From: Pezizomycotina sp. ARF18
Taxonomy: Eukaryota > Ascomycota
Length of the DNA stretch: 64,000 nucleotides
Assembly: GCA_002224055.1 (NCBI GenBank)
Contig: AZLU01000126.1
Span: 55,202 to 119,201, forward strand
Reading direction: 5' to 3'
Under the pieces are notes generated by a model, which saw only the letters and a program-made list of their open reading frames with translations, was not told the DNA's origin and ran no database searches. Made by a program: the position numbers and the translations under genes. Position 1 is the stretch's first letter, and every line of letters starts with the position of its first letter. Shown here piece by piece: positions 1-64,000 of this stretch.

Positions 1-700
1 GGCTTACCTTTTGCGCTACTAAAGTTGGCCTACTAGTAAGTTTCCAAAGGTTTAAGCACTTATAGGTACGGTACTACTTAACAAGCCACGGAAGTGAAAG
101 CAAAGGAAAACATGTGTGTTGAAAAAAAAAAAAAAAAAAAAAAAAAAACTTGGTAAACTTACTCGTGTTGAATTTCCCTATTTTATTTAGATCAAGAATT
201 ATTTGCCACCACCGAGACTAGGGAAAAAGCAGGGTCCAACGATGGAGAGCATTTAAGATGTATCTCTAGGCGAGTATATGAGTATAAGATGTGAGCAGGA
301 ACCAAGGCGGCACTCGGGGAGAGAAAAAGCAAAGACAGTATCCGCCTGGATGAGACCCTGCGCAAGAAAAACTAAACATTTCTTTTACCAGGTGAATGCA
401 CGGTGTTCCGTATTCAGGGCACTGCAACTTGAGAAGTGAGTCCTGTTCATGACGTGGTCACTGACGATCTTATTACAGCTTCCTCGGTTATAGAAGTTTC
501 GATCGCAGCTCGACGATAGCCCGTGCTGTTGGGTAACGGGCCAGTGTCTGCGAAGCTACTAGGAGAGGAAATTCGGGATATATATATACGGGTGGTTATG
601 GCGCAATGCCAACCACCGGGAGAAAGCAGTCACGCAGTCTTTGACATATACTGTTGGAGTTGAGTTGGGATCTTTGTAATTACGGAAGGGCTCCCCGCTT
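1..700. other. Intergenic, with 27-base poly-A tract
   Basis: No coding region is recognisable here. The notable element is an uninterrupted run of 27 A at 122-148. The last 100 bases are presumably the promoter of the Zn2Cys6 gene that starts at 773. Confidence 0.6.
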
Positions 701-710
701 CTATATAAAG
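701..710 (+). promoter_or_regulatory. TATA-like element of the Zn2Cys6 gene
   Basis: The sequence CTATATAAAG lies about 65-70 bases upstream of the chosen ATG at 773, a normal distance for a fungal TATA box with a short leader. The assignment rests on sequence and position only. Confidence 0.45.
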
Positions 711-772
711 AAAGACCCACCATATTCGAGAAGATTCGACTTGAGGAATTTCACCGAAGCGACTTTCGAAGC

Positions 773-2824
773 ATGAGCGACCAGAAGGCTATTGCACCGG
801 CTCCACCTGGTTCATCCCATGTTGTTCCTCCTCAGTTAAAGCAGGTCAGTGGTAGAGTTTCTTCAGCATGTCGTATGTGTCGTATACGGAAATCAAAGGT
901 TAGTAAATCAGTTTCCCCCCTTTACGTGCCATGATCTTTTTGTGAGAGTTCGCGGTCCGCAAGTAGCTGCACTTCCTTGTTCATAACTGCATTTTACCCC
1001 TTTTTCTTCCCCCGAGATACGCAGAAAGAAAGACAATTTCAAGAAAGTATAGAGTTGATTTGCATACCAATACATATTGTTCTATCCAAGATAGTGCGAC
1101 GGAGGGCAACCTTGTTCTAAATGTATTACCAGGAAATCCCAATGCATTTATGAGAACTACGACCGAAGACGAGAGCGCGCGGCGCTCCAGCACGACTTTA
1201 ATCGATTGACCCAGACCCTCCGCTCCCACGAAGAGCTCATCCACTCCCTGAGAACAGGGGACAAGCAGGAGGTCGACGACCTCGTTAATCTCCTACGCGA
1301 ACGCGAGACGGTTGGTGACGTTGTGAAGCAGTTTCAGCAGAGAGGTAATCGCGTTAAGCCGCGGCCGTCGTTCTCCGATAGCCAGACTGGCACTGAAGCC
1401 AGCGAGGGAGGTTCGGGGAGCCAAGGCGAAGCGACGAGCAGGGCCGGAGACGTGGAAATGTTTGTTGATAGCGGCACCGGCGAGTCTGAGACAAACGAGG
1501 CGAACCCCCTATCCGCAGCGTCCACTGAGACGCCGACAGATTGGCATGGGAAATTTGACCCGCTCGGTCAGGCGGGTTCGTCCGCAGAAGCCTGCGACGG
1601 GCGCCATGACAGCATCTCGAGCACGCTAATGCAGATGTTCTCGAAACCGGCCTTGCAAGCGCGATTTCGCCACACCCGCCAGTTCCGACTGTTCACAGAC
1701 CGTTGCGACTTTCACGGTGTGGCCGAGCCCTGGACTACGGTGACCGACGAAAGCGACTCCTTTACGTTGTCGCATCTGATGGCCCTTTGCGGCACTTGGA
1801 CCCGACCGATGTACAGGTTCATCAGTCTCGATCTATTCTACCGTGACCTGTGCCGACAGAGCCTTGACAGTAGATTCTGTTCGCCGTCGCTCGTGAACGC
1901 TGCTGCTGCTATGAGTTGTGTAAGTTGCACTCTCCCCTTCCCGTCCCTATTTTTTTCGCGCTATTCGCCCGTTTTTTTGTCGCGATCTCTTTCCGAACGT
2001 AGGATTTGCTAAAGGAAATCCCACAGCTGATATGTAACCACCCTTCTGCGTTAGCAGACCCCCTCGAACACGACTCTCGCGGCGAACATTTCGCTGCCGA
2101 GGCCAAGCGACATCTCAACTCGCGACACAAAAGGAGCGACCTCCCGTCTGCGCAAAGTCTAGCCTGTCTTAGCATCGTCGAGGCCAGCCGGCGGCGAAAT
2201 ACAGCCTCTTGGTGGTATTCCGCGCTTTTTTTTAATATGTGCCTCGAACTCGGCCTCCCCGACCACCACGTAGCCGTAGACATGTCGGGGGAGGGTGAAG
2301 ACGAATCTGAGATAGAAAAGCGGCAACTTGGCCTGGCTGCCGCATCGTTCGCAATATTTTTCATGGAGAGGTTTGTCGCCCCTTATGCCCCTCTGTGGCC
2401 TTGCTTTCAGTAGCGTACGGTTTTAAAATTTGTTGACCTTTTTGACTGACACGAGTCTTTTCATTACATTTTAGGATCTGGTTCAACTTCCTCAAAGCCT
2501 CGGCACCAAGCAGTATGATCGACCTACCTTTAACAACTTTATCCGCGCTGCAAAATCCGGCAATGACCATCTCGTCGCCGCCTCTCAGCAAGACTGTCAT
2601 AAGTATAGTGCAGGTGCGGATTATGGCGGCGCGAGCAGGGAGGAAGGCAAGGGAATCGCTGTACCACAGCCCTCGACGTCGCACGGCAGTTATTCACAGC
2701 TGACCTGGATCTAAATCAGTTGATAAAGGATATGCTGCAGTTCATGTCGACACAGTGGAACTACCAATCCTCCCGCGACCTGGTCAGTCTGCACGACAAG
2801 CTGAAAACGTGGTTATTTTTGTAA
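773..2824 (+). CDS. Zn(II)2Cys6 transcription factor, short form
   Basis: Probable nuclear DNA-binding regulator. Exon 1 (773-898) encodes 42 residues and ends inside the binuclear zinc cluster (CRMCRIRKSK). A 196-base intron with donor GTTAGT and acceptor ATAG (899-1094) follows. Exon 2 (1095-1919) completes the cluster with CDGGQPCSKC and a final Cys seven residues on, giving the six Cys of the family. A linker and the start of the fungal middle-homology domain follow. A second intron (1920-2002, donor GTAAGT) leads to exon 3, which reads into typical middle-homology sequence (SWWYSALFFNMCLELGL). A third intron ends in TTTTAG at about 2474. The frame beyond is ambiguous: a spliced ERIWFNFL reading fits the family, but another frame is better near 2680-2820, so one base may be missing at about 2660. 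The middle-homology domain stops several hundred residues short of the usual length. Start chosen as the first ATG upstream of the zinc cluster. Confidence 0.8.
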
Positions 2825-3921
2825 CACCCGATTCTCCCCTCGCGCCGGTTCGCTCTACGCACACGGAGAACATAACAGATTGATGTTTCTTTTCAAATTA
2901 TCTTTCACGACAGTGTTTTTGCAAGGTTATTTTCCGGTACCGTATTCGTTTTTGTTTCGATGGATTTCATGCCTTTTTTTTCGCATATTGTCGTTGCTTT
3001 CACTTGGAGGATTCGAAGTATAAACGGAGCGTTTCTCTTTGGCTTTGTCTTGTTTTTTTGCATGTTCTTACTTTGATATAGGAATATCTGTTGTTTGGTC
3101 ATGTAATTCATTTCAGCATTCTTCCATATATTTTTAGCTCCAAACCAAAATTGCCTACAAAAACAAATATAAAACACTTTCGTGTTTTTTAAAAACGAAA
3201 GTCTTCCAGCTGTCTCGTGAATCAGCGCAATTCAGCGCAAAAGCACATGGTGCGACCTGTCAACTTACGATAAGAGTTTTCTCGAACATGGGGTCGTGAT
3301 ATTCCAGTACGGGATGACGTATCTTTGTCCCAGTTGTGGCCTTGATCAAGAAACCCGAATCCCAATCGAAACTGCCGTCATCATGGTAAACACAACGCTA
3401 TACGGGAGTTTCTCATCGGAATGTACCAGAATCGCATGATTTCTTCCTATCTGAATCACGATTTCTTCGATAATCATTCTTGCCCTACCAGAAATACATA
3501 AGATTTTTTTAAAAAAAGGAATATTACGCCGAACCCTTGTCGAACCGCCGGTTATAATGTGTGGCTGGCGCCTTATTGCTTTTCAAGGTATGATGTCCAT
3601 CGCGATACAATCAATTGATAAACTTTTTCTCGATCGATATCACAAACATCATCAAGATAGAAGGCACTCTTCATCTCTTTCGCTTTTCGGCTCTCTTTAT
3701 CTCTGTAACTGCTGATTGCAGGTGCTGACAGAACTTAGGCTTTACAGGGTAAATTATATACGAGGGAAACGGAATTTAATTTCAGAATATAATTTTTGCA
3801 TTTCAGAATACAGTTACATAAACAGCAATATAAATTTATAATTCAGAATACAAAAGGAAAAATGCGGATCGCAATGGAGAAGAGTAGAAAAGTCTCACCG
3901 TGACCAGTAACGTCGCTCTTC
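2825..3921. other. AT-rich intergenic region
   Basis: This is the space between the convergent Zn2Cys6 and SNF2 genes and probably holds both 3' ends. A 90-codon minus-strand frame at 2905-3177 has low-complexity Lys/Asn/Phe composition and no motif, so I do not call it a gene. Confidence 0.5.
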
Positions 3922-6900
3922 TCAACGCAAGATACCCTTCAGAGTCTACAAATCCAAATTAGCAAACTGGGTTGAGGCAGCTGCCTAAGGGAATTTCACG
4001 AAGAACTCATTTACCTTCAAATATTCGACGGTGAGGTTATTTGCTTTACCGCCGCTACAGATCTCAGCCAACCTCAATTTCTTCTGTTGTAAAGCTTGAA
4101 TCCGCTAATAACGAAAATATCAGTACTTGCGCAACTGTGTTGTACACTCGAAAGAACGTACCTCTTCATAGGAGTTTGAAATGATATATCTGATAGTAAC
4201 AACAGGCTTCTTCTGCCCAATTCTATGAACGCGCGCAAGTGCCTGTTCCTCCGCCATTGGATTGAATTGTGGTTCGAGGACGTGTACTCGAGATGCTACT
4301 GTCATATCGATCCTAGATAATGAAGTTTGTTAAATTCGCAAAGTTGAGGAAGGAGAAAAAAAAGAAAGTGGGGGCTGTAGATGGATGAAAATATGGTTTA
4401 CCCAACACTACCGCTCCCAACGGTAGTCAGCAAGACATTGATATCGTCCTCGCGACGAAATCTCTCTAGACGGGCTCTTCGCTCCTTTATTGGCATGGAA
4501 CCGTCTATCCGCTCAAACCTGATGTCGCCATCTCGGTTCATTGCAGCCTCCACAAGGTCCAGCATCTTTGTCCAGCAGGAGAAGACGACGCTACGGCACT
4601 GTTAGCGCATGCTTATTCAACGATGAGATATCGAAGGGGCAGTTTACCTTTTCTCTCCAGGAGAATTCCTAAGATTTGCAGTAAGGCACGCACTTTCGTC
4701 GAAGGGTTTGGGATCTCATTATCCTGAGGATGATCTTGCATCACCACATCGTTCTCGCCAGCGTCCAGAGGGGATGGTAGTGGTGTTGTTGCAGATGATC
4801 TGTCACTAAGATCTTTGCAGATAGCGGCGGAACAGATGGGACAAACTTCCTCTTCGTTGCCCCTAATACAGCCCTCGCAGAATACATGCTGACAGTCTTG
4901 AATAATCGATCCAGCATCCAAAAGTGCTTCGTCCTCAGTGCCACAAGTCTCGCATTTAACCACGAAGAGAAAGTCTAGGTCATTGCTGGAATTTGACGTC
5001 GTATTGCCTTGCTCAAATGACTCTAGCTCGGCAATTAAAGACCGAGGGAGCAAGTCCAGGCATGGTTGCATGCCTGGCGAAGCCGCAGGACCAGCTGGTA
5101 ATCTTCCGGCGGTGGTGTATCTTTTCGCTCTCGCCCTGCTTCGCTAATCCTCCTTGAGTGGCTTTCTTCAATGTTTGCTCGATCAAGAAATTTGTATGTT
5201 ACTCAACAGGCCGTAAACTCTGCTTTCGGCGTCGTTAAAGTCAAGGAAATGAGTCTCATCTTTCCTTTCCGGTAGCATGGCAGCCAATGTTTTGGCCTTG
5301 GTTCGCCGCAGCGTTGTCGCTGCAACTAGAATACGCAGTTTACCAAGGCCGAGCCAAATCCATCGGCAGTGATTAAAGGTTGGTAATAAGCTTGTTAAAT
5401 GCGGCTTTGGAGTCGACCGGTGCGACGCGAAGGAATCCATCAACGATCCAAAGTCATCCAGGGTATTCTGGACAGGTGTTCCACTCAAACACCACCTCCT
5501 CTCGGCGTCTAGACGGTAAATTGCTTTCGCTTGCTTCGTGGCTCGGTTACGAATCGTATGCGCTTCGTCTAGGACAACTCGTCGCCACTTGTGTCGCGTA
5601 ATAAATCCATCGCTGCCCTCGTTGGATACCACACCATAAGTAGTCAGAACGATATCGTATGAGTTGAAGTCTGGCTTCTGAGAGCGCCTGCTTGTATAAC
5701 TTAGCGATTCAAGGCCCGTGGTGTGACTAAGGTATGTTGTTAGACCAAATGATTGATGCAGACAGCAGCAGGTGAGTCCTTACAGTTGAATCTGATCCTC
5801 CCAGCCTGGTATAGTGGATTTTGGGGTAATTATGAGAGTTGGCCTCCTCGAGCTATCGGTATCGTATTGCAGGGAAGTGGCGATAAGGCCCAGAGTCGAT
5901 AGGCTCTTCCCCAAGCCCATTTCATCTGCCAGAATACCCCCACGGAAGGTCGTGGGGACTGCAGCAACGCGAGTTTGTGATATTAGGTTGTAGTAGCTGT
6001 TAAGGCATTAGCTTAAACGCGCAAGAATCCGAACCGGTCTCTAATGTACTAACATCTTTTACTCTCTTCATCTCCAATCGCATGCCACACACCCATATTA
6101 ATTGGGGATACTGTAGGTTGTTCTTTGATCCGCATGAACCGCAGTGCTTCTTTTTGATGTCTATCACGTCGCACGTTAGCAAATTTAAAGCCGCTCAAAA
6201 TAGGAAATATTGAATGTATAAGTGAATGTTGCCTACTCAAGCAGATCGGTTTTAACACGAGAACTTATCACATCTGTGATCTCATCGGAGTAAGGAGGTA
6301 CCATATCTGAGTCGAAGAGACTCGAGACCTCATCCACATATTTTTTCGTTTCTTTTATGCGCGCGTCGATTCTTTGTGGGGTGCTAAATTATTGCCGTGG
6401 CGGGCCTCCAGCTGCCTCATTGCTTCCTCGGATACCTTCAGGATATGCGGATTATTGTACCCCAGGCCCAACTTATTCATTGGAGAATCCTGCAGAAATA
6501 GCTTTTCTCTCGATAAACTCTTCCAATTTCTTTCGCTTTGCTATCGAGCCCATATACGTCGATTAGAAGGGTAGCTTATCTAATTTAGTCAAGTGGGTTT
6601 TCGGTATGAAGCCTTGTAACTCTAAAAAAGGGTGCAATGTCATGATATTGCGAATCTTGATTGCTTGCTGCGGTTCAACTAATCCGATGTACTCTCCCTG
6701 ACTGTGCACCTGTAATGATCGACTACCGAATGGTGAGAGCAGCGCGTCAGTCGACTTTGCTATTTTCGAAATCCCTGTGAGTTGACGACAAGGACACTTA
6801 GCTAGAAACACATTCGAAACCCTATTAGCGTGCGCTTCTGTACCACAGTAGCCTGGTCCTTAAGGAGTCTACTCACCGTTCCAAAACATGTATCAGTACC

Positions 6901-7229
6901 AGGAAAATTCCTACGAACTGGCGGGACGTCGCAGCACCGCTATTGATATTTACTTCATTGAATGCATCCAGCTCCTGGTAAGAAATGCCGCTTGGACTGT
7001 CTGATAATATTGACTCAATGGCTGGGGTAACACTAGACAATTCGGATACAGGACTTCCACCACTTTCGCATGAAGACGTGTCATCCAGACGGAGGCGTTT
7101 GTAATCTTGGACGGTGAAATAGTGGTCTCCATGGTCATCGCTCTCGTAAGTGTCCTCTACCCAATATCTCTTTTGGCATTCGCTTGGTACGGGAGCATCG
7201 TATAAGCAGCAGAGATTTGCTATATCCAT
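3922..7229 (-). CDS. SNF2-family ATPase with RING finger (Rad5/Rad16/HLTF-like)
   Basis: Probable nuclear DNA-dependent ATPase with a built-in ubiquitin-ligase RING, as in post-replication repair or SUMO/ubiquitin-directed remodelling enzymes. Reading 5' to 3' on the minus strand: an acidic N-terminus (7229-6873); a region around 6811-6563 like those before the helicase; HQKEALRFM at about 6150; motif I DEMGLGKS at about 5900-5930; DIVLTTYG near 5650; DEAH box at 5556-5573; motif III SGTPVQN at about 5467-5490; a C3HC4-type RING at about 4990-4810; helicase C with TKMLDLVEAAM and RIDGSMP (about 4560-4480); motif VI ALARVHRIGQ at about 4213-4250. Several introns have clear borders: between GSVG and GIDMTVAS; GTACGT..TTAG near 4161-4107; and 4014-3946, which leads to a short last exon ending at TGA 3924-3922. 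The catalytic motifs are all present. One or two frame changes remain between about 6050 and 5990. The final Ser of motif I is usually Thr. Confidence 0.8.
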
Positions 7230-7364
7230 GATCTAGCTCTAAAATTTTGATGTGCAACATTATTTTTACCTAAATCTGTTTCCAACGAAAATAAGGGGGG
7301 ACAGCGCGATAATAAACCATTACAGTCCATCTGGAAAGCCTCGTTTTGCCTTGCAGAAAGGTCG

Positions 7365-10300
7365 GTGTTACGCAGAATCAACATTACCTCTCCTGGTAAG
7401 TCAGGCGTACAGACACGTGTACAACGCGGGAATATTTCTTCACAGCCTCGTCCATCATTTCAACTTGAACAAAGCACATCGCCGCTTTTCAACATCTTGC
7501 ACCCTCTTAATTCAGTTCAATCAGGAAACGATGCCGACTTCTATGGAAATGAAAGCGATTTTCGACACAGCATTAGCAGATTTAAGACTAAACTGACACC
7601 AACTCAACGAGACGCCTTTATCGGTACCACTGCAACGACACTTGAAGTCACAGCTAAGCAGATTGAGATAGACCACCATGCGAGTGGGACTTCGCAGAAT
7701 ATGGGCCGGCTGATGCCGTTTATCGACTCGCTGACCAGTTATTCGGAGGTAATCGGTGTTTTTGTTCAAGTCAGTGACCTAATGGCATTCATTTGGGTAA
7801 GTTCTTAAGTCAACTCTCCGCGTGATGTAGCGATCCTGCCTGATTCCAGCGCTAATCATTCACCATAGGGCCCGGTTTGTTTACTTTTAAAGGTGAATGA
7901 ACCCACCATTGGTCCCTCATCGAACTAAGTTTCACTAATTTTATTCTAGGTGGCTGCGAAATGGCACTCTGCTCTTGACAGGCTTTTGGACGCGCTAGAA
8001 AGCATCGGGGACAAATTGGACATATTTGACAGACACTCGGAACTTTTCAGCGCCAATGCTGATCATCGGCTCCAAGGAATGCTGGGGAGGGTGTACAGCG
8101 ACGTTTTGAACATTCTGCTTCTGGCATTGAAGATTTTTCCTCGCTCAAGTAAGACTAGCAACTCCTAGGAGGTCAACGCTACTACATCCAATTGCTAATA
8201 TACGAGTGAAGTCATCAAACAAGTCGGTATTGCCATCTGGCCACCCTTCGAGAACAGGCTCAATGTCATCCTCAACAAATTTGACAGTGATAGGAGACTC
8301 CTTGAATCGGCCCTCACCGCCGAAAATTTTAAAGAATCAAGAAGATTCCTTCGAGATCTAGAGGAGAACTTTCGCAAGGAAGAAAAGGCACGCAAGGCTC
8401 TGGCCTCGAAGCGCTTCGGCAGTGTTTACGCCCAGTCACATCGCAATCAAATTTGGAACACGCCCGTGACATAGTGAAGAACCAGAGAGACACCGGGCAA
8501 TGGCTAATAAGCTCCATGGATGCTTGGATGCGAAACACAGCAGAACAGCGCGTGATTGCCCTTACCGGAATCCCGGAGCCGGTAAGTTAGATCACGATCT
8601 TCAGATTAATTGATTGAATTCTGACATCAATAAATCTCTTCGCGAAGGAAAAACCATCCTTGCTTCGGTCCTGGTTAATAAATTGAATGAGCTTAAGAGC
8701 ATTTCGTGGATTACCAAATATATTCCGTATTTTTGACGTACCACCAAGGGCAGAACCATTCGGGTTTGGAGGCATTATGCTCGCTGCTCTATCAGGCTGT
8801 GTCGCAGATTGGGAACTATACCAGATGCTCCTCGAAAAGTATGGTCCGGATCTCCGTGATATGGCACTTTCTAAGGAACAGCTTCAGGAAGCGTTGACTG
8901 GGATTGCAAGTATGGCGCCAACCTTTATCGTAATTGACGGCTTGATGAAATATCGGAGAAAGAGCGACAACTGCTACTCGGCGTTCTACGAGCTATTTTA
9001 GAATCGTCCCAAACCACAAGAGTCTTTTTCAGCGCTCGACCTGAGCCGATATTCTTCGGACCGTCGGAGCTTGGCAAATAAAAAAAAACTTATATCGATT
9101 ACTCCAACGCTGAACTATGAAGATCTTAAAACGTTTGTTTTGGAACCGAAGAATACTGGGATGCTAGTCCAAACCATGGCTATGGCAAAGACGAAGCCAC
9201 GAGGTTGCTATGCGCTATTGTGGATAAATCTCAAGGTCAGTTTAGGAAAATTGCTCTCCAATCCATCCGTCATTTGTCGCTCACAAACACTAGGAATGTT
9301 TCTGTATGCCAAGCTAGTTATAGAAGATCTTCACAACCAAACCTGCCCGCGAGAAGTTGAGGCCGCAATTGAGAATCTTCCCGAGGACTAGAAGAAGCGT
9401 AAGAATTGGCCGAGTTGATGTTGTTTGACGGGTTCTTTGGCCCACTATGACATGAAAAGAGTCTAATTAATATTTGCAGCTATGAACGGGTATTTCAGCG
9501 CTTAAACCTGCCGACAGCACGCCGAAAGCGAGTCAAAAGAATCCTTAAATTGCTTCTAGGGCGCGACGACCGCTTAGGGTATCCGAAATGCGGCAAGCTA
9601 TTATGATGGATGATGGCCTTGATGAATTGGATGCGCGAGATGCGCTCTCGATCTCTATCGAAGAAATCTGTGGAAGTCTTGTTCAGATCCGGAACAACAA
9701 AGTGTCTTTCGTTCATTTTTCAGTCCACGAGTATGGTCGTCGATTACTATTGGAGCGCCAGGAGACACGGGCTGACCTAATTCTTTATTGTAGATACCTG
9801 GCGAAGCACGATCGTGTTTTCGCAATGAGAGAGCACGGCATACATAAGACAATCTCCATCTTGTGCCTTCGGTATTTGTCCCTAAAAACTGTATGCCGAG
9901 ATATCCCAAAGTCAGAGTTCGAACGACATTTAAACAGAGGGGAATACGCTTTCTTCGCCTACGCTGGATTTAATTGGATGGAGCACTTGAAAGCGTCTAC
10001 TGTAAAAGGGTCTACCGGGCTGGATATAAAAATCTTGGGCCTGTTAAAGAGATTCTGCTCTCAGCACTTCAAGGAAACTTCAGTAACCAAGGAAATTAGT
10101 CTCAAAGATATACGCCCTTATCTTATGGCCGCTCAAGCGCACATCGGCTCCGATCAGACAACCTTGGTAAACGATTCTATTGATCTTGCGTAACATCCTC
10201 TAAGCTCCGCTAACTCCCATTAATAGATTCGGAAGATCCCTCTGATTTGACCGCATTTGCTCGACGGATCAATGAATTCTTACTAGCCGCGGCTGAGACC

Positions 10301-10920
10301 ATTCCTGAGACCGATTTCTCAATCTTGTTGTACTGCTACGGCCGGCCTTTTAGTGTTCAAACCGTCCTGCGATTTTTTCCAGGGGGCTTCGACAACCGAA
10401 AGGAGCTTGACGCTCACGAAATTAATCATAAGCGTCCATTCAAATGTGAGCTTGCCTGGTGTCCCAATTCAGTCATTGGGTTCGTTTCTGAAGCCGCATT
10501 GGTCGAGCACAAGAGAGAGCACGTGGAGGAATCGGCTCCCGCTGGAATCGAGTCAGGCCGATCTGTAGATTGCAGTACCGCCAGTTTACGTCCGGAGGAC
10601 TACAAGTCCATGCTAATGGACGCCCTCTCACCAATGATATTCGCGGCCGCAACATGTTACTTGACCAAAATCTACTCTCAAAGTTTCGAAAATCGGCTAT
10701 CAGTTTCGATCTCGGCCCTGAAAAGCATTTGATGCCGCGAGGCTTACCACTCCGGCCTCACTACGCCCCGGACATCTGGGAGGCAGCATCAATCAGCAAG
10801 GAAAGTTCCATTCTCTCTCGACTCCTTTCCAGGCTCACTTCGAAACGACGACACCAAGTGGCTTCGATATCTCTGTACTTCACGGGGGCTGGTAGCGGAT
10901 TAGAGACAATACCAGATTAA
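7365..10920 (+). CDS. STAND receptor-like protein: DUF7708-type N-terminus, NACHT, C2H2 finger
   Basis: Looks like a fungal NOD-like receptor, a family of signal-sensing NTPases linked to incompatibility and defence. About 7550-8160 encodes the N-terminal helical region common in fungal NACHT proteins (DUF7708, named from memory), split by an intron after VSDLMAFIW. A linker with DTGQWL (about 8490) leads to the P-loop, which is split by a 66-base intron (8582-8647): GIP before it and KTILASVLVN after. Walker B (IVIDGL) is at about 8925-8945, followed by a winged-helix-like part ending VSFVHFSVHEY (9699-9731) and a Cys/His finger (FKC-x3-C ... EHKREH) at 10440-10530. Both the P-loop and Walker B are out of frame by exactly one missing G, and further one-base shifts occur at about 8410 and in the 9000-9600 and 10500-10650 stretches. 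I could not fix the true ATG: the frame is open from 7365 but begins with GTG. Either a decayed gene or an intact gene with sequence errors. Confidence 0.7.
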
Positions 10921-10980
10921 TCATGGAGCGAATGATTACCTAAAAGGGGTTTGATTATATTGGGTAGACAATAATCAAGC

Positions 10981-12645
10981 GTCGACTTGTGCCCAACACC
11001 GTTACGCTTTTCTATTCCGCATTCTCTCCGGAAACGACAAGTCATTGATCTATTACTGCTCGCGCGCGTCAAGCCCTCATTGATCGCCCAGACAACCACA
11101 CTCCTTATCAAGCAAACAATTTGTCGCTGCAATCCTTCCGCACTCCAAAAAGTGTTAAATATCTTCGAAATGAAGCTAAACTCCGTTCGGAACGACGTAA
11201 GTCTCCATTTTCGGAAATCAAACGTAGGAGCGTCCTATAAAGATAAGGAAGCCATGCTATCCTTCTAGAGCAACACGGATTCAAAAAGTTCAGTTGGAGC
11301 AGATGTTAAAACGTGTAACGACTAGACGACCTTACCTCTGGATCAAACGAGCACGAAAGCTCATAATGCTGCAATCTTCCGCACTCCAAAAAGTGTTAAA
11401 TATCTTCGAAATTGAAGCTAAACCTCCGTTCTGGAACGACGTAAGTCTCCATTTTCGGATAATCAACACTGTAGGAGCGTCCTATAAAGATAAGGAAGCC
11501 ATGCTATCCTTTCTAGAGCAACACGGATTCAAAAGTTCAGTTTGGAGCAGATTGTTAAAACGTGTAACGATCTAGACTGGATCAAACGAGGCACGAAAGC
11601 TCATAATGTAATCCACTTAATGCATTTGTTGTTGGTAAGACAAAAGGGTGACCGGACAAAACAGCGAAATGGATAGCTCGACTGTTAGAGACAGGGCTGG
11701 CTGTTGATGCAGAGAGCAAGTGGAAGGGTAAGCGGTTGACAGATTACCCATCTGCCAAATACTTCCCCAAACGGATCGGCAAAACCTTCGAGCAAGCTAT
11801 CGAGGACTCAAAAGAAGAAGAGAAAGAGTAAAACGCGAGGATCCCTACAAATGGGTCTACCGTCCTAGCGAAACAAACGGCGAGAAGGAGGCAACAGGTA
11901 TGCACTCACGAGCTTATGACGGATTTTTGGAACTGAAAGCTGACACTTCCGTTTCACAGAAGAACCTGAATTTGACTTTGCAGATATTCAGGATGAGTAT
12001 CGCTTCGGCCGGCCTCCGCCTTAGAAACCTCCTCAATACCACACCGGGATCACCCCTGAAGAACTTCCAGATGCTCCACATGCAGCTAATGCTTCTGGAT
12101 CAGCAAAATAAGAAAAGGCTCATGATGGAGGCTCAGGCTCAAACTCAGACACAACCTAAGTCCATGAAACCGCTTCCCAGATTCAGGCATCCCAATTGCT
12201 CCTACAGGCTGGTATCAACCCTAACATGCTTACTCAGCAACAGTTTTTGCAATTTCAGGCATCCAACCCCGAAGTTCAACAAAATTTAATCAATGTATAT
12301 CTTAAAAGCTTAGCATTTCACCAAAGGAGTCAACTACAAAAGGAAGAGATTCCTAATGCTCAAGTTTCGGGAGTAGCTGCTGTTGGTGGAGAATCAATGA
12401 TGCGACAGACCCCCGCAGATGCAGGACCGGGAGGCACCATGGGTGACTTTGTTGAGTTTTTGTCAAGTTTTGATGATGCATCTGATGTAATCGACCCCGC
12501 CAAGTTCTATGAGGTCTGGGATCAAATTCCGAGATCCGAACCGAACGAGGTCGGTGATAGAAGTAACATTCCAGTTTCCCCGTCCAATCCCCTCGGATTT
12601 TTCTATGATGCCACGCATTTGCTCAATTTTGATCCAATTTTATAG
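10981..12645 (+). pseudogene. Unrecognised multi-exon coding region, frame-shifted
   Basis: I do not recognise the family. Coding character is plain after about 11370: segments read SFLEQHGFKSSVW, then DLDWIKRGTKAHNVIHLMH, then KTAKWIARLLETGL and RLTDYPSAKYFPKRIGK, then a charged stretch with DPYKWVYRPSE (about 11840). A Gln-rich C-terminal part follows (LTQQQFLQFQASNPEVQQNL, about 12230), and a final acidic/Pro segment ends FFYDATHLLNFDPIL at TAG 12643-12645. The pieces lie in different frames and no single start is obvious. A Gln-rich tail after a basic region would suit a nuclear regulator, but that is a guess. The 5' part overlaps a tandem duplication (11127-11609). It follows the NACHT gene on the same strand and is a separate gene as far as I can judge. 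Confidence 0.45.
11127..11609 (+). repeat. Imperfect tandem duplication, two ~240-base copies
   Basis: Copy 1 (about 11127-11368) and copy 2 (about 11369-11609) both run from GCTGCAATC..TTCCGCACTCC to AAAGCTCATAATG and abut directly. They differ at about a dozen places, nearly all one-base gaps (for example GAAATGAAG against GAAATTGAAG, GCAGATGTT against GCAGATTGTT), plus a 14-base insertion in copy 1 near 11326. True substitutions are almost absent. Copy 2 keeps a longer open frame. Confidence 0.9.
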
Positions 12646-13332
12646 ACTGTTTGATTATCCCACGGATTTATCGCTACTTAGTATTATTAATTGATTCAAT
12701 AAATAACGAAATTGTCCCAGATTGATTTAAAAAGGTGCTTATTCTTGGACAGAGTATTGTTATAACGGTGCAAATTTGAAAGATTGAAAGCAAATTGTCA
12801 ATCGAGCATGATAGGTAGCTTCTAGGCTCAATTCAGGGGTGCTTGTTGAGTTCCAAGCCAGCCCATCCCAACGCCTGGATGCTTTTATAAATCCCCTTTA
12901 CATTACTATCCATCCGAGGACTTGGTTTTTTGTCTTAGAATACATTCCATTTTCGTATGGGTTGGAGCCGTTTCGAATTCCCTCATCCTTTCTGGTTCCC
13001 TCCATGATATTGTCAATTTACAATTCCTTCTCTTCACCATAAGAGTTAATCTTATCTGTAACAAATTTGCCGATTGAGTATAATACCCTTATCGCTTCTG
13101 ATCCGCGCCGTCCCGCCAGCGGGCTTCTGTCCGCCCAATCCAGCAACCTGTCCAGCCTTACTTCAGCTGCAATGGGCAATAAGTTAGTAACGAGGACCGT
13201 GTCTAAGTCGTTCGTCATATTCATGAAAGTAAAGGTTTGGGAAAAGAACGGAAAGCGACGTACGAGTAAACGATTTCCCAACCGGATCCTGCGGTCCAGC
13301 TCCCTAAATATCCAAAGATGTTAGCGTACGTG
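12646..13332. other. Intergenic region
   Basis: This is the convergent space between the plus-strand region ending at 12645 and the small minus-strand gene that stops at 13333. An 87-codon minus-strand frame at 13018-13281 contains a plausible LPIAAEVRLDRLLDWADR stretch, but it has no partner exon or recognisable motif, so I leave it uncalled. Confidence 0.4.
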
Positions 13333-13635
13333 TTATAAGCCTCGCACAGTCGTCTCGGGTTGCTCCCAATCGGACCCCGCCTGGGCTGACAAGACCAAAA
13401 GCTAAAAAGCCGGACCACTACTGAATTGACTTACGATATTATGCTTCCCCGTTCCTTTACTATGGTCGGCGACGCTGGCCTGATCCTCCGTCGCGTGCGC
13501 GTCCTCGGCAACGCGACTCTTGATCTTGTCGCTCGTGTGATCACCTTTGTTGGTGCGGGCAGCGGTCGTCGAGAGGAGGCGACTGCGGGCTGCAAGCGGC
13601 AACGAGAGGACGCGAGACCTGACGATGCCTGACAT
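13333..13635 (-). CDS. Small protein with mitochondrial presequence (82 aa, 2 exons)
   Basis: Exon 1 (13635-13435) encodes 67 residues beginning MSGIVRSRVLSLPLAARSRL. This Arg/Ser/Leu-rich, acid-free start ending near LSTTAAR is a typical matrix-targeting presequence. The rest is hydrophilic (DKIKSRVAEDAHATEDQA). The intron (13434-13381) has donor GTAAGT and acceptor CCCAG. Exon 2 (13380-13333) adds AGSDWEQPETTVRGL and a TAA. Unspliced reading would give a less natural tail, so I prefer the two-exon model. There is no frame break. The function is unknown; assembly factors and small respiratory-chain subunits have this size and layout. The start was chosen because the presequence begins there, although an in-frame ATG lies further upstream at 13824. 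Confidence 0.65.
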
Positions 13636-16600
13636 TGTGAAAGAAGGACGATAGAAGTGAAGTAAGATGTTATGTCTCTGACGAAGGATGCTTTGATTTG
13701 AATTGACGATTTGTGTTACAGTTGAAGTTGTTTGTTTCTTGATTGCTGATTGATGGATTGTTAAGGAGTTGAAGGGTTCAGAGTAGTAGTAATTAGAAAT
13801 TGAATTATTGGCCGGTGATGACATCCCGTTTTTCCTGTGACGTAATTTTATTCATAGCGAATTTTTTCGCGGGGATATAAAAAAAAAAAAGAAAAGAAAA
13901 AAAAAAAAAAACAGGCGCGAATTTCACATGGGAATCGATCTTCACCCTGCATAAAACAAGCAAAAGAATTATTCGGAATTATTCTATTTGGTTGCCTCTT
14001 ACGATATCATGGGCAGGGGGCTAAAGGTCAGATGCTCACGTGAAGGAAGGCTGTGGATGGATGACTCGTGCGAGTGCGTACCAAGTTTCTCGTTAAAATG
14101 TATATAGCAAGTGGGGCAGGCGAGATGAGGATATACGACAGTATTAAACCAATTACGAAGCTTCAAAACATCCTCTCAGCAAATAAGGTCATCAATCGCT
14201 TCACGAGATGCTTAGAACGTCTACTGCTCATGCGGCTTCAATCAGATACGTCCACTGGCAATTCAACTCGGGACTATTATATACACAGAAGCCCTCTTAG
14301 ATCCTGCTACAAAAGCTGAGCACCTTGACTCTAAGCATTTCCCTCCTGCAATGTGAAGTACTGGCCTCAATGTGATCCTCACCGCAAAAATTTAAGAAGG
14401 CGTGATGCTAAACAGCGGCGATACGCCATCAATGTGCAGCTTTTGTTTCAAAAAAAGACTTTTATGACATAAAAAATTAGGCGCCGAAGGCTAAAGATAC
14501 CTATTCTAACGGTATATTGTAGAGATTGCCTCACTATCCCAAAACGTAGATCTAGGATATTTTATGATGAATCAATTCTCTGTATCCGTTAGCCCAGCAC
14601 TGCTATCTAGATACAAATAATTCTAGGAGCAAACTTCTATCAGTCCGGTTTGAAGCACTTAAAACCTTAATTTCGCCCACCCTCATCGTCGACGAGCTCC
14701 CCGCAAGGTCCCGGTCCGGATAGAAATTCTTGATCCGAATCAAGCCTCGAGTTCTGTCCGCCCGTCGAGAACAGTCCAGGTTAAAATATATTTCCCAATT
14801 GGGATATATCTCTGTCCACAACTCGAGAATCAGTCGAAGTCGTCATGACACCGTGAAGACGTTCCTGAAGGATTCAGAAAGGAGCTAGCGAGTCTATTCT
14901 AGAACTGGGGGGAGGGAGGGGGGGAGTTTGGAGAAACATTTATAGTGCGATATATTGCTTAGATATAGTTCTGGTCGCAGTTCAAACCATGTTGGGTTCC
15001 CTAGGAGGTGAAAACGGACTTTTTGCCACTAAAATTGCTGTTAGTCTAGTATTGAGGTGGCGGCGACTCGAGAACAAGTAGTTGGCGTGGAACGAGTTGG
15101 CTTCTTCTTCATTTCCCCTTGAGGGAGGCGAAGTGGAATCAACAAAGCTTCATTTTAGTGGAAAGGCCCAAAACTTAATGTCCACGAAACCCTCAGCCGG
15201 CGGCAAAGTAGATATGCCCATATGCAGCTGGGGTAGCCACCCGAGGCGTTCTCATATACTCGCCACCGGTAAGCAGCATCTTAATCTCCACACTCCGCGG
15301 AGTTGATTGGTGCTTGTTTCGTTTATTTCGACCCGATATTCATGGAGATATTCATGCTTAAAAGTGCTTACTGGGCTCAATATGGCCTTCCCCGCGAGAA
15401 AAGAAACTCACCTTATATCATCGTCGAAACAGCTAGCAAGGGCATCAAAGGCATCATTTCCGATGCTCCTTCTTGCGTACTTTCGAACGGCGTAGTCAGT
15501 GTAGTGGGGCGGTATGGGTTGGGACACCTGAATTTAGGTCCGGCGCTGTTTGAGGAGGAGCTTCACCAGTGACGAGCTTAAACCTTATTTTGACTCTGAC
15601 CAAGTGGTATAGTCCGCACATGGTGAGTACATGGTACTCATCTGCATGCTCTAGCGGATCAAATCACGTTTGAATTGCTGAAATCGGGTGGGTTACTGGT
15701 GAGATAATGATGGACGATGTTTGGAGTGCTTGCGCGGCGTTTTCCTCAATATAATTTTTATTACAGATGTTTAAGTAGCGTACTCCGATCTACTCAACTT
15801 CTGAAAAGGTATTTCCATAATGTCTCCGAGTCTGTTAAGATGTTTTCCAGTCACTAAAGGCGCCCCCGGTGGAATGCATCTCGTGCCTACTAGGGTGTAT
15901 CCTAGAGAAATCAATGCAGTCCTATGAGAACTAGGAAAACCTATATTCTACGCCAGCGAGTACCTTTTAGCCCTATGAAGTGTTCCGAAATTACTCGCAT
16001 CGCCGTCGCCAAACGCCGGCTCCTGACTCTGGCCATCCAAGTGGGTTGCACAGGGGTCTTCGTTTCTCGATCTCGTATTGTTAGCGGGGGCTTCGCCGCC
16101 GAGTTACGCCGAGGACCTACCAAAGACCACTAAACCTTCTCCTAAGACACAAGCGAGTTACTTCCATTGAACGAAAAAGCGGGCTGTGTGAAACATTAAT
16201 TCTGCGCTAGGTTTTAAAAAATATCGATCTAATTACGTTTGCTTTGAGGTTCGTAAATCATGCAACGTCGGGCCGACGAAGTCCTTAGTAGTATATAATT
16301 GGCAATAGCGATGCATGAAGTAGGTTTGCGAGGATTTACATCAAAGCCATCGAGTTCAATTTGAAAACGAGCGCATGATAGAGGTAACTTGGTAACTTTC
16401 GCAGCTCACAAGGCAGCAGAGCTAGTGTACAGCTTCAAACCTTGATATACATAATACATAAAATGCACTAGGCAAGAGAGCTGCTATTCTGGATTTTGAT
16501 TTTCCCTGAATGTAGGTATCGTCAGTTCCTCGTCGATCCTTCCTATCGTTGACAGGTTTGATTCCAGGGTGGTATCTATTATCTAATATCCCCATCTGAC

Positions 16601-17797
16601 GATTTCTCTCAAAGCAGTCATTTCTCCTCGTAACAGCCCTGTAGATCACTGGCGAGTCACAGACTATCTTCTTTTTTGTTTCTGGGTCCTTTTCTTGATA
16701 TATGCCACGATAACGCAAGACGTTTTGTTCGCCAAAGCGATCTTTCTCGTCGTAATATCCCCCGTGGTACTAGCCTGAGCTAGCGGGAAACAGGAATCAG
16801 GAAGCAGGAATCGATCTCTAGGGGTGAAATATGCGGCTTTTTGCGTGTCTCTAGTCTTTAACTACTTGAAGTTTAGCTTTTACTGTTGCGAATCTCGCAA
16901 TCTATCCTTATTTCACACCTTCCGTTTCGCTAATGCAAGTACGGTACTTTTACGGAGTACATTTTGGCTTTAAAGAAACCTTTGACTTCTAACTGCGCTA
17001 GTAAATAGCCTCGAAACTAGTAAGTGCTAGTCTTGAAACTTGAACTTTTTCTGCAGCGGAATGGTTTGATGGTTCACGCCGTGGTAGAAGAAGTAACGCT
17101 AGCGACTTTCCTTCGGCCGACCGACGTCATTATGGTAAATTCAGTATATGAGATCATGGTGTAGAGCAATAGTCGTACGTGGAATAGTCGCGCAAACTGT
17201 AAAGTATCACATCTGCGATTTGATCAAAGTCGCTCGTGTTCCAGCGGATATAATCATTTTAGCGCGAAGTCTGCAGGGTCTATAATTCCGATATGTTTAT
17301 TGAACCCCGACCGGCGTTTGTTTGGGAAATCCTAAATGTTATCTATCCGAAGGAGTATTAGGATGCAATAAGAGCATATTCGTTTACTCGCATCTTCTTT
17401 TTCATGCGATATATCTTGTTTCTCATGATTTGCTCGCTCTCCTGATTATACACCCCGTTTTTTCATGAATTTTCTCTGAGGAACTGCCGTATAAGGGACG
17501 CGGGGGAAATTAATCGATGCAATTGAATACATTCGTATTTTTGTCGGAATAAACCAGGGAACAACCTTCAACTGTGTAACATGAAACCCGCTAATGTCGG
17601 CACTTACTCGCCATTTCCATCGTTTCTTCTTTAGAAGTAGGCAGAAACCCCATTATGATTCTCCGCGGGAATCCCCAGAAATACGATCCTATAAGAGCCG
17701 GCTGCGCCGCCGTGGCAAAACATTGAGAAAAAAGTTTTAAAGACACAAAGGTATTCAAAAAGAGAAAATCGCGGGCGCCGCAGAAACCGTTTTGGGC

Positions 17798-17799
<2 letters not shown>
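13636..17799. other. Gene-poor region
   Basis: I find no supportable gene. An interrupted A-rich tract with embedded Gs lies at about 13879-13911. Short plus-strand frames at 15082-15306 and 15303-15572 are open but lack motifs, introns or neighbours that would support them. The region could hold old, unrecognisable element remains. Confidence 0.4.

Positions 17800-17838
<39 letters not shown>
17800..17838. repeat. (TTA)13 microsatellite
   Basis: A perfect trinucleotide run of about 39 bases in noncoding DNA. Confidence 0.95.
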
Positions 17839-19043
17839 GGTAAGGTAGTAGTATGATACATTGCTTAGGAAAATCCGAGGCGGTTTGCTTTAATACGAAG
17901 GGGAGGGGCACAAGCGGCAAGAGTTCAAATGTATCGGCTCATCTCATCCTCAAGCTTAGCGTGTTGGCGCTAGTGATGAATAAGGCTACGAAGCCGAGAA
18001 GGGGGTGTTTTTTACTCCGTGGGGGACGGGGGGTTTTAGACACAAAGAGGAAAGGAAAGGGAAAGGGAATGGAAGGTAACGCCTTGTTGTTTGGTGTTTT
18101 AATACGGTTGAAGGGTACAGGTACAGGCACAGTACATGTGGGACGGAGCAGAAAATCGGCGAACTGAGAATCAAATCATTTTATCCCAAATATATGCCAA
18201 TGCCAATGCTGTATCTTTTTTTGTCTGTCACGATTGTAAACGAAGAAGCATGAACATTTTATCATGATCGGTGAGACATTTGGGAAAATGAGAGCCGTAT
18301 GGGATCGGCAGGAAAAAGGATATTTCTCGAAGCCTTGAGGTATGGTACTTCATTTCCGTGCTTCAACAGTCATACGATCCATATTGACTAGAGAGATACC
18401 TAGAGGCTATGTTACTACTGCATGAAGCTATACAATCTTCTGAAGTATCATGATAGCACATCCAGAGTTTGATCACGTCGCATGATTTGATGAGAAACAC
18501 TTCGCAGTGTGTATTTCTAGCGGTAAAAACACCTAAAAAGACATGGAGACAATCTTTGAAAGGAAATGAAGGAAATGATAGTGGACATATGGACTTAGAA
18601 ATTGAGGAGAGATGAAAATTTTAAAGAACTTGATCGTGATATTAGACAATAGCATTGAAGAAAAGAAAATACAAGAGAGTGTTCATAAACCCAAGCGGAA
18701 AACTGGGGTAACGAATAGAGAGCAAGTATAGACTCGAGAGAACGAAGAAGAAATCTAGAAGCAAGAAGAGAATCCAATATGGCGCGCCTTAATACACCGT
18801 CTTGGAGAAAACTACCAAGATTGAGGAAAACCAACGAAATGAAAAACCCGAAAGATATTCCCAGCAGAAAAAACAAAAAAAAAAAACAAAAAAAACAAAA
18901 AAAAAGAAGACCCTTGTTTTTTTGATATACTTATTCCTTGCCAAACGATGTGCATCCCAAAAATAACCATATTAATGTCTACCAAGTGCATCCCAACGAA
19001 ATTTCAAGTTAATGATGATAATGGATCAGATTCAAAACAGAAA
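17839..19043. other. Intergenic region with A-rich tract
   Basis: No gene is supported. Purine-rich stretches (GGAAAGGGAAAGGG near 18050) create long antisense frames of Pro/Phe-rich composition that I reject. An interrupted poly-A tract lies at about 18870-18905. The last part is the 3' flank of the DUF3632 gene. Confidence 0.45.
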
Positions 19044-20755
19044 CTATTGAGGTGCCGCCCACCCATACTTTTGAACCAAACCTTCCATGCCAGTTCGGAC
19101 CTTCTCGGCGATCCTCCTGACGTCTTCCCGCCTATCCCGGCCTTCTGCAGCCCACTTCAGCCCGAGCATCCACCTCTCCCAGTTCTCCTTCGTAAACTTT
19201 TCTTCCTCCTCGAGTTCCGCCTTCCGAGGTCGATCTCCTCCAATAAGCCGTAATACGTCCACCCTTATTAACTTCGGCGCCGTTGTTGCCTCCGCAGAGG
19301 AAGAACAGCAGCTCGCCTGAAACGTTCCAGACCTTCTCCAGAGCAATGATCGGCGTGTCGGCCTTCTGCGCGCACGGGAATCGCGGGTTCGTCGACGACG
19401 ATGGGATAATCGTAGCGAAGGAGAACACGAGCGCTAAGGGAGAAGCAAAGGACAACAGCGAGGTGTTGTCGTGAACGGCCAGGTGAGCATTGAACTCAGA
19501 GGCCAAGACGTACTCGCGTCGGTCGTATTCCTCTTGCGGGGTCAAGTTGGTGGGGTCTTGAACCGGGTTAGGGGCCTCTGTAACCGCGTCCAAAGTTAGT
19601 ATCAGTTTTCCAACAAAGCTGAAGATTCGTCGTCCTGAGAGTAACGGGGATGAAGGGTAAGGGAGTAATACGAGAAACGTAATCCTTCAACATCCATCTG
19701 ACCCGCAGATCCATGCAGTCCTCGGCTACAGGTATGTTTTCCGAGATTTGCCATGTATTCCATCTCTCCTGCTCTTTGGCGTGGCTGAAGAAGGCGACTA
19801 AGAACACGGCAACAATCTCGTGGCATTGCGGCTGGAGAAAGATCAGCTTAGCGATGAGATAGTACCTGGTAACCACAAATTGCGCAATAGTTAGCGATTG
19901 GTCAGTCAAGAAATGAACCAATAAAAGTCGCAATATAGTATGATTCGTAAAAAGAAAAACGAAAACCTTTAAAGTGGAAAAGAACGAAAAGAAAAGAAAT
20001 ATTTGCGTGAATTCTTTTTTGGCTCCTTTTTTTTCCCCCTTTAATTAGATAGAAAGTTCTCCATGTATGTCCGTGTTATATCCCGATTATGAAACCATTA
20101 GGGACGTTAGAACTCAGACAAGAGGAACCTCGTATTTCCGCAGAATCGGAAAGAAGGGCAGTGCCTGTATCCTAAACGACTTGCAGATTTGCAAAAGCCC
20201 GGAAGAGCGATCTTATTTTGGATCCGCCACAAGACAGGAGGATGCGGAAGAAAGATGTAATAACAACGTGGGGGGAGGGGTTTCAGAATTTTTCCATTCT
20301 TACCAAAGTCTGTAGGTCAGGCTCCTGAGGTGCGGCGTCGGTTCGGACGGGTAGTCATCCGGGAGCTGCTTGTTGAGATCGAGATGGAAACAAAGCCTAT
20401 CATAGACCTTTTCCGCCAAATCGCGGCCCGTCGCTTCCATATCGGGAGATACCGCCGCGGAAAAACCGCTGCTATCCCCTTTGCTGCTAGCGTCGGAGGG
20501 GGACGATTGTGATTCGATACTGCTGGTAAGGCTGCTGCGGCGGTCCTTGTTCCTGGTGTATTTAGCAATAGCAGTCTGGATGAAAGGGGCGACGTCTAGC
20601 AGGAACGCCATTGCCTTCTCGTCGTAGAAATCGTCCATGGCGCTGCGATCCTCGGCATCGTTGACTTCGTGCTCTAGCTCCTTGACGGTTCTGTCGTTCA
20701 CGTTCAGGATACGCTGGCGCTGAACAGGGGAAAGCTCGTTGATTTGGATAGGCAT
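19044..20755 (-). CDS. DUF3632-family fungal protein
   Basis: A cytosolic fungal family of unknown function. Exon 1 (20755-20304) begins MPIQINELSPVQRQRILN and carries an acidic, Ser-rich region. Intron 1 (20303-19866, 438 bases, long for this window) ends CCAG and joins in frame to WYYLIAKLIFLQPQ (19865 onward), the helical core with SHAKEQERWNTWQISENI. Intron 2 probably starts GTTTCT and ends GGTTACAG at about 19583, with CTGATACTAAC as branch site, and leads to APNPVQDPTNLTPQEEYDRR. The C-terminus (TKENWERWMLGLKWAA, about 19180) matches the ERWxFW-type end of the family. The frame changes once near 19270-19230, by an indel or an unrecognised intron. An upstream in-frame extension to 20896 is rejected because it is basic and low-complexity. 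Confidence 0.65.
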
Positions 20756-23700
20756 GTTGTTGAATTCTTTATTCTTTAGTCTTCGCGCGTTATTTCCAAT
20801 TGGAATGCAGAATGTGGATCCCCCTACTATAGTTGCCAGTAGCTTCTTGGTTCTAGTCTTCTTTTGGCGGGTTCGGAGAAAAATATCGGGGTCCAAGAAT
20901 AGTGGGGCGAGAAGAAAGAGGAGGATTCAAACAAAAATGCAAGCGATAATCAGGCCGCGGTAAGGACAGTGTAGTATCGAGAGATCCAAGATATAGCAAA
21001 AAATCAGGTGAACATGCAAACAAGTTTAGAAGAGGGGATATATTATCAGATTATGCGACTTATGCTAAATATATATAAAGATATATGGTTGGGCCGCGTA
21101 AGGGTCTAGTTCATGATACTTTTCGCAGAAAAGCAATGAGATGATTCGATAGAGGGGTTAGAAAACAGAGGAGGGAAGGGCTGAACAGTAAGAAATGATG
21201 AGTTGGCGTGCTCTAAAGAATTTTTTCCAGGAAAAATATCAAGAGGGAGGGAACAGGACGATATATACAAAGACAGGAAGGACCCAACTAGCATGCTAGA
21301 AAGTATAAGTGAGTGACTGAGGAGAGAGAGAGAGATAGGCTAAAGGAAGGAACGACAGAAGTCACTAAAAGAAACCTAGTAACACGCTAGCCGGGCCCAA
21401 AGGTACTATACTTAGAGGACAGAAATACCGGAGCGACGCTAGTAACAGGTCTCCGTTTTCCTGCTAATTATTGTCCTGCAATTTTCAGACAAAATTTTCT
21501 TCTTTTTCGTGTTCAGACAATGTATCCTTTGTCGCAGCGACTAGTAACAATGGAGCAAGCGCAGCCAGGCCAGGCCCCCCACACGCACCCTAAACTCCTT
21601 GCTAGTTTAGTACCTGTCTCTCATGAGCAGAAAAAAAAAGAGAGAGGTACAGAAGGGATTGACAAAACTGAACATCTAATACATATTAAACAACAGAAAA
21701 ACCCCGGACACAGCCCAAAAATAAGTTATGAATCTCAATCATGGGCATTCCTGGGCAATTTAGCGCTAGTGCGGTATCATCATCATTAGTATGTCATGCA
21801 TGCATTTCCCTTGCGACTCTCTTCCTTTTTTTTAGGGCAATCAGAATCGAATAAGAGGAATAAGAAGACCCGTTAAGGTCAACTTGAAGAGTTGGTTTGA
21901 AACTAGTGCCGCTAGCGTTACTAAAGAGCACTTTGGAGCAGCCGGTCGGAGCAGGTTATACCAATCGAAACGGCGACCTTAATGGCTAATGGTCGTCCGA
22001 CCCGCTAGCACGGGCTCTTAGCGCAAAGAGCAAGGAATTTTGGGTCCCATTTCCCTTATCACTACGTGCCGGCGAGCACACCACCTTGGACTTAGCGTCA
22101 AACTAGAGTAGCAACTACTGAGAGGATCAAGTTGCTCCGTAAGTTACGGAGCTAAGAATAAAAATAAAAATAAAAATAATTAATAAAATAAGATCACTTG
22201 TACTCCAAAAATCTATTGAGCTCGTCTGAAGCTAGTCCGAGTTCCTGTGTTAGTTACAACAAGGAAAAGGGTAAAAAAAAAAGACAAGAGCTGACCAACC
22301 AACAGAGTTCCTCGGAGGGGCACTTCCAAAGAACAAGAGGAGGGTAAACTATTAGAGCAGATGCTAGGCAAATTAAGAGAAAAATGCACTAATAGAAGCG
22401 TACTAGCTGCTAGCAGTCGCACCACATTAGGTTGTGCAGTAGTACGCTTCACTCTCCTCAACACCAACCTGAATTTCTCACCAGTCAACGTCGAGTTCGA
22501 CCCTTCTTCTTCTTTTCCGCTTTCTTGTTCTGAGAAATGAAAAAAAAAATTTTTTTTCTCTTCTAATCTCTTTTTTGGCTTGTCAACAATGTCAAGTACT
22601 TAGTACTTTAGTTATTTGTTATTTGTTCCGGCCACCAGTACCAGTCTATTGGGATTTCTAGGTAGATAGATTACTATCCTGCACGGTAGGAAATTATACA
22701 CCTATTAATATTCCACTTTTTGAATTAATTAGTTAATCCCGCCACGTAACAGCTAATAAGAAGCTATTGCTTTTTGAATAACTGGTCTATAACCATTTTG
22801 GCAACCCAACCACCCCCCTTCGCTTAGTGTCGGTTTCAACATTCCAGATTAATTTCGTGATAGACATGAAGCATTGGCGTTGAAAAAAGTTGGAGTTTCT
22901 TTTCTTTTATGTGTGTGTTTCTAATGTATTACAATCCGGGCCGTGTATGAAGACTTTTGCGTTCACTGCATGCGAGAAGAAAAAAGAGAAAGAGCGAATA
23001 AAGGTCGAATGAGAGGAGATCCTGGAGATTATCTGGATTACTTCGGACTAGTCTGACTTTGGAACATCCGACGAAATCGATAAAAGCCGACAAACTAAAA
23101 CAAAAAGGAAACAGATTGACTAGATTGACCAGATTGACTAGATACTTATTTGTTCTTCATCTCTTCCTAAGTACTTCCTTCAGCCTTCTCTTTCCTTTCT
23201 CTCGTGACGTCTTCATATTCCTTCCCGCATTAATTTCCAGAAGGGAATTTGCCGACGAAAGTATAGCTAATCTACCCATCGGCGATCTCCACAGATTTTT
23301 TTTTTGTTCTGCTTTTAGCGCAAAAGCTTCATAGTGTTTGTTCATCCTTCTCTGTACCCTGAGCGGTACGAATGTACAAGTGCAAAATAACATCATGGCG
23401 TGCTTTTCCACACAGAAAATTCTCGCCAATCTCCCCGAACGGCTGCTCGTTGTATACTTTTGGACTTTGACAAATGGGGTTCACCTGGGGTCGATGACAC
23501 GGGTGTGGAAGATCGATTACAGTTAGTACGCAAGAAGTGCGCAAGACGTCAAAAAGCTAAGTTAGGTGGATAGCAAGGGAAAAAAAAAAAAAAACACAAC
23601 GAGCAAGGGGGAACGAGAGAAGGGCTGATTCTGTGATTGGATTGGATTGGATTGGGTCGCCAGACCAAGCCAGCCAGCCATATTTGCGCAGAGGGTTGAC

Positions 23701-26700
23701 AAAAGAGGATAACGGAATGGCCGATGCACCCCCCCCAGATACAAAAACCGCCCGTTACATGGGTGTAGTAAAGAAGTGCTTGAAAAAAAAAAAAAAAAAA
23801 AACGTGTGATGAATTTCGTATCAGCCCAATAATCAGGGACGGAATATTTTCCACTTTGCCTTCCCGGATTAACCGTATTTACCTGGTCACTTCCGTCGTC
23901 TACAAATAGACATGCCAATTTTTTATGTATTATGTACTGGTTTACATTATTATGCATAATAGAAAGCCTTTTCCATTTGTTTTCCTTTCGTTTATTCCTT
24001 TCAATCCGAAGGCACGAAGGATATGATCCAACCAAACCAACAAAAGCCTATGACGAAACAAATAAGAATACTTAGTTAAAACTAAATACGCAAACACACG
24101 AACTAGCTTACGAGAATATCTTGGGTTCTTTTTTTTTTCCTCTTTGTGCATTTGTAGTATACTAGTACTACGTTACACAACAACGATCGTCAGAAGACTA
24201 GTTTTAAGCCACTCCTCTCTGAAGCACTAAATGTTTGGCTAATGACTCTAGCGCACACTGATATTGACTAAACGATTCTAATAATCACTAGATTGTTCAC
24301 TAATGTTCATCTTAGCGCTCAATTAGTTCTCTATAGCTGGGACTGATAAGACTAAAGACAGGAATGTTTTTTCATCCTTTTGTCCCTTCCTCCTTTTGTC
24401 CCTTTGTCCTTGTCTAAAAGGACCCTTGAAAACCTGCTGAGGAAATAAATAGCGCGGTATCAAGTTTGCGAGATGGACGCTAAACCTCGCAGAGTAGGCA
24501 GACCAAAGACACCTTTGGCTAGACAGTAGAAAAAAAATACTAAGTAATAATAATAAAAAAGACACAAAGCGTCGATTGTTTTATTTCCGCCGTGTTATCG
24601 TATTTTTTTTTTCTCAGTACGAGTGTGTAACTACACTTAGACAGGATTTGATCTTATGTATATCAAAATATTCATCGGCATTTTTTCAGGAGGTTGTTAG
24701 CTTGTTCGAGAAAGGCTTATGGAAAGAGATTGATGGGTACAAACCCCGCCAGGGGCCCAGAGGGACGGGTGGGGGTCAGGCTTGACCCCGTCCTAGTCCT
24801 TATGTCAGCATGGGCGAAGTATCAAGGATCATTGATGATTGATGGAAAGTCCGTAAATTTTCTTTCTGTAACTGTGGCACTTTAGCGTCGCTTTTTGGCA
24901 GCAGGTGCGAACATGTGAGATTATTATAAGACATTCACGAGGTGGGCTGTTCGAAATTCTTTCCGAGGGATTCATTATCCTTGTCCTATACTCCTTTCCG
25001 ACTGTTATTTACGGTAACGGTCTAGTCCGTGATGATCCCAAATAGTTCGTTAATACTTGAAGCTTGAAGCTTAGCTCAAAAAAGGCTCGAGACAAAACAC
25101 AAGATATAAAAACGATTGCGATAGAACAAAACGATATACTTTGTTTATCGCGCAGTTCAATTTCATATTTCGTTTAAATTCCGAATCTGCATGTAAAGTC
25201 TCTCGGATGGAGTTGTTGCGAGATTATCGAGTATCTCAACAACCGAGGTAATGAGTTCTTCGGAGGTAATAATCGCAGACCAGCATGATACTAAGGATAA
25301 TAGATCGGAGGCGAGACTCGACTCCAAACCGGCGTAGTCACCATATACGGAAAGGATAGATTTAATGGCTAGAAATACGACGCGTTATTTTGGGCTTTGA
25401 TATTGTATGGTCTCACAACTCATCAGAACAGAAAAAAAACGCGCCCATTGAAACATCTAGTGTGCTAAGGCCTAGACTATCCGTAATCAAAGGTCTAGGG
25501 TTGCGGAGCGGCTCCACAATCGCGCAATCGAACTTTATTGTTGTAGAATTGCGAATTAAAACTCTACAGTCGATAAAACAAAAAGGATTCATAATAAAAA
25601 AAAACGGAGAGGGTTCAGATAGTGCACGTGTACCATGTGGCATAAGGCTGTCCGGTTCAGGTCGCGGAATAGGGATTGTTAGACAACGAGCTGTCAGGCA
25701 CAAAAAAAATCCGAATGTTCCGCTCGCAGTGTGTATATACATGATTGTACCTGCAGCCGCTGGGGTAACTTCCCTATCCTTACCATTGAATCAAAGATTT
25801 CCACGTCCAGGAGATACAGACAATGTGTAGGTCGTGCGAAGTGTTTCGGTCGGCCGAGCCCAGCTCAACCGAAGGTGGATTCCCCTAGCAAAACTAAATA
25901 CATCGTAGGAAGACGGGTTATTCAGGATACTTGCATGCATTCATGGTAGCCTGATTTTTCAATCAGGTCGTCTGAGGTGAAGGCCTAGAACCCTGAGATT
26001 CAAGCCTACCTGTTAATTTGCAACCCAGGTATTTGAACCTTAAACCCATCGGATTCAACATGCACAAGCCCTACATGTAATTTGATTCGAGGAGAGATGG
26101 ACATTTTCTGAAGGATATTTTATAGTAGTTTCTTATATAATTAGGATGAATAATTGAGATTTGGAATTCTCGTCGGAGGTAATGTCTTGTTACACAGAAA
26201 ATCTCGCCGAGAATTTATTCCATTTTATATATCAAACAGTATTATAATTTAAAAGTACGACACTTCAGGTTTGACATCCGGTCAATATCATGGTCGGGTT
26301 TGAGGGCGAGGGAATTATATCACTGGTGGAAAAAAAATTTTTTTTAAGCCAGTTTAATGCCGAATCACGAGTCCATGATTTGGACACAGCTTCGAAACAA
26401 GTGCGTCGGACGAACGACTTATATAAGACCAACACTCGGGACTTTATCAAGATATAGTTCGCATACTGCCTTAGCATTTTCCGGATAATTTCCAATTAGC
26501 TCAACTCACTCATAGGAACACAGAATGCGAAGAAGGAGCTAGTTTAAGATAACATGATATATGACACCAATACATTTACCGAGCTCCAGAAAAAGACGCG
26601 TGTCTACCCAGGAGCTAGATACAATGTCTATTCGGCCGGGGAGATTCTTATTAATAAATATTCTAAGCTGTTCATAGACTGATATATGATCGAATTTCGT

Positions 26701-28375
26701 ACCTTCGTTCTTGCACTTGTTGGACCTAACTTCCATTGGCAATTACGGGTCCTGGAGATACACCTGACCAGATTGAGCGCGACAGATAAAAAAAGCTATA
26801 TGTCGCCGCATCGAAATTCAGAAAGATCTGACGAACAACCACGAACAACAACGAAGCCGGAAATTAGACAATGTGTAGCCATTACACTGAGCTAAAATGC
26901 TTGTACAGTATGTATACGTAGTAATACCGAAAACTATTTGGTTTTTCTCTCAATATCAGCGATGAAATAAGATTCAATCTTTCACGGATTTGTATCTAGT
27001 TTCATTCTTATCTGGCGATGATTACGTTCACGTGGACACGGAAAACTTTAATGACCGTTTAGATGCTGACAGCACGGCGGTTGGCAGACAACAACGTTAC
27101 GCAAATCTGTGTTCAAGCTCTACCTTATCTCTTGCTTTAGACCCTGTTGTGCTACCGGACCTTTCACGATAGCATTCCAGTTTTATAATAGCTCGTTTAG
27201 CATATCCTTGACCGGGTGCGCCGTTACTTTGCATGTTCGAGCTTGAGCCAACAGTAAGACTAGCACGATACTAGGACACCAATGATAACTTTTTCCACTT
27301 GTAACATCCGCGGGAGAACAATATCAGCTACGTGTAGACGATCCATATACTTAAGCCATTTCCGGCGTGCTTCCTCCCTGGCTAGCAGTAGCAGGAGATA
27401 TCGATGTGCTCGTCTCGTAAAGCTGCGAGAGGCCTGAAAACGTAATCGTCAACTTGGAGCTTCACAACACCACGCGCCTTCGATATCTGTACATTTCGCG
27501 AAAATATAACCGAGGCCGAAAAGGGCTGAAATCGGGTATATATTATAAGCTCTACAACTGATTTACCCGGCGTCATCATCTAACCAGGAAAAAGACGCAT
27601 TGAACCGTTTTTGCCGTTGGACTCCGGATTGACGATATTACATCCGCTGCTTGCTATCCTTCCAGAAGTTCTCAAAAATTGGCTCAGACATGCGGGGTAT
27701 CTTCTACTCGTTCATTGGTCAAAAATATAAGGCTATAGCGAAATAAGCAAGAGATATTCATCCGATTCGCTAAAGATTCCCTCTTCGAACGAAAATTCCA
27801 CCGACTAAACGAGAGCCTCTTCGCTAAAACGGCACAGCTATTCGTCAGGCACGACTCGGGTAATGCGATGACGTTTTAGAATCTTCAAATCCAACCTTCG
27901 AAGCACTTCCCAAGCAAAGTAAACGGCCGAGTGCTCACAGACCCTTGAAAACTTTCCAGATCGAGTAGAGCTTGCGATGATTGCGATGCTATTAATAAGG
28001 CTGTGTTATATTGGCGCTTGGCGAGGGTAAACTGCTCTCCTTCGCGTTTTTAAGTCGATAATAGTGCAGTCAAGGGCATGAGATCACCGTCGAACGGAAT
28101 TCAGACCATTTCCACGATACGCGAGATTGATCTACCTGCGGAGAGATTTCAACCTCCGAGTATAGGCAACGTACTCCAGCGTCCATTGCCAAACGCCTGG
28201 ATATCCGTTCAATCCGGTCGTCGTAATCTGAAGTTATAATAGCTTTTGTTTATACGCAGCGCCCACTTCATTATAGCCTCAAAGGACATAAATACAGCGT
28301 CAGAACCCAAGGACTCATCGAATAAACCTCAGCAACGCATGCGAAACAATTTAGACTTCAAAACCTCAAGCAAAA
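20756..28375. other. Long gene-poor region (7.6 kb)
   Basis: No gene is supported. It contains A runs of 15 (23580-23594) and 20 (23783-23802), a short decamer repeat of AGATTGACTA type at about 23112-23142, GGATT repeats at about 23636-23655, and AAAAT repeats near 22157-22190. Frames at 25390-25830, 26265-26742 and 27382-27579 have protein-like composition but no motifs, and may be relics of genes or elements. The last few hundred bases hold the promoter of the carotenoid-oxygenase gene. Confidence 0.4.
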
Positions 28376-30260
28376 ATGAGTAACAATAACAGAACTACAG
28401 ACAAGAAACCCAGACTCCTTCGGAGCCACTCTTCGACTGGCCGAATGATGCCGGTGTAAGTTTATTCCTTCAAGTTCCTTTCCCGCTCCTATGTCCACGT
28501 GGAGTACAAGCCTACTACTGTAAAAATTTATTAAAAGCCGGGCGAGTATCAAATTCTGGAAATACATCTGGCTGATATTGGTCTGCAACTTAATAGTTCG
28601 AAGCGACCCACGAAGATCGCACGCCGGTAGAGCTTCGTCTTTCCGGAAAAATTCCTCCTACGCTGCTGGCACGCTCTACCGAACAGGTCCGGGAACACAC
28701 CTCGTGCCCACCGACAGCGGTGATGTTTGGTCTGCATCGCACTGGTTCGATGGCTTCACGCATGTGCACCGTTTCGACCTGCAACCATCCTCGACCGATG
28801 CCACCGTCGGAAAAGTGATGTACAACTCCCGGCGCATGTGCGACGGCGTTATCGACTCCATCCGTAAAACGGGAAAGTTAGACGAAGTGACCTTCGGCCA
28901 AAAGAAAGACCCATGTGAGAGCCTTTTCAAGAAAGTCACGTCTACCTTCCAACTCCTACGAAGTAGCGGCCCTTCTGTCGACACGGCAGACAAAGCGAAT
29001 CCGCTAAACTACAACGTCGGCGTTACGGTGCAACTCAATCACCCCGGCTACGAGAAGGTTGGCGAGAGGCGCGCGAAGAAGTTAGCGGAGGAGAGAGGGG
29101 AAACTGGAACGGAAAAGCACGGTACGAGACTGTACAACGCGACGGACGCTTATGAAGTTCAGCGCTTCGATCCTGAGACTCTCGAGCCGCTTGGTGTCGC
29201 GTTTCAAACCACTCTCCACCCTGATTTGAAGGTCCCATGTCTGCCGCTCATGCAGAGCACTGTCCGGTTACTGGGATGTCTACAACTACAATCTAGAATT
29301 CGGCATGAAACCCACCTACCGTATCTTCAAGTGCTCCATGGCCACCGGCAAGACGGAGATTCTAGCTACAATCCTGGACGCTAAGCCCGCTTATATTCAC
29401 TCTTTGTTCCTGACGGAAAACTACATCATCTTGTGTGTTTGGGGCAGCTACTATGCGGCAGGCGGTGCTAAGGTCCTTGGACCAAGAATATCGTCGAGGC
29501 GTTGGAAGAGTGGGATGCTAACAGCAAAGCGCGCTGGTATGTCATCGATCGTACTAGCGGAGGCAAGGGTCTTGTCGCGACGTACGAAAGCGACCCGTTC
29601 TTCTGCTTCCATAGCATCAACAGCTTCGAGGAGGACGGCGACGTCGTTTGCGACCTGAGCATCTACGATAATGTCGATGTTATCAAGAAGTTCTACTACG
29701 AGAATCTAAGAGTACGGCTCCCGGTGCGAAAGCTTACGAAGGAAAGAAGGGTGAGAGTTCGCGCACGACGCTGGTTAGGTACAGGTTCAATGACGTCCTT
29801 GGAATCAATGACTCCCTAGCGGCGGATCCCCAACGGTAAGCGAAGAAGGGTTCGAAGGTAAAGACCGCGACGAAGGATTGGCACACAGACAAGACTAAAA
29901 GCTTCGAGTTACCCACATACAATCCTACATACACGACCAAGAGGTACCGGTATATGTATGGTGTTACGGACCTGGGCGGGAGCTCCATCTTCGATGGTAT
30001 CGGCAAGTATGACGCCGATACGAAGGAGTGGAAGAGGTGGAGCACGCACGCGCAGACTCCCGGGGAACCGATCTTCGTGGCTAATCCAGACGGAAAGACG
30101 AAGATGACGGTGTGTTGCTTAGCGTTGTTCTCGATGGGAGGACAGGTAACAGCTATTTGCTCTGCCTCAATGCAAAGAACTGGAAGAGGTCGGCAGAGCC
30201 GAGTGCGATTGGGCCGTAGGTTTTGGATTCCATGGCTTGCACTTGAAGAGTCCGCTGTAA
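28376..30260 (+). CDS. Carotenoid-cleavage oxygenase family (RPE65/CCD)
   Basis: A non-haem Fe(II) oxygenase that splits a carotenoid, apocarotenoid or stilbene-like double bond; the substrate cannot be told. Visible in order: DWPNDAG before an intron (donor GTAAGT at about 28457); SYAAGTLYRTGPGTH (28646); HWFDGFTHVHRF; DPETLEPLGVAFQ; and the four iron-ligand His in SAAHAEHCPVTG (about 29245), AYIHSLFLTENY (about 29395), FFCFHSINSFEE (about 29605) and FGFHGLH (about 30220). The order and spacing suit the family. The sequence changes frame about eight times (near 28400, 28652, 29236, 29277, 29474, 29715, 30110, 30183), each consistent with one missing base, and there is an in-frame TAA near 29836. 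Conservation across the breaks argues for sequence error or very recent loss. End set at the TAA after LHLKSPL. Confidence 0.75.
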
Positions 30261-30898
30261 AGGATGAGCTGGATGGAAGGATTAACGGGGGACAATTAGG
30301 AGCGGAGTGATGCATCTTCAAGCTATCCAAGGATTAGACTCTTTCTAGTGTTTTTAGTTGCTTTCTTTCAAATTTTCTTTGTAGATTGGTTTCGATTCAC
30401 ACTTAGCATATAGGTTTATAATACATAACAGATCGCCTCGATAAAAAAAATTAGGCTTCTAGACATCCTGAGTGAGACACATCTTGTCCATATTAGGGCG
30501 CGAACAAAGTTAGGCCGCGGTTTTTCCGCGCGGAGTAACAATTCATCCGCTTCTCGTGACAGACTCACTATTTGACGACCCATAAGCAAAGAAGAAGGCC
30601 TCTCAACAGCTCCTGGGGATTGGGCCCGTTCATTCGCTTCCTACCGAATGTTGACCTTCTACAGACAACGAATATGCATGTCCAATGTTCTAGCTTTTAC
30701 GGGGTCGGATGAATTCGTCAACCATGAAGATGGTGGGACATGTCGTAGAATAAATCTCTGAGATGCCTATAAATGAAAGGGCGACTTCTCGACTACAATG
30801 ACTGATCGCCTACGCCGTGCTGCTCTGGAATACTCCCTTATTGTGATCTTGTCTCAAACCACCTTTTACTTAGTTCTTCTATCGTCCCCTATTAAGCA
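30261..30898. other. Intergenic region; MAPEG promoter
   Basis: Tail of the oxygenase gene and promoter of the MAPEG gene. No coding region is seen. Confidence 0.5.
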
Positions 30899-31572
30899 AT
30901 GCCAGAACTACTTACACGTATGGTCTCTCTTTGAATTTTATTGTCAGATATAAAAGCTAACAGTTAGACAAGCGGTCGTGGCCACATGGCTTACCCCCTT
31001 TACCGCCTATCTCATCCTACTCTCCACGCGGGTCACGCGAAAGCGTATAACTCTTCAAACCGCCCTCGGCGACCGCACAAGAGTTCACTCTTCTCTTCCC
31101 AAGACGCCGGACAATACACCTGCGCTCTCTACCGTGAATTCCAACGACGCAACCTTAACGAACGTCTTGACACCGCTAGATCCCAGGAACGTGGACAAAC
31201 TCACGCTTGCAGTTCGAGCGCACGCGAATTACGTTGAAAATATTCCTTGGTGCTTCGTAGTCGCCGGTGTCGCGGAACTGAACGGTGCCAATCCGACATT
31301 ATTGAATGTCATGTTAGGTCTCTTGCTGGTCGGCGCGTTGCGCACGTGTATGTCCTGTCTGCAGCTTTTATTATTATTTTTTTTCAGGTATCTTATTTTC
31401 ATTAATAAGTACAAGCAGTAGCAGCGCTTGACTGACACAGCTGGCGTCTCACAGGGAGCTCGGATTGAAAGGGCGGAATACGCTCGGGCGCGGGCGCGTT
31501 TTTGGTATGGTAACGACGTGGTCCTTCATGGGGACCATGAGTCTTTTACGCTGGTTGGCTCACAAGGGCTAA
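30899..31572 (+). CDS. MAPEG-family membrane protein (172 aa, 3 exons)
   Basis: MAPEG proteins are small four-helix membrane proteins of the glutathione/eicosanoid superfamily, often microsomal glutathione transferases. Exon 1 is only 19 bases (MPELLT plus one base). An intron (30918-30963, 46 bases) splits a Leu codon. Exon 2 (30964-31345) encodes the first helix (TPFTAYLILLSTRVTRKR), a loop and the family signature AVRAHANYVENIPW, then AELNGANPTLLNVMLGLLLVG. Intron 2 (31346-31454) has donor GTGTAT and acceptor CACAG. Exon 3 (31455-31572) encodes ELGLKGRNTLGRGRVFGM, the conserved R-G-F/G end, and a last helix, then TAA. The frame stays open through all three exons with no indel. The catalytic type (transferase or isomerase) cannot be decided. 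It is flanked by a convergent OST-alpha-like gene, with no sign of co-regulation. Confidence 0.85.
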
Positions 31573-31991
31573 TTGGGGATTCTGAGCCTGGCAATGACTT
31601 CGGCGACCATACCTGGACTCGAAGGATCTGATCAAATCGTAGCTTGGGGCTCCGAGTTTGCGGCAGGTTTTACATGAAGGTTTGGTGAGGTTCAAAATCG
31701 ACATAGTTGTAAACAAGTGAAGAATGGCCATGCTCAAACTGTTTACTATCGCTTTTTATAACTATCAATATGAAGAAATAACTAGTTAAGAGACGAACAT
31801 TATATAAAGACAAATATATGCAATTGAACGCTGTCAAAACAAAAAGAAAACCATTAGTGTATCCCAGTGGCATGCATGCACACTCTTATCGGGCGCTAGA
31901 TTCGAATGGCTGTAGTGCGCTTTCGATATAGAAGTATTTCTCCCCTACGAAATCTCGTGCGATTAAGGTTGGCACTTTGCTTTCGACGATC
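31573..31991. other. Convergent 3' region
   Basis: The space between the stops of the MAPEG and OST-alpha-like genes. It is AT-rich with no supported coding sequence. Confidence 0.5.
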
Positions 31992-33349
31992 CTACTGCGC
32001 TCCTCGATACGGTTCATAGGGCACCGTATACGTTGGTGCCGGGGCATCACCTCGTTCCAGGTCTTGTCGGCTATTGTATTGCGCGGCACTACTCGCGACG
32101 CTCACTCTGGAATAATCGGCGTTTTGTACCTGCAACCCGATAGACTGACTTCCAGGGTGCGAGTTATGGGCCGTCGGCGAAAACGGAACAGACTCCTCGG
32201 AGTTATCCATCATAGCGACTTGGTGTTCTTTTGTCCTCGGACACCGAAAACTCCCATGATACCTCCCAAAAGATCTTTGGATTTAGAGAGTCCGCTACGG
32301 CGAATCCAAAGCCACGGGACGATTTCATCCCCCGAGGTTTAACATAAGGAGACGGCGAATATGCGAACTGGAACCAGATTGCGAACAAAGCCATCTCGAT
32401 AGACATGAAGAGCGCCGGAATACCGATGGAAATGTCGCCGTACGAGAGTTTGTTGGAGGGTTTCAGGTGGTCGCCGTCAACGAGGAAGTTAAAAACAAGC
32501 TAGATGTTTAACGCTCTGTTAGCGTCTGCCATTATTTCAAAATGATTGAGACGGAGATACTAACACCTGAACAACTGTGATCAAGACGACCAGTTTGAGC
32601 GCAATGAACTTGTGCAACGCCCCTTTTTCTGCAATTCTCGGCTTCATCCCTTTGTAAAACCTCAGGAGACCTACTACAGCCGTGACCACGCTGACAAAGT
32701 GAATAATCGTAACCCAGATGTGCGCATACTTGAAGGAGTTGCTATCCTCGCAGAAGGTCCCTCTAGCTTCGGTTATCAGCTCAACGACCGTGAGCACGAA
32801 TGCAACGATACAGTACTGGAAAACGGCCAGCCTGCATTTCCTGTACAATCCCCCGCAAGAAGCCGTCTTGCCTTTCTTGTTTACGGTCCGCTGCATCGAG
32901 TCGAACGTATGTAAGCGGATAGCTTCATTCTCTTCCGGAGTTACGTAAGCGACCATGAGCAAGAAGAAAGACGCCAGCGCGAAGGCTTCATATAGATCCG
33001 GTAGAGGCTTGATATACTGCGACGCGCTGTAGAACGCGATCTGCAGGACGGAAGCTGCGGCGTATATTGGTATTGCGGAGATGATACGGATGATCTGTCG
33101 CTGTTCGACGGGGATCGAGTAGTTGAAAAGGTGCTTGAGGTGGAGACGGAGGTGTAGGATGAGTGTAAATGCGAGGAAAGCGAGGGACATGACGAGGAAA
33201 GCATGTTTGGCTTGAATGTTATTGTAAATCCCTACTTTGGCCGGAGCTGCGGTCGGGAGTTAGTATTATGGAAAGAGATATGAGGAGGTGGAGGTGGTAA
33301 TGGACTTACTAGTGACGTCCGGCGTCTCGGGACACGTCGCGCGAGTCAT
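31992..33349 (-). CDS. OST-alpha/TMEM184-like transporter (Solute_trans_a, DUF300)
   Basis: A seven-helix membrane protein of the organic-solute-transporter alpha family, found at the vacuole or plasma membrane in fungi. Exon 1 (33349-33310) encodes MTRATCPETPDVT. After an intron (to 33247) exon 2 begins PAKVGIYNNIQAKHAFLVM and holds helix 1, then the family signature NYSIPVEQRQIIRIISAIPIY and YEAFALASFFLLM. A cluster of Cys (ASCGGLYRKC) precedes the later helices, with FKYAHIWVTIIHFVSVV. An intron starting GTGTTAG after TVVQ leads to LVFNFLVDGDHLKPSNKLSYGD and the last helix. The cytosolic tail is Ser/Asn-rich and ends EPYRGAQ. Two one-base breaks interrupt the tail (about 32275, an A run, and about 32212). 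The start is the first Met and suits the short exon-1 pattern of fungal members. Confidence 0.75.
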
Positions 33350-34142
33350 GGCAGTGATGAACTCTTGTAAAGAATTGTAAATAGGGGTATTTTCGTGAGA
33401 GGCAGCGATGGGTGCGACTTCGTGGGGCAACGAAGATGAGTGACAAGTATTTTATGTTGGAAACTCACGAAGTTGGAATTATTGATGGGATAAAGAATCC
33501 GAGGTCATGGGAATCTCCTTACATATATAAGAAAAGTCGAGATGGATGAGAGCACACCTGCAGGAAATAAAATCAACGGCGAACATGGCAATCGCGATTT
33601 GGAGTGAGGAGGTTTTCTTTCTCTAAAACACCCAGTTTGCAAGATGCACAACCAGCGAGACGTTGATTTTCAGCCCCTAAAACAATAGACAGCAAAGCCT
33701 AATCGAAGACGTGTCGTGCCAGGTCGGAAGTAAAAAACCCCGCCTAGGTCTCGCTAGAGAAAGGGCTAGAGATGATGGATGAGGGTTCGCTCTTCCCTCG
33801 CAATCGGAATCTTTGCATAATAAACCAGTCCCTTTCGTGTGAATATACCACTTACGGTTGACCGACGTCTGCTCCGATACCACTGTGAATGGTTGGGCTA
33901 AGTATAGCTTTTGCTTACGTTTGTGAAGACTGCTGCATAGGCGATAACTATAGATGGATATGATTGGATAATCTTGCGAGAGGCCGCCCAGGGGCTGGAG
34001 ATGTCGGGATCAACAAACTCCGATGTTGATACCCCTTTCCGTTTACACCACCAAAATCCCCCAAAAAATATCGGTCCTTCCACGAGTCGAAACGCGATTC
34101 ACACAGCCTTCCAAGTATAAATGCCTTTATACCACCCTAGAC
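33350..34142. other. Intergenic region
   Basis: Upstream flank of the OST-alpha-like gene, up to the first MITE-like element. No gene is supported. Confidence 0.45.
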
Positions 34143-34326
34143 CGGGGCTCTTAGCCTCTTTTTTTTCTAGGCGTTGAGGTTCAAAATTTTTTAATTTTAA
34201 TTTTTGTTTTGTATGGAGAATTGTTAGTTTTTGCAAATTTTTTGGCTGTTTTTCGAGGTGTCGGGCACCTTTTCACCTCGGTAAAGTTTAAGATAGAGTC
34301 GTGTTTGGCCCACGCTAAATGCCCCG
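34143..34326. mobile_element. hAT-like MITE, 184 bp
   Basis: The ends are imperfect inverted repeats: CGGGGCTCTTAGC on the left and, read inward from the right, CGGGGCATTTAGCGTGGGCC. Direct repeats of 8 bases (CCCTAGAC) lie immediately outside at 34135-34142 and 34327-34334. An 8-base target duplication and a C(A/G)GGG start are hallmarks of hAT elements. It is too short to code and the inside is AT-rich, so it would need a transposase from elsewhere. Related to the element at 34868-34997. Confidence 0.75.
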
Positions 34327-34867
34327 CCCTAGACTGATGTAGCCCTCCAATTTTATCCGCAAGCCACGAAGCGATCCAGCAATCGAACCATTTCACCAAG
34401 AGTCTGTGCATTCTACTCGACTTCTAGTCTGCCTAGTGACCCATTCTCCGATCGCCGATTGCTTGACTGAATGCTCAAGTGGTAATAGGGTTGCCGCTTA
34501 GCGAAGTCTTCCTTAGCGAGCAGCCTTACGAGATTGAAATGGAAGTGCGGACCTGTTTGTCGTCGAATTTTCCGGGCCCGCGTGAGGCTGAATCTCGCAA
34601 GCTAGAAGCCATTGTATTCCGGAGACTTGTGACGAAACTGGCCGATACTCGGGCCGAGCCAAATTTTAAAAGACCGCTTCGTTAGGGCTGTCGAAGATCG
34701 TATAATCTTGACTCAACTAACTGACCGTAGTTTGGATAATTGAGAAACTCGGATTGATATATTTAGTCGCACAGACGCGTACAACGGTCTTTCTGTACTC
34801 TCAACGGGCCTTCGAGCTTCAACGAAGGTCGGGAACGGGAGGAAACGAAAATGCAACAACATGTAGG

Positions 34868-34997
34868 CAGGGCATTTAGCGTGGGTAGCCTGGGCATTTA
34901 TTCCTCTCGGTAACCGAGTAAGTGGCTTCGGTAACGCTACAAAACCACTATCTTCTATAGGGACGACCCGCCAAGGCTACCCACGCTAAATGCCCTG
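34868..34997. mobile_element. hAT-like MITE, 130 bp, 23-bp perfect TIRs
   Basis: The left end (34868-34890) begins CAGGGCATTTAGCGTGGG and continues to GTAGCC. The right end (34975-34997) is its exact reverse complement over 23 bases. The 8-base direct repeat CATGTAGG flanks it at 34860-34867 and 34998-35005. Perfect TIRs and TSD point to a recent insertion. Its TIR matches that of the 184-bp element 540 bases upstream (GGGCATTTAGCGTGGG shared), so both belong to one family. Confidence 0.9.
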
Positions 34998-35005
34998 CAT
35001 GTAGG

Positions 35006-35801
35006 CAGTTCAATTTTCTAGATGGCCTCGGAAGGCTAAAAACTCGGTAGCTTTATTTCCGGTGTTTTGATAATTCCGATATCATGCTTAAGCTGAGTTA
35101 TACGAGCGAGATACGAGGTGTCTTGAGCGATGTTTCACATCCGCACGTTCATTCTGCTCCGTTGAAAGCATCCTCTAGAGCAATTCTGCAGCCCAAGGCG
35201 AAGCTGTGTTCCACAAGGGAGTTGGAAATATGGAAATCCTTTATGGCAGTATACTCGTCGGCCCGCGCAACACACTTCAAGCGTTATTAGGGGCGTGGTT
35301 AACGCGGATATTTAAAATTGCACATGGCAGTCAAGGAAATATAAACAAACGCCTGTTAATCATCTGGATTATATTCGTACTTGAAAAGAATAGCGTATAA
35401 TTCGGGATACGAATAACTCAACTGTCTTCATGAATATACTTTTCGGAATACTCGCTGAGAGGCGTCTTCAAGTTTACAACGGAAAACACCACTTAAAGTA
35501 TTTATCACTATCTCCATTCAGAATCTTCCTGGACGATATCCGCGGCTCGACTTCTGGGCTATTGAATAGCTACGGATTGCCAGGGAATTACATGGATCAC
35601 ATATCAAGAAAGTCAAGTTTTTGGCAGAATAACAGGAGACAAAATCAATGCCCTCCTTTTTTTTTCATTTCCTTTGTATTCCTTTCACAAAAAAGCTAAA
35701 ATAATATACAACGAAGCTAATATACATTTCATATCTCCCTGATATACGATCATATATCTCTCTCCCTAGGAAACACGCTACCACGAGTTAACTCCTTTGT
35801 T
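35006..35801. other. Intergenic region
   Basis: No supported gene lies between the second MITE and the repeat-protein gene. The 3' end of that gene lies near 35700-35801. Confidence 0.45.
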
Positions 35802-37589
35802 TTACAGCCACATTCTAGCGTGTGCTCTGGCGCTCCTCTTAGACTTCTTGTTGGCGGGCGCAACGCATCCTTGAGCACACTGCTTCTGTTGGGCGCCGCA
35901 GTCGCCGACGGAGAAGTTGGAATTTCCACTTGCGTTGGCAGCGTTGGAGCACTGGTTGTTCTGTACGTCGCACGAGCGCTGACAGGCGGCAGCAAAGTTG
36001 ACGAAGGTACTGCCTTCGACGGTGAACGGGCGGGCGCCGCCGGTGTTGATGACTGGGACTGGAGGAGCACCGAGGGCGCCAGTAAATTTCTGGACGTTAT
36101 TTCCGCCGGCGGCGTTGTTGTTGTTCGCGCCAGAGGCGTTCGAGGCGTTGTTGGCAGCGTTGTTATTGTTGGCAGCAGCATCTTTATTACCAGCAGCGTC
36201 GCCGGCCGCAGCGTTATTGTTAGCAGCAGCGTCGCCGGCCGCAGCGTTATTATTAGCAGCAGCGCCGTTATTCGCAGCGTTGTTGTTGGCATTGGCGTCG
36301 GCGGCGTTGTTATTTGCGTTTGCGTTTGCGTTGTTCGCATTGGCATTCGCGTTGTTCGCATTCCCGCCCTTGCCTTTACCTTTACCTTTACCCTTGCCCT
36401 TGCCCTTGCCCTTACCCTTACCGTTAGCAGTGCCGGCGTTGTTATTGTTGTTGGCCTGGGCGTTATTCGCGTTGTCGCCGGCCGCAGCGTTATTATCAGC
36501 AGCAGCGCCGGCGTTGTTATTGTTGTTGGCCTGGGCGTTATTCGCGTTGTCGCCGGCCGCAGCGTTATTATTAGCAGCAGCGCCGTTATTCGCAGCGTTA
36601 TTATTAGCAGCAGCGCCTTTATTCGCAGCGTTGTTGTTGGCATTGGCGTCGGCGGCGTTGTTATTTGCGTTTGCGTTTGCGTTTGCGTTGTTCGCATTGG
36701 CATTCGCGTTGTTCGCATTCCCGCCCTTGCCTTTACCTTTACCTTTACCTTTACCCTTGCCCTTGCCCTTACCCTTACCCTTACCCTTACCCTTACCGTT
36801 AGCAGCGCCGGCGTTGTTATTGTTGTTGGCCTGGGCGTTATTCGCGTTATCAGCTTGAGCATTGTTGCCGTTGTCAGCAGCGGCATTGTTCGCGTTGCCT
36901 GCCTGTGCATTGTTGCCGCTGTCAGCAGCGGCATTGTTCGCGTTGCCTGCCTGAGCGTTGTTGCTATTGGCGGCAGCCGCGTTATTTGCGTCATTGGCGT
37001 TGCCACCCTTGGCGTTAGCACCGGCGGCGCCGGCACCGACGTTAGCTGCACCCTGCGCCGGAGCAGGATCCTGCAACTTAGCACCGGTGGAACCGACGGC
37101 GGTGAAGTTGGTGAAACCCTGCGCCTTCAGGATATCCGCAACGCTCAGTCCGTTGCTGTTGAACGGGGTTTGCAGGCTCTGCGCGCTTAGCTTGTTCGCT
37201 GTATCGCTGCCACGACGGCGGGGTCGATGAGCGGCGTGATACCCCGCAGAAGGGGGTTGCTTGGCAAAGCAGGGTCGGAGCAGATGTTCGGGATATCCTG
37301 GTTCGAGGGGTTTGAAGTTCTGCTCTGCGGCGACGTACTTCTGAGCGGCGGAGATGACGGAGGGGTCCGTGCCCAGCTGGGCGAGGATCTGGTCTCCTTG
37401 GATCAGCTTGTCGCACGGGTTCGCGGCGGCCAGAAGAGGTGTTATAGCGGCGCCGGCGAGGGTGTCTTGGGTCCCCGGTGGTGCGTTGGTTTTTACATCG
37501 CGGATTGCCTGGATCGGGATCTGCTCTTGGCCGAACCGCGCCTTCGCAACGGTAGCGAGGAGAGAGAGGGTAATAAAGGAGTATTGCAT
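35802..37589 (-). CDS. Secreted Asn/Ala- and Lys-Gly-repeat protein
   Basis: A 595-residue product, probably wall-associated or extracellular. The N-terminus MQYSFITLSLLATVAKA is a signal peptide. A conserved N-terminal domain follows (NPCDKLIQGDQILAQL, KLSAQSLQTPFNSNGLSVAD). A long low-complexity centre of Asn/Ala runs holds two blocks of (Lys-Gly)n dipeptides. The C-terminal domain is conserved: VQKFTGALGAPPVPV, ARPFTVEGSTFVNFAAACQR, then six Cys up to CAQGC. Fungal proteins of this layout are often labelled 'ribosomal protein s17' or cell-wall protein (from memory). The frame is open throughout, but between about 37300 and 37215 the read protein is odd while the +1 frame gives a conserved-looking NICSDPALPSNPLLRG. 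This suggests one extra base followed by one missing base. The ATG at 37589 was chosen over in-frame ATG 37676 because the signal peptide starts there. Confidence 0.75.
   Translation of the reverse strand: MQYSFITLSLLATVAKARFGQEQIPIQAIRDVKTNAPPGTQDTLAGAAITPLLAAANPCDKLIQGDQILAQLGTDPSVISAAQKYVAAEQNFKPLEPGYPEHLLRPCFAKQPPSAGYHAAHRPRRRGSDTANKLSAQSLQTPFNSNGLSVADILKAQGFTNFTAVGSTGAKLQDPAPAQGAANVGAGAAGANAKGGNANDANNAAAANSNNAQAGNANNAAADSGNNAQAGNANNAAADNGNNAQADNANNAQANNNNNAGAANGKGKGKGKGKGKGKGKGKGKGKGKGGNANNANANANNANANANANNNAADANANNNAANKGAAANNNAANNGAAANNNAAAGDNANNAQANNNNNAGAAADNNAAAGDNANNAQANNNNNAGTANGKGKGKGKGKGKGKGKGKGGNANNANANANNANANANNNAADANANNNAANNGAAANNNAAAGDAAANNNAAAGDAAGNKDAAANNNNAANNASNASGANNNNAAGGNNVQKFTGALGAPPVPVINTGGARPFTVEGSTFVNFAAACQRSCDVQNNQCSNAANASGNSNFSVGDCGAQQKQCAQGCVAPANKKSKRSARAHARMWL
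36181..36850 (-). repeat. Internal duplicated block with (Lys-Gly)n coding repeats
   Basis: Two copies of a unit lie inside the gene above, roughly 36240-36470 and 36560-36830. Each reads, in protein order, NGKGKG.. runs, then GGNANNANANANNANA.., then NNNAADANANNNAAN.., ending AAAGD. The Lys-Gly runs come from a hexamer GGTAAG/GGCAAG and differ in length (about 9 and 12 dipeptides). This is expected to be length-variable between strains. Confidence 0.85.
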
Positions 37590-40500
37590 CTTGACTGGGG
37601 TTTTTATAAATAGGAGAGGTATACTTGAATCGTGTAATTCAAAGAAGCAGAAAAAGGGAGAAATGAAAGTGTACAAAAGAAACGAAGAACTTTCACGGAA
37701 AGTTATGAGAACTGAAGGAACCGACCGGCGGGAAAGAACGTAGGTGAAAGGAAAAGGAACAAGAAGGGAAAACGAGTATGTCGATTTTGACCGAGCTGCC
37801 AGCGATGGTGAAGAAGGACGGTAGACCTGTAGACGGCGTGCCTTTTATATTCTTCTTTGTGTTTACATTAACAATCGGGGCTCGATAAAGTTAGCGGAAC
37901 CGAGGATGGAACCATACCCGCCGGGCTACTACATAATGTTTCGTCAAATTAGCCCACAGTGAACTGTTTTGTGATGAAGACTACCCCTCGATCCCAGGAA
38001 AGCGTTCGTGAGGTGTTCTCCTATCCATCGTGATCATTTGCCGGAACAGTACCCTTACTAAGTTATAAGATCAAAAATATAGTGAGTCTTCACCGATTAG
38101 TCCTGCTCGGCAGCGTGTTTCGATTCAAGTAACCATATATTTTCTGAAACTGAAACGCTCATCACAACTCTCTTTTGGTGGTGTTTGTTTGATAGAGATG
38201 GAGCGGCTTTTCCCAGGTTGATGAATTGGGAAAGCTAATACGTTTCAAAGGACCGCCAATTCATTTAACTGTCATAAACCTCAAACATACCCATCACTAT
38301 CCACGCTATCACTAAGTGACAACCGTGACAGGAGGCCACGAGCTAGGGGGCTCCGGTTTCGAGCAGATTCTGCGAGCCGCCTAAACTTGATCAGGGCGGA
38401 AAAACTTTATTGGGGGATTTTAGGGGAGCCGAGACCGCAGAGCCAGTTACCATGGCTTCATTTTCGCGCGGATCTCGCGGGGGACTGTTACCAAGCCAAG
38501 TCGTGGCGCAACTTGGGTAAAGACTTCGCAGCTTCGCTTTATCCGAAAGGAACTGTATCATTCGAATTCAACTCCCCTTACTAGTGCTCTTTAACCTAGA
38601 AACAGGCTCATATAATCAATACCGAAAAGTGCTCATAGTATGTTTAGGAATTATAGCCCCAGCGTTTACACGATCCGAGTGGGTCATTGAGGCTGCACAA
38701 TTGTAACAATATTATCAATTCGAAAGTGTGAACCTTACTGAGTTCACGATTGATCCATTTTCCTTCACTATATATCGATCGGTGAGAACAGGATCGAGGA
38801 GTATTCTGGTCCCCGTTAGCTGCTAATATATTCATTGTTATTGCCAGTTAGCCATCGTCGGGTTAAGATATTAATTAGGCGTAGGTGTACGGTATTAGGA
38901 TCACGAGGCGCAAAAAGAAACGAATATTTAATAGGACCGTTGCGGAAAGACGGCCGGGATCCTGCAGTCCAGATCTGCACAATGCATTGCAGAGTTAGAT
39001 GTATATTCATGTATGACTGATTTAAATTGTAGGAATATTAAAATTTGTTATGAGTAGGGAATCAAACTCCCCCAGAGAAGTGAAACAAGTAGTTTCTGCA
39101 AACAAAAACTTGAAGCTCGCAACTAATTTTCAAACATCTCGCTAACGTTCTTTGCCAGCTTAAACTTGAAACCAAAATAAATGCACCGCTGGCATCCAGA
39201 CTAAAAGAAATCATAGGATACAAGATTTGGAAAGAGATCGAGCACGGCGATGGGAAACTTCGAGAAGCACGCTCACCTCCCTCTGATTTTGTGGTGTGAT
39301 GACAAGATGAAATGTTCCACGCTGGGCTTATATAAAAATTTCCGTATTCGCTCCCGGGCTGATGCTGAAGGTACTCAGGAATGACATGAAATATATGGCC
39401 ATATAAGGGGGCCACTGTTTAACGCCTCTCAAACCACTTGTCATGATTATCAAATTTGCGTCCCACCAACGGGAATTAAGGCCAAAGGCTGAGATTTCGT
39501 GCACCGCTTTCGGTTCCTCGTAGGATTCCATCTCATTCACCAAAACTTCGGCGCATAGGTTCCTTACGGTTCGAACAATATTGCCAGTGGATAGACGGTG
39601 GCAAATTAATCAGTAATACAACGTGGATTACTTTCGACGTACAACTATGGTGCAAACCATATCCTGGAGGCTTTCCAAATCGAAGTCCTTGAGAATCGAT
39701 ATGATATCTGACGATACATTGCCCAATTCATCCACACACGATGATAGGCGTTACAGTCTTTGGAGACTGAGCGCAAGGCAGAGCACGCTGATTTACAGAA
39801 ACAATGAATTTGTGTATTTTGGTGGTTTTGAGCAAACATGTCTTTCCGTACATATGCGTATCTACCGAGCAGGAAGTCGACCGGGTGGTGTATCCGTAGG
39901 AAACTGCCCCATAAACCTACTCAAGGGTTCAACTTTTAGGATTGACAGTTAGGCGAACCGATCATGATCATTGCGGAAATACCTTGCGAGCTTTCCATGC
40001 GTTATTCTATCCTTCTCTTAACAATCAGTAAGAACTTCCTCTACAATAATCCTGCAGGATAGAAGCACTTGCAGGGGAGGCTTAGCCGGGCAGCACTATT
40101 CTATTGTTTGAATGCTTTTGAGAAATATACAGAGGCTTTCTGGCAAAGGCGCATGTTCGAATGCTCAAATCGCCACCGTTAACGCTGCTTAAATGAACCT
40201 TTGGATAATACCATGTACGATAAGTGACGTCGGCTGTTTATACCGCGTGAGCCCGAAAATGAACCCGGATATTTAACGATTGGTTTGTGCCCCTTTTGAA
40301 AGCGCAACAAATTATTAGAGATCGTGAAGTTGTACAGGCACGTTTCGATGTCGTCGGGCTTAGCGTTTTTGCGGAGGCTTAGCATGTATGCCGCTAAACT
40401 TTGAGCGGCTTAGGCAGTTCGAAAATTTGGTTGATCCTGAATTCTCCTTTAAGCGAAAATAACCAGTCCCTAAGCTCGGAATTCGGCTCCTGGGCAGCGG

Positions 40501-40746
40501 GTTACAAACAAGCAATACCGTACCACCAGTGATACGTTTGCTTTGAGTTCAAAGCCTTGAGTGGTAGTATAAAATAAGCGCTTGGTTGATGTCTTGGAGG
40601 AAAGAATAAGTTGAAGACAAAACAAACGAAATCAAAGCCTTCATTCAGATCTCTCTAACAAAGAGAGATATCGGCACCATTCACTGCTTTTCCTCACATT
40701 TATTATCATTGACCTATTCAGGACTATCTCTTATCTCAAACTAGCC
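37590..40746. other. Gene-poor region (3.2 kb)
   Basis: The first few hundred bases are the promoter of the repeat-protein gene. Frames at 38387-38584, 39062-39543 (minus) and 39623-39952 are open but carry no motif. I cannot support a gene. A TATA-like AGTATAAAATAAG at about 40566 lies upstream of the next gene. Confidence 0.4.
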
Positions 40747-41105
40747 ATGACTTTCCTCGCACCATCTATCCCTATCGTCCGCTCGAACGACAAGAAGCCG
40801 GCAAAGTTATCGCGAAAGGACAGCAAGGGAGGCTTATCTAGCGATAACGACTCAGACGATTCGGGCCCCATCAATACGATGACAAGGACAAGAAGAAGTC
40901 CTCAAAGACGAACTTGAAGGTCAAGCGTGAAAAGGGTTCAAGCTCTAAAGGCACAAATACCGATAAAGACGGAAAGAAGAAAGCACCGAAACCAAGCCTC
41001 TGGAAGAGAGTAAACGAAGGCACAAACCGAGATATTCCTACAAGGCCGGATGTTTTCACAATAGCGCTCGAGATAGTCGGCAACGTAATAAGTAAATTGG
41101 CTTAA
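40747..41105 (+). CDS. Lysine-rich small orphan protein
   Basis: A protein of about 118 residues if one base is missing. It starts MTFLAPSIPIVRSNDKKPAK, continues with a Ser/Asp/Lys-rich centre (DKDKKKSSKTNLKVKREKGS) and ends with a less charged tail, RPDVFTIALEIVGNVISKLA. The two frames join near 40866-40869 in a CCCC run, again consistent with a single missing base. No family is recognised. The composition suggests a disordered nuclear or nucleolar protein with a C-terminal helix. A leader with a TATA-like site about 180 bases upstream supports it as a real gene. Confidence 0.5.
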
Positions 41106-41344
41106 ATACATTATCCATTTTCTCTCATTAAGGAAGACATCATCAGATGTCCTGGATTAAGCGTTTTAAGATCTTAGTCCGAGTCTGATTTCACTCTATG
41201 TACCTCCCCTTTAAAAAGTGTTGCGTTCTTGTGAGATCCATTGTACTTAAAATCGTAATCATAATATATTTTAAGATTATCGGCTTCAACCCGTAGTAGA
41301 CTTCGTGCCTCAGTGGGAGTGTTTGCAAGGGAAACGGGAAAACG

Positions 41345-42760
41345 AATGGATAACCGACCCCGCCGTCCGGGTTCATGTTCGTGGGCGCCAACCCAGGATC
41401 GCCATCTTCCGGTTCGTCTCGGAGCTCCAGATCAGGATCGAAGAGCCACGAGAAGGACGAAAAATCCCGGACCCTTAGTCAAGAAGCGCAGACGTCGCGA
41501 AGCTCAGCGCGACAACCCGCTAAGAGCAGATTCGGAGAAATACGCCTCTTATTTAAACGGAGAGCTCGAAGAACCACTTTCTCCTAGAACGGCGCGCCGG
41601 CGATCTTCCGCTACATCCACAGAGCGGGGAGTCCCCGACTCCCGAACGCAAAAGATTCGGTACACCTCGAGACGCGCATCGGCTCTTGATAACAAAGTAT
41701 ACCCGACGCACAACCCGTCCGATCCATTTCATAGCACCGTTGCGGGAGAGAGCGCGGGCGACCAGGAGATGCTTCGTTACACGTTCGGGTCCTTGACCCG
41801 AGTAACATTTCTCTGCGAGGTTTTCACGCCATCCTTGGTTGCTGTCGCTCGAAACACGACACACATGATATTATCCTGCAAGAGCGATTGCGTGGAAGAG
41901 AAAGGCTTGATGCATCCCACGTTAGCTTACTCTTCCGCCTGTTTAGCATGGATGCTGGGCCGCATAGAGAACGATCGCCTCTAGAGTACTTCCTCGACGG
42001 GCATTTTTTGCTTTACGCTCACATCTTTCGGAGAAAATCGATACGTGGTGTTTGTTGAGTATATACTGTCTCGCAATAACGCAGCTATGGAACGGTGTCC
42101 CGGCGATGTGGTCTAAATGCCCCAGTCGCTATGGAACTGCGTTTAAAGGACCAGCAAGGAGTCCCCAAGCAGGACGAGCCTCCGTGCGCTGTTTCTACTG
42201 CTCGAGCAAACGGGAGTGGGTTCGCGTCGATCCATACGTTCTGGAGAGCGTTATATCGGCGGACAAATATCTAGCAATAAGTGACGGGAAGCTGCTAGCG
42301 TTGAAGAGTGCAGAATGGGATCCTGGACATGAACCGCCAAATAACTTTCTCAAGTTTGAGGAAAGTTTACTCTGCGTTTAGGACAGGGCCTCATAAAGTT
42401 GGCAATAGATCCGGATCTCAGATAAATCATCAAGGATCTGGTCTCATACACTTGCATAGCTCACTCCGCATGGCTAAATCCAGACGCCGTCACAGCAGGG
42501 TTAGAATCATGGCTCTTCCGCCGCTTACAAGCGATCGTGTATCGATTGTTATTATTGGATAATCTTCTGATCGGAACCACAGACGAGTCAATTCGTCTAG
42601 CGATTCTTTGTCTTTCTGCCCACCGCAAACGAGTACCACGGTGCTCAAGTCGCGACCGCATCCCTAGCTGAGCGATTGAGGTTTCGCTTCTCGCCTCACC
42701 CATGAAGAAGTAGACCTCAACGGAGGGTTAAGGATTTGGTGCTTGTGTATTGGAGCCATG
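41345..42760 (+). pseudogene. Fungal-specific transcription-factor domain protein (Fungal_trans_2/tachykinin-like), broken
   Basis: Conserved blocks appear in the right order but in several frames. First is MFVGANPGSPSSGSSRSSRS with a following basic stretch (41375). Next come NPSDPFHSTVAGES and MLRYTFGSLTRVTFLCEVF, then HPTLAYSSACLAWMLGRIE (41700-41975). Later blocks are LAITQLWNGVPAMWSK (about 42070), ADKYLAISDGKL (about 42260) and a C-terminal AHSAWLNPDAV..LLLLDNLLIGTTDESIRLAILC (about 42460-42620). This arrangement is typical of fungal regulators lacking a clear N-terminal zinc cluster. The number of breaks is at least four. I cannot tell decay from sequence error. The end is uncertain. 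Confidence 0.5.
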
Positions 42761-43335
42761 GTAGCAATCCATTCACCAGAGCGGGATTGGTTTCAACAGA
42801 TGGTCGCGCCACGTATATACGACGGACACGGGGCACCACAGCCTTGAATCGGGCCATAGAAAATGGAGTTTGAGGGCTTCCTGTACATACCAGGGAGGCA
42901 AGAGGGGCAGCTAGCAGCTATGGTGAGGCGTGCCTCCTCTGCGTTGTCAATACTTGGTGCCTAGTTGTAGAACGAATGCACTTGTGTCTTATGTGCTCCA
43001 TCGGAGTTTTTCCTCATTTCTTTTATTTATTGATTTAGATAGTAGCCCTTTTATTCAGCATCTGTGCAAACAGGCGTCATGATTCATTGCATTCGTTTAT
43101 ACAGCATCGATGTAGTATTTCTTCTTACCTTTATAATACGTTTCCTTAGTTATCGGCACAGAGCTCTCAAAAACCCTTTATTAGCTCCGCATCTCAACAC
43201 TCAGGTGGATTCATGGAGTTCATTAATTCCTTTAGCCAGTTATATTCTTTGCTTTCTAAGCTTACATGTTATTGAGCGCCTTGAAAAAACAAAAACCAAA
43301 TGTACGTGAAAATTCAGGTTTGTATCATCACCATG
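42761..43335. other. Intergenic region
   Basis: AT-rich convergent space. An 81-codon frame at 43064-43309 has hydrophobic composition but no support. Confidence 0.4.
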
Positions 43336-45357
43336 TTAAGGCGTATCCGATGTTGGCGTTGCTAGCCGCTTCGTACTTGCGATAGACGGCGATAGCAATC
43401 GGCGATTCTCCTTCAACGTTAAATCGTCACCGGTATTCCGCGTATCCCCACTCTTCGTTGCCTCAAGCTTTGCTCCGCCATTTGAATCAACGTATACCTC
43501 TTCTCCTGCCAGCGTAATCTCACGGAGATCTAGCCGCTGTCCCCCAGAACTAGAGTCCGTTGATGAGACTAAACCTGGCATGTATTTCGCAGCCAAGACA
43601 CGGAGTGCTGGTACGCTGGAGCAAATTATTGAGAGGTTTATTTCGACCCTAGAAAATGTTCACAAATCAGAGCGGATTTACATAGATAATGGGAAATGGA
43701 GAGAGGGTTACTTACATTGTCCACTTGTTGATATCGACTGCGGTATAGTACTGATCGGTTGTGCTGTAGTACTTTAAAGGGTTAAGGAATACCCACACCG
43801 CGCGGATGCGAAGGCCGCTCGCTATGCATGCTCTGAGGTAACGTCAACTTACATGACCTTCCTACTGTGACATAGATTAAGGAAAAGGGTGCCTACAAGA
43901 GACCGAAGCCGAATGTCAATATAGCCAGACTTCTTTCCCTGATATTTAGCTGCAACATCCAGATCATCGGTATGGGAAGAAGCCTTTTTGCAATGATACG
44001 CGTACCGTTAGCATTCATTATAGGTGACTCTTCAGCGAAGGTATCTCTCACCAGATAACTACGTCGTTCAATATGCGATTGCCCAGCTGCGACAGTAGCC
44101 CGTAACCAGACTGCTTCCAAGTCAAATGTGTAATCTAGCTGTGCTAGCTGTGGCCAGTAATACGCGAGGGAGTATGACTTCACGGCGACAGCGATGGAGA
44201 ATGCGGTGCTGCACATGGTGAAAATGAAAGCGATGATGGTCGCATATCGCAAAGGCTTCCAGGGTGTTAATGTGGAGTAGAAGACGAGGAGCGAGAGTTT
44301 GATAACGAAGAGGGCTATCGGGTAGAGGATATCTAGAACTGTGAAGTACTCCAGGTGAAGATCATTGTTAGCGTGATGATACCATTGACTGTTTCAACCA
44401 CAGGGCAGGAGTTTACCTTTTCGGTTGCGAAAATTTGATTTAGGGTTGAGAACAGAGTCGGCGACCTTGATATACGATAGTTAGCCCATGTATGACTTTC
44501 GTGGCGCGAAGTCTGGCTGGAACTTACTCATCAGATTGGCTTCTAGAAGGGTTTAAGGTTTGTTAGCACTATGTGCAGAGAGTTTACTACCGTAACGATG
44601 AGAACGAAGAAGTACTTACGTATTATGGCTAAAATACCCCAGGCCATCGAGAAAATCTGCAAGGTAGAGTGAGAAAGGAGGACAAGCAAGTGGAATGAAT
44701 GACAGTTTCCTACCAAGGCGACAACAATAGCCCAATCGTACACCCTCACACACCCACTAATAGTGCGCCTCGCGAACATTCTCAACGCGACCGACAAGAC
44801 CGCCGCCGCCGTAAGGCCGGCAAACAGGCCGTAAAGCACGCAGTCCCTTTTTCCCGCTAGGATACGCAGCTCTATCACCGTCACGGCAGCATGGCAGCCT
44901 GCATATAACCGCCATTAACGATTTGCTTTGCCGTTGCATTGGTGACACCAATTTATCGCTTAACTCCTTCACCGTCATCTTGAACGCGGGTGGATTTTCA
45001 TCTTCTAGTCCGGGGTCGCTGAAAATATCACCCATATCATCTGGATCCGTAGAAGGATATCTCTTGTTCACCGATTTCGAAACCTGTGCGAGGATTCCGT
45101 AGAGGTATCTCGCCTGCTTGTTTGCGTTGATATCGACGCGGACGGACGGTGGTGGGCCGCCTAGAACACCTGGGACACCGTTCTCGTCCGTATCCGATGG
45201 ACGGCCATTGGCGATGAAGGCCGTCATCCAGATCCTAGTTCTATTTGCTCGACGAGACCTTTTATGTCTCCTGCAAGGACGGGAAGCCACCGGGTGTGAC
45301 ATCCTCGCCGAAGACCCAGGTGCCGTTAGGGTAATGGGTGTTTAGTGAGTACGCCAT
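43336..45357 (-). CDS. Pth11-like integral membrane protein (fungal rhodopsin-type domain)
   Basis: A seven-helix plasma-membrane protein of the family that includes Pth11, a surface-sensing receptor-like protein; its ligand is unknown. Reading from ATG 45357: MAYSLNTHYPNGTWVFGEDV, then a soluble N-terminal part with VDINANKQARYLYGILAQVS and ending NATAKQIVNGGYMQAAM. Then helix 1 (YGLFAGLTAAAVLSVALRMFARR) and VYDWAIVVALV at an intron border. Later comes LDILYPIALFVIKLSLLVFY with TPWKPLRYATIIAFIF (about 44250), which is the family's conserved third/fourth helix region, then PIPMIWMLQLNIRERSLAIL (about 43940). The C-terminal tail, SGGQRLDLREITLAGEEVYV, ends at 43336. At least four frame breaks (about 45260, 44930, 44885, 44090) are each compatible with a one-base change. 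The extended N-terminal soluble domain is unusual. Confidence 0.55.
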
Positions 45358-46657
45358 GATAGCGTATAAAAGGGGTTTGGACCCCCAAGACTGAAGATCT
45401 GAACTTTTGGAGGATTATATTTCTAGTAATTATAGCAGTCTGTATGCATAGGCGGCTTGTTTAACCCTTGTCTTCCGCTGCGCTAGAGATGGTAGGTAGA
45501 TGTCTGGTAAGCCCTCCGGTGGTGAGACAGGAACCCTCTGCAGAAATAAACAGGGTCACCCAAGTCTCTTTTTAAACGCAGAGGCAAGTGTGTAAATCCC
45601 GTCGAGAAGGCGAACTGCAGGTATGGGCAACTGTTAAGTATCATCCATCGATAGGCCAGCTGATTGGCTGGACATACTTCCTTGAGTCGATATCTCAGAA
45701 TTAGAACGCAACCCCTATTGTGGGGCTATGGCTCTCACGAAACTGGCCAGCCAAGTATCTATTTTGACAGAAAGATTCCTACAGAGTTTGGGGTTTGGCT
45801 AGTTTTTCAGGTGCATCATGATCTCGGTCAATCTATTACCGCATGGCGTTAGAGAGGGCTGATAGTGGCGACTGAATACGAGGTCTGGCGAGACGAGCTA
45901 TGCAGGGCAGCCACGATCACTACATCGCTTGTTAAAGTCCATATAAAGCCGTAAATAGGGGAAGTTAAGTTATTTCGAAATATATATATAATCATCAAGA
46001 CCCGTTTCTAGTATTGAATACGTTCCGGACTCCGACGAGGCGCTAGCCACCGGGCGACGGACGGCGATCAGAATATAAAAGGCGCTTTTCGCTTGCCCAA
46101 CTAATACTACTAATGGGTATATCCTAGAGAATCTGCATTGATTTTTTATTTGATTACTTTTCATAGTGCAACGCTTGAGATTAGTTGGAGACGTGCGTCG
46201 CTTCTTGAAGTATCAGCTCATGATTCATGAACCATGATTTGGGATAGCCAAAAGCTCAGCCATCATCCTTATCCGTAGTACTAATATTACCTTTTGAATG
46301 GATCGAAGAACCCACCTAGTTGCCTATGGCTTGAAGATCACTACTACTTCAACATGGGAATGTCAGTATGTTGACAGGGACAAGTACACTGGCAAGCCTA
46401 GTAGTCCACCCGCGCTATGTCCCTTGTTTCGAGTATTATTGAATATCCGACCGGAGCTAGGATCTGGTAAGACCAGGTCACGTAAACCATACGAGGAATT
46501 AAATGCGAAAGCGGTTGTTTGCTTAATTGTTGGTTTTCAATCAGTTCATATGAGAAATATGAACGGCGACAAAACAGCCGTTTCTTGGAAAGGACTTTGA
46601 AGCTTTCAAGCCTACAATCGCAGTAATATGATCAAAGAATATTGACCAGATTATTCG
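45358..46657. other. Intergenic region
   Basis: Promoter side of the Pth11-like gene and 3' side of the next minus-strand gene. A 100-codon plus-strand frame at 46298-46600 lacks any motif. Confidence 0.4.
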
Positions 46658-47865
46658 CTACATCGTCAATGTTTGTCCCAAACTTCTCCTGTTTACACTG
46701 CAAGTACATAACCCTCCATCAAGTACAACATCGCAGTACGACATCTTCATCTCACCGTCCTTCACGATCCTAAACCCAACTTTCTTCTCCGTCACGGCGT
46801 CCGAGAATGCTTCCGTCATCATGTCGTCCCCTTCAAACCCTTGCCTCTTCGCCGTACTGACGAACGCTTCAAAGTACCGCCGCGTAAATTCTCCCAGGTT
46901 TTCTTCCACCATTTCTTGTCGATTTCTTTGCTTTCTGATAGCGATTTATATACCGCAGAGAAATTGACGGTGAGGTCGAGAGTACAATTAAACACTTTTC
47001 GAGCCTCCTCACGAATAGGTGTAATCTTCTCGTCGAAGTCGCGGAGGATCCCGATACGCGCGTCGAGTGATATTTCATCAGCAGGGCAAGCGTTACTCAA
47101 CGCGTCCACAATTTCTCTACCTGCGTCATCAATGTTGTACGCCAGGTGTTCTGGTTGGAAGATTATACGTAGTTTCCCATCTTTCAGATCGCAGCCGCAG
47201 TAGCTTACTTTACCGTCGGTGTCTGGTTCCATCGTTAAGACGTGCTTATTTGCTAACTTGTTTATTTCGTCGGCGATAAGGACCTCAGCATCGGGGACAG
47301 GGAAGGTCAAGGCGCGATGCGGCGTATTGAAGTGCGGAGATGACGATGTTATGTATTGCGCGTACACAGACCCCGGAGAGTTCGCGCGTAGGAAGACTCA
47401 TCTTGCGTGTTTGCGTACGCTTGGACCAGGAGCTCGTTTATTGATATCTTCCATGGCTTCTTGAGAAGTTCGGAAAGCGAGGATTCGAGCGTTGGGAGGA
47501 CCGTGTGTAATTGTCGCGGACTGAAAGCGTCGGTGGTGAGTATCAACCCTACTCAAGAGGAGAAGGCAGGGCGACGTGAATTTTAAAGCGGGAAGAGGGG
47601 GATACTCACTGTCCTTACGCGCTGCGAGAGGCAGCCTGTCCAGTGGTTGCAGCATTCTATTGAACTGAAGGGAGACTCGCGGTCGGCCTTTCACCAGGCG
47701 TGAAAACGACGTTGAAAATGGAGGACTTCTAAGTGGGACATTGTATTTTTTGTTAATTGTCGTGACAGACCCCGCTTCAGGCATTGGTGGAGCTCCAAAC
47801 AAAGCTCTTGTTCTCGTTAAAATCTCCCCTTTTTTGCCTAGCTTCTGCAACCTGCGGCGAACATT
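46658..47865 (-). CDS. Conserved-looking protein of unknown function
   Basis: I do not recognise the family. From ATG 47865 an early frame break leads to KLGKKGEILTRTRALFGAPP and YNVPLRSPPFSTSF (about 47840-47720), then LQPLDRLPLAARKD. An intron (47609-47549, donor GTGAGT, acceptor GTAG) joins in frame to RLILTTDAFSPRQLHTVLP and KKPWKISINELLVQAYANT. A one-base gap near 47370 leads to AQYITSSSPHFNTPHRALTF, then ADEINKLANKH and KVSYCGCDLKDGKLRIIFQP, and regular alpha/beta-like sequence to LGEFTRRYFEAFVS. One more frame change falls near 46900, and the end reads VGFRIVKDGEMKMSYCDVVL. The N-terminus is basic and could be a mitochondrial presequence. The even spread of sequence suggests a folded protein of about 390 residues. 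Confidence 0.55.
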
Positions 47866-50418
47866 GGCGCGATGAACGGCCTTGGAAAATTCGCCAGGAA
47901 AGTGAACGCATCTAGGGTTGTGGATAGATCAAGATCGTTCAGGCAGCTCCAGTTACAACTTAGAAGCGAACAAGTCAATCTATTTTTCTCCCTCCTGTGG
48001 TCAGGTTTGCTTTCGGATTTCCCATGAAATTCCGCCGTCAATAAGTCCGGCGATTACCGCGAATTTTCGATCTCACTTTAGGCAAACAAGCTTGTCCGTC
48101 AGTTCGTGTAAGCATTATAATGTAGTACACGAAAAAAAAGGCACATTGCATGCAACGCTGCAAGCCTGAAATCTTTACATGGTGCTGGATCAAGGATTTT
48201 TTTTGTGATAACGAAGCGGTTTTACGTCGTACGGGAACCTGCGTTCAAGATCGCGTGCCTTACCTAGGAAATGGCCAACGCAGCGTCCCGTCCGTCTGCA
48301 GATTCCATTCACTGCTGGCATTGATTGGCTGCACAGTGTGGAAGCACAGAAAAGCATGCAATACCGTCCGATGTAATGGTGCCGCAAAAAATTCGTTAAC
48401 GTCTTGCAGGCGATAGACGCTACAGTATCTGCAAGATTTCATGCAGGAACGGGATTGCCTTCGCGTAGGACTTTGTGGAAAGCTTAAAGTCGAACTAGTG
48501 GTAGGTAACAAAGAGCACTGTTGACTGTCTGTTCAGTTCCGTGAATGAGTTGTTAAGTGCTACTTCGCACAGTGGTCAAAGAAATATTCAGATGGCCTCG
48601 TGCTAACCAGCTGTTCAAAGGAGATAGCTAGAGCTTCTTTTTAGCAACTCAATCGAACTTTTCAGTACAATGCCAGCTCTTCCTATGAGATGAACAAACT
48701 ATAGAGGCCACTCTTAATGCTATACAACGCTAAAATTATATAAATACCTTTTCCTTGGAATTACTGCCTTCACGTGATGCAGATTTCTTCCTCTGGACGT
48801 AGACCAGCTTGCTCAGGTTGTGACTGTAACTACCCCGCTACTCTTGCTAATTATCTTTGAAGCATAATCAGATTCCCCAAAAATCAGCCTTTAAGACTCC
48901 GGAGCACGGAGATTAATATCTGTTTCCAGTGATATTAAGACCTTACAATGTCAAATCAGTGAATACCGTTCCTCAATCAAAAGCTAACATCTGTGGAGAC
49001 TCGAAATTCTTCCGTTTCTTTGACCGATTTTACTTTGTTTGCCCTCCATTCTATCGCATTCTCTGCTCCGGACAAAGACGTATACTACCTTTACTCAACC
49101 TTGAACAACATATCAAGATTCGCTTTCAGTATCGTTTATCTTATAGCATCAATAATTCTACGCGTTTCTCGTAAGTATAGATATTCAGCCCTATAGCCCA
49201 GGCTCCACAGCTTTCATGCGATAAAGATTGCAAATGTTGTGGGTGTCCTTCCGTCGCTCGATCCTCTTCTAGCTCAATGCCAAACGAGCAAGCCTGAAAA
49301 AATCCTCATTTCACGGTATAATTAAAATCCTAGGTTTCAACAGGACAGGAAAACAATTCACCGTTACTAGAGATATGAGGTAGTCGTTACTGGTGGCAGT
49401 GCGAAACTTCATCTCTTACGTAGGCACGCCTGTCTCCTACAGCTCACGACATAGGCTAACTAATGTGTGGAATTGCTTGCATCTAGAAAGGAAGTGGAGC
49501 TTCTCGGAGCTCCAAAGCATAACAGAACCTCTATCCCACGACTCCGCCGCCGAAAACACCCATTTGCTCTTCAAAAAGCTTTCGACAGCATGAACTTCCT
49601 CAACGAGATGTTCTCTACAACCAAGTATGCCCAATCATACCCCATATACCATCTCAGGAAGTTCGCCTTAAAAGCTTGAAATCTAACATTACCGTTTCCA
49701 TTTGTCGTAGTCTACGACGTCATCTACCCCGCTTCTCAAACGCCGCTTCATCATCGAACAATGCTATGGAAGAAGCGAAAGCAACGAATACGTGCCAGCT
49801 TCGATTCTTCTTTGCATGCGGCTGCGAGCACTGGATGCCGTACATCGGAGCGTATGCCGCCAGCGCCATCAGATCACAGGACGAAGCACTTGGATACGAA
49901 ATTGCGGGAGGAGTACTTGCCCGCTGCTCGCGAAGAGCATGAGGACAGCAGCGGCGGGAGCAGCAGCGGAGGAGGCTGGAGGAGGAAGAGGGCAAGGGTT
50001 GGATAAAAAGCTTTTTTTTTTTGCAATGATATGGAGAGGGGACATGGTCGATCGATCTAGCTGAGGAAGGGGAAGATGCTCCATCGCAAGTGAGCACGTA
50101 AAGCCTTTTTCTTTTTCTTCCTTTCCTTTTGTTACTTGCCTTTCTGCATCAAGCTCAATGGCGTCTACTGGGGAAAGAGACTGTGTTTTTTGGCTCATCT
50201 GGGAGAATATTTTGTCGCATCCGCGTTCATAATCGAATCATATTTCATCGTTACGACGAGTGGCATCTTGTTGTACCGTACTAAAGTTCATCCATAATCG
50301 TCGTTTGTCATGTATACAAAATCAAGATCTATAATGCTAATACTCCGCTTTATCAAGATATTTCATGCTTATAGTATCGCCAGCTCTTAAACTTGATCCC
50401 TCCAACCTCCCCAATATA
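47866..50418. other. Mostly noncoding, with possible small coding fragment
   Basis: No recognised gene. Two plus-strand frames, 49467-49679 (KEVELLGAPKHNRTS.., FDSMNFLNEMFSTTKYAQ) and about 49690-50006 (VVVYDVIYPASQTP.., ending in a Ser/Gly-rich, basic tail), lie in order and could be exons of one short gene or a relic. I see no start, family or clear splice pair. Confidence 0.3.
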
Positions 50419-52421
50419 TCATAACAAAATCCCAGTAAATCCTTCCTCCTCTCTCCTCTCCTCCCCTTCGTCGTACAGTAAACACCTCCTTACAACCTCT
50501 TCATATATCTTCCCGCACCTCGCTCCCAGCTCATCGCATATCCCCACTAGCCTCTTCCTCCACCGTTCCCCGCCTGCACTCTTCTCGTACTCCTTCCTCC
50601 ACCCTAGAGTCCGGAGCTTCCGCCATAGCCCGATCTCCAATAATACGCAACCGAGAGAATACACGTCGTACACGCGCTTATACAGAGACGTCGTTGACGC
50701 TATTCCACATACCTGCCGGAGTAACGCGGGCGAGTATGCGGGATGCTGGTACGGTAACATCGTCGACGCCATCGCTCGAGCAGCCGATCGCGAAGCTAGC
50801 GTTACCGTCCTATCATCCGACGCGTCGTCCACGCGTGCTAACGCGAAGCCGGATACGTAAGGGTGTGAAATCGTAGCTGAAACAAAACCGACGTCATCAG
50901 GGTTTACAGCCATCGCGGAGAAGAAGAGGACGTTGTACGAGCAGAGATCCTTATGGAGGACGTTCGCAGCGTGGAGCTGTAATAGGCTGCGAGATAGAGT
51001 CCTCGCGAGGAGGATGCGGGAGCCGAGGTCCGGCTTGGAAAGTTTGGAGTCGGAGGGAGGAGGTCGTCGAGGGTTAATATGGAGCTAGTGTTGGCGTACG
51101 CTGGCGGTGGGGTTGGTGGTTTAGGAGGAGCTGGGATGAGCCGCTGCTGCGACGGGGAGGGCTTTGGTGGTGGCGCTAGGACGGCGATGGCGGCGGGTGG
51201 AGGTGTGTGCGATGGTGAGGCCGCGGGTTTGGGACGCTCGGCATGTGGAATACGAGGCCGTAGCGCTGCTTGTCCGTATCGTGAAACCAGCCGACGCATT
51301 CGAGGATCCGCATTTCACCGTCCGGTGTGTTGAACGCGCCGTATCCGCCTGCAGGATGAAATAACTCTGCGAGTCGCTGCACCCGCTCCTCTGTGAGGTC
51401 TCTGTCGTCTTCGTATGGTTTCCATTCGACGAGAACTTGCGTCGTATTCGTCACTAGTTTGTTTTGTATGTCGTCCCACGTACTCTCTTCGTACATCGCG
51501 CTCGTTCGTCGAATTACTTCCATGACCTCTTTATCTTTTTCTTTAGTAGGCGTTGAGTAGTCCAGTAATGTGATTTTCTCGTTCCACTGCGTGATCTGGA
51601 GATTGAACGCGGCGACCATTTCTCGTTCGTGCTATCGCCGGCGCGTACCTGTGCCTTCCGCAGCATCATACAACGCTGAACGTGTGGGTATTCGTCAGTG
51701 CTTCCTCTAGTATTCCGATGAGGCTGTCTTCGCGTGTTAATCCTGGGGTCGGGGTGTTTCTCTGCCGCTGCCGCTATTTCCTCTAGCCCTTCCGCCGCTT
51801 CTGCTATTTACGGTTAAGTATTCTGTGCAGAGCTGTACGACGGCGGTTCGTGTAAATGTTCGCTCCGTTGGAGTATTGCTTATCGGGTAATAACATCGTG
51901 CGTCGCCATCTCGCAGAGTAATGCCTGGGAACTGATGCCTGGCTGGGTTCCGGTAGGAGCGTCTGTAAACCGTCGTTGAGGTCTCGTAAATCGGCGATCA
52001 ACTCCTTGAATGCTTCTTTATCCGCTATCGCCCACCGGAATTTCTTCCCGAGCGATACTTTGCTACCGCCATTATTATCGGGTCCTTTCGACGTAAGTCC
52101 GTACCGGTTGCAGCGTCGTCGCATCCGACAGTAACTCTGAAATACTACTCAAATGTTCCTCAATCACCCACTCCATCCCCTTCGTTTTCGAAGCGCGGAA
52201 ACGGGCTTTCGACGCCGCTGTCGTCGGTGATCGGGATACTGATCATACCATTAGGCCCCAAGCGCGGCCCCAGGAGAGTAGCCGCCGTTCTTCGACTATT
52301 AGTTTGCAGCGGAGTACCTTTGCCGATTTTTCCTGGGCGGACATCCCGGCGATATCTCGTAGCCCTTGAGGCACTGGTCGAAGACGCCAATGACGGCAAG
52401 ACTGAAGCCTATGGCTTCCAT
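50419..52421 (-). CDS. HeLo-domain / pseudokinase fusion protein
   Basis: HeLo domains are N-terminal helical, membrane-acting modules of fungal cell-death proteins (HET-S class). From ATG 52421 the start reads MEAIGFSLAVIGVFDQCLKG, the classic HeLo opening, then KSAKVLRCKLIVEERRLLSW and KVSLGKKFRWAIADKEAF with DLRDLNDGLQTLLPEP (about 52080-51950). A linker (VEWKPYEDD.., VGWFHDTDKQRYGLVFHMPS) leads to a kinase fold at about 51060-50420: LLQLHAANVLHKDLCSYNVL as catalytic loop and VYDVYSLGCVLLEIGLW as subdomain IX. The DFG position reads SGF, so metal binding is probably lost and it is likely a pseudokinase. There are several one-base frame breaks (for example near 52340, 52240 and 51200). The same HeLo-kinase-like layout is known in fungal 'prion-inhibition and propagation' proteins. 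Presumably cytosolic until activated. Confidence 0.7.
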
Positions 52422-53745
52422 GGTTGTGGATATGGCAGGAGGAGGTGGTCGTCGTACAGGGTGTCAGGAGGTCGGAGGTAGGTGCTCGGGGAGAGCAAGG
52501 AACGTTGGAGAAGATCAGGGGGACTCTGTAAAGACAGTGAAGTCGCGAGTCTCAGCGAAAGGATCGAGGAACGGAACGAAAGCGAAAGCGAGCAAAGAAC
52601 GGTAGGATATCGATGCCGTTTTGTTCTCCTCGTCGGTCGGAGAATATGATCAAGGAGTGCGTAGATGGCGGTGTATCACAAGCTTAGAAATGCGAAAAAT
52701 TTGCTGACAGAAAAGTTCCAATTTACTATGGAAGAATAGATCATAAGGCCAAGCTTATTGAGAGACGGCAAAAACGAACGGGTTAAATGGATTTCCACAG
52801 AATCATTGGTGCGTTTAAGTAACTGTATCAGCCTCATTACATGCAACTTCCTAGCAAGCAAGGGAAATTACAGCAAGTGATCTGCAGCAGACAAGGGGAG
52901 ACTTTAAGTCTTGCCGGAGTTCGATACAATTCCCACCGAGAGCTCCGATCAAACTATGCATCCATGGTGGTGGTTATTCTCAGTGGTCTATCTGATCATG
53001 ATGATAAGCTGTGAAACGTTTAACAAACGAGAGTCTCATACTCTTCTTGTAACTAGCGAGATCTAGAGAAGGGATAGTCAGCCGTCGCACTCGTAAGTAA
53101 ATAAACCCCCGATAAGAGTGGCTGGGTTCTCCATAAACGTATTCAGTCTATAGAATCTCATTTCTACAAGATCACGAAAACCGTATGAAACGCATCCGCC
53201 GCTGTTTTAGAGACTCGAATCTTGCTTCGGTATTAGCTAAAGCTGAATGTTCCGGCTAACTTTGATCTAAAGAATGACGCGCAGCAGCTGCAGACATCAA
53301 ACTCCAGATCATTACGATGGGAAACTTGGAAGGGAGTATTTATCGTAAACGCAGACTGTATCCTCGTGGGGTACTACTAGTACTCGGCGATACGCTCTGA
53401 GGGTAGTTTAGACGTACGCGGGAGGCTGCTAGAATCGCCGGGGCCGGCGGTCATGCCCGCTTCTATACTTGTCTTTGCAGGAAACTAATCGCCACCGACC
53501 CCGCCAAGCACCGCCAGATTTAGTGACCAGCGAAAGACGTAAGCCCAGAAAATATGTATCGCCACCAAGGAACAAACACGCCAACCGCTAAATAACGTCA
53601 TTAAGCAGACACCAGCAATCCCTCCTTTAAAAGCACTGCGGCCGCTCGTTCCTCTCCATCAGACGCTCCTTCCATCATCATCAAAACTCTATCAACATCG
53701 AACGTACTGTACGAACATCTCAAAAAAAACACGGCATTCTAATCG
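52422..53745. other. Divergent promoter region
   Basis: Lies between the HeLo gene (minus) and the small peptide gene (plus). A 61-codon minus-strand frame at 52676-52861 is not supported. The last 100 bases are pyrimidine-rich with CATCATCATC, typical of a fungal transcription-start region. Confidence 0.45.
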
Positions 53746-53813
53746 GTGAGTTGGACGCGGGTTTGAGTTTTCGCGGAGCAGTTCCGATGCTAATCTGGTA
53801 TCATACACTCTAG
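53746..53813 (+). other. 5'-leader intron of the 44-aa peptide gene
   Basis: Donor GTGAGT, branch-like TGCTAAT at about 53788-53794 and acceptor CTCTAG give a 68-base canonical fungal intron, 67 bases upstream of the ATG. No ATG lies in the preceding leader that I can see. Confidence 0.6.
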
Positions 53814-53880
53814 AACCTCATCGCTATCGCTCCACGCAAATACATATCCCGCGCGTAAAGCCATTACTACGCCGATAGCC

Positions 53881-54015
53881 ATGCCTTGGACCTACCACAA
53901 ATCCACCGACCCTCGCCGCCGCTGGGGATGGGGCGTGACCGCCACCGCCACGGCGTCCGGACCCACAAGCGCTTCCGGTTCTGCGGGATCAACTGCTTCA
54001 GGTAGTCGTGGATAG
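53881..54015 (+). CDS. 44-residue Trp/Ser/Thr-rich peptide
   Basis: Starts MPWTYHKSTDPRRRWGWG and continues with a Thr/Ala/Ser/Gly-rich tail ending at TAG. There is no signal peptide or membrane segment. Evidence for a real gene: it is the first ATG after a pyrimidine-rich leader with a canonical spliced intron, and the Kozak context is good (GATAGCCATGC). The family and function are unknown. It might instead be an upstream frame of a longer transcript, but nothing coding follows for 280 bases. Confidence 0.5.
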   Translation: MPWTYHKSTDPRRRWGWGVTATATASGPTSASGSAGSTASGSRG

Positions 54016-54297
54016 ACCACGCCGAAGATAGTGCATGGATACCGGATGTGGAGAAGGAAGGCTATTAGAACTCAAGCGAGTTGGTATAAGGGAAGGTTTT
54101 GGTTCCAGAAAATGCGGATTTGGGTTCTGTTTTGCAGGGTTCTTTTTGTTACACGAGAGTTTGCAAATTCATTCTGTTTATATTACGTATACACCGTTGT
54201 TATATGATAATTAATTATGAATGTTCTTCGTTTGTTGAAGATTCTCCCTGGTATTCATTGATAAGATTCCAAGGTTTACGGAGGAGACACGCCCGGG

Positions 54298-55869
54298 CTA
54301 GAACTGACGATTTTCCGATATTAATTCATGGAGATCGGGGGTGAGGGGCGGTCGAAAACCCCGAGGGTAGTCAATAGACCAGTCCTCGAACTCCTGACAA
54401 CCGCCCTGCTTCCAGCATCGTAGGTATAGAGTATCCGTGAATATTATCGGACCGTCAGATTCCAAATACCTTAAATTATGGCCACATTTCGGGTGCCGCT
54501 GTAAGGGATCTATGGATCCGTCTTCCATTCTTTTCTTTAGCCATTTATTGTACAAGTCGGCTCTTCGAAAGCACCATCCAATTCTAGTGTCGACCCTGCC
54601 TTAACAGGTAATTTCCGTCGAGGGTTTCGTGACGGTGCCAGCTATTGACAGATACGCAAAGATAGCTCCTTTAGGAAAATTTTCAATATCTATTTCGCGC
54701 CTGTAGAGATGATAGTCCCCGTCGCCCATGCTAAGGAAGTTGAGAATTTTTTGCTTCGCTTGTTCATTTGTACTGGTGCCAATGGGCTTTGGCCTCATGC
54801 ACCGAAGTTTGGCGCATCTCATTCAGCGTGTGCTCGGTGGTTTTTGACAAACGTAGAATTTTGCCTTTAAAAGGGTCCTGTTCCACAGCGGGCTCGAAAT
54901 CAAGTAGTGCTGCTTGCTAGCAAGCCATCTTCAAGTCGAAATCTGCCATAAAATACGCTCACATATGTCTTTCCAAGTACACCTCGGGCAGCACCTAGTG
55001 GAGGACGAAACAAGTCGAAGTCGCCATCCTCATCTACTCCGGTATCGCTCGTATGGTTTCCGCTGTTATCCGTCTCCCCAAGCACCAAGCCTATTTCTTC
55101 CTTTCTTTGTAGAAATATCTTGCGGATCCCTTCGAAGGTGCTTGATGTGTACACAGATATTCGAATCGAGTCTATGAAGGTTGGTGCCCGCTCCAAGGCG
55201 TCTTTTTATGGTTTTGTTAATAACAATCATAACTAACATCAGGTAAATCCATCACTAAACTTGCGCATTTAAATTTAGCGGCTTACCTGCTATAGACGTG
55301 TCATAGCCCTCATATGTGATGTTATAGAGATTCCCTTCTGCGGTGCTTCCCGGCTTTCGATTGATTCAGCGATTCTATGAACACTCTCGTGATTCCTCCT
55401 GAAGTAGTCTGCCATCCTTAGAGACCGAACCTTCTGCCCATTAAGTCGTACCGCGGCTTTGCGGCCCTCTTCAGCCGTTGGCCACTCGAGCTACGACGTA
55501 TTCCAGTTGATTATCCGTGAATTGGAACTTGAGGTATTTCCTATTTCCCCACTTCTTCAGATGAGATTTATATTGCGATTCGCTATGCGAGAGTAAGCTT
55601 TAGATATTACTAGAGAGATGGTATGACAAAGAAATGGGCTCCTCTCACCTTGCTAAAAATCCCTTCTGTACCATGATATCCATTACTTCCCGTAAGGGGC
55701 GGTCTTTTCTGAGATTAAGAATGGCCGCCTTGTTCTCTTCCCATTCTGCTTCGCTACGTGTAAACCCGATTTCTTGACGTTTCTTGTACGGCTCCTGTGG
55801 GGTGTAGATAGGGTTCCATCTGAGATCGTCGACAGAACTTGAATTCTTTCCAGATCGCCTTCGTGCCAT
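54298..55869 (-). CDS. Clr5-domain protein, paralog A
   Basis: Clr5 is a short N-terminal helix-turn-helix-like domain common in fungi. From ATG 55869: basic start, then RSEAEWEENKAAILNLRKD and REVMDIMVQKGFLAR, the Clr5 core, ended by an intron (GTGAGA). Exon 2 begins SQYKSHLKKWGNRKYLKF (about 55580) and reaches VRLNGQK (about 55465). After another intron (GTAAGC at about 55287) comes APTFIDSIRISVYTSSTFEG (about 55190). Later blocks are YHLYRREIDIENFP (about 54710) and the Cys/His end KCGHNLRYL..FTDTLYLRCWKQGGCQ (about 54490-54400), closing at 54298. Frame breaks near 55480, 55330, 54950 and 54600 fit single missing bases. Same four-block plan as paralogs B and C, in tandem with B. It may be a DNA-binding regulator, but the role is not known. 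Confidence 0.65.
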
Positions 55870-56195
55870 GGTATAGAACGACCAACCATAAAGATACCAA
55901 AAGGACCTAGACGGGTTTGGCTACTTAAAGGAAGAGAACTATAGAGGGAATGATAGGGTACAAGTGTATAGAAGGATGGGAATGATTTGGAGTCTACTAG
56001 TAGCAGGAGCATTGTAGCCAGTTTCTCCGTTTTATATAGGACTGGACATGGCAATTTACAAATAGCTAAGAAGATACGATACGCCTTTACGCTATTGAAC
56101 CCCTAGCATTGCAAAATTCTTTTCCCGATTTGGGGCAATTTGCGGAAAAGAAGGCTTCCCAATTTCCCCTTGAAAAAGCACTGCCGATAGATCTT

Positions 56196-57716
56196 CTATA
56201 TGTAATCTATTCTGTACCACTGGCAACCCCCTTTTTGCCAGCAGGCCTTTCGTAGTGTTTCAGTGAAGATAACTCGAATAAGCCCGTCCTCTCTTAAAGC
56301 CTCCGTGTAATGACCGCATTCGTAGTGCAGCCTGCCTCCGTAGAAACTGGAGCCTGAGCTGAAAAGCCAAATATTCCACGGTACCGCCTCTCGAATACAC
56401 CAGGCGATACCATAGTCGCCGGAACTTTCAGTCAGATTACCGCAGCTGCGCATATTAATAGCAAACACAGTCTCGTTTAGGTCTATTTCGCGCCGATAAA
56501 GATGGAGTGGACCTTCCCTATTTGTTTTTGTAAAAATGGAGAAATGATTCTTTTGCATACCCCAGATGCTCCTCATCAGCAAGACCACTTGTCCTGATAT
56601 CGCTCAAAATCAAAATCATACGATTTTCAAGCAAGGTATTCTGTGGATTGGGTATGATAGCAGGTGCAAAATTGAATTTGACTTTACTTGCTTTGGATGA
56701 TGCACCGGAAATATCTTCCTAGAGCTTTTCCTAGGTGCTGGGGCTTGGCCTATCGCTGCAGCAGCGAGCGAACTGCAAGTGTTCAAAGTTTGATTTAGGG
56801 TCGTCCACCACCAAACATCATCGCCGGGCCCTTCGCGCTCCCCATCTTCCTCGACCCGAGGAAGTTCAATAGTCACCCCTGAGTTTTGCCTCGGCAAAAG
56901 GAGTTTCCGGATTCCTTGAGTCTCTGACGTAACTACGCTGATACGAAGAGAATCGATAATTGGTGGTGCCCCTTTGAAGAATCCTTTCCAAAAGCAACGC
57001 TTTCGTGTAAGTTTTCGCATTGTCGTGATGCACGGAAAATCACCTCTAACATAAGCGAGCAGGTAGTAACTAACCAGTAATAGGTTCAAATTCCGCTGCA
57101 TATTCATATCCTATGCTATAGAGACCTCCGTTGTGACTCTGATTCACCTCCACGGCTCCTTCGGCATCTCTCCTGAGATTCTTCTTAAGATAAGCTCCCA
57201 TGCTTCGAGACGGGATCTTCTGGCCATTGAGTCGCACAGCGGCCTTAGAACCATCTTTCTGTTTTGTAAGACTTTTTCTACAACATATTCAATTGATTCT
57301 TCGTTAGCTGCAATTTAGCATATTTTCTACTCCCCCACTTTTGAACATATATATATATTGGGATTCGCTTTGTTTCAGTTTGTGAATAATAAATTACCAA
57401 ATTGTTAATAACCGTTCCTTTTTACTCCTGGGATGGGAAGAATCCCTGATGCAAAGAAAGGGATCGACGGTAATGCCTTCAACTTACCTCGCAATAAATC
57501 CTCTTTCCGCCATGACTTCCATCACCCGTTGTAATATGTGATACTCTCTGAGAGCTAGGATAGCTTCTTTATTCTCCTCCTATGTTTCTTGCTATATACC
57601 ACTTCGGGCATTATTTCTCGACGTTTTTTATACTGAGGAGTGGGAGTAGAAATAAGCTTCCACCTAAAGCCACCGGGCCTAGTAGGTTGCTGTTGTTCAG
57701 GTCGCTTTTGAGCCAT
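56196..57716 (-). CDS. Clr5-domain protein, paralog B
   Basis: From ATG 57716: MAQKRPEQQQPTRPGGFRWK, then the Clr5 core EENKEAILALREYHILQRVM with EVMAERGFIAR at about 57490, reached after a frame break near 57590. Exon 2 has the KxxG Clr5 tail and AAVRLNGQKIPS (about 57235). A further exon starts near 57107. The middle block reads APPIIDSLRISVVTSETQG (about 56960), followed by an acidic linker and an Ala/Lys-rich stretch. LHLYRREIDLNETVFAI (about 56500) and the C-terminal YECGHYTEAL..IFTETLRKACWQKGGCQW (about 56330-56215) complete the plan. Compared with A and C, the Cys/His block has an insertion of a few residues. At least three one-base breaks. Divergent from paralog C with 1.17 kb between the two starts. 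Confidence 0.6.
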
Positions 57717-58890
57717 TATCCCTGGCTGATTGGAGATGATTGGGTACTTTGGGGATGGAAAAGAGAGAAGCGATAAGTTTCAGAGATGAGCATGGTCTTA
57801 TTCGGCCCTCGATTTATAGATCGAATGTGTTTGAAAGCAGAGGTTCCCATGGCCCTTCGAAATGCCTCCTGGAGAAAAGAAAGTACAATTTCACCAATAC
57901 GAGAGCAAAAAGTCAGTTTTCCCAAACTGGGGAAATTTGGTGGGAAAATTCTTGAACGTTTGAGGTCTCCGAGACAATTCCGTCTACATATTGCCACTCC
58001 AGAAACCTGCACCATTTACAACCCTTTACATATGCAAGAATAACTGGTGAACTTCCAATACATTGAGCCGTGAGAACTCTGGTTAGGAAGCATAGGCCAG
58101 ATGGAGGATAATTATAAGGATGGAGTTTTTTTCCACCAATCGAACGTATTGGCATCTTTTTTTTCTGATAGTTATCAAGCTTCACTACGTTGCAAGGTAG
58201 AACACATTGACGCTATATGTGATTGTCTCAAGCTAAAGTCCATTTTTCACAGTGAAAACAGCGCAGAATACTTGACGGACGACGAAGAACCAGTCGGTTT
58301 CCTCTGTTGCCCTTGTTCTTTTTGCTTTCCATTCGTTGGATCCTACATTATATTTAGCACTATAAAACCTGTAGAACAACCGAAGTACGCCCGGTAGTCT
58401 TATCTAGAGATCCGTCACTGTCACCGCCCGGCGCAAAAGTCCTCACGGTAAAAGCGGGCTTGAAGCCCCAGACAACCCCTATAGATTATTTACAATACGG
58501 ATCCGGGTATATTAGAAAGGGGTCCTACGAAGACGCCTGAGCTCCTTAAGCCGAAGGCCTTTCCCATGTTGTTATACTGCAATTAAACCACGCGCCTTGA
58601 ATCCTGATACACCTCCGAAATCAAAAGCCTTGTCGCTAAATATTCCAACTCGGGAAAACTTCTTTTTCACTGACTGGATTTTATTCGCTCAGAGTTGTAA
58701 CGACCGATTCTTGTCCAGGCATGCATGTTGGTATTATAAACCCCATCCAGAAACCACTTCTTCACCACGACTCGAACTCTTGAATGTAACCTAAAAAAAT
58801 ATCTTTGCCTTCGGTGTACTTTATTTAAGTCTTCAGTGGTTTTTTACCCTTCTTTCTATTTCTTGGGCCCTTACTAGCAGATAGGATATC
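57717..58890. other. Bidirectional promoter region between paralogs B and C
   Basis: A head-to-head intergenic region of 1,174 bases. A 98-codon frame at 58101-58397 contains a Cys-rich hydrophobic end (LCCPCSFCFPFVGSYIIF), but it lacks a leader or homologous copy and is not called. Confidence 0.45.
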
Positions 58891-60634
58891 ATGGCGCAAA
58901 GGCGGCTCGGAAAACGGTCAGAATCCGGCGGCATCAAATGGAAGTCCATCTCCACTCCGACTACACCGTATAAGAAACGCGGAGAAAGGCTACCAGGGAC
59001 CGTCGATAGCAGACAGGAGTGGGAAGGTGATAAGGAAGTCATCATAGCCTCTATAAGAACAAGGAATTACCCGAAGTGATGTTATGGCGCAGAGAGGCTT
59101 CGTTGCGAGGTAAGGCTTTTATTCGTCACTTTCCGAATGGGGCAAGATTGCTAAGAGTAACAAAGCGAGCCACAATACAAATATCACTTGAGGAAATGGG
59201 GGAACTGGAAGTATCTTAAATTCACGGAGCAGCAGCTGAAATACGTTGTGGAGAATATCGTGCAAAGGCAGGGAGCGAGTGTTAAGGCGGCTGTGAGGCT
59301 CAACGGGGAGAAGATCCCGTCCAAGAAGATGGAAGCCTATCTTAAAAAAATCATGAACGCGTTAAGAGAATCACTGAAAGGTTCATTGAAAGACTCCAGC
59401 AGGAGCCTGAGAAAGGCAATCCCTTTAAGAATCCGTACGGTACATATGATGAAGATGATGCCGAGGATAGATACGAAGACGAAGACGGGATAATGCCAAT
59501 GGCGGGTATGTAGCTCACTGCTTGATATTCTTATATAATGTTTAATTGCACCCTGACAAACGGGATTTCGTTTAGAAAGCTACCTTTAATAAAGCGCCGA
59601 CATTCATCGACTCACTCCGTATAACCGTGTACACATCGAGCACTGTCCAAGGCATTCGACGGGCCATATCTCTAAAAAAGAAGCGAGATCAGCAGGCCAC
59701 CAAAATTCCCGAACCTGAAGAGAATAACAGGATACCCGAAGTTCTAAATTCTATACATAGCTATGGAGACGCGGAGGGATCAAACCGACCAAAGCTGCCA
59801 GCGGCAGGCGATGGTGCAGAGGATACTTATTCCTGGTCCTAAATACCCAAAACCAGACATATGAGCCTCAAATGCTCGACAACGCCATACCCGGCGCCGC
59901 TTCCGCTCAATTCACCTGGGAAGCGATTAGCGAGCGAATCCTGAGCCCAGAAGCAGACAGCCCGAATCAGCGGCGGGCCATACTTCATTTCGATCCCATT
60001 ATTCTGAACGGGTTATGGGGCGTCAATTACTTATATATTCCAGAGACAAGACTCAAAACTCTGCTCCGGCTTTCGAAGGGCGAGTGTCATAAGGAAGAAG
60101 TCAGACAAGACTTTATCAGCTTCCTGAGCGCGAGCGAAGGCTATCATTTGTATAGAAGAGAGGTCGATATCAATGACCTCCCTGAATACCTCCCTGAATA
60201 CGTCTTTACAGTTGACGTAACGGCTGGGATTGCCCCAGGACGGAATACTCCGGACGGCGGGAAGTTACCAAGAGCGGGTTTAGGGGGTGGGGTTTCCAGG
60301 GAACTGGCCATTCTTGTATTGTGTGGTGCGCCAGAAGGCGGATTTATACAACGAGTCTCTACGTAGACTTGAAACCTCGACAGAGATGGACCACAAGTTC
60401 CAATGCGGTCACACTCTGAGAACTCTAGGATGTGACGGACCGGTTATATTCACCGACACATTGCGAAGGAATTGCTGGCAACAAATGGGCTGCCAGTGGT
60501 CTAGGATGAGACTCGAGGATGCTACAATGATGCCATTGATGATCCGCGTAAATCAGTCCTATCGCCAGAGGTACATGCCGTGGAGTAGTTCTTCGACAGT
60601 AGCTGACGAGTATACGGTTGCGCTCTATCGCTAA
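58891..60634 (+). CDS. Clr5-domain protein, paralog C
   Basis: The best preserved of the three. MAQRRLGKRSESGGIKWKSI starts the protein, with QEWEGDKEVIIASIRT and MAQRGFVAR forming the Clr5 core, then an intron (donor GTAAGG at about 59112). Exon 2: QYKYHLRKWGNWKYLKFTE (59176) and KAAVRLNGEKIPSKKM (59287), then an acidic region (YDEDDAEDRYEDEDG) and an intron (GTATGT at about 59506). Exon 3: APTFIDSLRITVYTSSTVQG (59599), a linker, then FTWEAISERIL and ILNGLWGVNYLYIPETRL (60000). YHLYRREVDINDLPEYLP (60145) and the Cys/His end FQCGHTLRTLGC..FTDTLRRNCWQQMGCQW (60400-60500) follow, ending near 60634. Frame breaks lie at about 59078, 59360, 59840 and 60290. The clean alignment with A and B across all blocks argues for function at least until recently. 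Confidence 0.7.
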
Positions 60635-62129
60635 GAAGGTTTGGTGAATGCTAGTAACACTAACAAGACTAAGGCCCTCTTCCCCACTTATTCATAAGGT
60701 CCTCGTACAATGGTTACATTTATTCGTCCAAGAATGGTCTAGAAGAGCCAATCTGAACTTCTCAGCTGAAACCATCCTACCTTTTCCAATGGTTACTGGT
60801 TGCTTGTTTGGCTCTCTTTATCCTATATTTTTACACGGCCGCTGTACTAGACTTTTCGTTTTTTTATCTGTATAAGACATTTGTACGTATGCAGCAAGCA
60901 CACTCTTGAATTCTATGCACTTCAAATCCACATAAAACCTTTCTATTTGTGTAGACCGTGACAAATCTTATTTCGATAGTTTGCGAAGATACCCTTTACC
61001 AAAAAAAAAAAAAAAAAAAACTTGGGGGAGTAAGAGTACGCGTCTAAAGCGTAGCACTGGTTAACTCGTAAAGTCCCAATATATGCCCCATCATTGAGTA
61101 GAATATCGTTTCTCAGATTTCGCCAGTTTGGGGCCGTCTCCCTCGAACTTAAAGAGAATTATTATTATAAACGCACGGTCCTCGCTCCCAGCTTATAGTA
61201 AGACCTCAACTATCAAAGGGGATAGTGATTTCCACATACCTACTCCTCATACAATAATACATTTCCGCTCAGGCATGTAGCGTCTCCAGACTGCCAACGA
61301 GCGTGAATCTTCTTATTGACTGCGCGAAACCTATTTATTACATGTGAACGCGCGCTAAGGGCTGACGCTGTGTCTAAAGAAAGCCCCTTCGTGAGCGCCA
61401 GGAGGTGTTTTCCACCGGTTTTCGGCGGTGCCTATACTCCCGCCGGCTTCCAACTGCCACCAAGGGTGATCCCAGCAGCCCAGCCGTGCCCACACGACCG
61501 CCGATGACACCAAACAACCAAAGCCATATGTGCCCTTTTGGCTTCAACCGTGGCCATGGGATCCACTCAGACTTTCGGGCAACTTTTTCAGGCAAAAGCA
61601 AATGAACCACATGGAACACAGCCAACATGCAGATATCAGGACCCTTTTTAAGATAAGGAAGAGAGATAGAGGATAAAAGGGGCACATGGTGCCCTTTCAG
61701 CCTAAATTCTCACGAGAGCTCCCTTATCGCTGGCGCTTTAGTATCTTATATATAGCATTTCCGCCCGTAATATCAGAAAATTGTCCTATTCGTTTGAGAT
61801 GCAACGTGAAAGAGTGGACCCGTGAGGGGCACATTTTCCAATTTATCTTTCTTTTAAGCAGAGGTTGTTCAGTGTCTGATAAGGCCTTTAAATATAAGCG
61901 CCTTCTCCACATTTTCAGAAGCATTACCTATTGATGTTTTAACATCGTCATTCGGTGTTTTTGACGTTATACGTCGTTTTAAGAGTTTTCCTTACTATAC
62001 ATAGGGTTAATTGGTATTGAAAGACTAATACTGGTCTGTTCAAATTTCGAGCAGAGCGTGCTTCCACTCAATCGAATCGGGCCCCGCTTTGCCATCACTA
62101 ACAATTCCTGTCGCTTCCTCCTATCCACA
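60635..62129. other. Intergenic region with A20 tract
   Basis: A run of 20 A at 61001-61020. A 103-codon minus-strand frame at 61374-61685 has no family match by eye. The last part is the promoter of the carboxypeptidase gene. Confidence 0.45.
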
Positions 62130-63957
62130 ATGCCACCGCAAGCCGACCCTGAAAGTCCTCCCTCCTCCCCTCCGCCCTGACTGGCGCCGCCACCTCCTCT
62201 CCACCCGCACGCGCCTTCCGCGCCCTATCACCACCACTACTCCCGCCTTCCCACCCCAATCCTCCACGCGACGGACGTACATCATCTCCTTCATCTCCGT
62301 AACGTCCATAATACTCCTCCTGCACGTCTTCAACCCCGTCCGGTACATCGACCACTATCACCGCACCACCACCCGCATTATTCTCCCCATCATACTTTAA
62401 TACGCCGCAATGTCCGCAAATACCACCCCTCGGTGCGAGTGTTACGACGGAGACGCTGAAAGATACGGAAGAGTATATTAGCAGTAAAGAATACAGGAAG
62501 TGTCAGCGACTTACCTCTCAGAAGCGATACAGATCCCAACGGTGATGTATGACGGTATGAAACCAATCGGTTCGGATGCGCGCTGGGATGTCTTTCCGGA
62601 GTTTTTGCGGTGGTAGAGGGAAATTTTCCGCTGTTACATGCGAAGAAGGAAGTGGGTGTGCACCGGGTAAATACGCTTAATATGCTGTACGTATGGAAAG
62701 GAAGTGATGAATCACTCAAGCCGACGTTATTGATGGCGCACTACGACGTCGTTCCCGTCGAACCATCCACGCTGAACATGTGGACACATCCACCATTTTC
62801 GGGATATATCGACAACTTCGATGGCGGAGAGAAAGAGTATATTTGGGGCCGCGGGTCCAGCGATGACAAAAACCGACTTATAGCTATATTTGAGAGCGTC
62901 GAACTACTTATCAAAGCGGGATTTACACCAAAAAAACGTTAATTTTGTCTTTTGGTTGTAGCGAGGAGAGTAACAGCGATCAAGGCGCTGCTAAGTTAGC
63001 GCCGTACATTGAGAAACTCTATCCAGGTGGAGTAGAGGTTGTAATAGATGAGGGCGGCGGCATCATTGCGGATTATGATATGGGGTGGGCTGCTGAGAGG
63101 ACTAAAGATACGAAGACGTTCATGTTAGCCGCGACGGGTGAGAAGGGGTACACGGATATTATATACACGCTTCGTCTCCCCGGAGGACACAGCTCAGTTC
63201 CACCGGATCGGACTGCGATCGGTATTGTAGGGGAATTAGCGGCGATGGTCGAGGAACACCCTTTCACTCCTTACATCGCGGAAGAGAATCCGTTTATCGG
63301 TAGTCTAAACTGCGGCGCTGAACACGCGCTCGGTTTTCCGAAGGATATCAAGAGAATGCTGGATAAAGAAGACTGGGAAGCGTTAGAGCACAAACTCTAC
63401 CAGGAAGAACAATCCCGCTACCTTATTACTACGAGCAGCGCTACGACTGTTATCCGCGGCGGTGTTAAAGCGAACGCGCTACCGGAGTCTGTCACGCTGA
63501 ACGTTAACGTGCGATTAACATCGGAGAGACGATTGAGGATATTAAGGAACATTACCTCGAAATGGCGAATACGCTGGCGAAGAAACATAATATTACTGTG
63601 GTCCCGTACGGATTACAAGCACTCTGCGAGGGCGTCGAGCGGTGTTTACATGTTGGAACGTCGGACCATTTAGACGTCGCGCCCGTATCGCCGACAACCC
63701 TGCACACCGACGACGGAAAGCTCACGGCGTGGGGCGTTCTCGTCGGTGCGACAAGAGCGGTCTTCGGCGAGGATGTGATCGTGAGCCCGGGACTCATGAG
63801 CGGGAATACGGACACGAGGTACTACTGGGTTTGAGTAAGGCGATTTATAGGGTGTCCCCGGTGGATGTAAGTAAAGAAGGGCTCAGGCGGCGAGAGCATA
63901 CATACTGTGGTAATATATGACTCCCCCGTGTTTCGCGGTTCAGAGGAACGAGGCTAA
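62130..63957 (+). CDS. M20-family metallo-carboxypeptidase (Cps1-like), membrane-anchored
   Basis: A zinc peptidase resembling vacuolar carboxypeptidase S, which releases C-terminal residues from peptides. From ATG 62130 (MPPQADPESPPSSPP), a Pro-rich cytosolic start leads to one membrane segment (YIISFISVTSIILLLHVF, about 62280). Then LLSEAIQIPTVMYDGM (about 62510) and the metal-binding sequence TLLMAHYDVVPVEP (62730, the H-x-D motif), YIWGRGSSDDKN (62840, second Asp), and CSEESNSDQGAA (about 62955, catalytic Glu pair). The dimerisation domain has LRLPGGHSSVPPDRTAIG (63170). The end shows PGLMSGNTDTRYYW (about 63790) and AIYRVSPVDVSKEG. Frame breaks near 62170-62420, 62618, 62945, 63517 and 63830 each fit one missing base. 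The true stop is uncertain (63920 or 63957). All metal ligands I can place are intact. Confidence 0.75.
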
Positions 63958-64000
63958 TGTGTGAACGATATGTATAGAATGAGAGGAGCAGTATAGACGC

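Follow-up and report, generated by a model that had tools for sequence, protein, structure and literature searches.

What are three neighbouring genes of the fungus Pezizomycotina sp. ARF18 (GCA_002224055.1) which join a Clr5 domain at the N-terminus to a block of cysteines and a histidine at the C-terminus, how far does their kind extend in the genome, and what do their badly broken reading frames mean? Some fungi have large families of Clr5-domain proteins, about which little is understood. In the available passages of PMC7608984 and PMC5003357, fission yeast Clr5 takes part, together with a histone deacetylase, in the silencing of chromatin, and the function of Clr5 is given only by reference to that yeast; members of the family are probably gene-silencing proteins. 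The C-terminal module of the three genes, and likewise the element found upstream of them, are undescribed in the available parts of the literature on Clr5-domain proteins (e.g., PMC7608984, PMC5003357, PMC6525431, PMC6627653, PMC11412873 and PMC12258605), which was covered mostly outside the subscription journals. The window, i.e., the whole stretch of DNA that was analysed, comprises 64,000 nt (positions 55202-119201 of contig C126, AZLU01000126.1), and the genome searched amounts to 46.36 Mb in 408 contigs.

Gene layout and the wider Clr5 family

The first-pass annotation of the window described three Clr5 paralogs that share a fixed order of four blocks, and these are present where it placed them (Table 1). 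Genes A and B lie in tandem on the minus strand, with C on the plus strand and divergent from B, and in all three the order is Clr5 domain, VRLNG tail, IDS block, LYRRE block and Cys/His module.

Table 1. Positions in the window of the three array genes, their blocks and their upstream elements (gaps are measured from the 3′ edge of the 14-base core of the element to the candidate ATG)
Feature	Position	Strand	Remarks
Gene A	54301..55869	-	candidate ATG 55869
A, Clr5 exon 1	55869-55648	-	
A, Clr5 exon 2 + tail	about 55599-55293	-	
A, IDS/YTSST block	55205-54903	-	
A, LYRRE block	54822-54604	-	
A, Cys/His module	54301..54600	-	WC, CGH, CW, GGC
A, upstream element	56113..56133	-	core-ATG gap 251 bp
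Gene B	56199..57716	-	candidate ATG 57716
B, Clr5 exon 1	about 57716-57487	-	frame change within
B, Clr5 exon 2 + tail	about 57421-57073	-	
B, IDS block	57110-56619	-	
B, LYRRE + Cys/His module	56603-56199	-	single open frame
B, Cys/His module	56199..56350 (left limit approximate)	-	CGH, CW, GGC; WC just before, ~56400
B, upstream element	57907..57930	-	core-ATG gap 201 bp
Gene C	58891..60631	+	candidate ATG 58891
C, Clr5 exon 1	58891 to about 59116	+	frame changes within
C, Clr5 exon 2 + tail	59161-59490	+	
C, IDS block	59576-59839	+	
C, LYRRE block	59761-60363	+	
C, Cys/His module	60284-60631; motif part 60284..60500 (right limit approximate)	+	YC, CGH, CW, GC
C, upstream element	58645..58666	+	core-ATG gap 233 bp

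For A, the naming of the N-terminal part as Clr5 also holds by Pfam. The exon-1 piece of A alone scores 22.2 bits with the Pfam Clr5 model (cut-off 22.3), and both exon pieces scored together reach 38.4 bits (PF14420). The exon-1 pieces of B and C, where the frames are broken, have no Pfam match, and neither gene is among the 30 Clr5 places found genome-wide; both are identified as Clr5 paralogs by their likeness, in sequence, to A and the other paralogs. The Clr5 family in this fungus is large and partly clustered: there are at least 30 places (a lower bound) over 20 contigs, which include A and a gene on contig C127 (26.8 bits with PF14420, above the same cut-off) and leave out B, C and a gene on contig C1, and 14 pairs lie within 20 kb of each other, vs 0.38 expected genome-wide under uniform placement.

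That the blocks outside the Clr5 domain are all features of the array is not supported for block 1 (the tail) and block 2 (IDS). The tail of C, used as query, finds 19 places genome-wide (C itself included), and a YTSST motif resembling block 2, searched with a regular expression written after examples had been inspected, lies downstream and in sense at nine of the 30 Clr5 places, with one unrelated match in antisense. Its distance downstream of Clr5 is 277-527 bases in eight of the nine and 916 in the other. This positional test was used because the seed profile of the YTSST block reached non-seed Clr5 loci at weak E-values only (best 0.0046). Blocks 1 and 2 are therefore features of the family. 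As to what else Clr5 paralogs carry at their C-termini, six further pieces (two of L055 and one each of L041, L030, L056 and L043) gave no Pfam match up to E=0.1, and that of L050 gave weak coiled-coil names only.

The C-terminal module and the broken frames

Used as a genome-wide query, the module of A finds C (E=1.1e-11), B (3.3e-9) and the genes on C127 (2.1e-5) and C1 (1.1e-3), and the module of C finds the same five places and a weak sixth on C35 (E=0.16). This likeness of the C-terminal module among five genes is beyond chance. The C127 gene has pieces of Clr5, tail, IDS, LYRRE and module in the order of the array, and the C1 gene has pieces of Clr5, tail, LYRRE and module, plus an IDS-like piece, APSIVDSMQISICTSNT. 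In all five, LYRRE and then the Cys/His module come downstream of Clr5 and tail, and these two blocks are the marks of a five-gene subfamily. The module matches at five places and the block order in the C127 and C1 genes make the array three of five. Its three copies are real, as first described, but the set is larger by two members, and the possibility that the blocks had no homologs outside the three copies falls away, as the C127 and C1 genes carry them.

Four cysteines and one histidine (WC or YC, CxH, C(W) and GC) are found in all five genes if the pieces in all frames are counted, so that the retention of these residues among the copies is borne out. The module is still unrecognised: at the thresholds used it has no credible match in Pfam, NCBIfam or PDB sequences (PDB profile up to E=10), the sole listing across the three being a sub-threshold DCP1 match (E=0.096). 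Metal binding by the module is plausible from the Cys/His spacing; AlphaFold2, given alignments of 3 and 5 rows from the window only, returned no usable structure (mean pLDDT 49.3 and 40.4, respectively; low confidence).

Over 55 codons of LYRRE and module, hand-picked from conserved blocks (a choice that lowers pN), pN is 0.24-0.39 vs a pS of 0.84-1.10, at which dS is not computable. Synonymous sites are saturated, the copies are old and the protein is constrained. The array had been called old or fast-evolving; it is old, and fast evolution of its module is not supported by these hand-picked codons.

Genes A, B and C are each split over several frames, with some 4-5 frame changes per gene (by eye) and in-frame stops, and the C127 and C1 genes are split likewise. 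This could mean that the array is a relic, where at least one of A, B and C is a pseudogene and the residues are left over from an old constraint, but other genes of the assembly, which would be expected to be intact, are broken in the same way. In seven of the eight Cpn60/TCP1 places genome-wide, frame-changed profile pieces overlap or lie no more than 3 nt apart, which therefore leaves no room for an intron (the eighth, on C70, has two distant pieces only), and the M20 peptidase gene that lies 2 kb past C falls into four pieces which overlap and change frame, the second and third recognised by Pfam and the first and last by eye. Because these genes break alike, the breaks in A-C, taken as a whole, are most likely assembly indel errors. 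The chaperonin L058 was judged similar to A-C in its frame changes by eye from known motifs, so that the array may still have a moderate excess of breaks. A relic is also hard to reconcile with cysteines and a histidine that are retained though synonymous sites are saturated, and with the retention of the upstream element discussed below, and we consider it unlikely. Broken frames do not prove pseudogenes and, in this assembly, they should not be taken as a sign of them.

An element upstream of the five genes

A dyad-like element, CCNRNTYGGGAAAW and then a T-run, stands in sense before all five subfamily genes, its core lying 201-251 bp from the candidate ATG (235 bp in the C127 gene and 241 bp in the C1 gene; Table 1 for the others). 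The best common 22-mer of the five 450-bp upstream regions scores 65, which none of 200 dinucleotide shuffles reaches (56.5 ± 1.2, maximum 61). Pattern and T-run together occur at six distinct sites in the 46.36 Mb, five of them before subfamily genes, and nowhere in the reversed control; since the pattern was drawn from the same five sites, this specificity is partly circular. The sixth site is in the window itself (14783-14803), with no Clr5 family member adjoining it by eye. The core alone has 50 genome sites vs 22 in the control, and six of them precede Clr5 genes, i.e., the five and one on C119, where the 14 bases of the site are identical to those before the C1 gene and the Clr5 gene ends differently; at the core site on C199 no Clr5 gene is seen by eye. 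A looser core, in the 1 kb upstream of the 30 Clr5 hits, has five sense occurrences, spread over four loci, and no antisense one.

In a held-out test, with a matrix made from A, B and C alone, the C1 gene ranks first and none of the 284 background chunks reaches it; for C127 and C119 the result is no more than nominal (12 of 284 chunks reach each), and two other Clr5 loci outscore them. The element is taken as real for the five genes and is nearly private to their subfamily. A family-wide element was also considered, as the best matches of several other Clr5 loci lie at about -290 to -450, but it is not claimed because, over 32 loci, the held-out matrix gives nearly the same mean in sense (9.02) as in antisense (8.67).

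These results bear on a plainer account of the five genes, by which they are ordinary members of a lineage-expanded family, the module is a metal-free end cap and the element is an ordinary promoter core. Clr5 expansions are known: the available text of PMC11412873 counts Clr5 among expanded families and gives an orthogroup of 85 members in a comparison of Dothideomycetes. Endings of this type, moreover, are spread within the Clr5 family of this fungus, because the genes of a cluster on C12 have a divergent version with CxH, C and GGC. Against this, the element with its T-run is found at only six genome sites, fewer than a general promoter core would have, and the cysteines and histidine are retained where most other positions differ. 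We hold this account to be possible, if rather doubtful. The array itself is real and ordinary-looking, and belongs to a subfamily of five genes that has both a C-terminal module and an upstream element of its own.

The HeLo neighbour, possible function and known systems

The gene some 2 kb from A does have, as the first-pass annotation proposed, a true HeLo domain (PF14479, window 51804-52148, E=1e-11), and after it comes a pseudokinase-like match to DUF7580 that stays below threshold. Because only five HeLo places were found in the genome, this neighbourhood is mildly unusual, and it is what speaks for a recognition or heterokaryon-incompatibility locus in which the array would act together with the HeLo gene. 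A HeLo domain next to Clr5 array genes is seen in one HeLo place of the five, however, and the pairing does not recur: the other four are on contigs (C284, C55 with two, and C401) with no Clr5 place in the match lists of the Clr5 profile or the tail of C. In addition, C127 and C1 have no HeLo match, and the Pfam search of A-C gave no NACHT, HET or amyloid motif. An incompatibility role, resting as it does on a single neighbour, is thus highly improbable.

We prefer another explanation for the whole, to which we give about an even chance, namely a Clr5 subfamily of five genes, with frames broken by the assembly, a zinc-holding tail and co-regulation via the upstream element. DNA binding is attributed to Clr5. 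In the proposed scheme DNA or chromatin would be the target of the Clr5 N-terminus. The C-terminal module would hold a zinc ion and may bind nucleic acid or a partner, and joint regulation of the five genes would go through the dyad-like site, of TTTCC-N5-GGGAAA type, which could be bound by a dimeric DNA-binding protein. One may go further and speculate that the set regulates itself, the Clr5 N-terminus binding its own and its sisters' dyads and the zinc-type tail recruiting silencing enzymes; the copies would then repress each other, with at most a few expressed at a time, but this we regard as distinctly unlikely. For the co-regulated subfamily that we favour, recognition by both the C-terminal module and a nearly private element offers a direct handle, as it supplies candidates for the DNA site, the binding domain and five target genes, all of which can be tested together.

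Set beside known systems, the array resembles the HeLo and HeLo-like incompatibility genes (PF14479) in its neighbourhood only, as it has no HeLo part itself. Its likeness to Schizosaccharomyces pombe Clr5 is in the N-terminal domain only, by Pfam name; its C-terminal modules set it apart, as does its arrangement of tandem and divergent genes. With many paralogs of the Clr5 family (PF14420) it has in common a split Clr5 domain with QYK..LKKWG in its second half, whereas none of the Pfam models tested covers what follows that domain in the array proteins. The Clr5 cluster on C12 of the same genome shares Clr5, an AVRW-type tail and a (Y/F)TSST block, and its three genes end in CxH..C(W/F)xPGGCxW, with CxH, C(W/F) and GGC in all three. 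This ending is a divergent relation of the array module, by position and pattern, the sequence match being weak (E=0.04 and 0.028). The C12 genes differ from the array in having neither the first WC (none of the three), nor the LYRRE block, nor the upstream element, and in carrying a CxxC further upstream.

Neighbours of the array

Like the genes of the array (the three Clr5 paralogs A, B and C), the neighbouring HeLo gene of the window is broken across reading frames, and the split M20 peptidase gene can serve as a handy local control for assembly indels.

Coordinates of the genes neighbouring the array and of sites of the upstream element
Feature	Location	Strand	Remark
HeLo gene (PF14479)	window 51804-52148 and 50422-51084	-	sub-threshold DUF7580 match
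M20 peptidase gene	window 62488-63831	+	four overlapping pieces, frames changing
Upstream element with T-run	window 14783-14803	-	sixth site genome-wide, from a genome-wide pattern search
Core site before Clr5 gene	C119:58900-58913 (L030)		14 bases identical to the core of the C1 gene

Clr5 genes elsewhere in the genome

The Clr5 family also occurs with other C-terminal partners, since the strongest Clr5 match (L036, C85:83600-90600) is followed by ankyrin-like repeats, recognised by eye. At least six matches cluster on a single contig (C12:327000-364000, loci L038-L041), and inspection of L038 by eye adds two further Clr5 genes. Four more form a second cluster (C34:124000-173000; L050, L055, L049), which also holds an additional match to the post-Clr5 tail (C34:141358); L050 carries a coiled-coil-like stretch C-terminal of the YTSST motif, which resembles the array's IDS block. 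Adjoining the C1 subfamily gene is a Cys-rich open frame of 600 codons (L052:6991-8790, minus strand), for which the Pfam search gave a sub-threshold match only.

The upstream element outside the subfamily

No neighbouring Clr5 gene was seen by eye at the sixth element site (window 14783-14803). Two core sites stand as a same-strand pair, spaced 180 bases apart, at C360:832-1024. The C119 Clr5 gene and the C1 subfamily gene have the 14-base core in common, but differ in their C-termini.
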